Of a DNA stretch of 64,000 nucleotides, positions 1-64,000 are shown one piece after another (position 1 is the stretch's first letter; every line of letters starts with the position of its first letter). The notes under the pieces are model-generated. The model saw nothing but the letters and a program-made list of their open reading frames with translations, was not told the origin of the DNA and made no database searches. The stretch is taken from the NCBI GenBank assembly GCA_029891345.1, contig CM056993.1, positions 279,078,016 to 279,142,015 of the forward strand. Direction: 5' to 3'. Position numbers and translations under genes: made by a program. This DNA is from Dryococelus australis (taxonomy: Eukaryota; Arthropoda; Insecta; Phasmatodea; Phasmatidae).

Positions 1-202
1 GGATGTTGTTACGATGCCAGGTCTGCGACGGTTGGATGTCGCTACGATGCCGGGCCTGAAGCGGCATGATGTCCAGAAATAAGCAGTATAGCAGTGAAAA
101 AACCTTAACTTTTCGATTAAAAATTTTAGTAATAGTCATTTCCTCTTTACATGTAATCACTTCATTTACTTCTCAACATATTATATAAAAATCCTTTGCT
201 TC

Positions 203-275
203 CCGAGAGCAAGATTCGAACCCAAGACCCTTGAGTTGGCAGTCCAACATGCTAACCTATACATCACGGGATAAG
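203..275 (-). repeat. tRNA-derived relic (tRNA pseudogene or SINE head)
   Basis: Read on the minus strand this has an A-box-like GTATAGGTTAGC, an anticodon-like loop compatible with GCC, a B-box-like GGGTTCGAATC and acceptor halves CCCGTGA/TCTCGGG pairing at six of seven positions. The T-stem does not pair well, so I treat it as a pseudogene or SINE head rather than a working tRNA. Confidence 0.45.
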
Positions 276-1535
276 TTTCTGATAGTTTCCAGTAATTTAT
301 ATTATATCATGACACAAATTATTATTAAATTAATGTATAAATTCAATTCCAATATAATAAATAATTTTAAAACACAGATTATTTAAAAACTATTTCTTCA
401 GAGGATTCAAACAAAATAGTTTTTGTTAGTTTTTAATATATCTGTTGGATGATTTTACCAATGAAAAAAAAATTCAAAATCAACAAATGCCATGGGCTAC
501 CACGTGACACATAATCACAAAAAAAAAGACATGCCAACGGTTAACACACGGTCTCAAAAAAAGACATAATACCATTATCAGCTAACTAACATCTTGCCTA
601 TTCAAAACACTCAGCAAAAGTTTGTCGGCAAAAAGACATCGTATTTATATCATTATTGTGATAAAGAGCCTTGTCTCGACAATGTTACGGGGCCGGAATA
701 AATAAGATAATGGTCAGCTTACCGAAAAGACAAAGATGCTTTATGGGAATCGGTCGAGAAACATTTTTAAGCTGTTTGCGACATGTTTGCTCTGCGATAT
801 CAAGCCGACACATTTTCGATGATATCTATCTATTATCCTTAAAAATACAGCGGCTATTGTCTCTTTTTCTAAAGGTTTGCAATCTGTCTTTAAAAAAAAA
901 GTATTAATCGCGCCTTTGTCAGATGGCTATCTTCTGGCATTGAAACGACAGTTGCCGACAATACAGGTATCGGGCCGACAATTTGCCGACACATTGCTGA
1001 TAGGTTGTGTTTGCAGGGATGATTATAAAAAAAGTTATGTATTAAAGAATTTAATCCCATATAGTGCGATGTATCTACAGTCCAGTATTTTTTAAAAAGA
1101 AATTCAAATATGAACGCATAATTGTAGATTACTTGTTTCCCTATGACAGGTTCTACATTATATTAAAAGAGTAATGCCTAAAATGTAATGAAGAGGTTTT
1201 TCAAAAATAATTATAGCGCATGATGTGTCGTCGGTCGCGAATATTTTCGAAACTTGTTCGAATACGATGTTATGTAAAAATATATTCATAAATAAACTAT
1301 TTTATCTATTTAATACAAAAGTTCTTAAAACTTACAGAACTAGGTATACTGTGTTGCATGTCTGCTAACCCATATTTATAAGGTGAAGTCAACTATATCG
1401 GAACCAACGACTGCATGTCTATGTCCCGATGCCCCATTGGATTTAATAGGACATCCTATGACTTACGGATTCAAAAGTATATATGGAAGCAGCTTACCCA
1501 TGGACTTGTAGCATAAAAAACTAATTGGCATTCGG

Positions 1536-1730
1536 GTGACCGTTATGTGTCTCTCCGCCATCTTGTTTCTGTCTAACCATATTGTATCTGAAAACCATCT
1601 AGGATCTCGGGTGAGGACCAGTGGCCATATTGTATTTATCCGTCATCTAGAACATGACACTCGGGTTAGCACCAGTGGACTGGGGATCAACTGGAGCAAC
1701 TCGTTTTTGTCCAACCATATTGGATCTACC
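1536..1730. repeat. Imperfect tandem repeat, about 55-bp unit
   Basis: The words ccatattgtatct, catctag.a and ctcgggt..g.accagtgg recur in the same order roughly 55 bases apart, followed by a third partial ccaaccatattggatc. ORFs reading through this stretch are by-products of the repeat. Confidence 0.4.
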
Positions 1731-1918
1731 ACAATATATAAAAAAATACACGACGGTTACACAACCAATACGAGTGGAGCGAATGTACAAACGAATCGAT
1801 CTCGAAAAAGTCTACGCTGCGACAAGTGCAGTATACATTACACAACTTGAAAAGACTGTTCTTCAGCTTGCCACCAAAATAACATACATTTAAACCCTTA
1901 GTCGTGCAAGAGAGAGCG

Positions 1919-1919
<1 letters not shown>

Positions 1920-1963
<44 letters not shown>
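1920..1963. repeat. (TA)n microsatellite
   Basis: Uninterrupted TA dinucleotides over about 40 bases. The isoleucine/tyrosine runs of overlapping ORFs come from this tract. Confidence 0.9.
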
Positions 1964-1966
<3 letters not shown>

Positions 1967-1978
1967 AGCTGCATGCTA

Positions 1979-2290
1979 TTGCAAACAGATTAAAAAATAC
2001 TTGTAAAAGAAAATAGTTACAAGAATGTACTAACCGATACATTTTGCACGAGCGTCTATGCAAACACATATAAAAAATGGTAAAGAAAAATAGATATAAG
2101 CATTTACCAACAGACGTATATTGAACGAGCATTGAGCGCTGTGCATCGTGTTAGGATAAAAAAAACATGCAGTCGCATAGCCCGATAACCCCAAAACGAT
2201 AAGGACAACACTGCTACACACTGATGCAAACAGATATTTTAAGGGAAGTAGTTATAAGCACTTACCAACCCTTGTATATTGCACAAGGGT
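1979..2290. repeat. Degenerate minisatellite, three units
   Basis: Three related blocks start near 1979, 2057 and 2223. Each has the order gcaaacaga/caca, a purine-rich aaagaaaatag, ttataagca(c/t)ttaccaac and gtatattgcacgag/caaggg. Spacing is irregular (about 80 to 165 bases) and the blocks have diverged. Confidence 0.5.
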
Positions 2291-2832
2291 CGGGTGCTGT
2301 ATGTTGTGTTAGACTATGATAGACAATACCAAGTAGCCCTGGTTAGTACAACCGAATACCAAACAATTTATTACGAACCGACTGAAACGAAACAATCAAA
2401 TTCAGAGTACAGCAACACTCACAACACAAGAGGTGGAATGTTCCCGTCCCGTCCGACGTTGTGAGATCAACTAACATCTCAAGAATCTGTAAGGCAGCCC
2501 AGGTGGTCGGCCGATGGCGAGGACACTGTGCAGGTCTCAGCAATTGGAAAGGATGGTACATACACCAGCCGAGAGAAACACGTCATGCTCCAGGGTTACA
2601 AACCAGTCGAGTCACACAGGCACATAATTTTACTAGAGGAATTCAGTTATACATAACAATATAACAATTTTATTTTTAATTATTATATACATGTACTTAT
2701 TTTGAATACTTACCTTTTATAGTGCTAGAAATATAAGCACATTATTTATATAGAAATTGTATTAAATTTTTGAACTTTGTAATGTTGAGTAAGGAAGCAT
2801 CGCAACACATACATTTCAATTTTTTTACATAC

Positions 2833-2895
2833 TATATATATATATATATATATTTTGTGTGTGTGTGTTTGTGTGTGTTTGTGTGTGTGTGTGTC
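2833..2895. repeat. (TA)n(TG)n microsatellite
   Basis: A run of TA followed by TG repeats interrupted by occasional TTTG. Confidence 0.85.
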
Positions 2896-3621
2896 AGTAT
2901 CGGCGCCCATGCTATACAATTCCATGCGCGATTCATAAAATAATATTTAATTTTGTCGGCTATCGTGAACTATATAAAATTTAAATCACTTGCAGTGTTC
3001 GACAAAGATGTAGTACTTGCATACCTGCCTAAAGAATTCCTTCTCGCATATGCAAGTCATGAATTACATTCCGTCCAGAAACACCTACCTGTCTATCTGC
3101 AATAGGGCGAAAATATTCTTGCCTGTCTCTCATGCCTAGAGTGTTTTCAGGGCAGTGTTACTATAGGAGACACACCACATTCCAGGAGCTGGTGTAAAAC
3201 ACATAAGGAGAGGGCAGAAGCCGTAGCATAAAGAAAAACAAGGCACCTCCAATGCTGAAAGATGAACGTCTGTAAAGACGGTGAGTGGCCGAATGTTTAA
3301 TTTCGCAGACTAGACAGCGATCTACCTGAAAAGACAACATTTTACAGTCCAGCAACCATGCTGTTGTTTACCGCACATAACCAACAGTCATCTACTGAGG
3401 CAACCCGAGACAGGCCACGCACTCTGTCATGTAGGGTGAGTTGTATACAAGCGAGCATAATATAAAAATTATAGTCACTTTGTCATCGAGGATGGTGGAA
3501 AGCAGACCATTAAGACTACATCCATCTAACACAATCGCATACGCTGTTACAGTATGAAGATGGAATCGATGGTTGAAGACTTACCATCTGTAACCCCGTC
3601 AGCATAGTCAACATACATAAT

Positions 3622-4190
3622 ATGAAGCTTGTTACCCCTCTCAGCCTGAGGCCATTCCGGGGTTTTTACGGTATCTTTTGTCATGCCCATTTTGCGAGTT
3701 CGGGGCCACAGGACCGGGGATCAGGCCCTGCTTCCCTCCACAGATTAGGAACATTTTCTTTGTTGTTACCAGCTCTCACCAGCATAGGTCCAGTTGTACT
3801 TTCTCCTCGTACCAGGAGAATATCTACTACCATCACGGATACCTGGGCATATAGCCCAGGCACTCACCTCTGCAAGCACGAGTCCATTCTCAATCTGACC
3901 TCAGGGCGCAGGAGGAAGCGGGGATATACCATGTTGAGGCTTCCAAGTGCACAAGTCTCCTCGGATCGGGATATTCACAGTACCCTCTACGTCTGCTGTC
4001 GTTTTATTTACTTTTCTCCAGCCCTCAAAGCCCCAAGTCTCCTTCCACCAGTCAGGAACACCAGACCCAACAGAGATGATCCTTTATAATAGCTTGAATT
4101 TCTTCACAGTGAGATTCACCTTTTGTGCCCCTCCGACCGTAAGGATCTTGCAGGCAACAGACTCATTTTTTATTTCAGTACCAAGTACTA
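3622..4190. other. GC-richer segment upstream of the retroelement, origin unknown
   Basis: This segment is clearly richer in GC than its surroundings and stays open in more than one frame on both strands, but none of the translations resembles a family I know. It directly precedes the gag-like frame and could hold 5' leader or LTR sequence, yet I found no matching copy downstream of the element. Function not assigned. Confidence 0.3.
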
Positions 4191-4197
4191 ATTCAGA

Positions 4198-4991
4198 CAC
4201 CATAGAACACGAATACACCAACAATAATAACACAACAGAACTCCACTATGTCAATGCCACGAACGACAGAGCTCAAATTCCACAACTGCCCAACATTACA
4301 CAGCCAACACAGATTATTTTTAAGCGCCCAGAACCCATCTCTACATTTACAGGGGAAAGTAACGAAAATGTTTAGGAATTTCTGGAAACCTACAATGCAG
4401 CTAGCGAAATAAATGGGTGACCTGAAATTGAAAAACGCAGGCACCTAATATTTTACTTGCAAGGCACTGCTAAACGAGCATATGAAAACATTTGTTATGC
4501 ATACACAGGAGAGATAACACGGGCAACTTATTGAGTCAAAGCTGAAATCAATTTCCATGCCCATTGATGAAATTGTGAAGTACACCAATTTGCTCTATGG
4601 TAAGAAACAAAAACCAGGAGAAAGTTGCCAGGCCCATGTGGAGGATCTCAGATTCTACAAGAACAAATGTAAACCAGACTTTCCAGAGGAGGAGTTCATT
4701 AAAATTATTTGGATATCACTATTACCAACTGTGGCAGACAAAATAACGGCATTACAAAATGACACTCTTGAACAACTACTCCAGAATTTAAAGGATGTTG
4801 AGTTAGGAATCAACAGATACAACCAACTCATGGAAAGCCAATCAAAACATTCAGCACACACTAAACTACAGGGCGAGATTGAAACACTAAGGGTTCAGCT
4901 AGCCATGTTAACCAAAGAAATCAGTCACAAGAAAACTACCATGGCACCACAAAATGACTGCAAAACCCATCAATATGTATTTCAACAATAA
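4198..4991 (+). pseudogene. Gag-like protein of the Gypsy-type element
   Basis: The frame contains a capsid-type segment (RPEPISTFTGESNEN, then a helical stretch with FYLQGTAKRAY) of the kind found in insect Ty3/Gypsy Gag, followed by a helix- and glutamine-rich C-terminal part ending near 4991. In-frame stops near 4373 and 4417 and a shift before 4557 break it. The last 144 residues remain open and read as an amphipathic, coiled-coil-prone region. Identification rests on position before protease and RT plus the capsid-like segment, not on a strong motif. Confidence 0.55.
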
Positions 4992-5144
4992 CACATACAC
5001 CCCACCCACAGAATCACGCCAATTTACATCAGGGTGGAACACAACACACTATCTCACGGGACTGAGTGAAAAGAACATTGCAGAAACCCACCCTACCATA
5101 AGAAACTCCCGTATACCACAAACAGTCAGGTAGACCCCTTAAGA

Positions 5145-5834
5145 GTGGAACATAGAAATCAGAAACGGACGCAGGGCGAGAGAGGCCGACAAAGCCAGAT
5201 ACACAGACACGTCCCACTCGAGCAGAAAGTGCAGCGTGTTATTGATGCATGCCAGGTGCTTTTCAGTAAATGCACATCAACGTGGTCATATGCGGAAATC
5301 GCCCAGTCTAATGCAGATAGCGAAAACTTTGGACAGACAAGTCGTTACCAACCCAGTTACACACCAAGGCCACGGGCAGAAATAAAAACAGATAATAACA
5401 TCTCTTGTATCAACTTTCATGGTTACAATACCAGGTCAGGGAAACAAACCGCGAAAATGAGGGACATTCGCAAGGCCAAACACGCTTACCAACACCGCAA
5501 TGCAGCTGTGAAGTGCGATATCAGCTTATACATGGAAACAATGACTACTGACGAGCATGGAGCCCAGAAAGAATGCGCAAATCAGCAAACCTGTGACATC
5601 AGAACTGCACGTGCGGCCTTCGTCGGTCCTCGCTCAGCGACAGCCTTGACATGCGCCCTGTATTCGGAGCACCAGGCATCGGCTTGTCCACTTTTTCCTA
5701 AACAAGAATTGGAATTTCACACAGACATTGCAGTGCACTTTCGCGAATTCAAACAGTGCTTCGCTATTGGAAAAACAAGAATCACTTGCTGTGCATGGGA
5801 AGCGACAACTCTGTCAACATATACAAAAACATGA
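5145..5834 (+). CDS. Unassigned ORF between gag and protease of the Gypsy-type element
   Basis: This 229-codon frame is the longest uninterrupted ORF in the window, notable inside an otherwise broken element. It lies directly before the protease segment. It is basic in its first half and cysteine/histidine-containing in its second, with CALYSEHQASAC resembling a degenerate C-x-C-H-C knuckle followed by PLF. The simplest reading is the nucleocapsid/spacer end of Gag or Gag-Pol. I do not recognise a domain with certainty, and the openness may be chance in a lower-AT stretch. Confidence 0.4.
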   Translation: MEHRNQKRTQGERGRQSQIHRHVPLEQKVQRVIDACQVLFSKCTSTWSYAEIAQSNADSENFGQTSRYQPSYTPRPRAEIKTDNNISCINFHGYNTRSGKQTAKMRDIRKAKHAYQHRNAAVKCDISLYMETMTTDEHGAQKECANQQTCDIRTARAAFVGPRSATALTCALYSEHQASACPLFPKQELEFHTDIAVHFREFKQCFAIGKTRITCCAWEATTLSTYTKT

Positions 5835-6230
5835 GTGAAAGCTGAGCCACCGGTCCTACTTCAACAACACAAACACAACATGCCTATCATCAAGGACGAG
5901 TGCTGTGCCAGTTATGTCAAAACATTAATACCAAGCATCCTTGTCCAGCTAGGCGGAAGTACATACAATGTGTTACTGGACACTGGCTGTTCCCATTCAT
6001 GCATGGTGTCAACACTGATTAACAAACAGAAGAGTGAGCCAGTAACAGAAATGTTTACATTAATGTGCGCTGCACAGAATATTAATGTTCCCAGATAAAA
6101 AAACAACAGCCAGAATTAGCATTTGTGGCTACAATTTTTAACAAGAATTTTTATTAATATGTAATCTTAAATTAGACATCATACTTGGCCTAGACTTTAT
6201 GGAGAAGTATGACGCAGTACCAATTATGAC
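5835..6230 (+). pseudogene. Retroviral-type aspartic protease segment
   Basis: The segment contains the active-site triplet in VLLDTGCSHSCMV (near 5970-6005), the hallmark of retropepsins that cleave Gag-Pol. After a frameshift near 6100 the typical downstream ILGLDFMEKYDA motif appears (about 6180-6215), marking the end of the protease fold in Gypsy-type elements. Domain order and size agree with that family. The stop and frame change around 6098-6199 make it non-functional. Confidence 0.75.
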
Positions 6231-7300
6231 CAAAGACATCATATTTGTATACACTTCCAATAATACGAGAGTCATCGAAACACCAATTAACACTAACACC
6301 ATGGAATATGACAGAAACAATTGTATTGAATATTACATAAACAAAATCGAAGCTACCAAAATACACTCAACCAGCACAGCAATAGGGAATATTAGCACTA
6401 AATTACCATTTCGCCAACAGCGGGAGCTACACAATTTACATGAAGAATATAAAGAGTGGTTTGCCAATTCCATCACTGAACTTACTGAGACCAAAGATTA
6501 TGAGTTCGAATTGGAACTAACAACAGATAAACCTATACATACACATCTTTACAGAATCAACCCCAAATTAGGTAAGCAAGTATTAACTCAAATACAGCAG
6601 ATGCTAGACTCTGATGTTATCACTCCATCAAATTCTCTCTATGCCACATCGAGCTTAGTCATTCAGAGATGCCAGGGCGGCATTCAGTTCCTCATAGACT
6701 TCCGACTCCTGAATCAACATTAAATAAAAGTCCAATATCCGATCCCACGAACTGAGGATATAATAACACCTTACAAAATCCAAAGGTCATAACATCCATC
6801 AATGTGTTCAGAAGATAGACAGAAACTTGAATTTTCAGTGGATGGAATTTGCCTTTATGAATACACCCAGATGCCTATGGGGTTGGCAACAAGCTCCAAT
6901 TATTTTCAAAATTAAGTTGACATTATGTTAGGTCCATTAAGGTGGAATACAGTTGTAGCCTACATGGATGATATTTTTACAATCGGTAATGCCCTCAGTG
7001 AACACTTAGAAAAGTGTTGCGCAAATTCAATGTCAAAATTGATAGTAAGAAATGTAATTTTGCACATCAGGAAATTAAGATACTCGGACATTACATTACA
7101 CCATCCAGTATTCATACTGATCCCGAAAAAATTACACCTATTTAACAGATGGTACCATCTAAAAGTGTTAAGCAATTGCATACCTTCCTTGGACTTACCT
7201 TCTATCTATGCAGATATATACAAGACTACGCCCATCTCGCCGAACCCTTAACGGAGTTAACAAAGGAGACATTAACATTTAAGTGTACACAACGAGAATA
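6199..7300 (+). pseudogene. Reverse transcriptase of the Gypsy-type element
   Basis: The N-terminal RT region ends in SSLVIQRCQGGIQFLIDF and DFRLLNQH, matching the conserved Gypsy RT block in which a basic residue precedes the first catalytic aspartate. The polymerase signature appears as VVAYMDDIF near 6955. Between them (6721-6925) the frame is lost through stops and shifts, and part of the palm including the usual LPFG-type segment is corrupted. The enzyme would copy element RNA into DNA; this copy cannot encode it. Confidence 0.8.
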
Positions 7301-7793
7301 AAGTGTGTTCGACAAATTGAAATCTGCATTACTTAAGCCACCAATATTAGCAAAGTTTGACTAAACACGCTGCACTATCCTAGCCTGCTACATATCACAG
7401 ACAGCGTTAGGAGTGGGCTTAATGCAGGAAGTTCCTGGTAACAAAGATCATGCTATTGTAGCTTATGTGTCTTAGAAACTGTCATTGAACGAAAAACACT
7501 GGTCGGCCACAGAAAGAGGTCTCTCTCCCATAAGATACTTCGTAATTTACTTTAAACAATATTTATATGGCCGCAAATTCATAATAGAGACATATTGTGC
7601 AAGCCTCCATTACCTTAAGACAATGGCTGAACACAATGTTCGAATTCAGAAACTAGCAATTGCACTAATCGAGTATAACTTTGAAGCATGCATAATTAAG
7701 GACAATCTTAATATACTAGCAGATGCCATGAGCAGAATACCAATGTCAAGAAAAACGGACACCACATGCGTATCACTAAACAACACCATATAA
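7300..7793 (+). pseudogene. RNase H domain of the Gypsy-type element
   Basis: Following RT, the stretch shows the usual Gypsy RNase H order: an ALGVGLMQ segment, AIVAYVS before KLSLNEKHWSATERG, then the tether-like AIALIEYNFEACIIKDNLN and NILADAMSR near the end (canonical N-x-x-A-D-x-L/M-S-R). At least one stop falls inside (near 7470). It would remove the RNA strand during cDNA synthesis. Assignment is strong from motif order; the copy is defective. Confidence 0.75.
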
Positions 7794-7799
7794 AACATC

Positions 7800-9440
7800 A
7801 AAAAGGAATTTATTGCAGGCAACTCCTACAAGGCGTTAGCGGAGACCTTACTGCAAAATCCCAATAAAGATTAAGAATTCAAGGCTACAATTGCCCAATA
7901 TATCACAAACAACTGGCAAGAAATAAAAGCTCTAGTTAAGCAAGATCTCTACACATTAGACAAATCTAGAGTTATAAATATTATTACAAATAGTACAAAT
8001 AAGGAATACCTTCCATTACAGGTCATTACGAAAATAATCACCAGCCTATATAAGGTTAACATTGAAATCTCCATGCAAGCATATGCAAAAAAATCAAAAC
8101 CACATGCATGGACCCTCGATTAAATGGCCAAATCATCATTACACATGACAATTACACGCCACATTACCTCCCAATATACATACACAAACAGTAGTACATA
8201 AAGGTCGAGTATGACTCCCACTTACTATAAGCACCTTCATGCAAACACATACATCCCTCTTTCTCGCCGAATACGAAAATGACCCCACATAAAACAACTA
8301 AATATAGTCCTCACAGAACCTGACAAGGCAACAGTTAAATACAGTCAGTTAGCTAGGCGCTACACCATTGCAGAAATGGTGAGATTTACATGAAACAACG
8401 TACACCAATGGGCGAGAATAAACTCACTCTTGTCCCACAGTATTACAAGCCAGAGATAATTACAGCCCACCACGATGCCCTATTAGGAGGAGGCCACTTC
8501 CAGCAGTTCAAACGGTGGAGAAAACCAAAATTGCATACTATTGGGATAGCATGAATAAAGACATAAAGGAGTATATTAAAAATTGTCCAACCTGTCAACG
8601 GATTAAGGCCCCTAACCAAAACCCATTGGCCATATGACTCCTATCCTGCCCCCCCCCCTTAATTGCATTCTTGGTGTCTGTATACCAAAGGACCTCTGTA
8701 AATGTCAGCATCAGGAAACAAACATGTGCTGTAATGACAGAATTTTTTACATGTTATGCAGTTGCCTGCCGCGTCAAATCTATCAATGTCATTACTTGTG
8801 CTAATTAAAGTTGTCATCCTTCAATACAGATGCCCTAAATCAATCTTGACTGATAGAGGCACTTAGTTTAATAATGAGATGATGGCTGAGATGTTTCAAA
8901 AACTTCAAATCAAAAAACTCCAAACAACTGCATATAACCCCACCTGCAATGGGCTGACGGAGCAGGTAAATAAAGTGATATCTCAGCACCTGACGTCTTG
9001 CACTAATGAAGACCCTACTCACTTGGATGAATATGTAGCATATATTATTTTAAATTATAACTCTGCTGTGAACAGAAGTACTAAATTTTGCCCATTTTTT
9101 CTATTACACGAGGTTGATGTGGTTCAACCATCGCACGTGATTACTCACTATTGGTGCGGGCAATTGAAACATGCACGCGAACAGGCTAATATTAATCTCA
9201 TTGCTTCACAAAAAAAAAACAAAAAGAGCTGTTCGATGTCAAGTACCGTCAAAATGACCTAAAATTCTGCCAATTCGTCTGGATAAAGAATCACGCCAGG
9301 CAGAAGGCACTTACATTTAAATATCAGGGCCCGTATCGCATCCACTACATACTTGGGCCATCTACGATTGCAGTCGAGATACAAAAGCGAGGACACACTA
9401 AAATAGACACGGTCAGCACATGTAATGTTAAACTAGCCGA
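7800..9440 (+). pseudogene. DDE integrase of the Gypsy-type element
   Basis: An HHCC zinc module is readable around 8465-8625 (HHDALLGGGHF and NCPTCQRIKAP). In the catalytic core the second aspartate lies in SILTDRGT near 8850 and the glutamate in GLTEQVNKV near 8955, followed by an open 127-codon stretch. A C-terminal GPY/F-type segment (KYQGPYRIHYILGPS) lies near 9318-9365. The first catalytic aspartate region around 8650-8700 is scrambled and contains a C-run. Several stops and shifts are present, so this is a relic. Confidence 0.75.
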
Positions 9441-9479
9441 TATCAGACACTAATATATCCCATTATGTTACAGGTAGTA

Positions 9480-10196
9480 CATATGAGAATGAGATATTCG
9501 ACGGCCACCATGATGTACCAGTGTGCTGACCTATTACACATAGCTGTAGGCGAGCAGCTATCCCGCAACTAGCACAGCACACTGCTTCAGCAGCCACTTG
9601 GTGTGAAAACTGCATCTGACAAAATAATCGCAGCCTCCGAATGAAGAGTTACTGCCTTGTTTGGCTGCAACATGATTTATACAACAGTGCAAGTGTCAGG
9701 CGAAAGCGCACAGCACTATTGGATCAATCATTGTGTCAATTAAATAAATGTAATACACGTGGAATGTGTACCCTTCCCTTTGCAGTCTCAGTGAACGAGC
9801 ATGTGGATGGATGATGAGGCCACACGTGGCCCAGGAGAAAAATGGTAATTCCAGTAGTGCCAACACAACCTTTGCTAGTTGTTTCTCTTCCTGTACAGCC
9901 AGTAAATTGGCTGAGACACAATAACTCTGAAGCAATGCAGTTACAGATACAAGAGGGTATTTCATTCTATTCAGTAAACTATGATTGGAAAATTTTACAT
10001 GCTAGGCTACCGACAATAGAATATGTTTCCAGCCAACCCAACATGTTACAGACATGAGTCTTTTAAGATCTTTCACAAGAACACTATAATTATATTAGTC
10101 TATCGACAATCCTAGCTCTTATTGTCGCTTTAGTGCTGGTATATTACAAGCTCATAAGAATAGCCCTTTTATTGAATAAAATGGCACAAACTGCTT
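9480..10196 (+). pseudogene. Env-like third ORF of the Gypsy-type element
   Basis: After integrase, a broken frame runs to about 10196. A basic VRRKRTA segment near 9695 resembles a furin-type site, cysteines follow, and the frame ends with a hydrophobic stretch (about 10095-10160) followed by a short basic tail. This layout fits the C-terminus of a type I envelope glycoprotein as in errantivirus-like Gypsy elements. Sequence similarity is not distinctive enough for me to name a relative. Stops near 9800 and 10057 interrupt it. Confidence 0.4.
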
Positions 10197-11510
10197 AAAG
10201 ATATTGTAAGTACAATTATGGTACTGCGCAGCATGGCATACTAGTTATTTTAATGTGCGCAAGATGCCATGTTTTCCAACAAATAATGCATGAGTAGAAG
10301 CAGTGTGAATTGACAAAGAATTATATCAGAGCATTATATAATAAAAGGATGCAATCAGAGGCACTTCCCAGTATCACTATTTTTAATCATCTTACACCTA
10401 GACACAATAATTAAGCATGCTAACACGCAAATAAACTAATATAGACTACCATGTGGCACGCCAAGTCACTCGCACATTGCAGTTAGACTCAAAAGCTGGT
10501 ACGCCTGATTTCCCTTTCGACAGTACAGACTGCGCAATCTCGTAGCAAATGACGAAATGTGCTTACGTGACACACTTGAGTAGGAGGAAAAAGTGTACAC
10601 TCTTGGTATAGAGGGCAGTAGTGGACAGTGGCATAAGAAATGGTTCAGAGTATAGGTTCTAGAGAGCAGTTAAAGGTGGAATGACCCCGCGCTGCGAGAA
10701 CGCCATACAAGTTTTTTGAGCTTTTATAACATTTTCACATGGGGCCCTATAATATATATATATATATATTAATGGCTGTAATTAATTGTCATTATTATAC
10801 CTTGCTAATAAGCCATGTACTTGTAAAGCATAATTAGTTGGACATACATAGTATATAATGATATTGTTAATACCAACTCTTTATAACACATTTAATGGTC
10901 AGATAAGTAAAACTGAAGTCTATAATTACTCTATATGTTCTTTTGATTAATACATCATTATTTTATCTTGTAACTACAAATGTGAACACACCTTTCACAA
11001 AGAATATATTTAGAATAATTTCTCACGTTCTTAAATGGTGCTACAGTGGACAGTCGACCGAAGAAAAGGTTCACCATATTCCCAAATCCCTTTACTTATG
11101 TGGTCGGCACCAGAGCTAACAGTTTTTACATTGTTTACAGTTTGAGGGGAATAAGTTACACAAATGGAACTAAGCACACTCCCCTCCACTCTCCCTGGTC
11201 AACAGAAAATGATAGCAGCCATAGTCGACCACTTGTTAATGTGACGGTACAAAAGTTCAGCAACCATTGTGAACATAAATTTTATGTTAACACTAAGAAT
11301 ATCTCTCACCTCATACGTTAAGTGTATTGTTCAAAAGAATATACCCATAGTATTGTTGTACTTAAAAGTCACATCAAGGGACTTATGTCACATGACTATG
11401 CATATAGGCTAGTAATTTTTCTCAAATAAGTATGTCAGACATCCAACAACCTAAAGCAATTTTAAGTAACTTTTAATGGATATGGCAATATAAAAGTATT
11501 TCACAAATTC
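10197..11510. other. AT-rich stretch without recognisable gene
   Basis: Probably the 3' flank or LTR remains of the retroelement (TATA-like tatataataaaagg near 10335, AATAAA near 10430), then anonymous AT-rich DNA with a short (TA)n at about 10748-10770. ORFs here, including 11046-11321, resemble nothing I know. Confidence 0.5.
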
Positions 11511-11725
11511 TGTGTTCCACGAAAACTTTTACTATCAAACATTCAATGTATATAGTCTAGTAAGGTAAATGTATTCAACAACATCATTGTTCCACGAAAA
11601 GTTTTAGAACTGTAAATGTATTTAGTATTCCACAAAAACTTTTAGCATCAAATTTAATGTATATGGTCTAAAAGTGTAAATGCGATCTGTGTTCCAAGGG
11701 AGCTTTTAGTATAAAACTTCTCATG
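11511..11725. repeat. Tandem repeat with gttccacgaaaactttta unit
   Basis: The phrase gttccacgaaaacttttA, followed by atcaaac/att..atgtatatagtctaa and gtaaatg, recurs at about 11511, 11589 (short), 11627 and 11690. Units are about 65-100 bases and diverged. No coding capacity. Confidence 0.55.
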
Positions 11726-12110
11726 TATATATGTACTTAAATAAGACGTTTAAACAGCATGAATGTAACTCTATCCCTAGCCTCACATAACTGACAGCAC
11801 CCTAGCGAACCTACGAATATTGTGCGCAAAAGACACTCAGTAATTTTTACCCTGCCAGCTTTCGCGTACAAGGAAGGCTTTCTCCGGCAGCAGTCGGCTG
11901 TTTTGTGCCGGAGGCACCTGGGCTCCTCCCTCGCCACAACGCAGCTATGCTGCAAACATGGCACGGCCTCACTCATACCTTCCAGTCTTCTCATGCGAGG
12001 ACACATGAGTCTTCCGAAGACAGGGGTCATGCTGTGGTCACCAACAGTAAGAGTGGCCAGGAGGTGTGCAAATGCTGGGTGTAGCGCGACCTCAGCAAGC
12101 CAGCCCGGCT

Positions 12111-12600
12111 GTTACATCAACACCCCCGGGGGAATGATAACGAGGTCGGGTCCATCAGTATATAAGGATGGGACAATGGCGGCTCGTGGCCATCTTGCTC
12201 CTGCCCCGCCGGACGTACTGCCAGATCACTGCCAGACAGGAGTACCACCAGTCCCTGCCGTTGAGAGAGCCCCCACGCAGCTGCCATCGTTACTGCATTG
12301 TAATTATAATTCTTATTAGGGCGATCTAGGTTGTGCGAGGCGACAGGATAGACAAAAGTACTGTTCAGGCTGCTTAAGAGCCTAAGCACTCTTGATAGTT
12401 CATTCAGCTATCCACTCTAGCTTCTTGGTGTATCATACTTTGCTACTTGTTTAACATCTCTATTGAGTCGCATCATGCGCAACTGACTTGTTCTTGCTTA
12501 GTTTGAATAAACTAGTGTTGTTATATAACCAAGTGCTTTACTTCTGACTACGAGTATCCCCCTTTTGAGTGCGTGACCTTTCCCCTGTGGAAGGGCCACA
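12111..12600 (+). repeat. Possible solo LTR
   Basis: This GC-richer block begins TGTTACATCAACACC, has a TATA box (agtatataagg, about 12158) and a polyadenylation signal (gaataaact, about 12505) in the same orientation with spacing usual for an LTR, and ends near gggccacagca. No internal retroelement genes adjoin it and I cannot define a clean target duplication, so solo LTR is an inference from internal signals. Confidence 0.4.
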
Positions 12601-12785
12601 GCAAGATTTTCAAATTGTCTTTCCTGTCACCATACACACAACCTAAACCTTGGTATAAAATTACTTCATAATGATTGGAATGCACAACTATTTACATTTA
12701 TTTTATTTTAAGCTTCTGCCAGTTTGTACCTCAGTTTCCGTATGTTGTGACACTCGCTTGAATAAACGGTTTCTTTGAAGTACCC

Positions 12786-13667
12786 CTACACCATAAAATA
12801 ATTCGGATTCAAATATGCTGATTGTGGGGGCCATGCTATAGGTTCGCCACGTCCAATCCATTTATTAGGGAATGTAGTGCTTAAATGCAGCCTCACTTGC
12901 ACTGCATAATGGCATGGAGCACCATCATTCTGAAACCACATGTTTCTATGCGCCTCCAGGTTCACGTCTTCTAGCAGTGGCGGAAGATTGTGCTGGAGAA
13001 AATTGTTATACATGTCACCATTCAGTCATGCCGGTAGTTTAAATGGCCCTATCAATTGGCGGCCTACTACACCCGTCCACATGTTCACGTCAAACTGGTG
13101 CTGTAAGTGTGCGAGTCTCTTATTGCATGAGATTTTCAATAGACCACGAGTGAACATTGTGAATGTTGAATATTCAACTTCTTTGGAAATGTGACTCGTC
13201 CGTCCACAACATATAAACAAAGTTCGGGTCAGCCCTACACCAATGTTGAATTTTTTGGCAAAAGTCCGACCTTTTTTTTCATAATTCGCTGTGAGAAGAG
13301 CTTGCACCTGTTGTATATGATATGGGTGGTAATTGCTATACGATACGCACTAGTTGTCGCGATACCTGTACGACTGCTTATTTTCCTGATACTTGTAGAT
13401 GGTTAAAATTGACACCTCTTCCAACACTTGGTTGATGCGGTCCGAGTCAGCCCTCGGGATGCCTTCACTTCTTGAACCAAGCATACGGCCTTCCATGAAC
13501 ATGTTGCACGTATTGTTAAACACCCAGTGATCAGGATATCTTTCAGGTTACTGGCCTCCTCTTCTCAGTAAATGTTCATCATAAAAAGCAGCAGCATGAT
13601 GTTCGTTGCCTTGAACGACACTGTAAAAGTAGTGCATATCAGAATATTCGCGAGGTGAATAAGGCAT
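12786..13667 (-). pseudogene. Mariner-like DDE transposase relic
   Basis: The minus strand begins with an N-terminal helix-turn-helix-type opening (MPYSPREYSDMHYFYS) typical of a widespread insect transposase family. It continues through an FAKKFNIGVGL region and VNMWTGVVGRQLIGPF, and reaches MWFQNDGAPCHYAVQVR, the second-aspartate motif, then FPNKWIGRGEPIAWPPQSA. Frame changes and stops separate these parts. The sequence stops just before the third acidic position, so the C-terminus is missing. It would cut and paste its own element; this copy is dead. Confidence 0.8.
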
Positions 13668-13699
13668 GGTAGTTTGTTTATGGAATATCACGTTTCCAC

Positions 13700-14412
13700 A
13701 TCGATTGGCACAAAATAAAATCCAATAACTTATGCAAAGTCTTCTTGCCAGTTAGTAAACCGTTCATACATAATAGCTGAAGGTTCACCGCGATAATGGG
13801 AGCATGTAATTACAGCAGACGACATACATGCACAGTGCTGTGGGAACGTTTTCGCTACTACCTTATTGGGAGACTATTTACTGGTATGTATGTATTTGAC
13901 CCATGAGAACACCAACACATGATGTGTTTCTTTCTTCCACGGTAAACTCTCACGTTTTCTTAGAAGAAACACTTTCCATGTAAGTATCGTTGCTCTACAT
14001 CCAGTTTGTTATTATTGCAACTTCTGGAACGTAACTCGGTTTTCAAATTTACGACGTTGACATTTGCTCATGACCGCTTATTATTTGTACTTCTAACAAG
14101 GCATACATGTAGGTAGTTTTTCCAGTGGCAGGAATTTGTTTATGTAGTACATTAGTATTTTTTAATGCACATAAACTTGTGACAAATATCTGGACAAAAC
14201 ATAACTTTTGCAAAGCTGTTATTATTTTCCAGATCGCTGTAATGTCAATAGTATGAATGACGTTTGGTCATGTGACTACACCACGGTCATAAAGATAGTT
14301 CTTGACACTTGCCGTCGTTTTGCGTACGCTTAGTGAAGCTCGAGTAGAAATAATAATAATAGAAGGGTGACCCAAAACAATCAGGTTTCTCCCATAAAAA
14401 TACATGTACAGC
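13700..14412. other. No gene seen
   Basis: AT-rich DNA flanking the mariner relic. No motif, repeat pair or protein similarity recognised by eye. Confidence 0.5.
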
Positions 14413-14752
14413 AAGTGTCATACGTGATGAAATTAACGAAATTTCGCGTTTCATATTGCTTAAATTGTAATAATTTTTGCGTGACAATTAAAAGAAGATT
14501 AAATTTGGGTAACGCAGTAATTTTTGTGTTATAGAATTCCGATTTAACGTAAACAATTGTGTTTATTCCGAATGAATACATGTCTAGGCTATCAAGTGTC
14601 AAACGAGTTGTAATTGAAATTAACGGAATTTCGTGTATTTTTTAAATTTAAAACTGTTATGAGTTCTGTTTATGTGACATTGAAATAAGAATAAAGTTCC
14701 ATAACGCAAGGAGTTGTGTTGTAATATTGCGATTTAACGTAAATAAAAGGTG
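14413..14752. repeat. Diverged two-copy tandem duplication, about 180 bp
   Basis: The order agtgtca.acg, gaaattaacg.aatttcg, taac(g)cag/aagg, ttgtgtt.ta and cgatttaacgtaaa in the first copy (14413-14562) is repeated in the second (14594-14752). ORFs on the minus strand here are a by-product. Confidence 0.5.
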
Positions 14753-15450
14753 CCTTTTAGAGATAACCTGTAACCCATTAAATTACCTAGTGTGTCTTCC
14801 TTTCCAGATTTCACTTAACAATTCTCAACACGTCTTTTAACACCAATTTGTAATTATTTCTTAAGTTTTCAGAAGCGTGCGTATATATTGCCGCACACAC
14901 AACGAAGCAGAATACTAGAAGTTTACTTAACATTTAATTAATTAATAATACATAATGACAAGTTTCATAGTAACTAGACCCTATCGTTAATATTTGATTT
15001 GTATCCTAAGAATTTACTTGGAATCGAGTCAAAATTTGCTACCCAATTATTAATGTAATTAAAATAAGGGATAAATTGAAAATAGCATATTTGAGAAGTC
15101 CAGAAATTGCTCAGTCATATCCCAACATTTCATTTTTGAATTAAGCACTTTTTATAACCAAAAATCCTACACAGTGAGGATAGTTGCAAAGATCACGGAA
15201 ATTATGAAGTAAAACCTTAAAAAATATAATGGAATCCTTTATTTGAAAAAAAGGTCAGAACTACAATTTATTGCCAACAAGTCTGTTTGCACTGAAGTAA
15301 ATATATTCTATTTTCAAATACTCATACCTACAAAGCTGTATGTCACAAAAAAGTATGAGTACTGTTAAAAGAAAAAATTTTGACCTAATTTCAATGTTCA
15401 TTCTCAAAGTAACACGTTTGTTTAAACAAACTTAATGTGTGTTCTAATTT

Positions 15451-15560
15451 ACGAGCCAAGAGCCCTTGCCTGGCTGTGTGTCCCTGAGAAGTGCATCACG
15501 GCTGTGACGTTGAATTGTAACCGCCAGAATTTGCGGTAAGGGCATGAATGTACCTTGAAT
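15451..15560 (+). repeat. Fragment of a second SINE family
   Basis: The segment agagccctt..ctgg...gtg.ccctgagaagtgcatc.cggctgtgac matches the better-preserved copy at 60145-60262. The tRNA-like head with its B box is missing here. The surrounding 14.75-16.4 kb has no recognisable gene. Confidence 0.45.
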
Positions 15561-16408
15561 ATCCCATTCGAATAGGGGCAAGAGCGATGTTCTCTACACA
15601 TGCCCTACACTGTAAGTTTAATTGTTCATAACAGCTATGCAGCTCATTTCTGTCTTTTACTGGACACTTACTTGTTCGTACAAAAAAACCAAGACAATAT
15701 AAGAAAATGTGTAGAGTTCATTGATTCTTCAATCACTTATGCATCGGAACTTAAAAATCTCGAAGTAAAGATGGGTGTTTGAAATGATATCCACTTCCTC
15801 AAAAAGTGATCAAAGGAATGTGTAGAACTGTGGGTGCTGGGGGGATCAATTGTAAGTGACTGTGTGTGTGTGCTTGTTTGTGTGTGTGAGAGAGTGAATT
15901 AGAACACAGCTCTAGAGTAGTGGGGGAACAAATGTTCCAACTTACGTACTGTAGAAATACGCCAAAATAAAACTGATCGTAAATAAGATTTCTGTGACAT
16001 GACATTTACATAACTGGTAACTTGCAATAAACTTTTAAAATGCAAATATAATACCACGTTAGCTCTTTTCCTAACATAAATGACCAGATGATATGATATA
16101 GCAGTAAAAACAATTATGCATTTAATAAGAGAATGGAACATCAACACATAGGCTACTGCAATTTAGAACACAACAAAAAAATTTGAAAACAATGGCAGAT
16201 TTTGCTGAATTAATGTTTTTTTTTTCTTTAAATATAACAATCCGAAAGAGACAAGAAAAAAACATACGCCAAAGTGCCATATTGATTACTTTTTTGTGAA
16301 AAAAAAGAATGTAAAGAATGATTTTGGTTTTTAACATGTTACATGCCACAAAAATTGTTTTCCGTTTTTAATAGTTACATTGGTCTACATTTTTATAGTA
16401 GGGCAGCT

Positions 16409-16670
16409 ATAAGTTGTTCACGATAAAATGAGCACTTTTGAGAGCCCTGCTCAAGATCTACTTGTGTGTACGTTACGTATTCTTACGCATTATGAAAAAT
16501 TAACATTGCCACGTGCCCCATAAATTTTATTTATGCGTCGATCAAGCGAAACTGTGAAATTGTTAGAAAAGTAAATATTTAACAAATCTGCTGGTTTTTA
16601 CACTTCGGTGAAAATACTAAAAATAGCACAGGAAACTTAGGCCAAAAAGAAATTAATATGTTTTTTTTTG
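16409..16670 (+). repeat. MITE family 1, 5' half only
   Basis: Starts with the family terminus (ttgttcacgataaaatgagcacttttga) and follows the consensus (gccctgct..agatctacttg, attaacattgccac, gaaactgtgaaat) for about 250 bases, then diverges. The right terminal inverted repeat is missing. Confidence 0.6.
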
Positions 16671-16850
16671 TGTGTTTTTATTTGCCAACCTTGAATAATA
16701 ATAGAAATTTTAAATTTTCTGAAACCCTTTATAAAAATTACTGATGCTACCCAAAAATATAGTAATTTATTCTAAAACCCAAGACACTGAACAGAAAATT
16801 TCGAACATAGGCTATATATTTGGCTTCCTCAGACAAGAGTTCATGCACTG

Positions 16851-17072
16851 GAGTAAAGAGATTTAAGCAGCTCTTAACATTGTGGTATTGAGAGCCAATA
16901 AGAATGGAGCAGTGCCAGAATGCAACGGCAGGGTAAATGGGAAATCCCAGAGAAAACCCGCCGGTCAGCACAGTTCCTACGTGAATAATTTTTGGAGTGA
17001 ACCCGCCTGGAATCGAGCCCGGTTCACCTTAGGGGGAGGCAAGTAGTCTGACCACTATACCACCGTGGCCCC
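16851..17072 (-). repeat. tRNA-Gly-type SINE with perfect 13-bp target duplication
   Basis: Flanked on both sides by agttcatgcactg (16838-16850 and 17073-17085), a clean target-site duplication. On the minus strand the right part is a tRNA-like promoter: GGTGGTATAGTGGTCAGACTAC, CTTGCCTCCC and B box GGGCTCGATTCCAGGC, closest in my view to tRNA-Gly(GCC). The body holds a family-specific segment (aagaaaacccgccgg on the plus strand). Related copies are at 28473-28726 and 53818-54076. The intact duplication indicates a relatively recent insertion. Confidence 0.8.
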
Positions 17073-17085
17073 AGTTCATGCACTG

Positions 17086-18640
17086 ATCCACCACAGTTGT
17101 CACTTTCCAATTCTGAATTCTCCTTCTACCCTACGCCTCGTATCCTGCTAGTGGTGTTGGACAATATGTTTTGTTTCTTTACATACATTAAAGTAAATAT
17201 CCGCATGTTGTAAACATGTACATTACATCTGTACAGGTATTTTTTGCGTAATAGTTGGAAATATTTTTGTGTAAAAGTTTCATTTTTATTTGAGAAAGTA
17301 ATACGACTCCTTAGGAACACCTTTTATTTATTCACTGCAAAATCCGCTGCAATTTGGCACTATTCTGTAATGCAAAGCATGCTATGTAAATTAATTTATT
17401 TATTTATTTAAGCAACACTTGAATTCTGTGTAAGCGGTTACACAATTTCCTAGGTTTTTTAACAGTTCCCTGCAGTGAAAGTTGTTAGTTTTTTTTGACT
17501 GCAAGAAATTATCATAAATACTGTTACATATTTGTTTGTGTTTGACAATGTTTGTGATTTTCCCTGTGTTGTGGACTAACGAGTAACAATTTTCCGAAAA
17601 ACTGTTTTCAGTACAAAGACCTAACAGTTACTGTGTTGATATTTGTGAATATAGAATGGAGGCTGCAATATCAAGAGCTTCATAGGGTGTGTATCAGCTA
17701 TGCATTTATGAATTTGGTGTTGCAATCCTGGCCAGTTATTTTTTAATATTTGATATATTACAGATTTTTCCTCATGTAAGGTGAAGTGTGACTCGTATGA
17801 GAGTTGCTGAATGGCCAACGACACAGAATATTTTTGTCAGCAGTCTGTTAGACACCTGTAATAGTGTGCAGTGTAAAGTGCACATTTATTCTATTGCGCA
17901 ATGGTAGGTTTTGTGCGTGTCCCATTCTTAGCATGCCCAAGAAAAATTATGTTAAATTCAATACTACTGTACATACATTTATTTATATATGTAGATCCAA
18001 GAAACTGTTTACATACAAATCTACACCACTCTGCTTCCCCGAGCTCAAGTGAAGATACCATAGAGGGCACACATATGAAGCACATAATGGGCATATTTGT
18101 ACTGTAGATAATTGTTTTTTTTTTTACTTTATAGGCCTATTAAAAATATTTTATACAATATTTATTGACATGTCATATATTGTTGTGCTGCTAAGAACGA
18201 TATACGATATTAAAAAACAAAATAAACTTGAACTTGTCGAAGCATAACCTTCATTACAGTAAACAAAAACAATAAACACGGTGCGAGAAAAAAATGCGAT
18301 GCAGAGGTTTTTAAGACTCGGTATACTGATGCAGCAAAACATTATAGTAAACGGAACCAACTTCAAACGCACCTAAATATATCACAATTCTTTATACCGA
18401 ATGGACATATGAAAATAAAAAGGCGTTATTTAATATCATTCAAAAATCTAAGAAACTCCCATGTACTGCAATTCTAAAAGCGGGTCAGCCTGCACTAGCA
18501 ATATTAGTTCGCAAGCTGCCGCGAGCTTCACTAAGCGTACGCGCTATATCAAGGTAAAAAGAGCCCAACACCGACAAAAATGATATAAAAATGTGGTCCG
18601 ATTCTGGACCGTTTAAAAGTAACGAATTTTTTTTTTATTT
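17086..18640. other. No gene seen
   Basis: Anonymous AT-rich sequence. Overlapping ORFs on both strands are of chance length and composition. Confidence 0.5.
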
Positions 18641-18651
18641 GTTGGACCTAC

Positions 18652-18678
18652 ACACACACATACACACACACACACACA

Positions 18679-18727
<49 letters not shown>
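18652..18727. repeat. Compound microsatellite (CA)n(CT)n(TA)n
   Basis: Three successive dinucleotide blocks, CA then CT then TA, cover this tract. Confidence 0.9.
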
Positions 18728-18729
<2 letters not shown>

Positions 18730-18863
18730 GATTATGAATAACGAGATTGCCCACTAATATTTAGTAATACTTAGAAATTTAAAACCTTCATTCGATTTTT
18801 TTTAATCACTTGAAACAAAATCGTTTTAAATATGGATTTTCAGGGAGTGCATATACTCCTAAC

Positions 18864-19287
18864 TATGGTCTATTCACGGTAAAATGACCCATTTCGAAAG
18901 CCCTGCGTAGTATCTACTTGTATGCACACTGTGTATTCTTCCGCCTTATGCAAAATTAACACTTTCATGGGCCTCGTCACTTTATTTTTGAGTCAGTCAG
19001 GGATACTGTGAAATTACTAAGAAATAAATATTTTTGTCAAATCTGTTAATTTCTACACTTGGATGCATAATAAAAAAATAAAATGAAAAAATCATTAAAA
19101 TTGTTACAAATGTTTACCTGACTCATTTAGTTCTCTGTTAAAACATGGAACTTCTTTCCCTTAATTGTTACCAACTTTACTGTGTGCATGCCATTCAATG
19201 CGCTCGTTAAAATATATGCAGGTAGGAGCAGTGACTTATTTCTAAGGTTTATTTCAGACGTGCTCAATTTATCGCGAACAACCTTTA
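18864..19287 (+). repeat. MITE family 1, full-length copy
   Basis: Left end tatggtctattcacggtaaaatg and right end atcgcgaacaacctttaa are imperfect inverted repeats. The interior follows the consensus (ccctgcgtagtatctacttgtatg, attaacactttcatgggcc, tatgcaggtaggagcagtgactt). Length is about 424 bp and no protein is encoded. TA at the ends is consistent with a Tc1/mariner-type target. Confidence 0.75.
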
Positions 19288-19680
19288 AACCTGTTTGTTT
19301 ATCTGTCTCATTTTGCAGAATGAAGCTATGTCTCGTTTGCCTTAGTAAAATGTTTGAATGCCTTGCGAAGTAAATTTTTAAGGACAAAATAAAAACAAAA
19401 TACATATATGGCGCTCTTAAGCAATTTACCATATCCTGCCTCATAGAAATAACAGCTACACTATTAAAGCAAAACTATGTCACAATGAACGAATGTAGAC
19501 ACGTTTTCGCATTTTCGCAGTTAGGAAATAAAACGCAGTAACAATGAGATGGCGAGAATGTTGACAGCGTCGTTGCAAGAGCAACTCATCAACAATTATG
19601 GCTAAAGAACATTATGAGGAGGGGGAAAATAAAATAAAATTCTGCGCAAGTATGGCGACATTTCTTAAGTGAACGTGTTA

Positions 19681-20070
19681 AAAACAGCGGTACAGAACAG
19701 GAGGTGGCCTAGAATTTCGTCGCCACAGCACGCCCGTACTGACAAGCGGCGTCGCACGGAAACGAGTGTGTCGACGATTGGCGCCGTTTTGGAGGCGATG
19801 TGAAGATGGTTGGAAAGGAGGGGGGGGGGGGTCGCGGAGGTCTACAACTCTGCTATTATCGTAATGTCGAGATAACAGTTGATACACACGGCAGTGTGCT
19901 GGGTGGCCATAAATCGTGTAGCACCCGGCGACGCCGCGACATTCCTGGCTCATGTAGGTGCCTGCGTCGAGCTACCTTCCGCCGCGCACCGAGTGTTGCC
20001 ACGCGTCGTTTACGGTTAACTGAGCACGTCGAAAATCAACTTTCAAAATTAACCCCCGCTCCGTAACAGT
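19681..20070. other. Local GC-rich block, unassigned
   Basis: GC content rises sharply and frames stay open on both strands. A run of G near 19818 gives a glycine/proline stretch. I recognise no protein domain. It could be an uncharacterised repeat or a host regulatory CpG-type island. The next 1.2 kb to 21341 shows nothing. Confidence 0.3.
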
Positions 20071-21341
20071 ACATGTGTCAATGGTGTTAAGTTGGTAGAG
20101 TTTTATGAGAAGCGGTGCCATGTCTTGCTGTTTTATTCGAAATGCGAAGTCTGAATGAATGGTTCGGAACTTTAAAAGAGCTATGGAAATGTCTCACAGT
20201 GTGCAAATTAACGAAATATAAATTCAAGAACAGAATTTGAACGAAGTATTTTTGATGGGCTTAGTTTTATTGACAAGATGTTTGAATGCTGGCAACTATC
20301 GTGTACAGCAATAAATGATATAGTCTTAAATGTTCGGTTTAAGTTGACTATTTTTCAGCAAAAATAAAGGATATAAACCACAAAAGTATTGAAGTTTATA
20401 TACTACGAAAAAAAAACACCTTCGTTAAACAAAATCTTTTACGGTAACTTTTAATACAATGAAATTCGGCCAAAGTTGAGAATTTTGTTAATATAAAGCT
20501 CTACATTACACAATGTTATGAATTTCAAAACAATGATTTTTGCATATGCATTGATATTGTTGTTTCTATACCTCATTATTAAAAAAACAGTCAACAATTT
20601 TCACCCCAGAACTATGCATTGTATCAACTATTCCTGTATGTAACAGGTTTAATGATTCAAATATACAGTGAATAAAACAAGCCCCATAAAATTATATTAA
20701 AGAAAACTAATTTTGTATCTTATTTCGGAAATCCATGCACTGCGAGAATTTCCCATAGCCCTTAAGGGTTCTGCCCAACGAGCATTTACTTTCCGCCTGT
20801 CTAAGACGCCAAATGGTGCGTAGAGCTTCAGAAAAAAAAACTTATTGTCTAAAACTTTTTCCCCGTGCGTACAAGTTATCCTCCTACGAATAGCATTTAA
20901 AAACCATACCCCATCCGATGAAAAGTTTCACGTTTACTATTTCCGTTCGTAAGGTATATTTTTATAATTCAAAAATGGCTGAAACGGGGAGTTCTCATAA
21001 TCAATTCTAGGTACGAAAACACCTGCACAGAATTGTTGAATATATTGAGGGACACGCAGCACACTTTCCTCTATATTGACACACAATAACATTATAGGCT
21101 CGCTGCTGAGAATCTCAAAGAGGCGAGTTGCCGACGTAAAATACTGCATGCCAATACAGTGCCCTGCGCATTGAGGCGACGAAGCGCATGATAATTGTAC
21201 CTGAGTCACCCGTAGTCACTCCGCGACACTCAAAATAACTCCAGCAAGGGGATCCCTCATTAGGCTTCTTTTTATCTTGTGTGCATCTTTGGGTAACATG
21301 TACATGTTTCCACCAATCCCACATTGACTGACACCTCACGA

Positions 21342-21766
21342 TATAGACTGTTCACGGTCAAATGAGCACTTTTGAAAGCCCTGCTTAAGATATACTTGTA
21401 TGCCCGTTGTGTATCGCGCCTTATGTTAAATTAACATTGCCACGGGTCTCATCACTTTCTTCATACGTCGGTCCGGTGAAAGTGTGAAAATATTGGAAAA
21501 TAAAATATTTTACAAATCTGGTTATTTTTATACTTAGATGCATTTAAAAATACAGAATGCGAAATAAATAATTTAAGTTATCACAAATGGGTTACCTAAC
21601 ACTTTTTATTAGACGTTAAGGTGTGGAACTACATTCCATCAATCGTTACAAACTTTACTGAGCGCATGTCACTCAGTGCGCCCGTTAAAATAGATTACGT
21701 TAGTAGCAGTGACTGTTTTCTTAGGTCGATTTCAAAAGTGCTCATTCAATCGTGAACAGCCTGTAG
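21342..21766 (+). repeat. MITE family 1, full-length copy
   Basis: Ends tatagactgttcacggtcaaatgagcac and ctcattcaatcgtgaacagcctgta form terminal inverted repeats. The interior matches the copies at 18864, 54150 and 54877. About 425 bp, non-coding. This and the 54877 copy are the best-preserved references for the family. Confidence 0.8.
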
Positions 21767-22374
21767 TAAAGTTTATTCTAATCAGGTTGGGGAGCTCAAT
21801 TTCTCGTCACTAGCGCTAGTGTCGCATGTGTGATTTTCTCTATTTTATACTTAGAAAAACCACACAATAACAAAAATCATAAATCAAATATAAAATAACC
21901 ACGTAAATAAGTAAAACGTTTCTCTTTTATTATTCACGTAGATTAATATTTTAATTAAAAGCGACCTCTTTGGAACACTGCGCACCTAGTAGTAGAAATT
22001 TTCCCTATGCGAAACTCTCCCATAAGAAAACTCTTTTGTTCCTTACCTGAGTATAATTAACCTGATCGATAATTGGTTCACGACAATGTTTATTTCGACG
22101 TGCGGTGGACAGGTATACGAGATCTGAAAGAAGAAACTAAGCACAAGGGAACAATTTCCTCCAAGGACGTTAGCTGATATACCCAGTAAATGTGGAATTT
22201 AAGTTCGCATATGTCTGTACTGGTAGCAATGAGCAGGATGCTTATTTACAATGTCAAGAAGTGCGCTTGCGCCTGGAAAAATTTCTCGCAGTCTTGATCT
22301 GCAATGTATATTATATATGTGCGCACACAATATGTCCACGAATATATTATATTAAAAACATTGTCGAGTAATTC

Positions 22375-23786
22375 CCTATGAAAAATGAGACAGAAAACCA
22401 ACTACGACTCATATCACCTATGAAACAATAGGTTTTGAAATTTATCAATTTTAATAAACCAGAAAATACGTTAGATAAACAACAAATTAGTGAATTATGT
22501 TTAGTTGAAAAAATCTTAAAGCTCAAAAAATTTGGTTTTTAAATCACCCCCCTTCATAAACTAAATTGAGATTGATCGATTATGATCGCAAGGGTTTATT
22601 TTTCTAACTCCTAGCTTTTTTCCAGTGTTGATGCTTGAATTGAACCTATACACGTTAACAAGCTGTGTTGCTTTGGTGAAACACACAGGCGCCAACCACA
22701 CTCAACAAATGAATGCATTATTTTTCAAAAGGTGCAGCGGCACGCCTAGGTGGATAGGCAACACCTCTGCCATCCGAAAATTTTTAAGGGAAACCTTACC
22801 CCGCCATATTGGATTACTGGATTTGCCAGCTTGTTTGACATTTCGAATAGAATAGTCCTAAAATACCTCTTCAACCAAATGAAGTAGCTATCGACCTTAC
22901 ACAGTAGTTCAGTCGTTATGTCTGTCCTGCTGTGTTAACTAGCCGGATGTAGGGATACTTTAGAACTTTTCTTAACTAAACTAGCTAGAAAAACCCATAG
23001 TACAATACGGCAGGGAAATTCCAACTTAAGTGAATGGCAGTATACTGCGAGGATATATATGAAGGTACACATATCACAGTGTTTGTTACAGATAGAAGCG
23101 TCTTCTACAAATAATACTGTGCGATACACATAACACGCATTTTCATTGGTAAGGCATTGATAGGGCCGTGTAAAGTTTATTGAAAACAAAGTGGTAATAA
23201 TTTAACTGTACACTTGTATACTACAGCAGTAAACAAAGCAGTGTCGCAAAATAGTTCTACGGAAGCATTTCTGTCAGATAAGTGGGTATTTGCAGTTCTC
23301 AGTCCCCGCCATAAACTGTCGCACATGCATTCGCGGGCGGTAGTGTTGTTGTCTACCCACGCAGGCATCCAGCTGCACACTTAAAAATTAGTTCTCTCAT
23401 ATCTTAAGTACAGTTGTCCTCAATGAGTCTCGCTAGAAAGTGATCCTGTTTATTCACGTGTAGGCCTACATGTCGACTTCAAGCATCAAAACCGGAGTAA
23501 AGCTAAGGGTTAGAATGTTATCTTTGAGATCGTATTCTGGCAATCCCATTTGAATTTTTGAAGGGGGGTGATTTCACAAAAATAATTTTCTGAGATTTAG
23601 TATATTTGATCAACTAAACATTATCCACTCATTAGTTGTTTAATTTCACGTAGTTCCGAATCTATTTAAATTAATTCATTCCGAAATCTCTCGCTTTGAG
23701 TGCGCATACCCCTTTTAGTAAACACTTTGATCTAAGACATTTATTATGTTTTCTGTCTCATTTATTCATTTATCATGAGAAATAAT
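22375..23786. mobile_element. Non-autonomous element with long diverged inverted repeats
   Basis: The left arm (22375-22560) contains aaatgagacagaaaac, aaacaacaaattagtga, tgtttagttga and aaatcacccccctt. The right arm (23565-23786), read on the minus strand, repeats these words in the same order with insertions. The interior of about 1 kb encodes nothing recognisable. The structure fits a non-autonomous DNA transposon; superfamily and exact ends are unknown. Confidence 0.55.
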
Positions 23787-23845
23787 CTCACAAAGTTTAT
23801 GACAGTTGTTCATAGGCACTTTGTCTATATATGTACCTACACGTG

Positions 23846-23902
23846 TACACACACACGCACACTGATATATATATATATATAATATACACACACACACATA
23901 AC
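23846..23902. repeat. Short compound microsatellite (CA/TA)
   Basis: Alternating CA and TA dinucleotide runs. Confidence 0.8.
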
Positions 23903-24493
23903 GATTGCACGGGACAGAAACTGAGGTAATTTACACTTGATACCTCTTTATAGTATTCGGTTTCATTACCTTGTTGAAACTGTACAAGCGATCTCAAAAT
24001 ATAACAAATTTAATTTTTAACGCAGTAAATTGTAATTTAGGAAAGGAAAGTCACGATAAGGATCATGATAACTTATCAAGAGTAACGGTTACTGAGAGGA
24101 CAACGAGAACTACGAGCGACATGAGCAGCGCCACCGCCTGATCTCAGAAGTTGCATGTGATTTACACGGAGCGAGCGACGGAACTGCGCTGAGACACCCG
24201 GTGGAGTGTATTTGTGGCTGCAGGAAATGCGATTTGGTTTATTACGCACGTGTTTCAACCAACATGAGACCAGCTAGTATTTGAGGCCGCTGGTCACCAT
24301 GCATTACTTTGTATTCGTACGAAACACTGTTTAACATGCAGACATTCCTTACTTCCTCGCAAAAAATTGAGACCGCATTTTCTGGAATTCAATGGCCTGT
24401 CAAAAAGCAAAATTTTAATGTTTATTAGAACTTATCGAAATGAAGTACTTCGTACTGAAATACTATACGATGAGTTACTTCAAGAAATATTTA

Positions 24494-25260
24494 AAACTAG
24501 CTGACCCATGCGACTTCGTTAACATGATTTTTTTTTAAGTTATAAAAATAAAGTTCACCATAGTTTCATCAAGGTTTTATGTTTAAAATACTAATATTTC
24601 TTTTTTCAGGTTTAATGGGGTTATTAAATAACACCCTGCCATCGCTTCGCACATGTTTTATGTTAGCATGATATTTAGGACTTTGAATTGATCTAGCCAC
24701 TTTTTAATTGGGTTCTCTAGCCACTGAGCTGCTGTGGCCCCCTTTTTGGTTGCTCTAGCCACTGAGATACTGATGCCTTGCTATTAGGTTCTCTAGCCCA
24801 TGAGCTTCTGTGGCAACCTTATTGGGTTTTCTAGCCAATGAGTTTCTGTGGCCTCCTTATTGGGTGCTCTAGCCATTGAACTACTGCGGCCCCACTTGAT
24901 ATATACCTATCCACTGGGTCACTGCACACTTTGGCCTCCGAGCCACTACGACTTTTTGGAAGGAAAGGTTTACACCCCATAGACACAAAACAAAGGAGAA
25001 ATGACGATTTTTTTTAACAATGTTTTTTTTAAATGCAGCAATCCTAAGAAAAGCATAATCCAGTACTTATTTACATCCCTGATCATCATTTTTCCGGAAC
25101 CGTTTGAAATATCTCGATCAAACAAGGACTAAGTTGGTCCTGGGGCCATTATTTAAATACTGTGTAAATTTGATGTCAAGACGTTAAGTGGTTTTTGAGT
25201 TAAATCCGTTCGGATAGACAGACAGACACGAAAAAAATTAACATTAGATATGAAAAAATA
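24494..25260. repeat. Composite repeat with tRNA-half array and gacagacagaca end
   Basis: Begins with actagctgacccatgcgacttcgtt, close to a 5' end I remember from widespread insect repeats, and ends with gttaaatccgttcggatagacagacagac, resembling the 3' end of RTE/CR1-like or SINE elements. A tandem array occupies the middle. No protein is encoded. Classification is tentative. Confidence 0.45.
24690..24950 (-). repeat. Tandem array of tRNA 5'-half units carrying A boxes
   Basis: About six units of 37-42 bases share (plus strand) ggttctctagccactgagc. followed by tgctgtggcc. and a cttatt spacer. Read on the minus strand each unit is ggccacagcAGCTCAGTGGCTAGA, the 5' half of a tRNA including the polymerase III A box. 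Units differ by point changes and the last ones decay. No B box is attached to the individual units. Confidence 0.6.
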
Positions 25261-25743
25261 ATTTAAAGTGAAAAATTCGAATATAACAGACATACACTTC
25301 TAATTTATTTAGTGGTATAGATTACATTACAAAAATTTTTTTTTTTTTTTGCAATTTTGAAGAATTTCTATAAATTGGGACATTTTCGCACAGTTTTGAT
25401 TTATAGCAGTATAAATAATTTTTGTAAAATATGCCTCAATCATGCTGATTAAGCTTTAAAAATGAATAAATACATGATTTTTCAGTCACTCTCATTAATT
25501 TTTTTTCATATGCTTTTGTTTATTTTATTTATACACCCCAAAAACACCAAAATTGTGATTTTTACATGCTGTGACTCAAAAAATGCGCTGTCTAAATCTA
25601 TCTATGCGAGAAAATAGTAGTTACAAGTAAAGTGTGCACAGTTAACGGCCTTTCGTAGAAGGTGTATAGACCGCCAAGGTAGTGGCTAGGGCTCATGCTC
25701 GTGCAACACTGTGGAAAGGAAGGTGAATTTATTTGTATAATAC

Positions 25744-25835
25744 ATTCACGGTCACTTCACACTTTTATGAAGCCCTGCTAAAGTTCTACTTCCAGAATAT
25801 TCCTTCGCCTCGTGCAAACTAAGATTAACTAAGTC
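25744..25835 (+). repeat. MITE family 1 remnant
   Basis: attcacggtcacttcacacttttatgaagccctgctaaagttctacttc matches the left end of the family. The remainder has been lost. Confidence 0.45.
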
Positions 25836-25989
25836 TAGAAAACGCAACGAATTCGTGCGCACCTCGTTGTAATAATATTTTGACCAAGAACTATTTATTA
25901 CTAGGTGCTACCAACACACGTGTTTTCTCAATGTTTTTTCCCATATTTATTATAAATATAATGTTATAAATTATCAATAAAATACGAAA

Positions 25990-26200
25990 AATAAGATACT
26001 TTTATGTTAACAGGGGTATAAAACGCTTGTGATAAATCACATGTTTGGGAAACAACTAAACACATCAGACATGGGTTTTTTTTTCAAAGGTTTGATTTAA
26101 AAAATGTGAAGAAAACGCGAATAGATAATAATTTAAATATTAGATGGTACGGACTCAGTTGCAAGCTGAACTTCTTGCTGTGGACACTGCGTTCAACTCA
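25990..26200 (+). repeat. Dispersed repeat, empty-site counterpart of 52575-53010
   Basis: gttaacaggggtataaaacgcttgtgata, then gggaaacaactaaacac, then tttgatttaaaaaatgt and gcgaatagat recur in the same order at 52575-52945. There the copy is interrupted by a family 1 MITE. The following sequence to 27.9 kb shows no gene. Confidence 0.55.
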
Positions 26201-27914
26201 AACCCATCAACATTTCCAGCAAAGTAGATCTCATTAGTGTTTAGTGTTTAGCGTTCTTTTTAAGAACAATGTAATTAAACGTTGTGTTTTAATGTTATAT
26301 TTATAAGTTTCCGTTTTAACTTCTAAGTGAGAGTTTGTTGCAAGAGGTTTTTAGCTATTGCAAAGGAGAAGGCGAAGGAGGATAAACACAGTTACCATTT
26401 ATTGGTTAACTACTGAATGAGTTAGATCTTTTTAAATACTACGTATATGGTTAACATTTTATAAAAAAGTTTTGAACTAGTGAATGAAAGGTTGGAACAA
26501 TAGCTTCTTTAGTGAGGAGAAGGAGAAGCAAGCCATACAGTGTCAAGTCTTCAGTGAATAATTTTTTAAGGATCTATTTTATTCTTTTACTAGCTTCTGT
26601 TGGTGGAACAAGCCTAGCGATGGAAGGAGAAGGGGAGCGGAGCAGAGCAACAAGCAAGAAAAGAGAGTAAGGTTAGGTTGTGTGTAGCTTTGGGGGTGAG
26701 GTATGGGAGTGACTTGGCCTCGGAAGGGTTGAGGAGAGAATTCAGACGAGAATTATCCTTCAAGGTCGTGAGACAAGTCAATGGTTACTTGAGATGAAAC
26801 CTGTCTTCACGTGTACTTGCTCCGTCTACTTTCCAAACTTTTCTGTTGACGGAGAAAATTGCTCGCCTCGATGGACACACTGACCAGGTATATAAGTATT
26901 ACACTAACCGAGTATATTGGTGACTTTTTCCTGCAGAAAAACACATCGCACAATAGGCTTAGATAATTAATATATGCCCCAGCCAAAAGGAAGCAAAGTA
27001 AGCAGTGTTTGTTGTGCTTGTACTTTGCTTTAATATCTTTGAAGGCTTGGGAGCAGAGTTGAAGGCCAGGAGCTGCATATTCAAGCGTATTATGGGCAGC
27101 GGTATACTTAAAAGTTTTCTGCGGGTTTAATACCTAGACGGTTTCTCTTAATCGTTTGAAACTGCACGTGACAGGAAGATACGAAGAGAACAATTATTCC
27201 TCAGAAGCAGAAACAAACAGGTAGTGACGCAACGTTTGAACTTATCTTTACCAAGGCTGCACATGAACGCTATTTACACGTTTACTTCCAGGAAAGAGCT
27301 TAACCAGTGTGACGTGAGAATGTGCGTTGTACGCACTAACAATAATCTTAATTCCACTCCTAATTGAAAAATGTTATCTGCAAGTCTCCCAAAAAAACAA
27401 GCTTTAAACATACTTTATAATATACCTATTAACATATACATATGTGTGCAGTGTGTATTTGCTGCGTTGCGTGTGTATAAATTTGAAAGACGTGGGGAGA
27501 ATGTATCTATAATAAAACATAGTAATATTAATTTCGTATTTACGTAGGATAGATAGGAATTCAAACGTCTACGTTTATTAGATTTTCTTTACGGGGATAA
27601 ACTTTTAAAATATCTGTACGACTTGCAAACAAATGCGGTTGCTAAGTGAGGTTGCTCCTTGAAAGTGTTGTTGAAAAACACTTAAAAATGACCGTGTCCA
27701 CAAATAATGTATACATCGCCATGCCCCTGTAAAATGAAAACGTTATTATATACGACGTATCAGTTTTCTGAAATCGTACTGGCAATTGCCAAAGTTGTTG
27801 CACTAGTTTGGCCTTCCGACGAGTGGCGGAGTGGGAGCGCTAGTTGTCTTATAAACAGTAATGGCGTTGTCACAAGAAAAAAACCGTGTGTGACTTGTGG
27901 CTTGCTGAGTTAAA
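26201..27914. other. No gene seen
   Basis: Non-coding sequence with purine-rich stretches (ggagaaggcgaaggagg near 26370, and 26515-26670). No repeat pair or protein similarity recognised. Confidence 0.5.
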
Positions 27915-29063
27915 ATCTGTAACATAGGTGCAGCGAAAATTCCGAACAGTGTACCACCGACACCCTCCAGCACGAAGGAACATTCATCAGTGGATGAATA
28001 TGTCCTTAAATATTGGAAATAGTCAAAAAGGCAAAAGCAGCGGAAGACTGTCAATTGCAGCGGAAAGTGTTGGACAGGTGCAAGGCGTTTGCAAGGAGAC
28101 CCAGGAAGTCGATCCGTGTTGCTGATCATGAACTTCATATTCTACGAGCATTAGTGCACAATTCCTTCGCAAACGTCTCCCTCTCTGTGCGTATCAAGTT
28201 CTGTTACTGCAACACTTTAATCCAAATGACAAACGAAAAGCACTTGCTGTGGTCAAGCTTACCAACTATGAGGAAGATCCGGAATTTCTTTCACGGATAT
28301 GTTTCAGTGATGTATCAACGTTCATGTTCCAGGAAAAGTCAATAAATATAACCGTAGGATCTAGGGCACTGAAAAATCACCATCTGACCAGATAACATGA
28401 ACGGGGCAGTCCTAATATTAATGTCATGTGTGGCCTAATGACAGAGTTGTGGAACCCTTTTTCTTTGCTGAAGTGTGGAGAGATTTGAGCGGCTCTTAAC
28501 ATCGAGGTCTTTAGAGACGATGAGGATGAAGCGAGGTGCATATGGAGCTGCGCCGGAATGCAAAGTCGGGGGAAACAGGAGATCCTCAAAAAAAAACCCG
28601 CGGACCAGAGGCATCGTCCGGCACGATTCCCACGTGCGAAAATCCGAGGAAGAACCTCGTCGGAAATCGAACCTGGTTCGCCCCGGTGGGAGGCGAGCAG
28701 CCTGAGCACTACACGATCGCGGTCAGACTGAACGGACTGTTACAGGCACTACCTATCTGTAGCCATTTCACAAATCCAGGATATTCCCAATATCATCTTC
28801 CAGCAGGATGGCCCACTTCCCCATGGTCTCTGCATGTTCGGGATTATTTACACAAACATTTCCTCGCGCGTTGGATCGGAAGAAGTGATCCGTCAGAATC
28901 GCCGCCTCGTTCTCCCGATATCACAACTTGCGATTTTTTTTCTTTGGTCTTCATCGTCGACAAAACAAAGGCTGGGTCCATTAATGATCTCCAAGAACGC
29001 ATTTATGCAGCCTTCCGCTACGTAACACCTGGCGCCCTGCAGCGTACGTGGATGGAGCAATGA
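27915..29063 (+). pseudogene. Mariner-like transposase relic split by a SINE
   Basis: The N-terminal DNA-binding part reads VQRKFRTVYHRHPP and SGRLSIAAESV, typical of an insect mariner-like family. Frame-shifted core segments follow, including PEFLSRICFSDVSTF with the first catalytic aspartate and WNPFFFAE near 28450. A SINE interrupts here, and afterwards the remainder resumes: SLHVRDYLHKHF, ARWIGRSDPSESPPRSPDIT and INDLQERIYAAFRYVTPGAL, close to the usual end. Several frame changes make it inactive. Both halves match one transposase in order, so the gap is explained by the insertion. Confidence 0.8.
28473..28726 (-). repeat. tRNA-Gly-type SINE inserted in the mariner relic
   Basis: The minus strand shows GATCGTGTAGTGCTCAGGCTGCTCGCCTCCC and B box CAGGTTCGATTTCC. 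It shares the body with 16851-17072 and 53818-54076 (catcgaggtctt.agag, ggcatcgtccggcacgattccca). A short ctgaa flanks both sides, compatible with a decayed target duplication. Apparent ORFs of 76-175 codons across it are SINE sequence, not genes. Confidence 0.75.
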
Positions 29064-29389
29064 ATGGTGAACACGTATATACCTACTAACCATGATGTAC
29101 AAAAACTTCCAGGCGTGGCACGTGTTTCAGGAACACGAAATATTTGGTCTGTACTGAAGTTTAGTTTTGCTGGGCAACCTGAAAGTGTATACATTTTTTA
29201 GGACACCAGGTTCTTTTGTTTCCTTTATTAAGCCTAATGAAATGAATGAAATTAGTATAAGCATTGCAAAGAAATAAAATAGCCAAACGAATAACACATA
29301 ACATTAAAAGTCGGTGTCATGCTTTACGAAATGTTAGCTAGAGATTTGCAGTTACACACTAAGAAACTATTCGCAACTTTGCCATACCA

Positions 29390-30375
29390 CGGTACACGCA
29401 TAGTGAGAAAGCACGAATGGTTGATTAATTTCTCATACGTCCATGGTAGCATTCCTACATTTGCTATAAATAGACAAATTCGTACGGAATCTTCCAACTT
29501 TGTATTATAGCGACGCTCAAAATTCGTATATTTGCAGCCTGATATGTAGTACTATTTCCATACAGTGCTGTACATAAATTAAAATTTTCCGTTAGCTACA
29601 GTTCAGGAAATCTACAGGAATTTTTTAGTAGTATCTTAGGGGTTCGAAACTTTTCTCAGGCTGCCAATTACTTTTGCACAGAACTTTTACAGAGCAGGTG
29701 GTAGCAGCAGTGGATGAAGTCCGTTGTTCTCAACCCGAGTTTACTCTTCTCGTGAAGCCCTTAAATAAATAGCTTTCTTTAGAGCTCGTTGAAAGAAATG
29801 ACACCTACATCCATACCGTTTTGTAACGAAAATTTCGTTTAAACGTGACAACTATGTCGTCGATATCTTACTTATTATTTATAGTAAAGACATCAATCAG
29901 ATCATAGAAGACTTCTGCAATAACATAAGCGTCTTGTGTAATAACCAGCGTTCCAGTAAGAACCTAGTTACAAGGACTCACTAAATCACTGGACAGGGCA
30001 CTAATGTGGCTATCAAAAATACTATTATCTGAACACAGGACATGAAAGAAACTGATTGCAAAGTGAATGCTTGAAACTGAGAGGCACTTTCACTGAAAAA
30101 GTTCGTAAATCTACTACGTCATTGTATAGGCGTATTGTAAAAAACACGAATGGTGGTCTTTTGCCATATACAAGAACAGTAGCTTTCCAAATTAAAACAA
30201 GTGTCAAATGCGTAATGATGTTTCCAACTTCGTATTATAGCAGTTGAATATTTGTAGCCTGGCATGTAATTTTTTCACGCTACATATGTGTTTAAAACTT
30301 CCATTTCAATTTAGGAAGTTTAATGAGAAATTTTTACAGCATATGAGAATGTCAAAAAATATTGCAGAAGTTTTT
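29390..30375. repeat. Diverged local duplication, two copies about 730 bp apart
   Basis: Blocks at 29390-29640 and 30110-30375 share cacgaatggt, ttccaactt(t/c)gtattatag, atatttg.agcctg.catgta and an aggaa.t.ta...gaatttttta tail. Nothing coding is recognised in it or in the neighbouring 30.4-32.1 kb. Confidence 0.4.
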
Positions 30376-32109
30376 TATATTATATTTTTTACTTTATGTC
30401 CATTTCCCGCAAGATAGTAAAATTGGAGCAACCTTATTTTTGCAATGGGTACTTCAATTGTACATAGTGTGAGTTTATGAATAGATACCATATTAACTTT
30501 TCTACCTAAGAAGATATCGAGTAGAACAATAAAAAAGAAATATAAATATACTGAATAAGCTAAAAATAAGAAGTAGTAATATCACAGGATCTCTATAAGT
30601 GAAGAATTTGCCTTGTATGCCGGGCATGAGCGCTCATTGCTAGTACATAGTTAACTAAACATATTTTAAAACAACATTTGAGTAGATTCCGTGCTCTTAA
30701 CTGGCTACAGTTTTATGTAAACATTTACTTGCATATTTACAGTAATGTTGGCAGCAACTTATGATAAGTGGATAAGTGTTTTGACATGATATTATAGCGT
30801 AATTTTCAAACTGGTGGTCACTGAGATATATTCCTTTTCAGCTTTGTGTAGGCCTAGATAGAGTGATAAATGACGACGTAATAGAAAAGTATTACGTTTT
30901 GTAACAATATTACGGTATTACTTGGTGGATGCATAGAACATAGTCATTAATAAAAATGTAAGATTTTCATTTATGCCCATCGCGGTGCACAGAGGTCAAA
31001 ATTATAACTTAATAAAGTATTTCAAAAATTTGGAATTAATCGTAAACCAGTGCTAGTTATCTGCAGTCCCATAGTTCCCCAGACATGATTGTCTTCATCC
31101 TCAGAACCATCCCTCGAGGACATATCAAATGTGAACCATTTTCCTCCCGAAGATACTCCTTACAACTCAATTGGCAATTGGTATTGCGGGTACCCGGGTA
31201 ATGCCTCGACTAGAACATACTATTTAAAAAAATTGAGCTCTTCTCCTCAGTATCCTCATATCTGACTTGTCTGCCATGCTCCTGTCATCCGTTGTGGTAG
31301 ACGTATAGCGCCTTGTTTCCGGTAATTGCAAACATAGTAAATATTGTAAATAATAGGGTACCTTACTGAATACTTGAGGCGATCCGCATCTCTACGAGAC
31401 TAAAATTGGCTGCGGTTCACAATTTTACCCTCCATAATAGCTGAATGATTATTTACATTGAATCACATTAAAGAAAGTAACTACTAGTTTCATGATTATT
31501 CATTGCTAGGGGTATGGCTGTTCTTAGCAATATTTAGATTAGTGACCACCAGTACACTACAGACCCTATTTAACTTTAATAGTAATTTATCATCTCTCGA
31601 TATTTATGCCTGTCAGCGATCTGGGATGTGGGAGAAGAAACATTTAGTATACTGTTCGTTCATTCCTTGACATAAAATTTTTGTATTTCCGCTAGACACA
31701 GCAAGAGGTCTGATAAAGAGGTGGAGAACCTAGATGCCATGGAAATTATATTATTTTAAACCTCTGACTTTGTTGTATAGTTCTTTTTTCATGACAGATA
31801 TGAATATAAACACTTGCCGATAATATGCACATTTATAATAATGCTGCAATTATATGCAAGACATGACCCTATAAGTCACTAATATCTTAGATATCGACAC
31901 AAGTGCGATGAGGGTCCATATGAAGAAAAAAAAAGTGGGCAGAGTCTATCTGGCACAGTGGTACAACCAAAGGGTGTCTTCGATATAACAGATACTCTAT
32001 GGTGCCAAAAGCCACCTAGACACGCATTGCTGTTGACTTCGAACGCGACAACCGTGTAAATTAAGTATATATGTTAAACCTTCAATTTGCTGTTATTAAG
32101 GATTTAACC
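30376..32109. other. No gene seen
   Basis: AT-rich, with no recognisable ORF, repeat family or RNA. Confidence 0.5.
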
Positions 32110-32990
32110 TTTCAGCGTACGCTTTTTGCTAAGTTCTGATACACAGCTGGCAGAATTTACTTCCATGCTTCTTGTAGCATGGTGGATAGTTGAAGTTTAT
32201 TGGTCGAATGGATGGGGCACGCAAAATACATTCCAGCACATCCCAAAGATGTTATTTTGGTATCAAGTCTGAACTTTGGGCGGGCCGGTTAAGTAGTCTC
32301 ACCTGATTGTCTTCTAACCACGATATACGTGACCTTTCTTTATATAAACAGCAGGATCATCGTGCTGAGACAGGAAAGGGCCTATTCCAAATCGGTATTA
32401 CAGCGTGGGTAGCATTTAATTATACAAATACCTTGGCAATGCCAGAGTTCATCGATCCATTGATTAAAACCATCGGCCGAAGCACAAGCTATGAGAAATC
32501 GCCACAGACTATTACAATACCGCCAAATTACACTGTCAACAAAACATTCTTAGGTAAATACTGTTAGCCAGGCCTCCGTGAGGCCCACACCCGGCCATCT
32601 GAGTGCCAGATCGTGCAACATGACTCATCACTCTGAAGACCTTGTGTCACTGCTCCGTAGTCTAATGACGAGGTTGTTTGCACCAGTCCAATCGACATTG
32701 GGCGTTGGTGCGGATGATCAGTGGCTTCCTATAAGCGACAGGGCCATGAAAATAAAGTACTAACTTCTCCCAGAGGAGATTCCTATCACTGATGTCTGTA
32801 CCTGACCTGCGACGGAAGTCCTCTGTAGTCGCTGACGTAGCTCTCTGACGATTGGTTCCCATAACACACCTCAAAGTTCGCTTGTCCCGATTGGTTAGTT
32901 TCTAAAGTTTCCCGGGCGATACTTTGAGTCAATGCTTCAATGACAATTCCACTTGACGGTAAAATTGATAACCTCTTTCGAACACGTTGA
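32110..32990 (-). pseudogene. Tc1-like transposase relic
   Basis: On the minus strand, in Tc1 order: a basic DNA-binding remnant (NRQRATSATTEDF), YRKPLIIRTNAQCRLDWCKQ before WTTEQWHKV, then NRPAQSSDLIPK followed by HLWDVLECILRAP, the region of the third catalytic residue and the classic HLWD signature. Multiple stops and shifts separate them, and the central second-aspartate region is not readable. The family moves DNA at TA sites; this copy is dead. Confidence 0.7.
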
Positions 32991-32999
32991 CTCATTATA

Positions 33000-33489
33000 G
33001 CAGCAAACATGTGTGTGGTTTTCAAGCACTTGTGTTTTTCCTTACACGCCATTCTACTGGGCAAGTTCACCGAGCGCAAGGAGGCTTTCGATGAATTTTA
33101 CCCGCACTGTGTATTTCAAATAATGGCTATTTAGTTAACAAACTTTAACAGTCATTCATATATATTTGCATACTTGCAGATTCCGGTTTGCTCTGGAATT
33201 GCAACGATTACTCAAGAACTCTATGATAATAACATTGTAAAAGTGTTTCTAAATTTATTTTACTTCTATTTGCTTAGTAGCAATACATGTACCCATGGAT
33301 TTTATCTTACAACCACAGTTACAAACTCCAAAATTCGATAACAATTTCGTTCTCTTATTTGTACAATATTGTATGTATGCTGTTGGCAGGAATGTCCAAC
33401 ATCACGCTGCCTTTCTCAGGATCGCTGAGGACAGCTTTCACTTCAGATTCCTCTCTGAAAAAAATATAAAAACGATAATATGATATACA

Positions 33490-33576
<87 letters not shown>

Positions 33577-35534
33577 ACACTGTACTGTAACCATAAAAAT
33601 CATAATTCGACAGATTCACCAGCCTGGACTATAATATACTTTAACGTGAACTGTCAAGAAAGAAAATCTACTAAGGAAACAGCCTGCGAAAATTTACAGC
33701 TTCTTGCGTCTCGAAGACAGTAGAGTATATTATAGATAAATGTTGTTCTTAAAATCTGTTTTTTTTTTTTTTAATTCACACGACTCTAAAGTAATCGTGA
33801 TACAATTGTATTTTGTATAGGACAAGCTCTAATTGTGTATGTCGTCTACTGACAGATTATACAGATTTGTTTTTTAAAAAGTGAAGTGAGAAACTAAAAC
33901 TGTGTCCTGATTCGCTGGCTGTACTCGGTAGTACATCAGAGCTGTTCAAATTGCAAATGAAGTATGCCAAGTACATAAGTAAACAAACATGCGTACTTTT
34001 TGCGCACTTGCGGGATCGCCATTTTGAGAAGCAAGTTGTGGATGAGAGTTGAATTGCAACGGTCTTAATTTACTTAAAGACTGAAAAAAAAATGTAATTC
34101 GTTTTTTTAGATAGAATTATGGCACTAAACCAATATACTGAAACTAATAAATGTGCCCACACTTCTGATTACCTACAAAAGCTAATAAAACATAATCAAA
34201 AGTCATAAAACCAGCATGATGATAAAAAAATGTTCCCTCACCTCACTGTAGACTGCCGCTCTTGCACACCCTGGCACATTCTAAGCGAACTAAAACGTGA
34301 CTCCTCTGTGAGTCTTCGGCATTATTTCTCTCGCGATAATAGAAAGAAGTTGTGAAAAATTAGAGTATTTGTCACACATCCCAGTACCCGAATAAATTTA
34401 CAATGTTTTTATATAAATTTAGTGCCATTCTACATTTTTTTGCATGTTAAAAAAGTGTACTGTTAAATGGAAAAAATGAAAATTTTATAGTTTGGCCTTG
34501 CCTCACCTAAACCAATAGCTAAAATAACCACATTATGATTCCTTACATTAAATACCGAAAGTAATCTTGTTTATACATTTAATAATAATAATTTTATCTA
34601 AACAATACTTCTGACACTACTGGCTCCACGATAAATACATACATGAAAATTCTAGATGAACCTTTAAAGAAAAATAAATCACTGAATGTATTATCAGTTT
34701 AATTTTCATGTCTTTAATTTAAAATAGTTCTAGTAAATTTCACGTTAAATATATCACTTACTAATTTAAGTTAAATCTTATTTACTAATCGAAAGAAACA
34801 AGGTTGCCTGTCTGAATTCATTAATTGCGGATCCAATGATTGTATCCTCTTCACTTTGTGATATCGCCGTCTGCTAGTAGTTAAAAGTATTTGGGTGGTG
34901 GTAGGTGAAGTTTGCTGACTTTTTCTTTTGAAAATCTGCTGGACACAACTGATACCACGTAATCACCATCCGCAGCCAATAAGAACTGTATAATACACAC
35001 AAGGAAACGCCAGATTTAATCTTACCACAAAAAGTATATATCTTACCAAAGATATTTGTAGCTCTGCAACACTTGCAACACACAATCTACGTAGTCTACC
35101 AACAACATACAAGGGACACTAGGAAGACACAAATCAAAACTACTACTAGCTACTGATAAAAAGAATACTCACAGAGGCTTGAATGGAAATTAATGTGATT
35201 TGAGTGAAAAACAAATATTTTGATTGAAACCCTATGAATAAAATAAATATCTGTGCAAATTCTAGGTAACATGTAGCAACTCTTTTCAGTTTGCAAAATT
35301 TACGTTGCTGTAAGGAATGTCACGGCGCGTGTTGCTTGCTTATAGTTGAGGCCTGTAAGTACAGATGCACTGCCCCATGCTACCGGCACACATAACTTAA
35401 TCATAATTGCGCATAATTCCTTGGCGTTTCTGTGTTACTTTCCATTGCATATGCTATATCACTGAATTCCTTTGTGCACGTACTTTCGGATGCTGCTGAA
35501 ATAAATTAATTTTTCCAGGGGAAAAATCATATAT
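33000..35534. other. No gene seen; contains a microsatellite
   Basis: Anonymous AT-rich sequence between the Tc1-like relic and the Polinton, apart from the GT/AT microsatellite at 33493-33573. Short ORFs here are low-complexity. Confidence 0.5.
33493..33573. repeat. (GT)n(AT)n microsatellite
   Basis: About 28 bases of GT followed by about 50 bases of AT. Confidence 0.9.
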
Positions 35535-35540
35535 GGTTTA
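35535..35540 (+). other. Left target-site duplication of the Polinton
   Basis: ggttta directly before the AGTAGTA terminus. Its partner right of the element is ggctta (52352-52357), identical at five of six positions. Six base pairs is the length expected for Polintons. Confidence 0.75.
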
Positions 35541-35924
35541 AGTAGTACGTGGATACCTTGAGAACAACCCAATTTTTGCCCCAAATTCCTCGAATTCTAC
35601 CCCAAAATCAAGCAGTTTTACCCCAAAATCAAGTAATTTCAATTTGTTATAATATCAGTATTCCTTTTCGAAATAACTCCAAAAACACCCAAAAAAGGAT
35701 CAAAAATGCCTATAAAAAACCACCGAAAAACACCATATTTCAAACCGGTTTTTTATCCACACAAATAGTGAACACGAGATTTAGACCCAAAATCAAGCAT
35801 TTTTACCACTAAATCAAGCAAATTCTCACGTTTTATAGAAATGTCAATTTTGCAACCAAGTAATCTAAATCAAGCAAATTTATGCCAAAAACAAACAAAA
35901 ATACGTTAAAATCAAATGAAATAT
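35541..35924 (+). repeat. Polinton left terminal inverted repeat
   Basis: About 384 bp starting AGTAGTACGTGGATACCTTGAG and ending near atcaaatgaaatat. It is inverted relative to 51932-52351, with several small indels. It holds five imperfect copies of CCCCAAAATCAAGCA, near 35592, 35612, 35777, 35807 and 35867. Confidence 0.9.
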
Positions 35925-36403
35925 CATGTCATTATTCTTTACAGTTTATATTCGAAGCTCTACTAATTTTTTAAAAACTTCTTCTATTTGCTCTATATTT
36001 TCGCCAATATCTCGAAGTTCATATTTATCATCAATGTTATCTAAGATTGATCATTATAACTTTGTAAATTTGAATGAAATTTGGGCACTATATTTTTAAG
36101 ATCTCCAGATACATTATCTAATCTATAGGAAGGCAGTCTTGAACCACTTCCATTACCGTTTAAAATGTTAGTCAAACTGCATGGAAACCAAGGCATTTTA
36201 TTTATAAAGAAAATAAATTTATCAAGAGAAAGAAAATACTCATTTAGAATTATGAAAACAAATTTTTATTTGACCAAATAATTCATCTATATTTCTAAAA
36301 ATTTGTTAATGTTTTTAATGTAAACACTCGACTATAAGCCTAAAATAGTGTATTAAAATATCGAAACATTTTATTGATTCTTCCATTTATTAATTTTAAA
36401 AAT
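35925..36403. other. AT-rich spacer inside the Polinton
   Basis: Between left repeat and capsid gene. On the minus strand fragments such as LKNIVPKFHSN could be the tail of a further small protein near 35950-36200, but I cannot assign it. Confidence 0.35.
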
Positions 36404-37698
36404 TTATACATCTTCAGTAATTCTCTCTTTCAAATAATCATAAGTTAAATTCCATTGACTAATTAGAACAACATTGCAAACTGTATTTTCTCCAACTTTT
36501 TTATTAAAATCTACACAAATTTGTATATTTGTTTTTTCTTTGACTACAGTTGTTAAGCAATCAATAATATACAACAGTCTTCGCCCAAAAAATGAATAAT
36601 AATTGACACTGTCTTCGAAGTTTACAGTTGGTTTACAATAAAGTTCATTATTTCTACATATAGTATCTAGTTTTGTTTTTGAATTTCTAAAATCACTATA
36701 AGCGAGGAACATTTTATCATGAAAACCATTTTCAATATCTAGATTCCAATTTTTTTCTAGAAAAATTTTAAGTTCTACCATTTTTTATATCAAAATTTTC
36801 ACGTTACAATGGTCAAACATATAAGCGTGGACATACTGTTCAGCACGAATTTTTATATTAATTTGAAACCCATAAATTACAAAATCGGGCATGTCAAACT
36901 GTAAATTATTAAACTGATCTTTTATATCAAAGCTAAAAATAGTTGTTTCGGGAGGGACTTCTTTTTCTAAAAATTGCCAATAATTAAATCTAATAGGTAT
37001 TTTAGGATGTTTGTATATTTTTTCTTTAATTGCAATTGCTGTGTTAGATTCGTATTCAACAATGGGCCACATAATTTCTAATTTTATAATTTCAATTTTG
37101 CCTGGATCCGCATAGCTTTCCTGAACCATACCATCTGCATTTTTTGTTTCATAAACAAATAAGCAATTGTTATCAGATGAATTTCTAAAAAAAGTATTTT
37201 TATAATCGCCTTTTCAATAAATTTAATTGTCATGAATAAAACCAAACAAATATCTAAGAGGATATGTTATTTCATTCTTTAAATGACTATGAACAGATTT
37301 TACTCGATATCTACTATATACAGCAGAAAATTCTAAATAATTTTGTTCACTTGGTAATCTTAATAAAGCAATCGTTATTGTCGGTGTTATAACCGGATTA
37401 TCAACAGCTTCAATGATATTTCCATGTTTTGAAATTTCTACTCTAGAAAACTAAAAAGGAAAAAAGTTCGAACAAACATCAATATTGTTTTGTTTACATA
37501 ATTTGCCGTAACTTCAACCCTATAACTCGTTTTTAATATATATCGGTCATAAACATAAGAGTAATTAGGAAAAGAAAAGTCATCTCCTATAGGAATATCA
37601 AATTCAATTCTATTATTGTAAACATTTAAATTCCCCCTAGTTTGATCAGTTGGGGGAAAAGTTTGTCTCTCGAAACTCTCAATATTTTTATAACTCAT
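36404..37698 (-). pseudogene. Polinton major capsid protein (double jelly-roll type)
   Basis: Four leftward segments in successive frames follow the order of the roughly 440-residue capsid-type protein common in insect Polintons. First is an N-terminal IEFDIPIGDDFSFPNYSYVY strand region; then VRYR-like and YPLRYLFGFIHDN segments, the latter followed by RNSSDNNCLFVY; then KIEIIKLEIMWPIVEY, FNYWQFLEKEVPPETT, DFVIYGFQINIK and YMFDHCNVKI; then a last 125-codon part with SYFGRR-like SFFGRRLLYIIDC. It would form the virion shell. Stops at about 37445 and 37215 and a shift at 36785 inactivate it. Assignment rests on my memory of the family; a structure prediction would settle it. Confidence 0.75.
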
Positions 37699-37857
37699 TT
37701 AGAAGAAAACAATTATATATAAATGAAAGATTCGAAGAACATTTCTCGAGTTAAATTACTCATCGAGAGATACAAAAATTATAAAAGCAACATGAAGTGG
37801 AATATGGAAAAAAATATGAAGCTGCCCTTAATTGACGAACTACGCAATATCGGTTAA

Positions 37858-37880
37858 AAAAAAAAAAAAAAAAAAAAAAA
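37858..37880. repeat. Poly-A tract inside a Polinton gene
   Basis: Uninterrupted A run of about 23 bases following the first 45 codons of the conserved virion-type gene. It destroys the frame and may be a slippage product. Confidence 0.85.
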
Positions 37881-38689
37881 AGGTTAGCGAAGAAAATAAA
37901 AATTTAATAACATTAGTTCGTGTAGCAGCAACAATTTAGATTATCCACCAACACCAGAATAAACATCATTTGAAAGAGAATTATTCCGAAAATTCCCCAA
38001 TTCGGAAGAGCAAATGGGAATTTTACCATTGAGAAATTTAACAATGCATTGTCTGATTCGACGCGTCCGGCGTCTGATTCTACTATAAATCTCGGAAAAG
38101 AAATTGCAAAAAGAATGAATGTTATTAATGAGAAATTTTGTTTACGTGGAGTTGGGCAAAATTTTTACATTGGAGATACACAAGTAACGATAGATAATGA
38201 TAAATTATATGTTAAGGATAAAGAATACAAATTAACAGCAGGACATCGTAATTTGTTAACAGAAAATTTACAAGAAGCTCTTGTGGGTAAATTTGATGAT
38301 AATGACCTTAAAAATTACACAGAATTTTTTTATTAACCAATGCTGTACTTCAAAAATATATTCCTAATAAGAAAAGGAATAAGCCAAGTTCAAGTAGTGG
38401 TTGGAAGTATAATAATATAATTAGTCCAATTTATGAAAAATACTTAAAAGAATCGCCTTCAAGAACAGCACCAAACACACCAGAAAAAAGATTTCTCCAA
38501 GAACTCCTACATCTGGAGAAGATATAAAAAATATAGCAATTTGCCGAAAGAATATGTTTGGATGGATGATGTTATAAAGTTCATGGTGAAGAAAATGCTG
38601 GTAATAACAATTATTACAATGAAAAGGTAAGTATAATGAATATGTTGAACAATAAATTTTCTGATTTTGTTGTTAATAATCCAAAAGGA

Positions 38690-38791
38690 ATACCTTATCT
38701 TATGAGTTTTAAATGTAATTCCGCACTCATTTTGGAATTAATACCTTATCTTATGAGTTTTAAATGTAATTCCGCACTCATTTTAGAATTC
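38690..38791 (+). repeat. In-frame 51-bp tandem duplication
   Basis: Two copies (38690-38740, 38741-38791) of a unit beginning ataccttatcttatgag differ at about two positions and encode the same 17 residues starting IPYLMSFKCN. The length keeps the frame. Confidence 0.9.
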
Positions 38792-38840
38792 AGAACACCA
38801 TGGCAAAGGCATTATAAATTGGGCATTAAATAATTAAAAT

Positions 38841-39146
38841 TTGCCCAAAATGCATTTGCCAGGCTATAATTATTGTGGCCCATTTAATAAATTAAATGAA
38901 AGGTTGGATAGAGGAGACACAGGAATAAATAAACTAGATGAATCATGCAAATATCACGATATTGCTTATAGAGAACATAAAGATTTAGACTCTAGACATA
39001 AAGCTGATAAAATTTTACAAAAAGAAGCTAAAGAAATTATGTTAGATAAAAACACATCAATTGGTGAAAAAATTGCTTCTGCTGCTGTTGCCCCAACTAT
39101 GTTTACGAAAAGAAAACTTGGTTGGGGAATTAAAATGTTTTATTGA
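38841..39146 (+). CDS. Parvovirus-type phospholipase A2-like protein
   Basis: An intact 101-codon frame. LPGYNYCGPFNKL near residue 6 corresponds to the calcium-binding loop, and LDESCKYHDIAY near residue 32 carries the catalytic His-Asp pair; a helix with ADKIL follows. This fold occurs in the parvoviral VP1 unique region and in Polinton/adintovirus proteins, where it is thought to help virions breach endosomal membranes. The loop reads CGPF where the family normally has CGPG, which should weaken calcium binding. It is one of the few uninterrupted frames left and follows the conserved virion-type gene immediately. Confidence 0.8.
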   Translation: MPKMHLPGYNYCGPFNKLNERLDRGDTGINKLDESCKYHDIAYREHKDLDSRHKADKILQKEAKEIMLDKNTSIGEKIASAAVAPTMFTKRKLGWGIKMFY

Positions 39147-39229
39147 TTATATATATACTTATAAATAAATATAAAAAGCTTAACTTTCGATATATCCATT
39201 AATCAATTAAGGGATTTGAGTGTAGATAA

Positions 39230-39550
39230 ATTTTTAACAAAAGATCAACTTGAGAAAAAAAATTAAAAGAAGGCAAATGTTTCTTACTAACTTTGGCACT
39301 TCCAATACTCAATAAGATATCCAAAGAAAAATCTGCAAGTGGTTTACGCAATGGCGGTTTTTTACCCATTTTAATTCCAATTTTACGTCACTTGGAGCTC
39401 TAGCTGGAGGAGCTACTGTAATTTGGAATTCTGTTGAACATACTAAAACAAAAACAAAAACAAATAATTAGAAGAACAACAGAGAGACAATTTGGCAATG
39501 GAAAACAAAGCAGGAAGTGGTTTAGTTGCGAAAAAGAGGGGAAGACCAAA
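39230..39550 (+). pseudogene. pX/mu-like core peptide
   Basis: Scattered over several frames are FLTKDQLEKK, KCFLLTLALPILNKI, GLRNGGFLPILIPIL, LGALAGGATVIWNSVEH and GSGLVAKKRGRPKKK. This order (glycine-rich GGFLP segment, alanine/glycine hydrophobic stretch, highly basic end) matches the adenovirus pX/mu-type precursor found in Polintons directly before the protease. In adenoviruses that peptide condenses DNA inside the particle. Frameshifts near 39260, 39370 and 39465 break it. The basic tail runs directly into the protease frame. Confidence 0.55.
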
Positions 39551-39989
39551 AAAAAAATTTACTATATACCCATTATCTAACATCGATATTGAAAAATATG
39601 TAAAAGTATTAAAAATGAAAAATTTCAGAAATGTTTATATGATTGATGAACTACCAAAAAGTATGCACAAAAATTAATGTGCTGTGGTAAATTTCGACAT
39701 TTCAACCAATCCTGGTACTCATTGGTTTTGCTATTTTAAAGAAAATAATGCTGTTTAATATTTCGATTCATTTGGAGGAAATATTCCTAGTAATTTAACT
39801 AATTATTTCAAAAACAGCAACGTTTATTACAATGATGATAGAATTCAGAATTTTTATTCAGTTATATGTGTACATCAATGTTTAATTGTATCATATATTT
39901 TTTCGATGGAATTTGAGTTTAACGATATAATTACTTTGTTATTTAATGACGGATATATTCGGAAAACCATTAATCAAATCTTTGAATAA
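39551..39989 (+). pseudogene. Adenovirus-type cysteine protease (virion maturation)
   Basis: Opens with LSNIDIEKYVKVLKMKNFRN and YMIDELPK, the conserved start of the family, then GTHWFCYF with the catalytic histidine, YFDSFGG with the acidic residue, and IQNFYSVIC in which Gln and Cys are seven residues apart as in adenain. All triad positions are present, but the glycine normally after the catalytic Cys is valine. One frame runs through with two in-frame stops (near 39677 and 39758). It would cleave capsid and core precursors. Confidence 0.85.
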
Positions 39990-40797
39990 AATTTTTGACA
40001 CTAGTGCTTATGCTTTAAAAAAAGATGTTGATTTGAAATACAAAACTATTGCTTCTGATTACGCTTAAAAACATATGTAGATTCACAATGCAATTCGGGT
40101 GTTTCTGATTTACAAAGTAAACTAAGCACTTGCTTTGATTATACAAAATGTTACTTTTTTAAGGCATAGAATTGTTAATATAGATGACCATAGAGACGAT
40201 AAAGACGCTTTCAATAAAAGATTTTTTAATAAACAAATAGCTGATTATGCTTCAAAAGAAGATATACATTTACAGTTCTGTGATACTATTGTTGATTATA
40301 TAAAATGGTTAAATAATACAAAACAGGCATTAAAAATGATGTAGATTCGAAATATAAAATTATTGTTTCTAACTATGCTTTAAAATCCGATGTAGATTTA
40401 AAATACAGTACTAGTGTTTCTGATTTAAAAACATATGTAGATTCAAAATACAATACTATTTCTTCTGATTTACAAAATCTAATAAGTAAAGTTTTTACTT
40501 ATACAAAAATTATGTTTGTTTTCGACATAATAGAATTACTAGTCGCTGATCCTATAGATAGAGATAATGCACTAAATAAAGGATTTTTCGATAAAGAAAT
40601 AGCTGATAAATTGCAAAATTTTAACAAAACAGTTTTGAATTATTGTGATACACTTGTTAACACAAAAGTTGAAAAAAGCAAAGAACTCCGATAAAGAATT
40701 AGATCTTTAAATACAAAATTTAAACTCGGAAGTTGAAAAATTTAAGGAAGAAAAATCTCATATACAATATTTACGTGGAAAGTGGAATAAAAAATAA
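39990..40797 (+). pseudogene. Repetitive coiled-coil fibre-like protein
   Basis: Rightward frames contain repeated heptad-like units with the pattern YALK.DVDLKY.T..SD and TYVDSKYNTISSDLQN, suggesting a trimeric coiled coil or shaft. A longer module recurs: IVNIDDHRDDKDAFNKRFFNKQ in the first copy and LLVADPIDRDNALNKGFFDKE in the second, each followed by a C-D-T segment. A KFKEEKSHIQYL-like end is reached near 40797. The position between protease and integrase suggests an attachment-fibre type protein, but that is inference. Stops at about 40070, 40342 and 40692 disrupt it. Confidence 0.45.
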
Positions 40798-41040
40798 TAA
40801 TTTTTTCCGCATAGATGATGTTGTAAATCTCTTTTCTTTTTTGATGTATTGTACTGTTTATAAAATAATTACTTATAATTTACCTGATGGTACTCTAGTA
40901 ACCCTTTTGATTTTAACAGAGGCGAGTTTTTTACGTTTAAAGTAAAATAGAAAATATCTAATTATTTTGTTGATGGAATGTTGACTACTATAGGAGTATT
41001 CATGAAATATAAAGATTAACTATATATATATATGCTATTA

Positions 41041-42114
41041 AATGGAGAACACGGTGTTGTTTGAAGTGCCAGAAGGTCACCAAAAATAATAATATAAAAA
41101 TGAAAATACTAAAAATGGACGATTAGTTCAGAAAAGCAAATGGTCAATATTCAATTCTAATAAATCAACATTCTTAAAACAAAAAAAAATAACAAAATAG
41201 AGAAGGCATAATCAATGCACTAGCTAAACCTGCACGGAAAATTTTCCAAGAAGAAAAGTGATTTCATATGGAATTGATGATTTATAGCAAATTGATATTG
41301 TTGAGATGGATACCGGAAATTTAAAAGGAATTTCACATATCAACAATGGTTACAAGCATATTATGACAATTATTGATGTTTTCACAAAATATGCATTTGC
41401 TATACAATTAAAGATAAAATAGCCAAAAATTTAGCAAATGCCTTAGAATGTATATTGTTGAAAAGAAAACCATGTAATATTCAAAGCAATATTGGCTTAG
41501 AATTTTATAACAAAATATTTAAAGAACTTATGCAAAAATATAACATCAATAATTATTCTACATACAGTGAACTTAAAGCCAGTTGTGTGGAAAGGTATAA
41601 TCATACAATGAAGAATAAAATGTGGAAGAAATTTTCTGCGAATGGCAATTACAAATGGGTAAATATATTATATGATTTAGTGAAAGAATGCAATAATACC
41701 AAACACAGAGCCATTGGCATGAAGATAATTAAAGTTAATAAAAAAAAGAAAAAAAAATTATGACAACAAGATTTTGCGAATGTGATTGCTAAACCGAAAT
41801 ACAAATTTAGCGATATTGACCGCATGAGTAAGAGACAATGGATCCTTGAAAAGGGTTATACAGGTAATTGGACAACAGAATTATTTGCCATTTTTGAGGT
41901 TTTAAATAATGAAGTACCAACTTACAAACTGAAAGATGACAAAGGAGTAGAAATAAAAGGGAGTTTTTATGAATACAAAATTATGAAAACCAACTATCCT
42001 GACAAATATTTGGTTGAAAAAAATTTAAAAACAAAACGTAATAATATGTATGTAAAATGGTTGGGTTTCGATAACTCTTATAGCTCTTGGATTAATAAAA
42101 CATATGTTTTGTGA
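41041..42114 (+). pseudogene. Polinton integrase with chromodomain
   Basis: The family motif LAKPARKIFPRRKV opens the readable part (about 41220), followed by QIDIVEMDT with the first catalytic Asp and YKHIMTIIDVFTKYAF. The second catalytic position reads NIQSNIGLEFYN, with Asn where Asp is required. The third is present in SCVERYN. NYKWVNILYDLVKECN, a linker and a C-terminal chromodomain (MYVKWLGFDNSYSSWI) follow. Stops near 41286, 41420 and 41761 and frame changes accompany the lost Asp. The enzyme joins element ends to host DNA; this copy is doubly inactivated. Confidence 0.9.
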
Positions 42115-42144
42115 ATTCGAATATTAAAATTAAAAATTAGTTTC

Positions 42145-43001
42145 TTACCCAATTCGACCAAAAATATTAATATCATTAATCAATTGTTGTTGAGTATAAT
42201 TATTTCCGGCAATATTAAAATAGTTGCGAAAATACTCAATGTGGTCATTCAATGTTTCTTTCATTACTTGATATAAATTGATAGAATTTGGAATATAATC
42301 AAATCTCAATATGTGTATACAATTTGGATGTATATCTATAATTATATGAAAAATTGTTTGAAAATTTTTTCTTTGAGTTCTAATGACATAATAATCATAT
42401 TCACAAGCATCATCATATAACTTAAAAAGAACGGAAGTTGACCTTAAATTTTGATTTTGTGTTTCTGGTACATGTGAGGTAATTTCTCTGATTATCTCAT
42501 TACTGCGAACTATTCCAACTTATGCCAGATCAACTGACACTCTTAAATTTGCAATATCGTCATCTTTACTTTTATTTATATTTTTAAAATGCTTTATTTG
42601 GCCCTTGTATAAATGCATTACATCTTTTTGAATATTATATTCACCATTTTTTCTAACTGAAGAAATAACTTCGTGTGTAACCCATTTTTTTTTTAAACTT
42701 TTTAGCGATTGGTAATTTTGAGCTCATAGCTAGATCATAAAGACCGTACTCTGTGATAAAAATTGTATTTTTTCATTATATGTTAGGGGCGGCATTTTGC
42801 CTCCCCTACCAATTGCTTCTAATTTAGCTTATCTTACACATCTACATGTTTTTTGATAGCACCTTTAGTATATTTATATTCTAACATTTCAGCAATATCT
42901 TTGGCTTTAAACCATGAATTATTTTCCTCATCAATAATCATAAAAACTTGTTGACTTTTGTAAATATGTTTGTTATTATTTATGTGTAGAATTGACTCCA
43001 T
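42145..43001 (-). pseudogene. BRO-family protein (BRO-N plus C-terminal DUF3627-like)
   Basis: The N-terminal 63 codons contain NSWFKAKDIAEMLEYKYTKG and AIKKHV, matching the BRO-N DNA-binding domain of baculovirus and other large DNA virus BRO proteins. After a stop, fragments continue leftward and the C-terminal part (LFKLYDDACEYDYYVIRTQR, PNCIHILRFDYIPNSINLYQ) resembles the domain found at the end of iridovirus/poxvirus BRO-like proteins. Length fits a two-domain BRO. These proteins bind DNA and affect transcription or replication. Several stops show decay. It lies between integrase and metalloproteinase genes. Confidence 0.75.
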
Positions 43002-43366
43002 TTTTATATGCGAAATTATGCGCAAGTGGAATTGGGCGAGTAGTAATAAGTCTTTTTACAAGTAATATTTTTTAATAAGAAAATGAAAAATTAAAGAAAA
43101 AAATTAAAGAATATATACCAGATTCATTGAATTCTATAGCTATTAGGGAGTTATATTTTCTAAGTAATTAATGATATATTTCATTTTATTTATGATTTTG
43201 CTATAAGATTCACACTTTATACCAAACATAGAAACACAATTTTTACAAACTCTAGTCAATTTATTTGTAAATTCGTTATATTCCATGACAGCTTGTTGCT
43301 AAAGAAATACAGTAAACCATTTGTATGTCTAAAAGCCGACTATATCATATTTGGTAAATTATGAAA
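43002..43366. other. AT-rich spacer inside the Polinton
   Basis: Between the BRO-like and metalloproteinase genes. No protein or repeat recognised. Confidence 0.5.
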
Positions 43367-44519
43367 TTACTTCCTAATTATACCAGTCTCTTTTATCTGG
43401 AAAATGCATTCGTCTGTTTCGGCATAATGCACCTTTTCATATAAGATAAAAGTTTTCCCTGAATGTGAATTAAAAACAGCATTTATTTTATATTCATCTC
43501 TTAATTCAATTGAATATAATCCTTTCGCATATCCATTAATACGACAATAACTTCGACAATCAACCATATAAATTTCATCATCTACAATCAGAGCTAAATC
43601 GCCTAAAAGCCTTTGGTATATAAAAAATTTGTTGAAATTGCTCGATAAAAACTTTAACCAATCTGCTATCAAAAATGGCTGATTGATTATTTTGTTGTCA
43701 TTCAAACTTTTTGTACAGACTTTTTTATTGTAAAAAATATACAATTTTTTTTCACCAATAATTTAAAATGTTTTTACGTGTCCATCTTTACATAAATCAA
43801 TTGGTTCACTGTCATTAAAATCATTTTGTTGAGGAGGTCCATAAAAGTTTTGAATGCTTTGGATGTCATCTAGTTGCAAATCAAACAAATAATTGTTAAT
43901 AATCGGATACATTATCACAGTTTGATCATTTGTATGTTGAAGATATAATACATGGCCGATCTCATGGATCAAAACAGTCAGTATATAAACTTTATTTTCA
44001 GGAGTGTTTTTCCCATCATTATATCAAGATTCCTGCATATTGGTGTGAATTTCAACAAGACTATTTTAATGATTTAGAGAAAATGCATGTGATAGTGTAC
44101 TACCAAATGGAAATAATTTAGTCTGACAAAATCTATGTAATTACTGATATCTATGTTGACCTTGTTTGTAAGAAATAAGTATATCTGGAGAATCTCTATC
44201 ATAAACAAATTTCAAATTTTGTATGCTTTTGCCAAATTGTAAAAGCCTCTTTTGCTAACTTTGTAATTGAATTATTTGTAAATGCAAAATACAATTTTAA
44301 AATATTTTTATTCCATTTGTTGGATGATGTATAACTAGAGAATATTTAATCCTTAACACCACATCTTGGCTTATTGATTAAATTAAGTGTTTCTTCATCG
44401 AGCGTACCATCAGTTGAAGAAGTGTTATAATAATCTTGAAATGTTCTTAAAGAACTTAAGAACTTTTCAGTATAAATTTTAAAGGGATTTTGCATCATCC
44501 TTTAGGTATCCATATTTAT
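43367..44519 (-). pseudogene. Matrix metalloproteinase (M10A) carried by the Polinton
   Basis: In family order on the minus strand: a KYGYLKDDAKS opening and LRTFQDYYNTSS helix (peptidoglycan-binding-like propeptide); the cysteine switch PRCGVKD (about 44360-44380); a NKWNKNILKLYFAF strand; AKEAFTIWQKHT; a DRDSPDILISY segment; zinc site VLIHEIGHVLYLQHTND with three His and the catalytic Glu; Met-turn VIMYPI; DLQLDDIQSIQNFYGPP. Then a hemopexin-like part (43367-43744) follows. There are no introns. Breaks are a stop after the switch, stops near 44145, 44070 and 44025, and shifts near 44505, 44205 and 43755. Granulovirus genomes carry MMP genes; a Polinton copy is unexpected. No signal peptide is visible upstream. 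Confidence 0.88.
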
Positions 44520-44679
44520 TTGAAAAGTTGAAAACACATTCTGTCGATTCTCTTTTTTTGGGGAGCACAAAATTTGTATTTTTGATAGTGAGAATAATTA
44601 TATAAGTCTTCATTTATGAGCAAAATATTTTCTTTAAGAAATTGCAAAATGTTTACGTGCAATTTAATGCTTCGCCACG

Positions 44680-45130
44680 GACCTCTTTATTTTTTGGGCA
44701 TACAGGTAAGCTGATACCTTACCAGTGACCCAATTTTTCCGGCTATTTTAGCGCCTACAAAACTCCATTAGGAGAACTTTCTCACTTCACCACCAACCAG
44801 CCATTATTTTTTTTTTGTGATGAAGTGGGAAAGTTTCAATTTTATATTTTTTTTTTGTTTCTAGCGCTCTCCCATATGATGTGGCGCCGTACACCATTTG
44901 GGGATACACTATTTATATGCATCAATACTCATATATAGACTATATGATCAACAACAAGTTTTTTGGCTCAAATTTTGAAAGATTTGGTGATAATCTAATA
45001 GTTCAAATATTGATGCCTCATATTTACATTATTAAATTATCTCTCAGACCAGAGATTGAACACATGACCTTCGCATTTGAAATCAGACGTTTTGCCGCTG
45101 AGCTACCGCGACAAGACAAGCAAGGCGATG
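44680..45130 (-). repeat. tRNA-derived SINE inserted in the Polinton
   Basis: Minus strand from about 45115: GTCGCGGTAGCTCAGCGGC (A box), CGTCTGATTTCAAATGCG and GGTCATGTGTTCAATCTC (B box), a tRNA-like head distinct from the Gly-type family. Leftward follows non-coding sequence to about 44680. This block of higher GC separates the metalloproteinase from the ATPase gene and does not fit either. Exact limits and target duplication were not resolved; sequence up to 45320 may belong to it. Confidence 0.55.
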
Positions 45131-45344
45131 ATTTTACTGCATCTTAAGGTGAGTTATTCTCACAAGTAGATAGCTTCATATTGCGAGTTGCACCACCAAC
45201 AGTTTGCTATACCACAACTAGATAACAGCACTGTCGCGGTAAAGATCCTTCCTGTTGAGGAAAACTGACGCGTGAAAGTGAGATATCTAGACGTGAGTTA
45301 AAAACTGTCGGATCTGATGTCTATACTTCCCACTGTTCATTTTT

Positions 45345-45890
45345 CTACTCAAATCTTGTGATAAAACTGTAGTCTTCATCCCAACATTTTGCACAGATCT
45401 CTTTAAATTTTTCATAAGACATATCGCCAACAACAAAATCATTATAAATATGTCTTAGATTCGTGTCATTTTGTTTGAATATACATAGAAAGTACGTGTT
45501 GTCTCTCATGAGTTGTTTGGGCACCCTAAAATATGTTTGTGCCAAATAAAATACATCTGTATTCTTGTGTCTCCCCCTAGTAAAGTACTCACGGATTATA
45601 TTTTGATCAACTAAAATAACATTGTCAAATATGACTAAAGAATTATTTTCAAATTGTTTTAAGGGAATCATTTTGTCATTGTTATTAAAAATGTATGCAT
45701 TTTCTCATTAAATCTGTTGGATATTACACCAAAGTCATTTTGTAACTGAATATATTTTAGTTGATTTAAACTTTGTGAACAAACATACAATTTATTAAAT
45801 TTTAACCATCGTGCTCATAGGTTGGTTTTCTTAGATTGCTGAGCCCAACAATTAAGCCTCTAATGTCATCAGACAGTAATTCACTATTCT
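45345..45890 (-). pseudogene. Polinton packaging ATPase (FtsK/HerA type)
   Basis: The N-terminal part reads IRGLIVGLSNLRKPTYEH where the family has a P-loop ending GKT; here Gly-Lys-Thr has become Arg-Lys-Pro, so nucleotide binding should be lost. KLYVCSQSLNQLKY, the Walker B-like NSLVIFDNV and an open 108-codon C-terminus with TDVFYLAQTYFRVPKQLMRD follow. That downstream motif is characteristic of Polinton and nucleocytoplasmic virus A32-like ATPases, which pump DNA into capsids. A stop near 45820 and shifts break the N-terminal half. Confidence 0.8.
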
Positions 45891-45973
45891 TTTTCTTTAG
45901 CATCACCTTCAGAAATTAAAACATTGGCATGTCGATAAACTTTTTTCATTTAATTAGATAATTTCTGTAATAA

Positions 45974-46686
45974 ATGGAGAATAAAGTATTTAAGTTAACA
46001 AACGACAGTTCTATACTAAAGAAGTAACTTCACTATGATATATTTCATAAAGATAAATCGATAGCATTAGTTAGTTTTCATGCGAAATTTTTAACACCAA
46101 ATATAGACAATTATACTATAACGACAATTGAAAAATTGAGTGCTGTCGTTGATAAGAATGAAGTTATCATTATTCCTAGAGGCCAATATGATGATGAATC
46201 TTTAAAAGAAGCTATAAATTCAATTGCCCATTTTCAACAAATAACACTGAACTGACATCAGTCAATGTGAAAAACAGAATATCGATTCAATCTAAGTTTG
46301 GTATTAAATTTGACGACCGATTGTCCAATATTCTTGGCTTGGAGAGAAATATGACTATAGAAAAAGACAAAATTGTGGTAGGTTACTATGTTACCTTATT
46401 TTAATCCAGTTAAAACAATAAATGTTCATTGTAATTTCGCATATGGAATGTTCATTAAGTATGACGAATCTAATCATTTAAAAACAGATATAATTGCTAG
46501 TTTTTCACCAAAAACTATGTTCGGCTTTAGAGATTATGTTAGTTATGAGCCCGCATATCCAATTTTTTTTATAGAATCAATAATGAACGGTTTAATCACA
46601 TTGTTCTAGAAATTAGGGATGAAAATCGTAAACTGATTATTTATGGCACTGATATTGACATTGTTTTAGAGATTAAATACATTTAA
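45974..46686 (+). pseudogene. Polinton minor capsid (penton-like) protein
   Basis: Starts MENKVFKLTND. Recognisable blocks are ALVSFHAKFLTPNID, EVIIIPRGQYDDESLKEAIN, SKFGIKFDDRLSNILGLERN, NPVKTINVHCNFAYGMFIKY and the final EIRDENRKLIIYGTDIDIVL. Order and spacing match the roughly 230-residue single-jelly-roll penton-like protein of insect Polintons, which would occupy capsid vertices. At least four frame changes or stops occur (near 46011, 46254, 46395 and 46606). It is the only rightward gene in the right half, facing away from the ATPase. Confidence 0.65.
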
Positions 46687-46732
46687 AATATAAGAAATTT
46701 AATAAAATGAAATATAACATCATTTGTTTAGT

Positions 46733-49700
46733 AACCCCATGGTAATGTATCTTCTATAATATCGTCTTTTTCCTACAAAATTATGTTTTTGTCATAGTTA
46801 AATTTAAATTCTGTTGCCATACACTTATTCACCAAATTTTTCGTTTTCTTATCTATTGTAAATGTATTGTTTTTTTTTATAATCATATTTTTCTTAGTTT
46901 TTTGTACCAATTCACCCATTGATTTCATGTTTAATTGTCAAGCATTTTCGTGATTTAGAGTGAATCCTTTAAATTTTGTATCTTGTGTACTTATCCAATT
47001 TATACCATAATTATTTTTTCCTAATTCGTCTGTCCATTCGCCAAGCATGCAGCCTGTTTTAACAGTATTTTTGCCGTCATCAATGTTAACCACACTGTCT
47101 GTGTCATAACATACTACTGTATCACCTAATTTATCTAACATTTAATATAAACATAATAGTGCATTTGATGTGGTAAAAGTTGCTTTAAATATATTTGTTA
47201 CTGTGCTATCTTCTACATAATTACCATTGTATTTATATGATACTTCAATTATTTTGTCATTAATGTAAACAACATTACTTATTTATATTCTATCATCTAA
47301 TAACAATTCGTACTAACAAGCTGGATCAGTAATATATTCTGTTTGTGTCAAATTTTCTCTCTGTCCAAATTTTACCCAAAGTGAATTTAAACCAATTTTG
47401 GCAACATCACATTTCCCTCGATTTTTATCACTTTTTTCAATGTTTTAATCGATTTTTGTTCTTTTTTTATAACACGAATATATTCCTATTTTGATTTGTA
47501 ATCTTCTTCCCATGGACTAGTTTCTAATTTTATTTTCATAAATGCTTTAATGTAGTCTAAACATTTTATTACTTTTTTGTTTGAAATGCCAAACTTCATG
47601 AATTTTAAGTAATTTGTAACCTTTTCAAATAACTATATTGAGTTCTAATGTAGTCCATGTACGGTTTATTGCTCTTTCTATATCACTATGATTACATTTT
47701 CCTTTTTCTCTACAACACATTTTGAACATAAAGTAAACAATAATTTTTCTTCTTTAATTTGAAGTACTGGATGATATAAATTTCTAGGTGGTAAAACTTT
47801 ACATTTGACCAATCCAAACCAATTTTCGTCGTAATTTTTAGGGTTATATATTTCAATAGGATGCCCAAGTGGGTATAATAAAAATACATCACAATTGGAT
47901 ATAAACTATGAACATATATAAATTTTTTTCCTGAAACTTTCAATTCTGAACCATTGGTTCTACCTCCAAAAAATGTATCTCTAGGCTGTAATGGTTCTAT
48001 TACATTTTTTGTTTTTCTATATTATTTTTGTAGACAATCGATGTTTTCAATTTGCAAGCCCACATTTCCCTTACTTTATAACCATTTTGTCTTAAAATTG
48101 TCGTTCAATTGTTTGTTTTAGTAAGCAAATCATCCATACTTCCATTTTTACAATTATTTATTGTGTCTGGTGAATAACAATCAGGACATCCATGCCAAAA
48201 AAAGCCATGATATTGATAAATTGTTTTAGTTTTTTCCTCGTAACCATCAACTTTTGCTCCATAAATAGTAACTTCTTCTCCATTTAATGCATGTCGAACA
48301 TTTGGAAATATATTTAACCATCACGAAATTGATTATTTACTAAACATTTCTTCTTTATCATCTTTAACTACTGCAATAGTATTTTACTTAAAAAATTTGA
48401 TCCATAAACAGCCATACAAACACCTGCGATTGTTATGTAGCAAAATGGATTTGTATTCGCTATTTATAGAAAAGATTCTCTAAATTTAAGGCATCCACGT
48501 CGTAAAATATCAACATCAGAATCACAATATTCAGGAAGTTCTTTTTTGAAATCGGAGATATCTTTTGTTTTTTCAGCATGACACTTTAAAAAGTCTTTTC
48601 GTTGTTCTTCTTTCATCGTATTGACTCCATAATATTTTGTAGCTGGTATTTTCCAATATAATTGTGATTTTCTGGTATATTAAAAAGGTGTGGAAAATAT
48701 CCTTTTTTAAACTCTTTTAAACCAAATGTTTTGGGAAATGTTGCAAGACTTCCTAGTATAAAGTTTATACTATCAATTTTTTGATAATTAGACTCGATAT
48801 TTTATGTTGCATAATTTTTTAGCCTTGATTTATTGTTTGAGGTTTTATACTATTTCTAACACAATATTGTAAAATAATGTATTAATCGTAGCGTTTGGTA
48901 TTGTGCGCAATAAATGTATATTATTTATTCTCTTCAGATATCGCCCATTCGCAAAACTCATCATTTTACTAAAATGTATTTTGTTTCCATTAAATTCTTG
49001 AACAGATATAAAGTTTGGTGTATGAAAACCAGTATCTTGTGTGGCTTCATATTTGAAAAAGTATTATTTTTCAGTGTAAGAACAATCCATATCTTATTTC
49101 TTGTTTTTGCAATTACAGGTACAATCTTTCATACAAATACCCCCTTTTTGTTGTCTCTCTTGCATTTAACATTTATGTTCATCAGTTTTCACAAATTCCT
49201 TACAATTACAACTTTTGATATAATCACAATTGTCTTTTTTATTTCTCAAGCATATCTTGTTACACGTTTTACACTTATAGACTGCCTTACACGCAACATC
49301 GTGATTAGTAAAACATTCCTGTCCAAAACAATATCTATTGCATTTTTGACAATATATTCTAATTCGATCTTCATTTTCGTGCTGTGGTTTTTGACATAAA
49401 TTGCATTTTTTTTAAATTACACTCATGTTGATCTTTATTATTGTATGGTTTGTAACAATTTTTGCAATAAAAAACACTACCTAATAATTCTTTCATACTA
49501 TTAAGTACATCGTAATATTCATCGCGGGAATACGATTAAATAGTAGTTGATTTTTTTTAAACCAGATTGTATAATTGAATTGAAATGTGCAGCTGAAACA
49601 ATTTTAATTTGAATATTTAGAAAATTTTCTGCATCCATAATATATTCCAAACTGAAGCCAATTTCACAACTTTTTCCCATTCTTACACAAGTTCATTAGC

Positions 49701-50759
49701 TAATTCTCCTTGTAGTTTTCTTCCTTTTCTAATGTAAATAGGTTCATTATTCGTTAATTCTCTATCCAAAATGATATTTGTTTCGTATGTTAAAGCTGTA
49801 ATTATTGCTCTATGACGACATAAAATGTCATCATTGTGAATTTTAGTAATACAGTGTTTTGCTTTTATACCTTTAGTTAAATTGGCAATTTTTTTACCCT
49901 TATTTCCTCTTGGAATTCTATAAACATCAATATCGAAAGTAGTTTCATTTATATCAACATTTTCATTTGATGTAATTACTCTTTCAATTTGATTAAGTAA
50001 ATTTTCGGCGTTTAAATTATTATTTCTTGCGGCCGAAATAGTGTGGTGAAAATTCAGATTATTTGTATATATTCTCATTTGATCAACTTGATTATAACCA
50101 GCTAATTTTCTTACTGCTTCCATTGCTCCGTGAACAGCATTTCGAGCAGTATTAATTTTTTCTATTGGAGTTCGTACTAAATTATTTATACAAATACCGT
50201 ATTTTGTTTGCCAAATGTTGAAAGCTTCATTAAAATTAAGACTATATACGAACCCGTTAAAATCTTTTGTTTGAAAGGAAAAATTTGACCCAATCTTTTA
50301 TTTTCTTCTTTACTTTCGGGAATTGAAAAGGGCAAATTTATGTTAACTTTATATCTTGGTGTTACAAATATCTGATTAGAAAAGGAGAATGTTTTTTAAT
50401 GTTATTTCTTAGCTTTTTCATATTTTACATTGTAATTAGAAAAGGGTAAATTTGCAAAATTATTGTTTGTTTGTCCATATCTAATAAATGGTATAAGAGT
50501 TGTAATTAAATTATCTTTCCTTATATTATATATATTTGTTATGTCGAACTTTTGCTTTAGTTCTTAATTCCGTAACTGTCAAATCATTTAGATTCTCGAT
50601 AGGATCTTCAAATTTATATTCTCTTTTTTGAATGATACTTGTAATAAGATCATTTCTATGTAATTTATATAAATAATTTTTTTTTAATTCTATACCTATA
50701 ATTCTCAACTCGGCCGCTCTCCTTTCAGGTAGATCTGCTACTGAATAATTCATAGCCAT
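46733..50759 (-). pseudogene. Protein-primed family B DNA polymerase of the Polinton
   Basis: A SAP-like start (MAMNYSVADLPERRAAELR) may be its N-terminus. Then a 146-codon segment with KIHNDDILCRHRAIITALTY, a cysteine-rich zinc region (CQKCNRYC, YKCKTCNKIC, EHKCYMQ), exonuclease motif II (FIAHNTKRYD), motif III (EYCDSDVDILRR), the terminal-protein region marker FWHGCPDCYS, PLQPRDTFFGGRTN, polymerase motif A (IYVHSLYP), motif B (GLNSLWVKFGQR, usual Gly changed to Val) and motif C (CYDTDSVVNID). Motif order leaves no doubt. Stops and shifts break it into many pieces. It would replicate the element from a terminal protein. Confidence 0.92.
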
Positions 50760-50895
50760 ATTTGTTGATTTATAAGAAATAAAAACTTATAACAATTTTA
50801 AAAAATAAATAAATGAAGAAGTGTGAAAATAATGAAAATGCTGGAATGAAGTTGGAAAAGTGCTTAAATTAAATAGATAATAATTTTTAGAATGT

Positions 50896-51579
50896 TTAAC
50901 TTCTTCTGTGATAATATTTCTCATTATAAGATTTTTGCATAGTATCGAATGTTTTGTCTTTAGTGGTTTTATTTACAAAAAATAATTTTATAGATTTATT
51001 CTCATTACAAACTGTGCACGTTTTTGTTGGATAATTATCATTTTGAATTTCATTATGAATATCTATTGATGTATTGTGTGATTTAGTTTTTTTATGCTCT
51101 TTGAGATATATAATACAAACATATTTTCCACATTCGCATAATATTTTCTCATTAAAACATTCTTTACATTTTGTTGTAAGTTTGTCTATCCTTGCTTTAT
51201 GAGGATAAAATGAATCGATAGATTTATTCTACTTACATACTACACATGTCTTAGTTGAATAATCTTCCTGTTGAATTTATTTTCTGTTGTGTAATTTACA
51301 CTCTTTATGCTTTTTGAGATATAGTTTAGAAACATATTTTCCGCATTTGCATAATACTTTCTCTTTATTTAAATCATAAAGATTTCTGGGGTGATCGGTG
51401 GCACATTTTTTGCATGTGTTGACATGCTTATCTTTTGTGTGCTTATGTGATGCAAAACATTCAATGTTTAATACTTCACCGCACTTTTTACATTGCTTAG
51501 ATATGGTATTATTTTCCATTTCGAGCATAGTTGCCATTTCATTTAAGGAAATGTATTTATTAAGAGAATTTAAAAACAT
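50896..51579 (-). pseudogene. Three-module zinc-binding protein
   Basis: The first 100 codons are open: CKKCGEVLNIECFASH with CKKCATDH (a four-cysteine knuckle) followed by CKCGKYVSKLYLKKHKECKLH (a C2H2-like finger). The pair is repeated at 51060-51250 (CVVCK, CKECFNEK, CECGKYVCIIYLKEHKKT), and a third knuckle (CTVCNENKSIKLFF) ends the protein at 50896. One stop near 51233 and a small frame change interrupt it. The knuckle resembles zinc ribbons preceding phage HNH/endonuclease VII proteins. Nuclease or DNA-binding function is only a guess. It is the outermost gene beside the right terminal repeat. Confidence 0.55.
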
Positions 51580-51931
51580 TTTTCTTTAATGACTTGTTCC
51601 TTTATAAATTACACAGAACAAAAAATGGAGGCTCTGCTCACCAAGTTGAACAATTCGTTTGAATTCAACAAATTACAATATCTAGAAAAAATTAATGGTT
51701 ACTGCAACAGATTTTGAAATTTATGAAAATATAATTTTGGCAAAAAAATGTATTGTATTGTAAGTGGCATATTTAAATTTCATTACCAGAGCACTGTGTG
51801 AAAATAATAGATCAAAATACTTTGAAACTATTGAACTAGAAGGAAGTTTTTATGTCATGTAACGGCTTAAAATAAATGAAAAATGTAAAATTTAAAAATG
51901 CTCTAGAATTCTCTTAATTTGAATCTTTTAA

Positions 51932-52351
51932 ATATTTCATTTGATTTTAGCTTGATTTTGGCATAAATTTGCCTGATTTAAATTACTCGCTTGCAAAATT
52001 GACATTTCTCGAAAACGCGAAAGTTTACTTGATTTTGGGGTAAAAATGCTTGATTTTGGGTCTAAATCTCGTGTTCACTATTAGTGTGGATAAAAAGCAG
52101 GTTTGAAAAATGGTGTTTTTTCGGCGGTTTTTTTTTTTTGCATTTTAAATGCTTTTTTGAGTGTTTATGGTGGTTTTTATAGGTTTTTTGATGCTTTTTG
52201 GGGGAGTTTTTGGGGCTATTTCAAAAAGAAATACTCTAATTATAACAAATTGAAATTGCTTTATTTTGGGGTAAAATTGCTTGATTTTGGGGTAAAATTC
52301 GAGGAATTTGGGGCGAAAATATGGTTTTCCTCAAAGTACCCATATACTACT
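51932..52351 (-). repeat. Polinton right terminal inverted repeat
   Basis: About 420 bp; on the minus strand it starts AGTAGTATATGGGTACTTTGAG and contains the same CCCCAAAATCAAGCA units as the left repeat. It is longer than the left one because of an inserted, partly duplicated stretch around 52130-52200. Confidence 0.9.
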
Positions 52352-52357
52352 GGCTTA
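52352..52357 (+). other. Right target-site duplication of the Polinton
   Basis: ggctta, against ggttta on the left. Confidence 0.7.
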
Positions 52358-52574
52358 ATTATTTCTGTCCACACACGTGATAAGAACAGTCACTGTGGGG
52401 CAAATTACTTGCCTCCGTAAGTAATTTCATTTAACGAAAACCGCATTTCGTGATCTGCAACCATTCCAGAAATTTTGGGGGTGTCCACATTAGGCGGACC
52501 ATCCTGTATATTAAATATTATGATTTATAGATAATATGTAAGTAAACGTTCACTACAACCAATTATAATGTACT

Positions 52575-53010
52575 TTAATGTAAACAAAAGAATAAAACGC
52601 TCGTGATATAGGCTATTCACGGTAAAGTGAGCACTTTTGAAAGCCCTTTCATTCCAAATAATAGGCCCTAGTAAAAAAGTAAATTTTATTTTCGTCTAGA
52701 ACGTAAACTTTCAGGTGCGGTGGAATCTACACACTGTGTTTATTACTTACATGACAATATTTATTTCAAAAGGTGGTTGGAGGATAAAATATGGCTGAAA
52801 TGAAAAAGTAACTAGGGCCTCAAAAGTGCTCACTTTGCCGTGAACAGCCTATACATGACATACTTAGGAAACAGCCAAACACGTCATGCAGAGGGTGATT
52901 TATCGAAACTTTGATTTAAAAAATGTCATGATATGCGAATAGATTACAGATTAGAAGGATTTGTGCCGTGCACTTGTTAAGCCCCCATAAGCGTGCTGTG
53001 GGCGGCTAAA
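52575..53010 (+). repeat. Dispersed repeat interrupted by a MITE
   Basis: Flanks of the MITE at 52609-52852 (aataaaacgctcgtgata on the left; ggaaacagccaaacacgtca, tttgatttaaaaaatgtcat and gcgaatagatta on the right) join into the repeat also seen at 25990-26200. Confidence 0.55.
52609..52852 (+). repeat. MITE family 1, short variant
   Basis: Ends taggctattcacggtaaagtgagcactttt and aaaagtgctcactttgccgtgaacagccta are near-perfect inverted repeats of about 28 bases. The interior (about 185 bases) differs from the long copies. Its insertion between ...gtgata and catgac... fits a TA target. Confidence 0.8.
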
Positions 53011-53817
53011 TCAATTGTAGCTATTCAAATCGGGTTGCTGTTACAACCCCATTTATTTCCTACGTTATCCTTTCCCTTGCTACTTTGAAGTTTCAATGCT
53101 CTACTGGACGCCTATAGTTACCTGAAACGGTATTTCCGCTCCTCAATCGGCTCTCAAGACCTCTAAGTTACGAGCCGCCCAAATCTCTTCACTCAGTTCA
53201 TTCACTCCGCTCCAGAACTCCTAACCTACACCTGTTGTTGTAAGGTGCTATCCTTAAAACACCTCAACACTGCATGCACTATTTCTATTGATTTCCTCCT
53301 AAAGGTGTATGCCATAACCCGTAACATTATATTTTAATTATATATATATATATTTGTTTCTGTTTTCTTGTGTTTTGTACGACTGTTCCTTCAATATAGT
53401 CCATTCGCAGTATCTTCACCCTATTTGAATCAAACCTTTCACGAATCCCCCCCCCCCCCCTCTCCCCGCATGGCGTGTTTTGTTGTTCCCTAAATATGTC
53501 ATGTACCAAAAGGGTCTACATGTCTGTTAACCGACACGTACTTTATGTTTGATTAAATTGAACATTACCTTCATTTTATCTGTAAATTATAATTTCTCAT
53601 TCGTAATTAATAGGAATTAGAGCAGAGATAAAAGGCGTGTGCTGGTAATGCCTAATAAATAGTTCTCATGGAAAATGTTATTCAACACGAGTGCACACGA
53701 ATTCTGTGCGTTGTCATTTAGGTGTAATTTTCTAGACTTAGTGAAGCTTAGTTTGTATGAGGCGGAGCAATAGTTTGAAAGTAAAACTATAGCAGGACTT
53801 CAGAAAATTTGCAAGTA
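53011..53817. other. No gene seen; short C-run
   Basis: Anonymous sequence with (TA)n near 53338 and a 13-base C-run near 53449. I looked for the missing terminal glucosylceramidase exon on the minus strand here and did not recognise it. Confidence 0.45.
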
Positions 53818-54076
53818 ACCATGGCTGAAGTGAGTGAAGAGTTTGGGGCATCTGTTGACATCGAGGTCTTGAGACCCGACGAGGGTGAACAAGGTATGGA
53901 GCAACATCGGAACGAATCGGCGGAGGAAGTTGGATATCCCCGAGAAAACCACCGACGAGTGGCATCGTCCGGCACGATTCCCACACGCGAAAATCCAGTA
54001 GCAACTGCGCCGGGAATCGAGCCCGTTTCACCTGTGTGGGAGGCAAGTAGTCTAGCCACTACATCACCGCGGCCCC
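53818..54076 (-). repeat. tRNA-Gly-type SINE, third copy
   Basis: Minus strand head GGGGCCGCGGTGATGTAGTGGCTAGACTAC, CTTGCCTCCC and B box GGGCTCGATTCCCGGC. The body shares ggcatcgtccggcacgattccca and catcgaggtcttgaga with the 28473 copy. ORFs of 90-105 codons across it on both strands are the SINE itself; similar conceptual peptides are common in stick-insect predictions as I recall. Confidence 0.75.
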
Positions 54077-54149
54077 TACCATTAATGAACTATAAACAAC
54101 ATAAATCCATCAATAATCAATTCTAGCCCGGCCTTTATTGTACGCAAGG

Positions 54150-54555
54150 CATAGGCCGCTCATGATAAAATGACCACTTTTGAAAGCCCTGCGTAAGATC
54201 TACTTGTGTGCACCTTGTGTCTTCTTACATATTATGTAAAATTAACATTGCCACGGGCTTCAGCACTTTATTCATTCGTCGATACAGGAAAACTGTAAAA
54301 TGATTAGGAAAGCAAACATTAAAAAAATCTGTTCATTTTTTACATTTCTATGCACTAAAAAGGCAGAAAGGGAAATGGATTTGTAACACTTTTTATTCGA
54401 CGTTAAGATATGGAACTACTTTCAATCTATCTTTGCCAACTTGACAGGGCGCGAATCACTCAGTGCGCGCGTTGAAACATATGCAGCTAGAGGCAGTGAG
54501 TTTTTTTTTCTGAGGTCGATTTCGAAAGTGGTCGCTTAATCGTGAACAGGCTTTA
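54150..54555 (+). repeat. MITE family 1 copy abutting a glucosylceramidase exon
   Basis: Left end ataggccgctcatgataaaatgaccactttt, right end tcgtgaacaggcttta. The right end lies only 5 bases from the predicted exon end at 54561, so the splice donor of that exon is followed almost at once by MITE sequence. Confidence 0.75.
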
Positions 54556-54560
54556 CGTAC

Positions 54561-54841
54561 GTGTTGTGGAGGACGACGACGGTGACGCGGTCCGGGGTGA
54601 GGAAGGCCACGCCCTGGAGGCTGTCGCTGCCCGTGTGCAGGCCGACGCGCACCGACCCCGGCCTCACGAACCTCGAGACGTGCGCAATGCCGTAGAACGT
54701 GGGCTGCTTGTAGAACTCGTCAGCCGTGGCGTTCACCACCACCGGCGCGTCGTTCCTCGTCTCGTTCAGCCAGTTGGGGCCGCCGTCCAGCCCGATCGCC
54801 ATGTTCAGGTCCACCCAGCCGCTCACCCAGTTGTTGCTCAC
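54561..54841 (-). CDS. GBA: Lysosomal glucosylceramidase, penultimate-type exon
   Basis: Ninety-three codons matching the end of the (beta/alpha)8 barrel and the return to the C-terminal beta domain of acid beta-glucosidase: NNWVSGWVDLNMAIGLDGG, EFYKQPTFYGIAHVSRFVRP, then GSVRVGL and VTVVVLHNT. Joined to the previous exon at phase 0, residue spacing matches human GBA exactly. The acceptor is gcag/GTGAGC without a clear pyrimidine tract. The donor is AACAC/GTACGT (phase 2), alternatively 54557 with GTAAAG. The exon is strikingly GC-rich. The following terminal exon was not found to the left. Confidence 0.88.
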
Positions 54842-54876
54842 CTGCCGTCGCCACTTCGCGTTACATACAGGTAGGC

Positions 54877-55306
54877 TAGGCTATTCACTGTGAACTCAGC
54901 ACTTTCGAAAGCGCTGCTTAAGATCCACTTGTATACACGTTGTGTGTTCCTCCGCCTTATGTAAAACTGACATTGCCGTGGGCCTCATCACATTATTCGT
55001 GCGTCGGTCAAGTGAAACTGTAAAATTATTAGAGAAGGACATAATTTACAAATCTTATAATTTTTATGTTCCTGCGCATTAAAAAAACTAAGTAAAAGCG
55101 AAAAAAATTAATTTTAAGTAATCACAAATGATTACTTAACACTTTTTATTCGACGTTAAAATATGGAACTACTTTCCATCCATAGTTACCAACTTTACTG
55201 GACGAATGCCGCTCAGTGCGCCCGTTTAAATGTATGCATGCAGGGGCAGTGACTTTTTTTCTAAAGTTCATTTCTAAAGTGCTCACTTTACCGTGAACAG
55301 CCTTTA
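54877..55306 (+). repeat. MITE family 1 copy on the other side of the exon
   Basis: Ends taggctattcactgtgaactcagcac and gctcactttaccgtgaacagccttta. Interior as in the family. Its left end is 35 bases from the exon start at 54841. A further terminus-like fragment (acttgttcacggtaaaacaagcactt) follows at 55307-55335. Confidence 0.8.
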
Positions 55307-55342
55307 GACTTGTTCACGGTAAAACAAGCACTTCGTTAAACT

Positions 55343-55677
55343 CTCATAAGAAAACCTCGTAACTAAATTTATGGTTGTTTATAAGTTCATGACATCATAA
55401 CACAAAAATAAAATCAGCTGGTAGACTACGAATAGCTCGTATCCCCAGGAATGTTTAAAAATAACCGACAAACAAAACAACGAAAAACTTGCTCATCAAT
55501 TGCTTATTTTTAATGCTCGTTTATCTTTAAATATGTGTTAAATAGCACACGTGTCTAAATTATCAATAAAAATTAGGTTTTTAACTGCAAGAAAAAATGC
55601 CTTTGAAATCAACTAATTATATTTTTGTCTCTCCAGTAATATGCCAGTTTTTAGAGTTACGAGATTTTCTCATGAAG
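55343..55677 (+). repeat. MITE family 2, copy 1
   Basis: Terminal inverted repeats ctcataagaaaacctcgtaact and gttacgagattttctcatgaag. Interior AT-rich and shared with 57428-57788 (acaacgaaaaac, tgtctaaat.atcaataaaa, tcaactaattat). Non-coding. The remaining intron to 56826 shows nothing else. Confidence 0.65.
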
Positions 55678-56826
55678 GAAACTACTATTGAAATTATCCT
55701 TCGAAAAAATATCACTGCCTGTACCTACAAATGTGTTACATTGCACATTGACAAGAAGGCTGCCAGGTAAAATTAAAATAGTCCTAATATTTGGCGTTGT
55801 ACTGTGAGCGTAATATTGAGATGTATGTCAACTGAGATAACTTTTTCTTGAGTTGTTCACGTTATAGCAAGAATTTGCATGTTACGTAACACATTTACAT
55901 GCCTTACAGTTTCATGGTTTCACTTGGATGGCGCATGAATTAAGTGATCAGGTCCTTGGAAATGTAAAATTTACGTATGGGGAAGGATACAAGGTAATCA
56001 GAGAAGCACATCTTAAGGAGATCTTTCAAAAGATTTCAGTTTATCATGTACAGTTGTTACATTTCAAATTAATTCACAAAAGTGGACAGTTGTAACCTTT
56101 CATCGCAATTCAAAACTTCTGAACTTTTATTGCACTCGTTCTTCCTTTCAAACAAATTGACAAATAGATAATTCTTCTTCTTCAAACACAATTACTCATT
56201 ATTATTATTATTCCAACATTAATTATTTACATTTAAAACACATTGCAGGAATTATTGCTTTAAGATTAATACATATTCCCTACATTTTATTATATTAAAA
56301 TACAAAAAAAAAAACCATCTTCAGCTGTGGGAGAATTTCTTCTAAAGAAAAATCTCAGCCAATCAGCAATGGCGAGACGAGAGACAACAAGGATAGTTTT
56401 ATGTTTAATAATCATTTAATTACTTTATACCGTCTGGGAAGAAATAAAAAATATCAAACGTCACGAATGATTACTGACTATATAAAAATGACTCTATTTT
56501 TAATAAATATATTATAATAAAACAGATTATACTGTTAACTCATATATTAAAAGTGATTTGGAAAGACATAAAAATAAATGACAACATAAGCAAGTACTCT
56601 TTGATTATATATAATAATAATGTCTATGACTAAGTGTAAATATACCACAAAATCTGCAATGTTACACGGTCTATAAAATTTTGTAGTCCTGAATTTTTTG
56701 TTTTTATTTTCGCGGTTACACGTACCTTAGTAAATAAATAGTCTAGGAATGCGGACTTTTTAATAGAAAATTCAACCGTCTAAGCCCGTTATTTTTCTTT
56801 TTAGCGTGCACAGAGGATCTACTTGC
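55678..56826. other. Glucosylceramidase intron sequence, nothing else seen
   Basis: Remainder of the GC-AG intron between MITE family 2 copy 1 and the 77-bp exon; AT-rich and without recognisable features. Confidence 0.5.
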
Positions 56827-56903
56827 CTGGATTATGCTGGAGATGTACTGTGCTCCATCTTTCCAGTTTCCCAGGATGACGCGTTGATCTTCAGGGTTTC
56901 GCT
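56827..56903 (-). CDS. GBA: Lysosomal glucosylceramidase, 77-bp internal exon
   Basis: Encodes the segment after the nucleophile loop, DQRVILGNWKDGAQYISSII, aligned without gaps to the human SVRLGSW..GMQYSHSII region. It enters at phase 1 (acceptor gaaccag/AG) and leaves at phase 0. The donor is ATCCAG/GCAAGT, a non-canonical GC donor with an otherwise perfect consensus, making the next intron (56826-54842) a GC-AG intron. No GT donor near this point restores the frame. The exon is short but confirmed by phase agreement on both sides. Confidence 0.85.
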
Positions 56904-57079
56904 CTGGTTCAAACACAACGTGTCGTAAGTAATGGTCGTTAAATAATATGCCACAAACATACTCTTAAAACTGTGGGCGTGATTGACACGGCAGTCCCAG
57001 ACAGACTTCGATAGTGATACACATTGCGGTGATACGGTGCTGAGATCAGCAATACCATATGGATATACATCTAAGGTAT

Positions 57080-57190
57080 GAAAACATGAAGGATGTAGAC
57101 GGCTCACAGTGGAGGTTGCTGCTATCTTCACTGCGAAGTTCACCCAGGTGCTTTCCGTCCGCCAAGTTCCGGGTTCGAACCCCACTAAGC
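57080..57190 (+). repeat. tRNA-like SINE head in a glucosylceramidase intron
   Basis: GATGTAGACGGCTCACAGTGG (A-box-like) and CCGGGTTCGAACCCCACTAAG (strong B box), about 70 bases apart. Flanking sequence to about 57350 may be the SINE body. No second copy seen. Confidence 0.45.
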
Positions 57191-57427
57191 TAAGGATATA
57201 ACATTTTTTAAGTTAGGTAAGTTTAGTTAAATAGTACCCCGACTATCCTTATGGTATAAGTGGGATCGTTGAAAATCTCAACTAAATAAGACAAGGGTGG
57301 ACTTAGGCCACACCACAATATCTCAGAACTACTGAATGTGGCGGATGTCTCATGCGAGGAAAGCGTAACAAACAACTTTATTCCACGTTAGTTGCTAGAT
57401 TCAGGTACAGAAGGTTGCTATTGTTAC

Positions 57428-57788
57428 CATCGTAAGAAAATTTCGTAACTCCATATTTGGTAGTTTGTAGGTTCATAATATCGTAACGCAAAAATAAAAA
57501 TAAACTGGTCGACTAGGAAAAGCTCGCATGTCCCGGAATCTACAAACCATAAACGGAAACCTTCTAACGACACTATGATGTTTGAAACAACGAAAAACAT
57601 GTGTGTCAATTTCTCATTTTTAATGCATATTTATTTTCAAGTATGTGGTAAACAGCATACGTGTCTAAATAGTCAATAAAAAAATTAGTTTCACGCAGCA
57701 ATAAATTGCCTTCGAAATCAACTAATTATGTTTCTTGTCTCTCCTTTAAAATACCAGTGTTTGGAACTACGAGGGTTTCTCACGAAGG
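57428..57788 (+). repeat. MITE family 2, copy 2
   Basis: Ends catcgtaagaaaatttcgtaact and aactacgagggtttctcacgaag. Interior colinear with copy 1 with small insertions. Confidence 0.65.
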
Positions 57789-58794
57789 TAACGTTATGTT
57801 GACACTGGAAGTGTGGTCGACGCATAGCTGGGCGCAGGGGGTGGCAGTTGATAACGCTCACGCTGTTAACACTGGTTATTACACGTTATTATCAAGATAA
57901 TAAAAGTTTATAAAAGTATCCAGTGTATTAAATTTCTGGCAACGTTATTTCACTTCATAATCCCTATCTAATTACTTTGCTCAAAATATTTGCAATTAAA
58001 ATACAAAATATTGTAATAAATCGTTTCCAATTTATAGAACACGGTGGTGTCTAAGAGTAACTAAGCATGTACTCTGTGGTATGTGTAATTGCGATTTCAT
58101 TGGGGTATCTCTATAATCGTAATGTGTGTGTCCATTCATGAAAGGGTCACTAACAGCCTTTTTACTGTGGGGTGGATTTATTTTTTAGTATTTATCCTGT
58201 ACTCATTCTTGAATAGCGTAAATAGTGCCTCTTTGCAAAAATATTTAACATCAGCCTTCCACAGGACAGTTATGCTAATTAGCAAACCTGGAGTCACCAA
58301 TTATTGGTATGAAATTCTCTTAACTACACAGTACATAATCAATAAAAATGATACCAGAAACTAATAATGAACCAATTCAAAATTTAAAAAATATTCTTCC
58401 ACTGTGTTAAAAAGTCTGACAAGTATTATATGTAGCCTAAGTGCTTTTATTTTTCATGTGTAAAACTGATGGTTGTGGAGTCACAAGTTATGTTAATTAG
58501 CGTAGTAAAATCATTTTCGAAACTCGTCGTACTTTTATTGTTTAACATACGAATTGGTATTCCTTTTAAAATATGTTAATGACGGTTAGAAGAGCTCACA
58601 TTTAATTACTATTTACACTTTTTTAATGGCAATATGGCAAAGATACAGTCGTCTATGCCACTCTTAATGTAGAAAAATAGCGTTCTTAAAAAACATTTAA
58701 TTAAATGTTTGTGACAGTTTTAGGCGTGCGATGATTCCTCAGAACTCTCAATAATTTCGTTCACAATCATTTTGTTACACTTTACAAGCTAAAA
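57789..58794. other. Glucosylceramidase intron sequence, nothing else seen
   Basis: AT-rich intron. ORF 58089-58364 is of chance composition. Confidence 0.5.
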
Positions 58795-59170
58795 TTGAAA
58801 GTTTGGCAGTATACTGATTCTGATTTCATGCTGCACAGTTGTCGATATAAGGCTGGCCCCAAGTGCAGCCGGGAAATAAGAACCGAGGCCCACCCTTTGG
58901 CTGGCCACTGTTTCTGCCGCCATGATCCTCAGCTGGTTGACGGTACAAGTATATGGATGGTAAGAGACGCTCCGGAGGTGAGGTAACACCCACTGGAGTG
59001 AGTGCTGTTGGCAGCCGCCTTCCCTAAAGCGTGATTTGAAATGAAACCTTGCAGTGGAGAAATGATGGAATGCATAAGTGTGTAAAAAATGCGTCATCCA
59101 TCGTTGACGCCAACCACGTTACCAGAAACGAAATTACGTAATTGGATTCGTGAGGGATGGAGCCCGGATC
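58795..59170. other. GC-richer unassigned block in an intron
   Basis: Both strands stay open and composition differs from the surrounding intron, suggesting an inserted repeat (ggcagccgccttccc, ggatggagcccggatc), but no other copy in the window and no protein match are apparent. Confidence 0.3.
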
Positions 59171-59842
59171 ATCTTGGAGAGATGCCGGTATAGCAGGCGA
59201 TTTTTAACCATAGTGCTGATGGTCATTGAAATTTTCATTTTATTTATACCGTATACAGCAAGAAATTTCAAATTCTATCATGCCTCTTGGTTAGCGCTTA
59301 GATAAAATTACTATGTCCATGATAATGTTAATTTTTCCACGTTACTGTAAAACGATAAACAAAATCTTAAAGCACTAAGGGCTTTTTTCAAAATTGCTCA
59401 ATCGACTGCGAATCACCAATAAAGTTAATACTTCACTAGCAATGGCCATAACAGGCAAGTGATTTTTCGACGACCGCGTCATTCAGGTAATGTAATCACT
59501 CAAATATTTATTTTTAAATTATTTCTGCATTTTCATAATTAGTTCCTGCAAAAATAAAACCAGGCATTTTCCAGCCCCTCTAAAATTGAACCAGTGTTAT
59601 ATCTCTGTGAAATGATAATTTTATAAAACTGCTAAATGACAAATTAATGGAATTCACTGCGGTTTGCTACCTGGAGCATTTATAACTGGCTATACGTAAG
59701 TACAATTAAACGTTTAATCAGTGAAATGCAATCACTGAAATAAACAATTGTAATAGGGAATCTATACCACTGTATCATATTGAAAGTGAGCAGCTTAGAA
59801 ATAATAAACAAGTTCGTTCTTTAATTTTAGTTATGTACTCAC

Positions 59843-59987
59843 CAGGACAAGCTTCGCTGTAGATCATGAACTTGTCTGGATACTCTGTGTGAGCTTCGTC
59901 CAGAATGCTGACGGAAGTGGTTTTGTCAGTGTACCAATGCAAAGCCAGTCCATTTACGCACGCTCGTAATGAATCGTTCTTGAGGAT
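59843..59987 (-). CDS. GBA: Lysosomal glucosylceramidase exon with catalytic nucleophile
   Basis: Encodes VNGLALHWYTDK (human VHGIAVHWY) and DKFMIYSEACP, where the Glu of SEAC corresponds to the catalytic nucleophile (human E340 mature numbering). The enzyme cleaves glucosylceramide to glucose and ceramide in lysosomes, glycoside hydrolase clan A, family 30. Acceptor tgtgcag/ATCCTC (phase 0) and donor CCTG/GTGAGT (phase 1) are both consensus. Phases fit the neighbouring exons. The conserved active-site Glu suggests a functional host gene. Confidence 0.92.
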
Positions 59988-60144
59988 CTGCACATGACAA
60001 ATTGATATACGGGGTCATATATAGGTAAGAGTACCATGGTAATATTGCACGTGAGCAGGTTCCTTTATGTCTTGAACTTATACGTAAATATTTCGCCGCT
60101 TGGCAGTGCATATTTATTATTGTGTTTTGTGGGTTATATTACAT

Positions 60145-60262
60145 TTTATGAAGTCTGTAGCTGGGTTCGATTTCACCAGTAAAGAGCCCTTATATGACTT
60201 CGTGCCCTAGAAAAGTGCATCGGGACTGTGATGCAGTACGGGTGCAGATTCGCCCTAGAATG
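60145..60262 (+). repeat. Second SINE family, with B box
   Basis: Contains CTGGGTTCGATTTCACCAG (B box), then agagccctt..., gccctagaaaagtgcatcgggactgtga. The latter part matches the fragment at 15451-15560. Lies in a glucosylceramidase intron. Confidence 0.5.
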
Positions 60263-60359
60263 CCCTTTTCAGCTGAGGTATAAAAATATTTGCAGCTTGC
60301 GTGTCATTCATACATTATCGTGATCTCTAACGTTACTTGTAGTATGAATTTAGTTACTA

Positions 60360-60850
60360 CTATTCCAGTGGGCTATACAGGGTAGTAATAGGAGCGGGAG
60401 GTGTTGGGGGAAGGTCGAGCCGATGCGACAGACTTAGAAGCAAGCTGCTGAAGTTGTATAAATTGCAGCCTGTGGCTTGGCGGGGTTTCAGAGGGGGTTG
60501 GTGAAGTAGCAGAAGTTCGAACCACAGAGCAGGCAAGTACACTTAAACAAAATGGCGAGGTGGTTCCTTCGATGTAAGCGAACTCTGTCGCTTGTTGGGC
60601 GCCAGGCTCCAGAAGCTGATGTTCTGTCTGATTGGATGAGCTTCTGGAATGCAATTAGGATGCCAGGCACTGATTGGCGAACATCGTTTAAACACGTTAC
60701 CGACTAGTGACATCATTTTTCTGTCATGGACTTCGTGGTACAACCTGCCTTTTCAGCTCCGCACCTTTCTGTACTCTGTGGTCGAGCTGAGTCTGACAGG
60801 TACTGCTTCACTGCAGTATACTAATAAGAAGGGGGAAAATCCTACATAAT
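60360..60850. other. GC-richer unassigned intron block
   Basis: Both strands carry open frames of 60-93 codons rich in serine and proline. No recognisable domain; likely a repeat insertion. Confidence 0.3.
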
Positions 60851-62907
60851 TTCTGCATGTCTCGCCCTGATTTAACACCCCATAGGCATGTCTCCATGAG
60901 GAACAAATAACAAATGGTTCACAGTGTGTGAATTTGCTGTTATTGTAGTTGGAAAAAAAAATTCAAATTAGACCATTTAAAAATTCTTAAAATATAGATA
61001 TTCGTTTAGTAAATTTTAGAAGCTTTATATTAAAAATTGGATGATTATTTGTGGTCTGTATTTTTTTTGCAGACGGTTAAACCGATACTGAAATAATGTT
61101 TTTGCACTATATGAATTTAAAAATTTTAAATGATACAGATTTAATTAATTTTATGGCCAAATTAATTTGAGATAATATGTTCAGTTAGGCCATTCTGTAC
61201 TGTATAATCGATTGTACTTGAAACACGCAAAATTTCGAAATAAAATGTATACAGATATTTTTAGGCAAAAATTATAAATAAAAATTTTTTCTAAGGCGTA
61301 GTATTAAAAACTCGATGTTTATTTGGATTCTATTGTATTGTGTAGTCCATTTTACTGGCAACTAAAAAAAATAATCTGAAATCGGACAACTTACAATTAA
61401 AAATATGTATTTAATCAATTTTATTGCTAAGTCGAAGACTGTACATTTGTTTGAAAAAATCAATTGTACTAGTAATAAAATTAATTTAAATATATATAAT
61501 TGTTTAAATAAAAATACTGCTTTAATTAATTTTTAGAACACTAGTATTAGGAATCGGGTGTTTTACTGGGCTAATCTGTAGTGCATAATATATTTTGCTG
61601 ATAATTTAAAAAAGTTCCTAAAATTAGACAAAATCTGAAATTTCATAATAAATAAAATGCTTCACTTTAATTTATGTCCCTCCAAATCCTAGATAGCTGA
61701 TTTCTCCTTAGCTCCAACAAAGCTCGACTTTACTGTTATAGGGGATGTTTTTGAAGGTTTTTAGGCTTCCAGGTATTTTTTAAGATTCCAGTGTTTTAAA
61801 GTTTTATTTGTGGGAAAGTTCTAAGGAAAAAAAATTTAAGGGGGGAAAGCGAAACTTTGATGGAAAACTGCACTTTTTGTAGGGCAATATATGCCATTTC
61901 GGGGGGAAAACGGAAACATTTAAACCAATATGGCCGCCAGACCAGAATGACAGAGCAGAACAAAGTGCGTGCTGGGTCGGTGACCTGATCGAGATAGTCT
62001 CTTGGTCCTCAGCCAGCCGCCAGTTGCCCTCGGACCTACATAATCACTCTAATAGTATATTTCCTCAGATTTACATTTATCGGTAGTATACCTACAGTGT
62101 AAATTAGGTAAACAATATGTGTATATAAATTCGTAAAATATACCATCGTTATAGTGGCATGTTATCAATAATAACCGTGAAAGAATAGCGACGACAAATA
62201 GCTTTTTTTCTGTGTAAGTAACGAGCTGTGTCCTCAAGCCTCGAGTCTGTGGAACATGACACAACGCACCAGCTAGCTAAAGAGGTTGTGTGTTGATGGC
62301 GCGTCCTAGCGAGGTACTTAAACCCTCCCAAATTTTTAGTAATATTTAATTGGCACCTGTAGCTGGTCCTCGTTCCGAAATCTTGGCAAGAAGAGAAACT
62401 CTTAAGACGAAGAGACGAGGAAATATAATGGTAAGAAACATTTTAATTTTTTTTCTTTTAACGTTTGCGCTAGAGGCTAACATGAGTCATTTACAAAGTT
62501 AACCTGAATCTGTATGTGAGGCTGTTTCAAAGAACTTAAGCCAAGTTGATATTATTGGCTAACTATTCTAATAAAACGTGTGAACAAGACTTAAAAACAT
62601 GGCGGAATATCAGGAAAAATACCTACATAATCTTAAGGCCTAATTTAGAATATTAATTACTTTTGAAATTTAATGAAGTACATTTTGTACGTTTGATAAA
62701 TTAATTAATTCCTAGCTAGTAAATTCTATTGTTTTTCTTAAATCTCACCAATGCAGCCAATATCATTTCAGTGTTGAGCGTACCCTGCTAAATCAGCTGA
62801 ACAAAAGTTGTTACTGAAAAATTGCGGCCATAAATTTATTTCCAAGCTATGCCAAGCTATTGAAACTGACAAATCACGTTTTTCAAACATTTGGTCTTTT
62901 TTTTTAC
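60851..62907. other. Glucosylceramidase intron sequence, nothing else seen
   Basis: AT-rich, with a G-rich patch near 61840-61910 and a short GC-richer stretch at 61920-62040. No gene or repeat pair recognised. Confidence 0.5.
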
Positions 62908-63139
62908 CTTTATCCACTCGGGAACATAATTTCTGTTGTCGTCGAGCAGCATCATTTTCAAATCACCGTAGCCATTCGCCGTGAGTGCTGGACACAAGTT
63001 CTCAACCAGGTACTGAAGCATTTCTTCTGGAGTCCAGCCCATCGTGATAACTTTTCCTAGGATAATAGCCACTCCTGGTTCATTCTGTGGAGTGAGACCC
63101 CAGAACTTTATCCCTTCTTTGGCGTACGATTTCAGGAAC
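62908..63139 (-). CDS. GBA: Lysosomal glucosylceramidase exon with acid/base catalyst
   Basis: Begins FLKSYAKEGIKFWGLTPQNE, continuing PGV; the Glu of NEP corresponds to the acid/base residue (human E235). Then GWTPEEMLQYLVENLCP and LKMMLLDDNRNYVPEWIK, the counterpart of human LMLDDQRLLLPHWAK. Acceptor cttatag/G (one base of a split codon), donor ATAAAG/GTAAAA (phase 0). The length of 232 bp keeps the frame into the next exon. Upstream exons lie beyond the right edge of the window. Confidence 0.92.
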
Positions 63140-63429
63140 CTATAAGCAAACTTATTGTTTTAACATAGCAAAATGTTTAGTCGCGAATCACTTTTTGTGT
63201 GTATCACGACGGTATGTTCTATTGAGTGTGTTACAACGGTTAAGAGGTAATTCAATGAAAACAATAAGTTACAGATATAACTAACGAACCTACTTCCCTT
63301 TATATGGAAGCAAATTGTTTTAATGATGTTCTTAAAAGTGTTTATTGTACGCCTTGACTTTTGTTGACAGAGGTAAATGGTACCAGAAATATAACCAATA
63401 ATAGTGAGACAATTGTAAACGCACACGTG

Positions 63430-63500
63430 CCTTACCCAAGACTCGAACCCAGAACTCCCTGCACCATAAGTTGTAATGCGAACAACTGCATTACGGATGT
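63430..63500 (-). repeat. tRNA-like SINE remnant in an intron
   Basis: Minus strand shows TGCAGGGAGTTCTGGGTTCGAGTCTTGGG, a strong B box, with a degenerate A-box region. The rest of 63140-64000 is AT-rich intron with nothing recognisable. Confidence 0.4.
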
Positions 63501-64000
63501 AGAATTAGGAACATTAGCATCGGTTGTAATGTAGCTAATGTTCTAGTAGACAGAGTTTACTAACCTCAAATATTTATAGGAAAGTCATTTTGAAAATTAA
63601 ATATGCGTATCACTTTAATCGTGTAAGCTTACATGACCTACAATAGCACTACTTGTTTGAAAAATTTCGTGGGAATAGATTGACATGTTCCTGAATTATG
63701 GCATAAAAACCTCATTTTCTCATGTAGTGATATCATCGCAAATAGTTGACAAAAATTTATATATTTACACAGTTGCTGTTTGTCATAACTACTGCACGCG
63801 TGTAAATTGATAATATTTTTGGCATAAATGGCATACTAACCAAATATATTTACGTTGCTGTTATGGTAAAAAGACGTGAGAAGCCCCTTAAGCCATACAA
63901 ATTTAGGTGTACCAATAAAGTAACTTATAACTGATCGCCTGAATTTTGAGGGCTCGGTTGATTATTTCCAAAGATATAACATAAAATCTTATTTTTCCAT

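What the first reader, a model, noticed from the sequence alone, without database searches (positions are those of the whole stretch)
43367..44519. A Polinton carries a matrix metalloproteinase with propeptide, catalytic and hemopexin parts
Cysteine switch PRCGVKD, zinc site HEIGHVLYLQH, Met-turn VIMYP and a hemopexin-like tail occur in order, without introns, inside the terminal repeats of a Polinton and between its BRO-like and ATPase genes. I know MMP genes from granuloviruses, where they are thought to loosen basement membrane, but not from Polintons. The gene may have been exchanged between a Polinton or adintovirus and a large DNA virus, or captured from an insect. Decay matches the other element genes, so it arrived before the element died.
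Basis: partly seen in the sequence, partly recalled or inferred. Interest (0 to 1): 0.9.

Follow-up and report, generated by a model that had tools for sequence, protein, structure and literature searches.

The report
Matrix metalloproteinase carried by insect Polintons
A dead virus-like mobile element in an insect-like genome carries a broken tissue-dissolving enzyme gene, and many sister genes, some still open, belong to an enzyme family distinct from the animals' own that may help such elements spread through the body.

Summary
It lies between BRO and ATPase genes. It is no stray insertion: 20 of 20 MMP slices examined from the same genome lie beside Polinton genes, in two arrangements; the window has the second. 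Two genome searches list 266 distinct MMP places, one of them the host's own exon-split gene; 12 of 150 rows of one search keep a 524-codon open frame. Polinton-type MMPs form one clade (100/100) apart from cellular MMPs, the host's included. dN/dS is 0.19-0.32 between some lineages but 0.41-1.12 among older copies. So this is an old element gene, not a recent host capture. Novelty is limited: nr already holds 'collagenase [Ladona dragonfly adintovirus]', a member of the same clade. New here are the clade, the copy number, the two positions, and a slot between integrase and ATPase that holds MMP, BRO only, or neither. Basement-membrane remodelling for spread is inferred; exchange with granuloviruses is untested.

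The parts
35541..52351 (.). degraded Polinton, 16,811 bp
   Evidence: TIR ends, TSD, AT-rich block (GC 0.276 against 0.37 in the flanks)
35541..35924 (+). left terminal inverted repeat, starts AGTAGT
   Evidence: 330 of 431 columns identical to the right TIR, 58 gap columns
51932..52351 (-). right terminal inverted repeat
35535..35540 (.). left target-site duplication GGTTTA
   Evidence: 5 of 6 bases match the right flank (sequence)
52352..52357 (.). right target-site duplication GGCTTA
43149..44613 (-). decayed matrix metalloproteinase gene, whole extent
   Evidence: tblastn with the open own-genome MMP: 44453-44220, 44215-43295, 43283-43149; start by eye
44346..44501 (-). propeptide end with cysteine switch PRCGVKD
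   Evidence: PG_binding_1 only below cut-off (E 0.037)
43763..44023 (-). catalytic piece with zinc site HEIGHVLYLQH and VIMYP
   Evidence: Peptidase_M10 E 2.7e-13; groups with three window-type copies of the same genome, 100/100
43149..43762 (-). hemopexin-like tail in pieces
   Evidence: aligned to the hemopexin part of the open copy; no Pfam hit of its own
42145..43055 (-). BRO-like gene: BRO-N (42834-43055) and DUF3627 (42145-42519) pieces
   Evidence: PF02498 E 4.1e-8, PF12299 E 1.2e-10
45345..45704 (-). packaging ATPase piece
   Evidence: Pox_A32 E 7.3e-5, at its cut-off; 150 of 150 scored own-genome candidates match
41237..42114 (+). integrase pieces with chromodomain end
   Evidence: 47% identity over 246 aa to the L009 ORF that matches rve (2.1e-11) and Chromo (1.4e-4, below cut-off); window pieces 41380-41763 and 41767-42114 alone have no Pfam hit
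36413..37698 (-). double jelly-roll major capsid protein, broken
   Evidence: 54% over 365 aa to the L009 ORF matching PF21738 at 4.2e-27; the window piece alone is below cut-off (7.9e-5)
38838..39146 (+). phospholipase A2-like gene piece
   Evidence: PF08398 E 2.7e-17
47678..48679 (-). PolB-like pieces
   Evidence: by motifs (recalled) and weak PF03175 E 0.0074; the C-terminal PolB-like part of the relatives was not found here

Best explanation
This is a dead copy of an insect Polinton whose lineage carried its own matrix metalloproteinase as an accessory gene. The enzyme family goes back to an animal MMP captured long ago, probably as an intronless copy, and has since evolved as an element gene (shown: one clade, open frames without introns, two arrangements, low dN/dS between some lineages). 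Most likely mechanism (inferred): when the element replicates as a virus, it makes a secreted zymogen held inactive by the propeptide cysteine. Once activated, the zinc protease, aimed by its hemopexin propeller, cuts basement membrane so that particles leave the gut or other epithelia and reach new tissues, including the germ line where the element integrates. I put the identity and history at about 0.9 and this use at about 0.5.
For: 20 of 20 own-genome MMP slices, picked from 150 rows, show Polinton genes beside the MMP. Two searches give 266 distinct MMP places, one being the host gene. Tree: 34 Polinton-type rows against 22 cellular rows, 100/100, with the host exon on the cellular side (same split but for P0067). 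NG86 dN/dS is 0.19-0.32 in the 8 computed comparisons of L001 or L010 with other lineages. Zn histidines, Glu and Met are invariant in a 30-row alignment, and the switch Cys is at 90% or more; in 59 proteins, fragments included, 51 have the zinc motif and 48 the switch motif. The AlphaFold model (mean pLDDT 86.6, pTM 0.56) matches human proMMP-1 over 457 columns (E 6.2e-30; TM 0.37, rmsd 17, so the domains are placed differently) and MMP hemopexin domains alone (TMt 0.80-0.83). 12 of 150 scored rows have a 524-aa open frame; 9 fetched open copies differ by a median 0.95%. Baculovirus precedent: MMP in every betabaculovirus sequenced by 2014 (passage, PMC4192325); MMPs in basal lamina remodelling (passages, PMC7552049).
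Against: No expression, virion or activity data exist here. dN/dS is 0.41-1.12 in 13 comparisons among the other first-type lineages and 0.42-0.59 in 3 window-type ones; 7 of 31 comparisons failed. This fits decay after insertion and weakens the claim for these. The gene is dispensable: 5 of 16 sampled ATPase neighbourhoods have the integrase next door with neither MMP nor BRO, and 3 have BRO without MMP. Location in Polintons was checked in 20 slices and the window, all of this genome; elsewhere only the Ladona entry is named as a virus. PolB was identified by recalled motifs; Pfam, NCBIfam and PDB searches gave no PolB hit for the open ORF.
Confidence: 0.72

Rival explanations
1. Secondary insertion: an MMP copy landed by chance in this one dead Polinton.
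For: The gene lies near the middle of a decayed element, and nested insertions are common in large genomes (general knowledge).
Against: The BRO-MMP order recurs in 5 of 5 window-type slices, with the ATPase next in 4 of the 5. All 8 ATPase hits (of 150) with a listed MMP within 3 kb have it downstream on the same strand. Decay is of the same order as in other element genes.
Confidence: 0.02
2. Capture from this host: a retrocopy of the insect's own MMP, taken up by its Polintons.
For: The gene has no introns, and the genome holds a host MMP with exons at C11:34140822-34145164.
Against: The host exons are 70-81% identical to a mayfly MMP, while the other listed places are at 29-43%. The host exon tested groups with insect cellular MMPs and the Polinton rows form their own clade.
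Confidence: 0.03
3. Gene exchange with large insect DNA viruses: Polinton MMPs and those of nudiviruses, granuloviruses, ascoviruses or entomopoxviruses share a viral ancestor.
For: Foldseek against viral models ranks a Helicoverpa zea nudivirus 2 MMP first (E 1.7e-35), better than human proMMP-1 in the PDB (6.2e-30), then granulovirus and other insect-virus MMPs. BRO genes, beside the MMP here, are also baculovirus genes (recalled).
Against: Identity is only 14-27% in the first 15 viral rows. No such virus is named in the 120 rows listed by each of three capped protein searches. No tree with them was possible. E-values from two libraries are not strictly comparable.
Confidence: 0.3
4. The enzyme acts on immune or signalling proteins (melanisation, cytokine release) or inside dying cells, and not on basement membrane.
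For: A granulovirus MMP changed melanisation in silkworm larvae (passage, PMC4192325) and is described as kept in cells until death (passage, PMC3877225).
Against: A hydrophobic N-terminus (by eye) and a hemopexin domain fit a secreted matrix enzyme, but do not decide it.
Confidence: 0.3
5. Passive cargo without use to the element, kept only because copies amplify.
For: Not seen in part of the sampled copies; high dN/dS among older copies.
Against: dN/dS 0.19-0.32 in the 8 comparisons with the recent lineage and conserved catalytic residues across the family.
Confidence: 0.1

Closest known systems
Collagenase of Ladona dragonfly adintovirus (Eupolintoviridae; taxid 2609856)
   Same: A Polinton-class virus protein with propeptide, catalytic and hemopexin regions; 41% identical over 95% of the open own-genome copy and inside the same clade.
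   Different: Seen here only as a protein sequence and a record name; its gene order was not seen. No paper in the searched library holds both 'adintovirus' and 'collagenase'.
wosp proteases carried by nematode Mavericks
   Same: A protease family acquired as cargo by Mavericks/Polintons and spread between species (passage of a meeting report, PMC10680173).
   Different: Nematodes; the wosp family was not compared here by sequence.
Granulovirus, nudivirus, ascovirus, iridovirus and entomopoxvirus MMPs
   Same: MMP-fold proteases of insect DNA viruses; MMP is reported in every betabaculovirus sequenced up to 2014 (PMC4192325, passage).
   Different: 14-27% identity in the first 15 structural matches; some align over a short part only. 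Relation by tree untested.
Cellular MMP1/MMP14-type genes of insects
   Same: Same domain order and active site.
   Different: Split over exons in this host; separate clade.

Membership tests
Polinton/Maverick (Polintoviricetes) | terminal inverted repeats and 6-bp target-site duplication | tested here: met
   TIRs 35541-35924 and 51932-52351, 88.5% identical over ungapped columns; GGTTTA/GGCTTA, 5 of 6
Polinton/Maverick (Polintoviricetes) | double jelly-roll major capsid protein | tested here: met
   54% over 365 aa to an ORF matching PF21738 at 4.2e-27; window piece alone below cut-off
Polinton/Maverick (Polintoviricetes) | rve integrase | tested here: met
   47% over 246 aa to an ORF matching rve at 2.1e-11; window pieces alone have no Pfam hit
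Polinton/Maverick (Polintoviricetes) | packaging ATPase | tested here: met
   Pox_A32 at its cut-off
Polinton/Maverick (Polintoviricetes) | protein-primed PolB | tested here: inconclusive
   recalled motifs and weak PF03175 E 0.0074; C-terminal part not found in the window
Polinton/Maverick (Polintoviricetes) | adenain-like maturation protease | not tested
   not looked for
Matrix metalloproteinase (M10A) | HExxHxxGxxH zinc site and Met-turn in a matrixin domain | tested here: met
   family: invariant His, Glu and Met in 30 rows, zinc motif in 51 of 59 proteins, Peptidase_M10 7.2e-34. Window copy: Peptidase_M10 2.7e-13 but the Gly is lost
Matrix metalloproteinase (M10A) | cysteine-switch propeptide | tested here: met
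   PRCGVKD in the window; [PS]RCG in 48 of 59 family proteins, fragments included
Matrix metalloproteinase (M10A) | hemopexin domain | tested here: met
   open copy: Pfam 2.2e-6, solved MMP domains TMt 0.80-0.83; window only by alignment to it, no Pfam hit of its own
Matrix metalloproteinase (M10A) | secretion signal | not tested
   hydrophobic start seen by eye in P0001; no predictor at hand
Matrix metalloproteinase (M10A) | proteolytic activity on matrix | not testable with these tools
   needs bench work

The most novel reading that the evidence does not exclude
Insect Polintons are, or were until recently, infectious viruses that own a private lineage of matrix metalloproteinases. The gene was captured once, before the insect orders that now hold its relatives diverged or spread by virus since, is often paired with a BRO gene as a movable module that changes position between Polinton lineages, and is used to cross basement membranes towards the germ line. 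It may also have been a source of MMPs for large insect DNA viruses.
Probability: 0.3. Interest if true: 0.82.

Novelty: new variant of a known kind. Interest (0 to 1): 0.6.

Why it matters
Whether animal Polintons still travel as viruses is an open question (general knowledge). A matrix-type protease kept under selection by the element would be hard to explain for a purely intracellular transposon and gives a testable handle. It sets Polintons beside the insect DNA viruses that have MMPs. It also warns annotators that insect gene models named collagenase-like or stromelysin-like may in part be Polinton genes and not insect genes.

Tried and rejected
A scan of IMG/VR with the window catalytic piece confirmed no relative among 25 pattern matches. 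With the 10-row alignment it gave 12 loci, none of which matched a Polinton marker of my set other than the MMP; the two that I read carry genes that look phage-like by eye beside a short matrixin. Paper searches for a Polinton MMP: no paper holds the terms; I saw only the listings, mostly the first 10 to 20 of many, and nothing relevant in them. Three adintovirus-related texts searched by term show no collagenase or metalloprotease (PMC11071296, PMC8363768, PMC11071308). A paper that I recalled as the first adintovirus description (10.1093/ve/veaa055) and the XcGV MMP paper (PMC113222) are not held. PHROGs gave no hit.

I asked whether presence of the MMP follows the ATPase tree. The tree is too weak (3 of 20 branches starred) and the MMP label is not clustered (8 changes, shuffled mean 7.9; 350 of 500 shuffles as low). 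In that tree three rows (L054, L057, L059) were labelled MMP+BRO although only the MMP was seen in their slices, and the second HSP of L028 was left out.

I guessed an American cockroach host. A first divergence figure for 10 open copies counted one place twice (L007 and L048); I recomputed it with 9 places. The careful tree left out the long rows and used 28 of the proteins in the Polinton-type set.

Full report
What is in the window. An AT-rich block (GC 0.276 against 0.37 in its flanks) is bounded by inverted repeats at 35541-35924 and 51932-52351. They match at 330 of 431 columns with 58 gap columns, 88.5% where both have a base, start with AGTAGT, and are flanked by GGTTTA and GGCTTA. Inside are a broken double jelly-roll capsid gene, a phospholipase A2-like piece, integrase pieces, BRO-N and DUF3627 pieces, a packaging ATPase piece and PolB-like pieces. 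This is a dead Polinton. The PolB label rests on recalled motifs and one weak Pfam match; the C-terminal PolB-like ORF of the relatives has no hit in the window.

The MMP. An open MMP of the same genome aligns from 44453 to 43149 at E 8e-77, and the reversed window gives nothing. It has 7 stops and 2 frame changes in 445 aligned residues; capsid 4 and 1 in 449; integrase 2 and 1 in 307. The zinc motif has lost its glycine. So the copy is dead and decayed along with its element.

The family in the same genome. The genome (3.4 Gb, 646 contigs, unnamed; its own MMP exon groups with insect MMPs) gave 150 matches among 150 scored of 1850 candidates for Pfam M10, and 140 of 140 scored of 3407 candidates with a window-type MMP. 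Together these are 266 distinct places on contigs C1 to C17, one being the host's own gene; the window's own MMP is in neither capped list, so the number is a lower bound for MMP-like places. Only 20 of them were looked at in context. Twelve of the 150 rows have a 524-aa open frame without stops. Nine open copies that were fetched because they scored best differ by 0.4 to 1.5%, median 0.95%. In contrast, only 5 of 140 rows show no stop inside the match. So one lineage moved recently and the window's lineage is old (inference).

Two arrangements. I picked 20 slices by hand down the ranking, which favours the first type. All 20 lie beside Polinton genes. In 15, the order is PolB-like ORF, MMP, capsid gene, and then the integrase where the slice shows it. 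In 5, as in the window, BRO follows the MMP on the same strand; the integrase lies beyond BRO in 4 of the 5 and the ATPase lies on the other side of the MMP in 4 of the 5. In 3 of the 15 first-type slices a BRO-N piece also follows the MMP on the same strand (L018, L020, L025). This suggests, but does not prove, an MMP-BRO pair that changed place as a unit.

A variable slot. Of 16 ATPase neighbourhoods sampled from the 150 hits (2.3-kb slices; 8 spread over the ranking, 8 mostly from its upper half), 6 show the MMP, 3 show BRO without MMP, 5 show the integrase next to the ATPase with neither (in one of these, L053, on the other strand than in the rest), 1 shows a PolB-like ORF, and 1 shows nothing recognised. 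Short slices and decay can hide genes, so 6 of 16 is a lower bound. The tree of ATPase pieces is too weak to tell gain from loss. Among the ranked lists, 8 of 150 ATPase hits have a listed MMP within 3 kb, and in all 8 it is downstream on the same strand.

Origin. The host has its own MMP split over exons at C11:34140822-34145164, 70-81% identical to a mayfly MMP; the other listed places are at 29-43%. In a careful tree of 56 rows, the 34 Polinton-type rows are split from 22 cellular rows at 100/100; the host exon is on the cellular side and the window piece sits with three window-type copies at 100/100. In the larger quick tree of 99 rows the same split appears, except that one protein from the Polinton-based search (P0067) falls with cellular MMPs. 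Members of the clade carry names from dragonfly, locust, planthopper, kissing bug, ants and beetles; only the dragonfly one is named as a virus. Whether the others lie in Polintons was not tested. That these are insects of several orders is general knowledge.

Selection and structure. NG86 dN/dS is 0.19-0.32 in 8 comparisons of L001 or L010 with other first-type lineages, 0.41-1.12 in 13 comparisons among the others, and 0.42-0.59 in 3 window-type comparisons; 7 of 31 comparisons failed in the program. Zinc-site residues are invariant in 30 family members. The predicted structure of an open copy (mean pLDDT 86.6, pTM 0.56) matches human proMMP-1 over 457 columns (E 6.2e-30), but with rmsd 17 and TM 0.37, so the relative placement of domains differs or is uncertain; MMP hemopexin domains alone match at TMt 0.80-0.83.

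Viruses. Among predicted viral structures, the best match is a nudivirus MMP, then granulovirus, iridovirus, ascovirus and entomopoxvirus MMPs, at 14-27% identity in the first 15 rows. Exchange with such viruses is possible and not shown.

How it may work. Shown: domain order, conserved switch and active site, low dN/dS between some lineages, location in elements. Inferred: secretion, activation, cutting of basement membrane, help in spread to other tissues and the germ line. The baculovirus model, in which MMPs take part in basal lamina remodelling during midgut escape, is from passages of PMC7552049.

What is new. The existence of an MMP in an adintovirus is already in nr. In the searched open library, no paper holds 'polinton' with 'matrix metalloproteinase' or 'adintovirus' with 'collagenase'; most subscription papers are not held. 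Protease cargo on Mavericks is known in nematodes (PMC10680173, passage). New, as far as these searches go, are the separate clade, the copy number, the two positions and the variable slot.

Noticed in passing
own genome G000, contigs C1 to C17: Polintons appear extremely abundant: the window's ATPase piece gave 20,439 first-look candidates, and all 150 scored ones matched; the rest were not scored.
   Followed up: partly
window 38838-39146: The element carries a phospholipase A2-like gene (PF08398 E 2.7e-17), like parvovirus capsid-linked PLA2 (recalled); homologues lie in other Polintons of the genome.
   Followed up: partly
window 35541-35924 and 51932-52351: The TIRs hold iterated copies of a motif like CCCCAAAATCAAGCA that also cross-match between different TIR positions.
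   Followed up: no
window, within 38570-38833: A short tandem duplication inside an element reading frame (repeated residues YLMSFKCNSALIL).
   Followed up: no
window 49166-51585: Cys-rich, zinc-finger-like pieces (by eye) upstream of the PolB-like pieces; one of them is found again in a relative, L022.
   Followed up: no
window 54539-54841: A probable host exon of glycosyl hydrolase family 30 (PF02055 E 3.8e-17) lies about 2.2 kb beyond the element.
   Followed up: no
window 52607-52853: A 34-bp inverted repeat pair, 94% complementary, 179 nt apart: possibly a small TIR element just outside the Polinton.
   Followed up: no
protein P0068 (Rhodnius): A host gene model joins an MMP of the Polinton clade to an unrelated-looking tail, possibly a neighbouring element gene fused by the gene caller.
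   Followed up: no
L029, L030: IMG/VR contigs with genes that look phage-like by eye carry short matrixin genes with the HEIGH motif and no visible hemopexin part.
   Followed up: no
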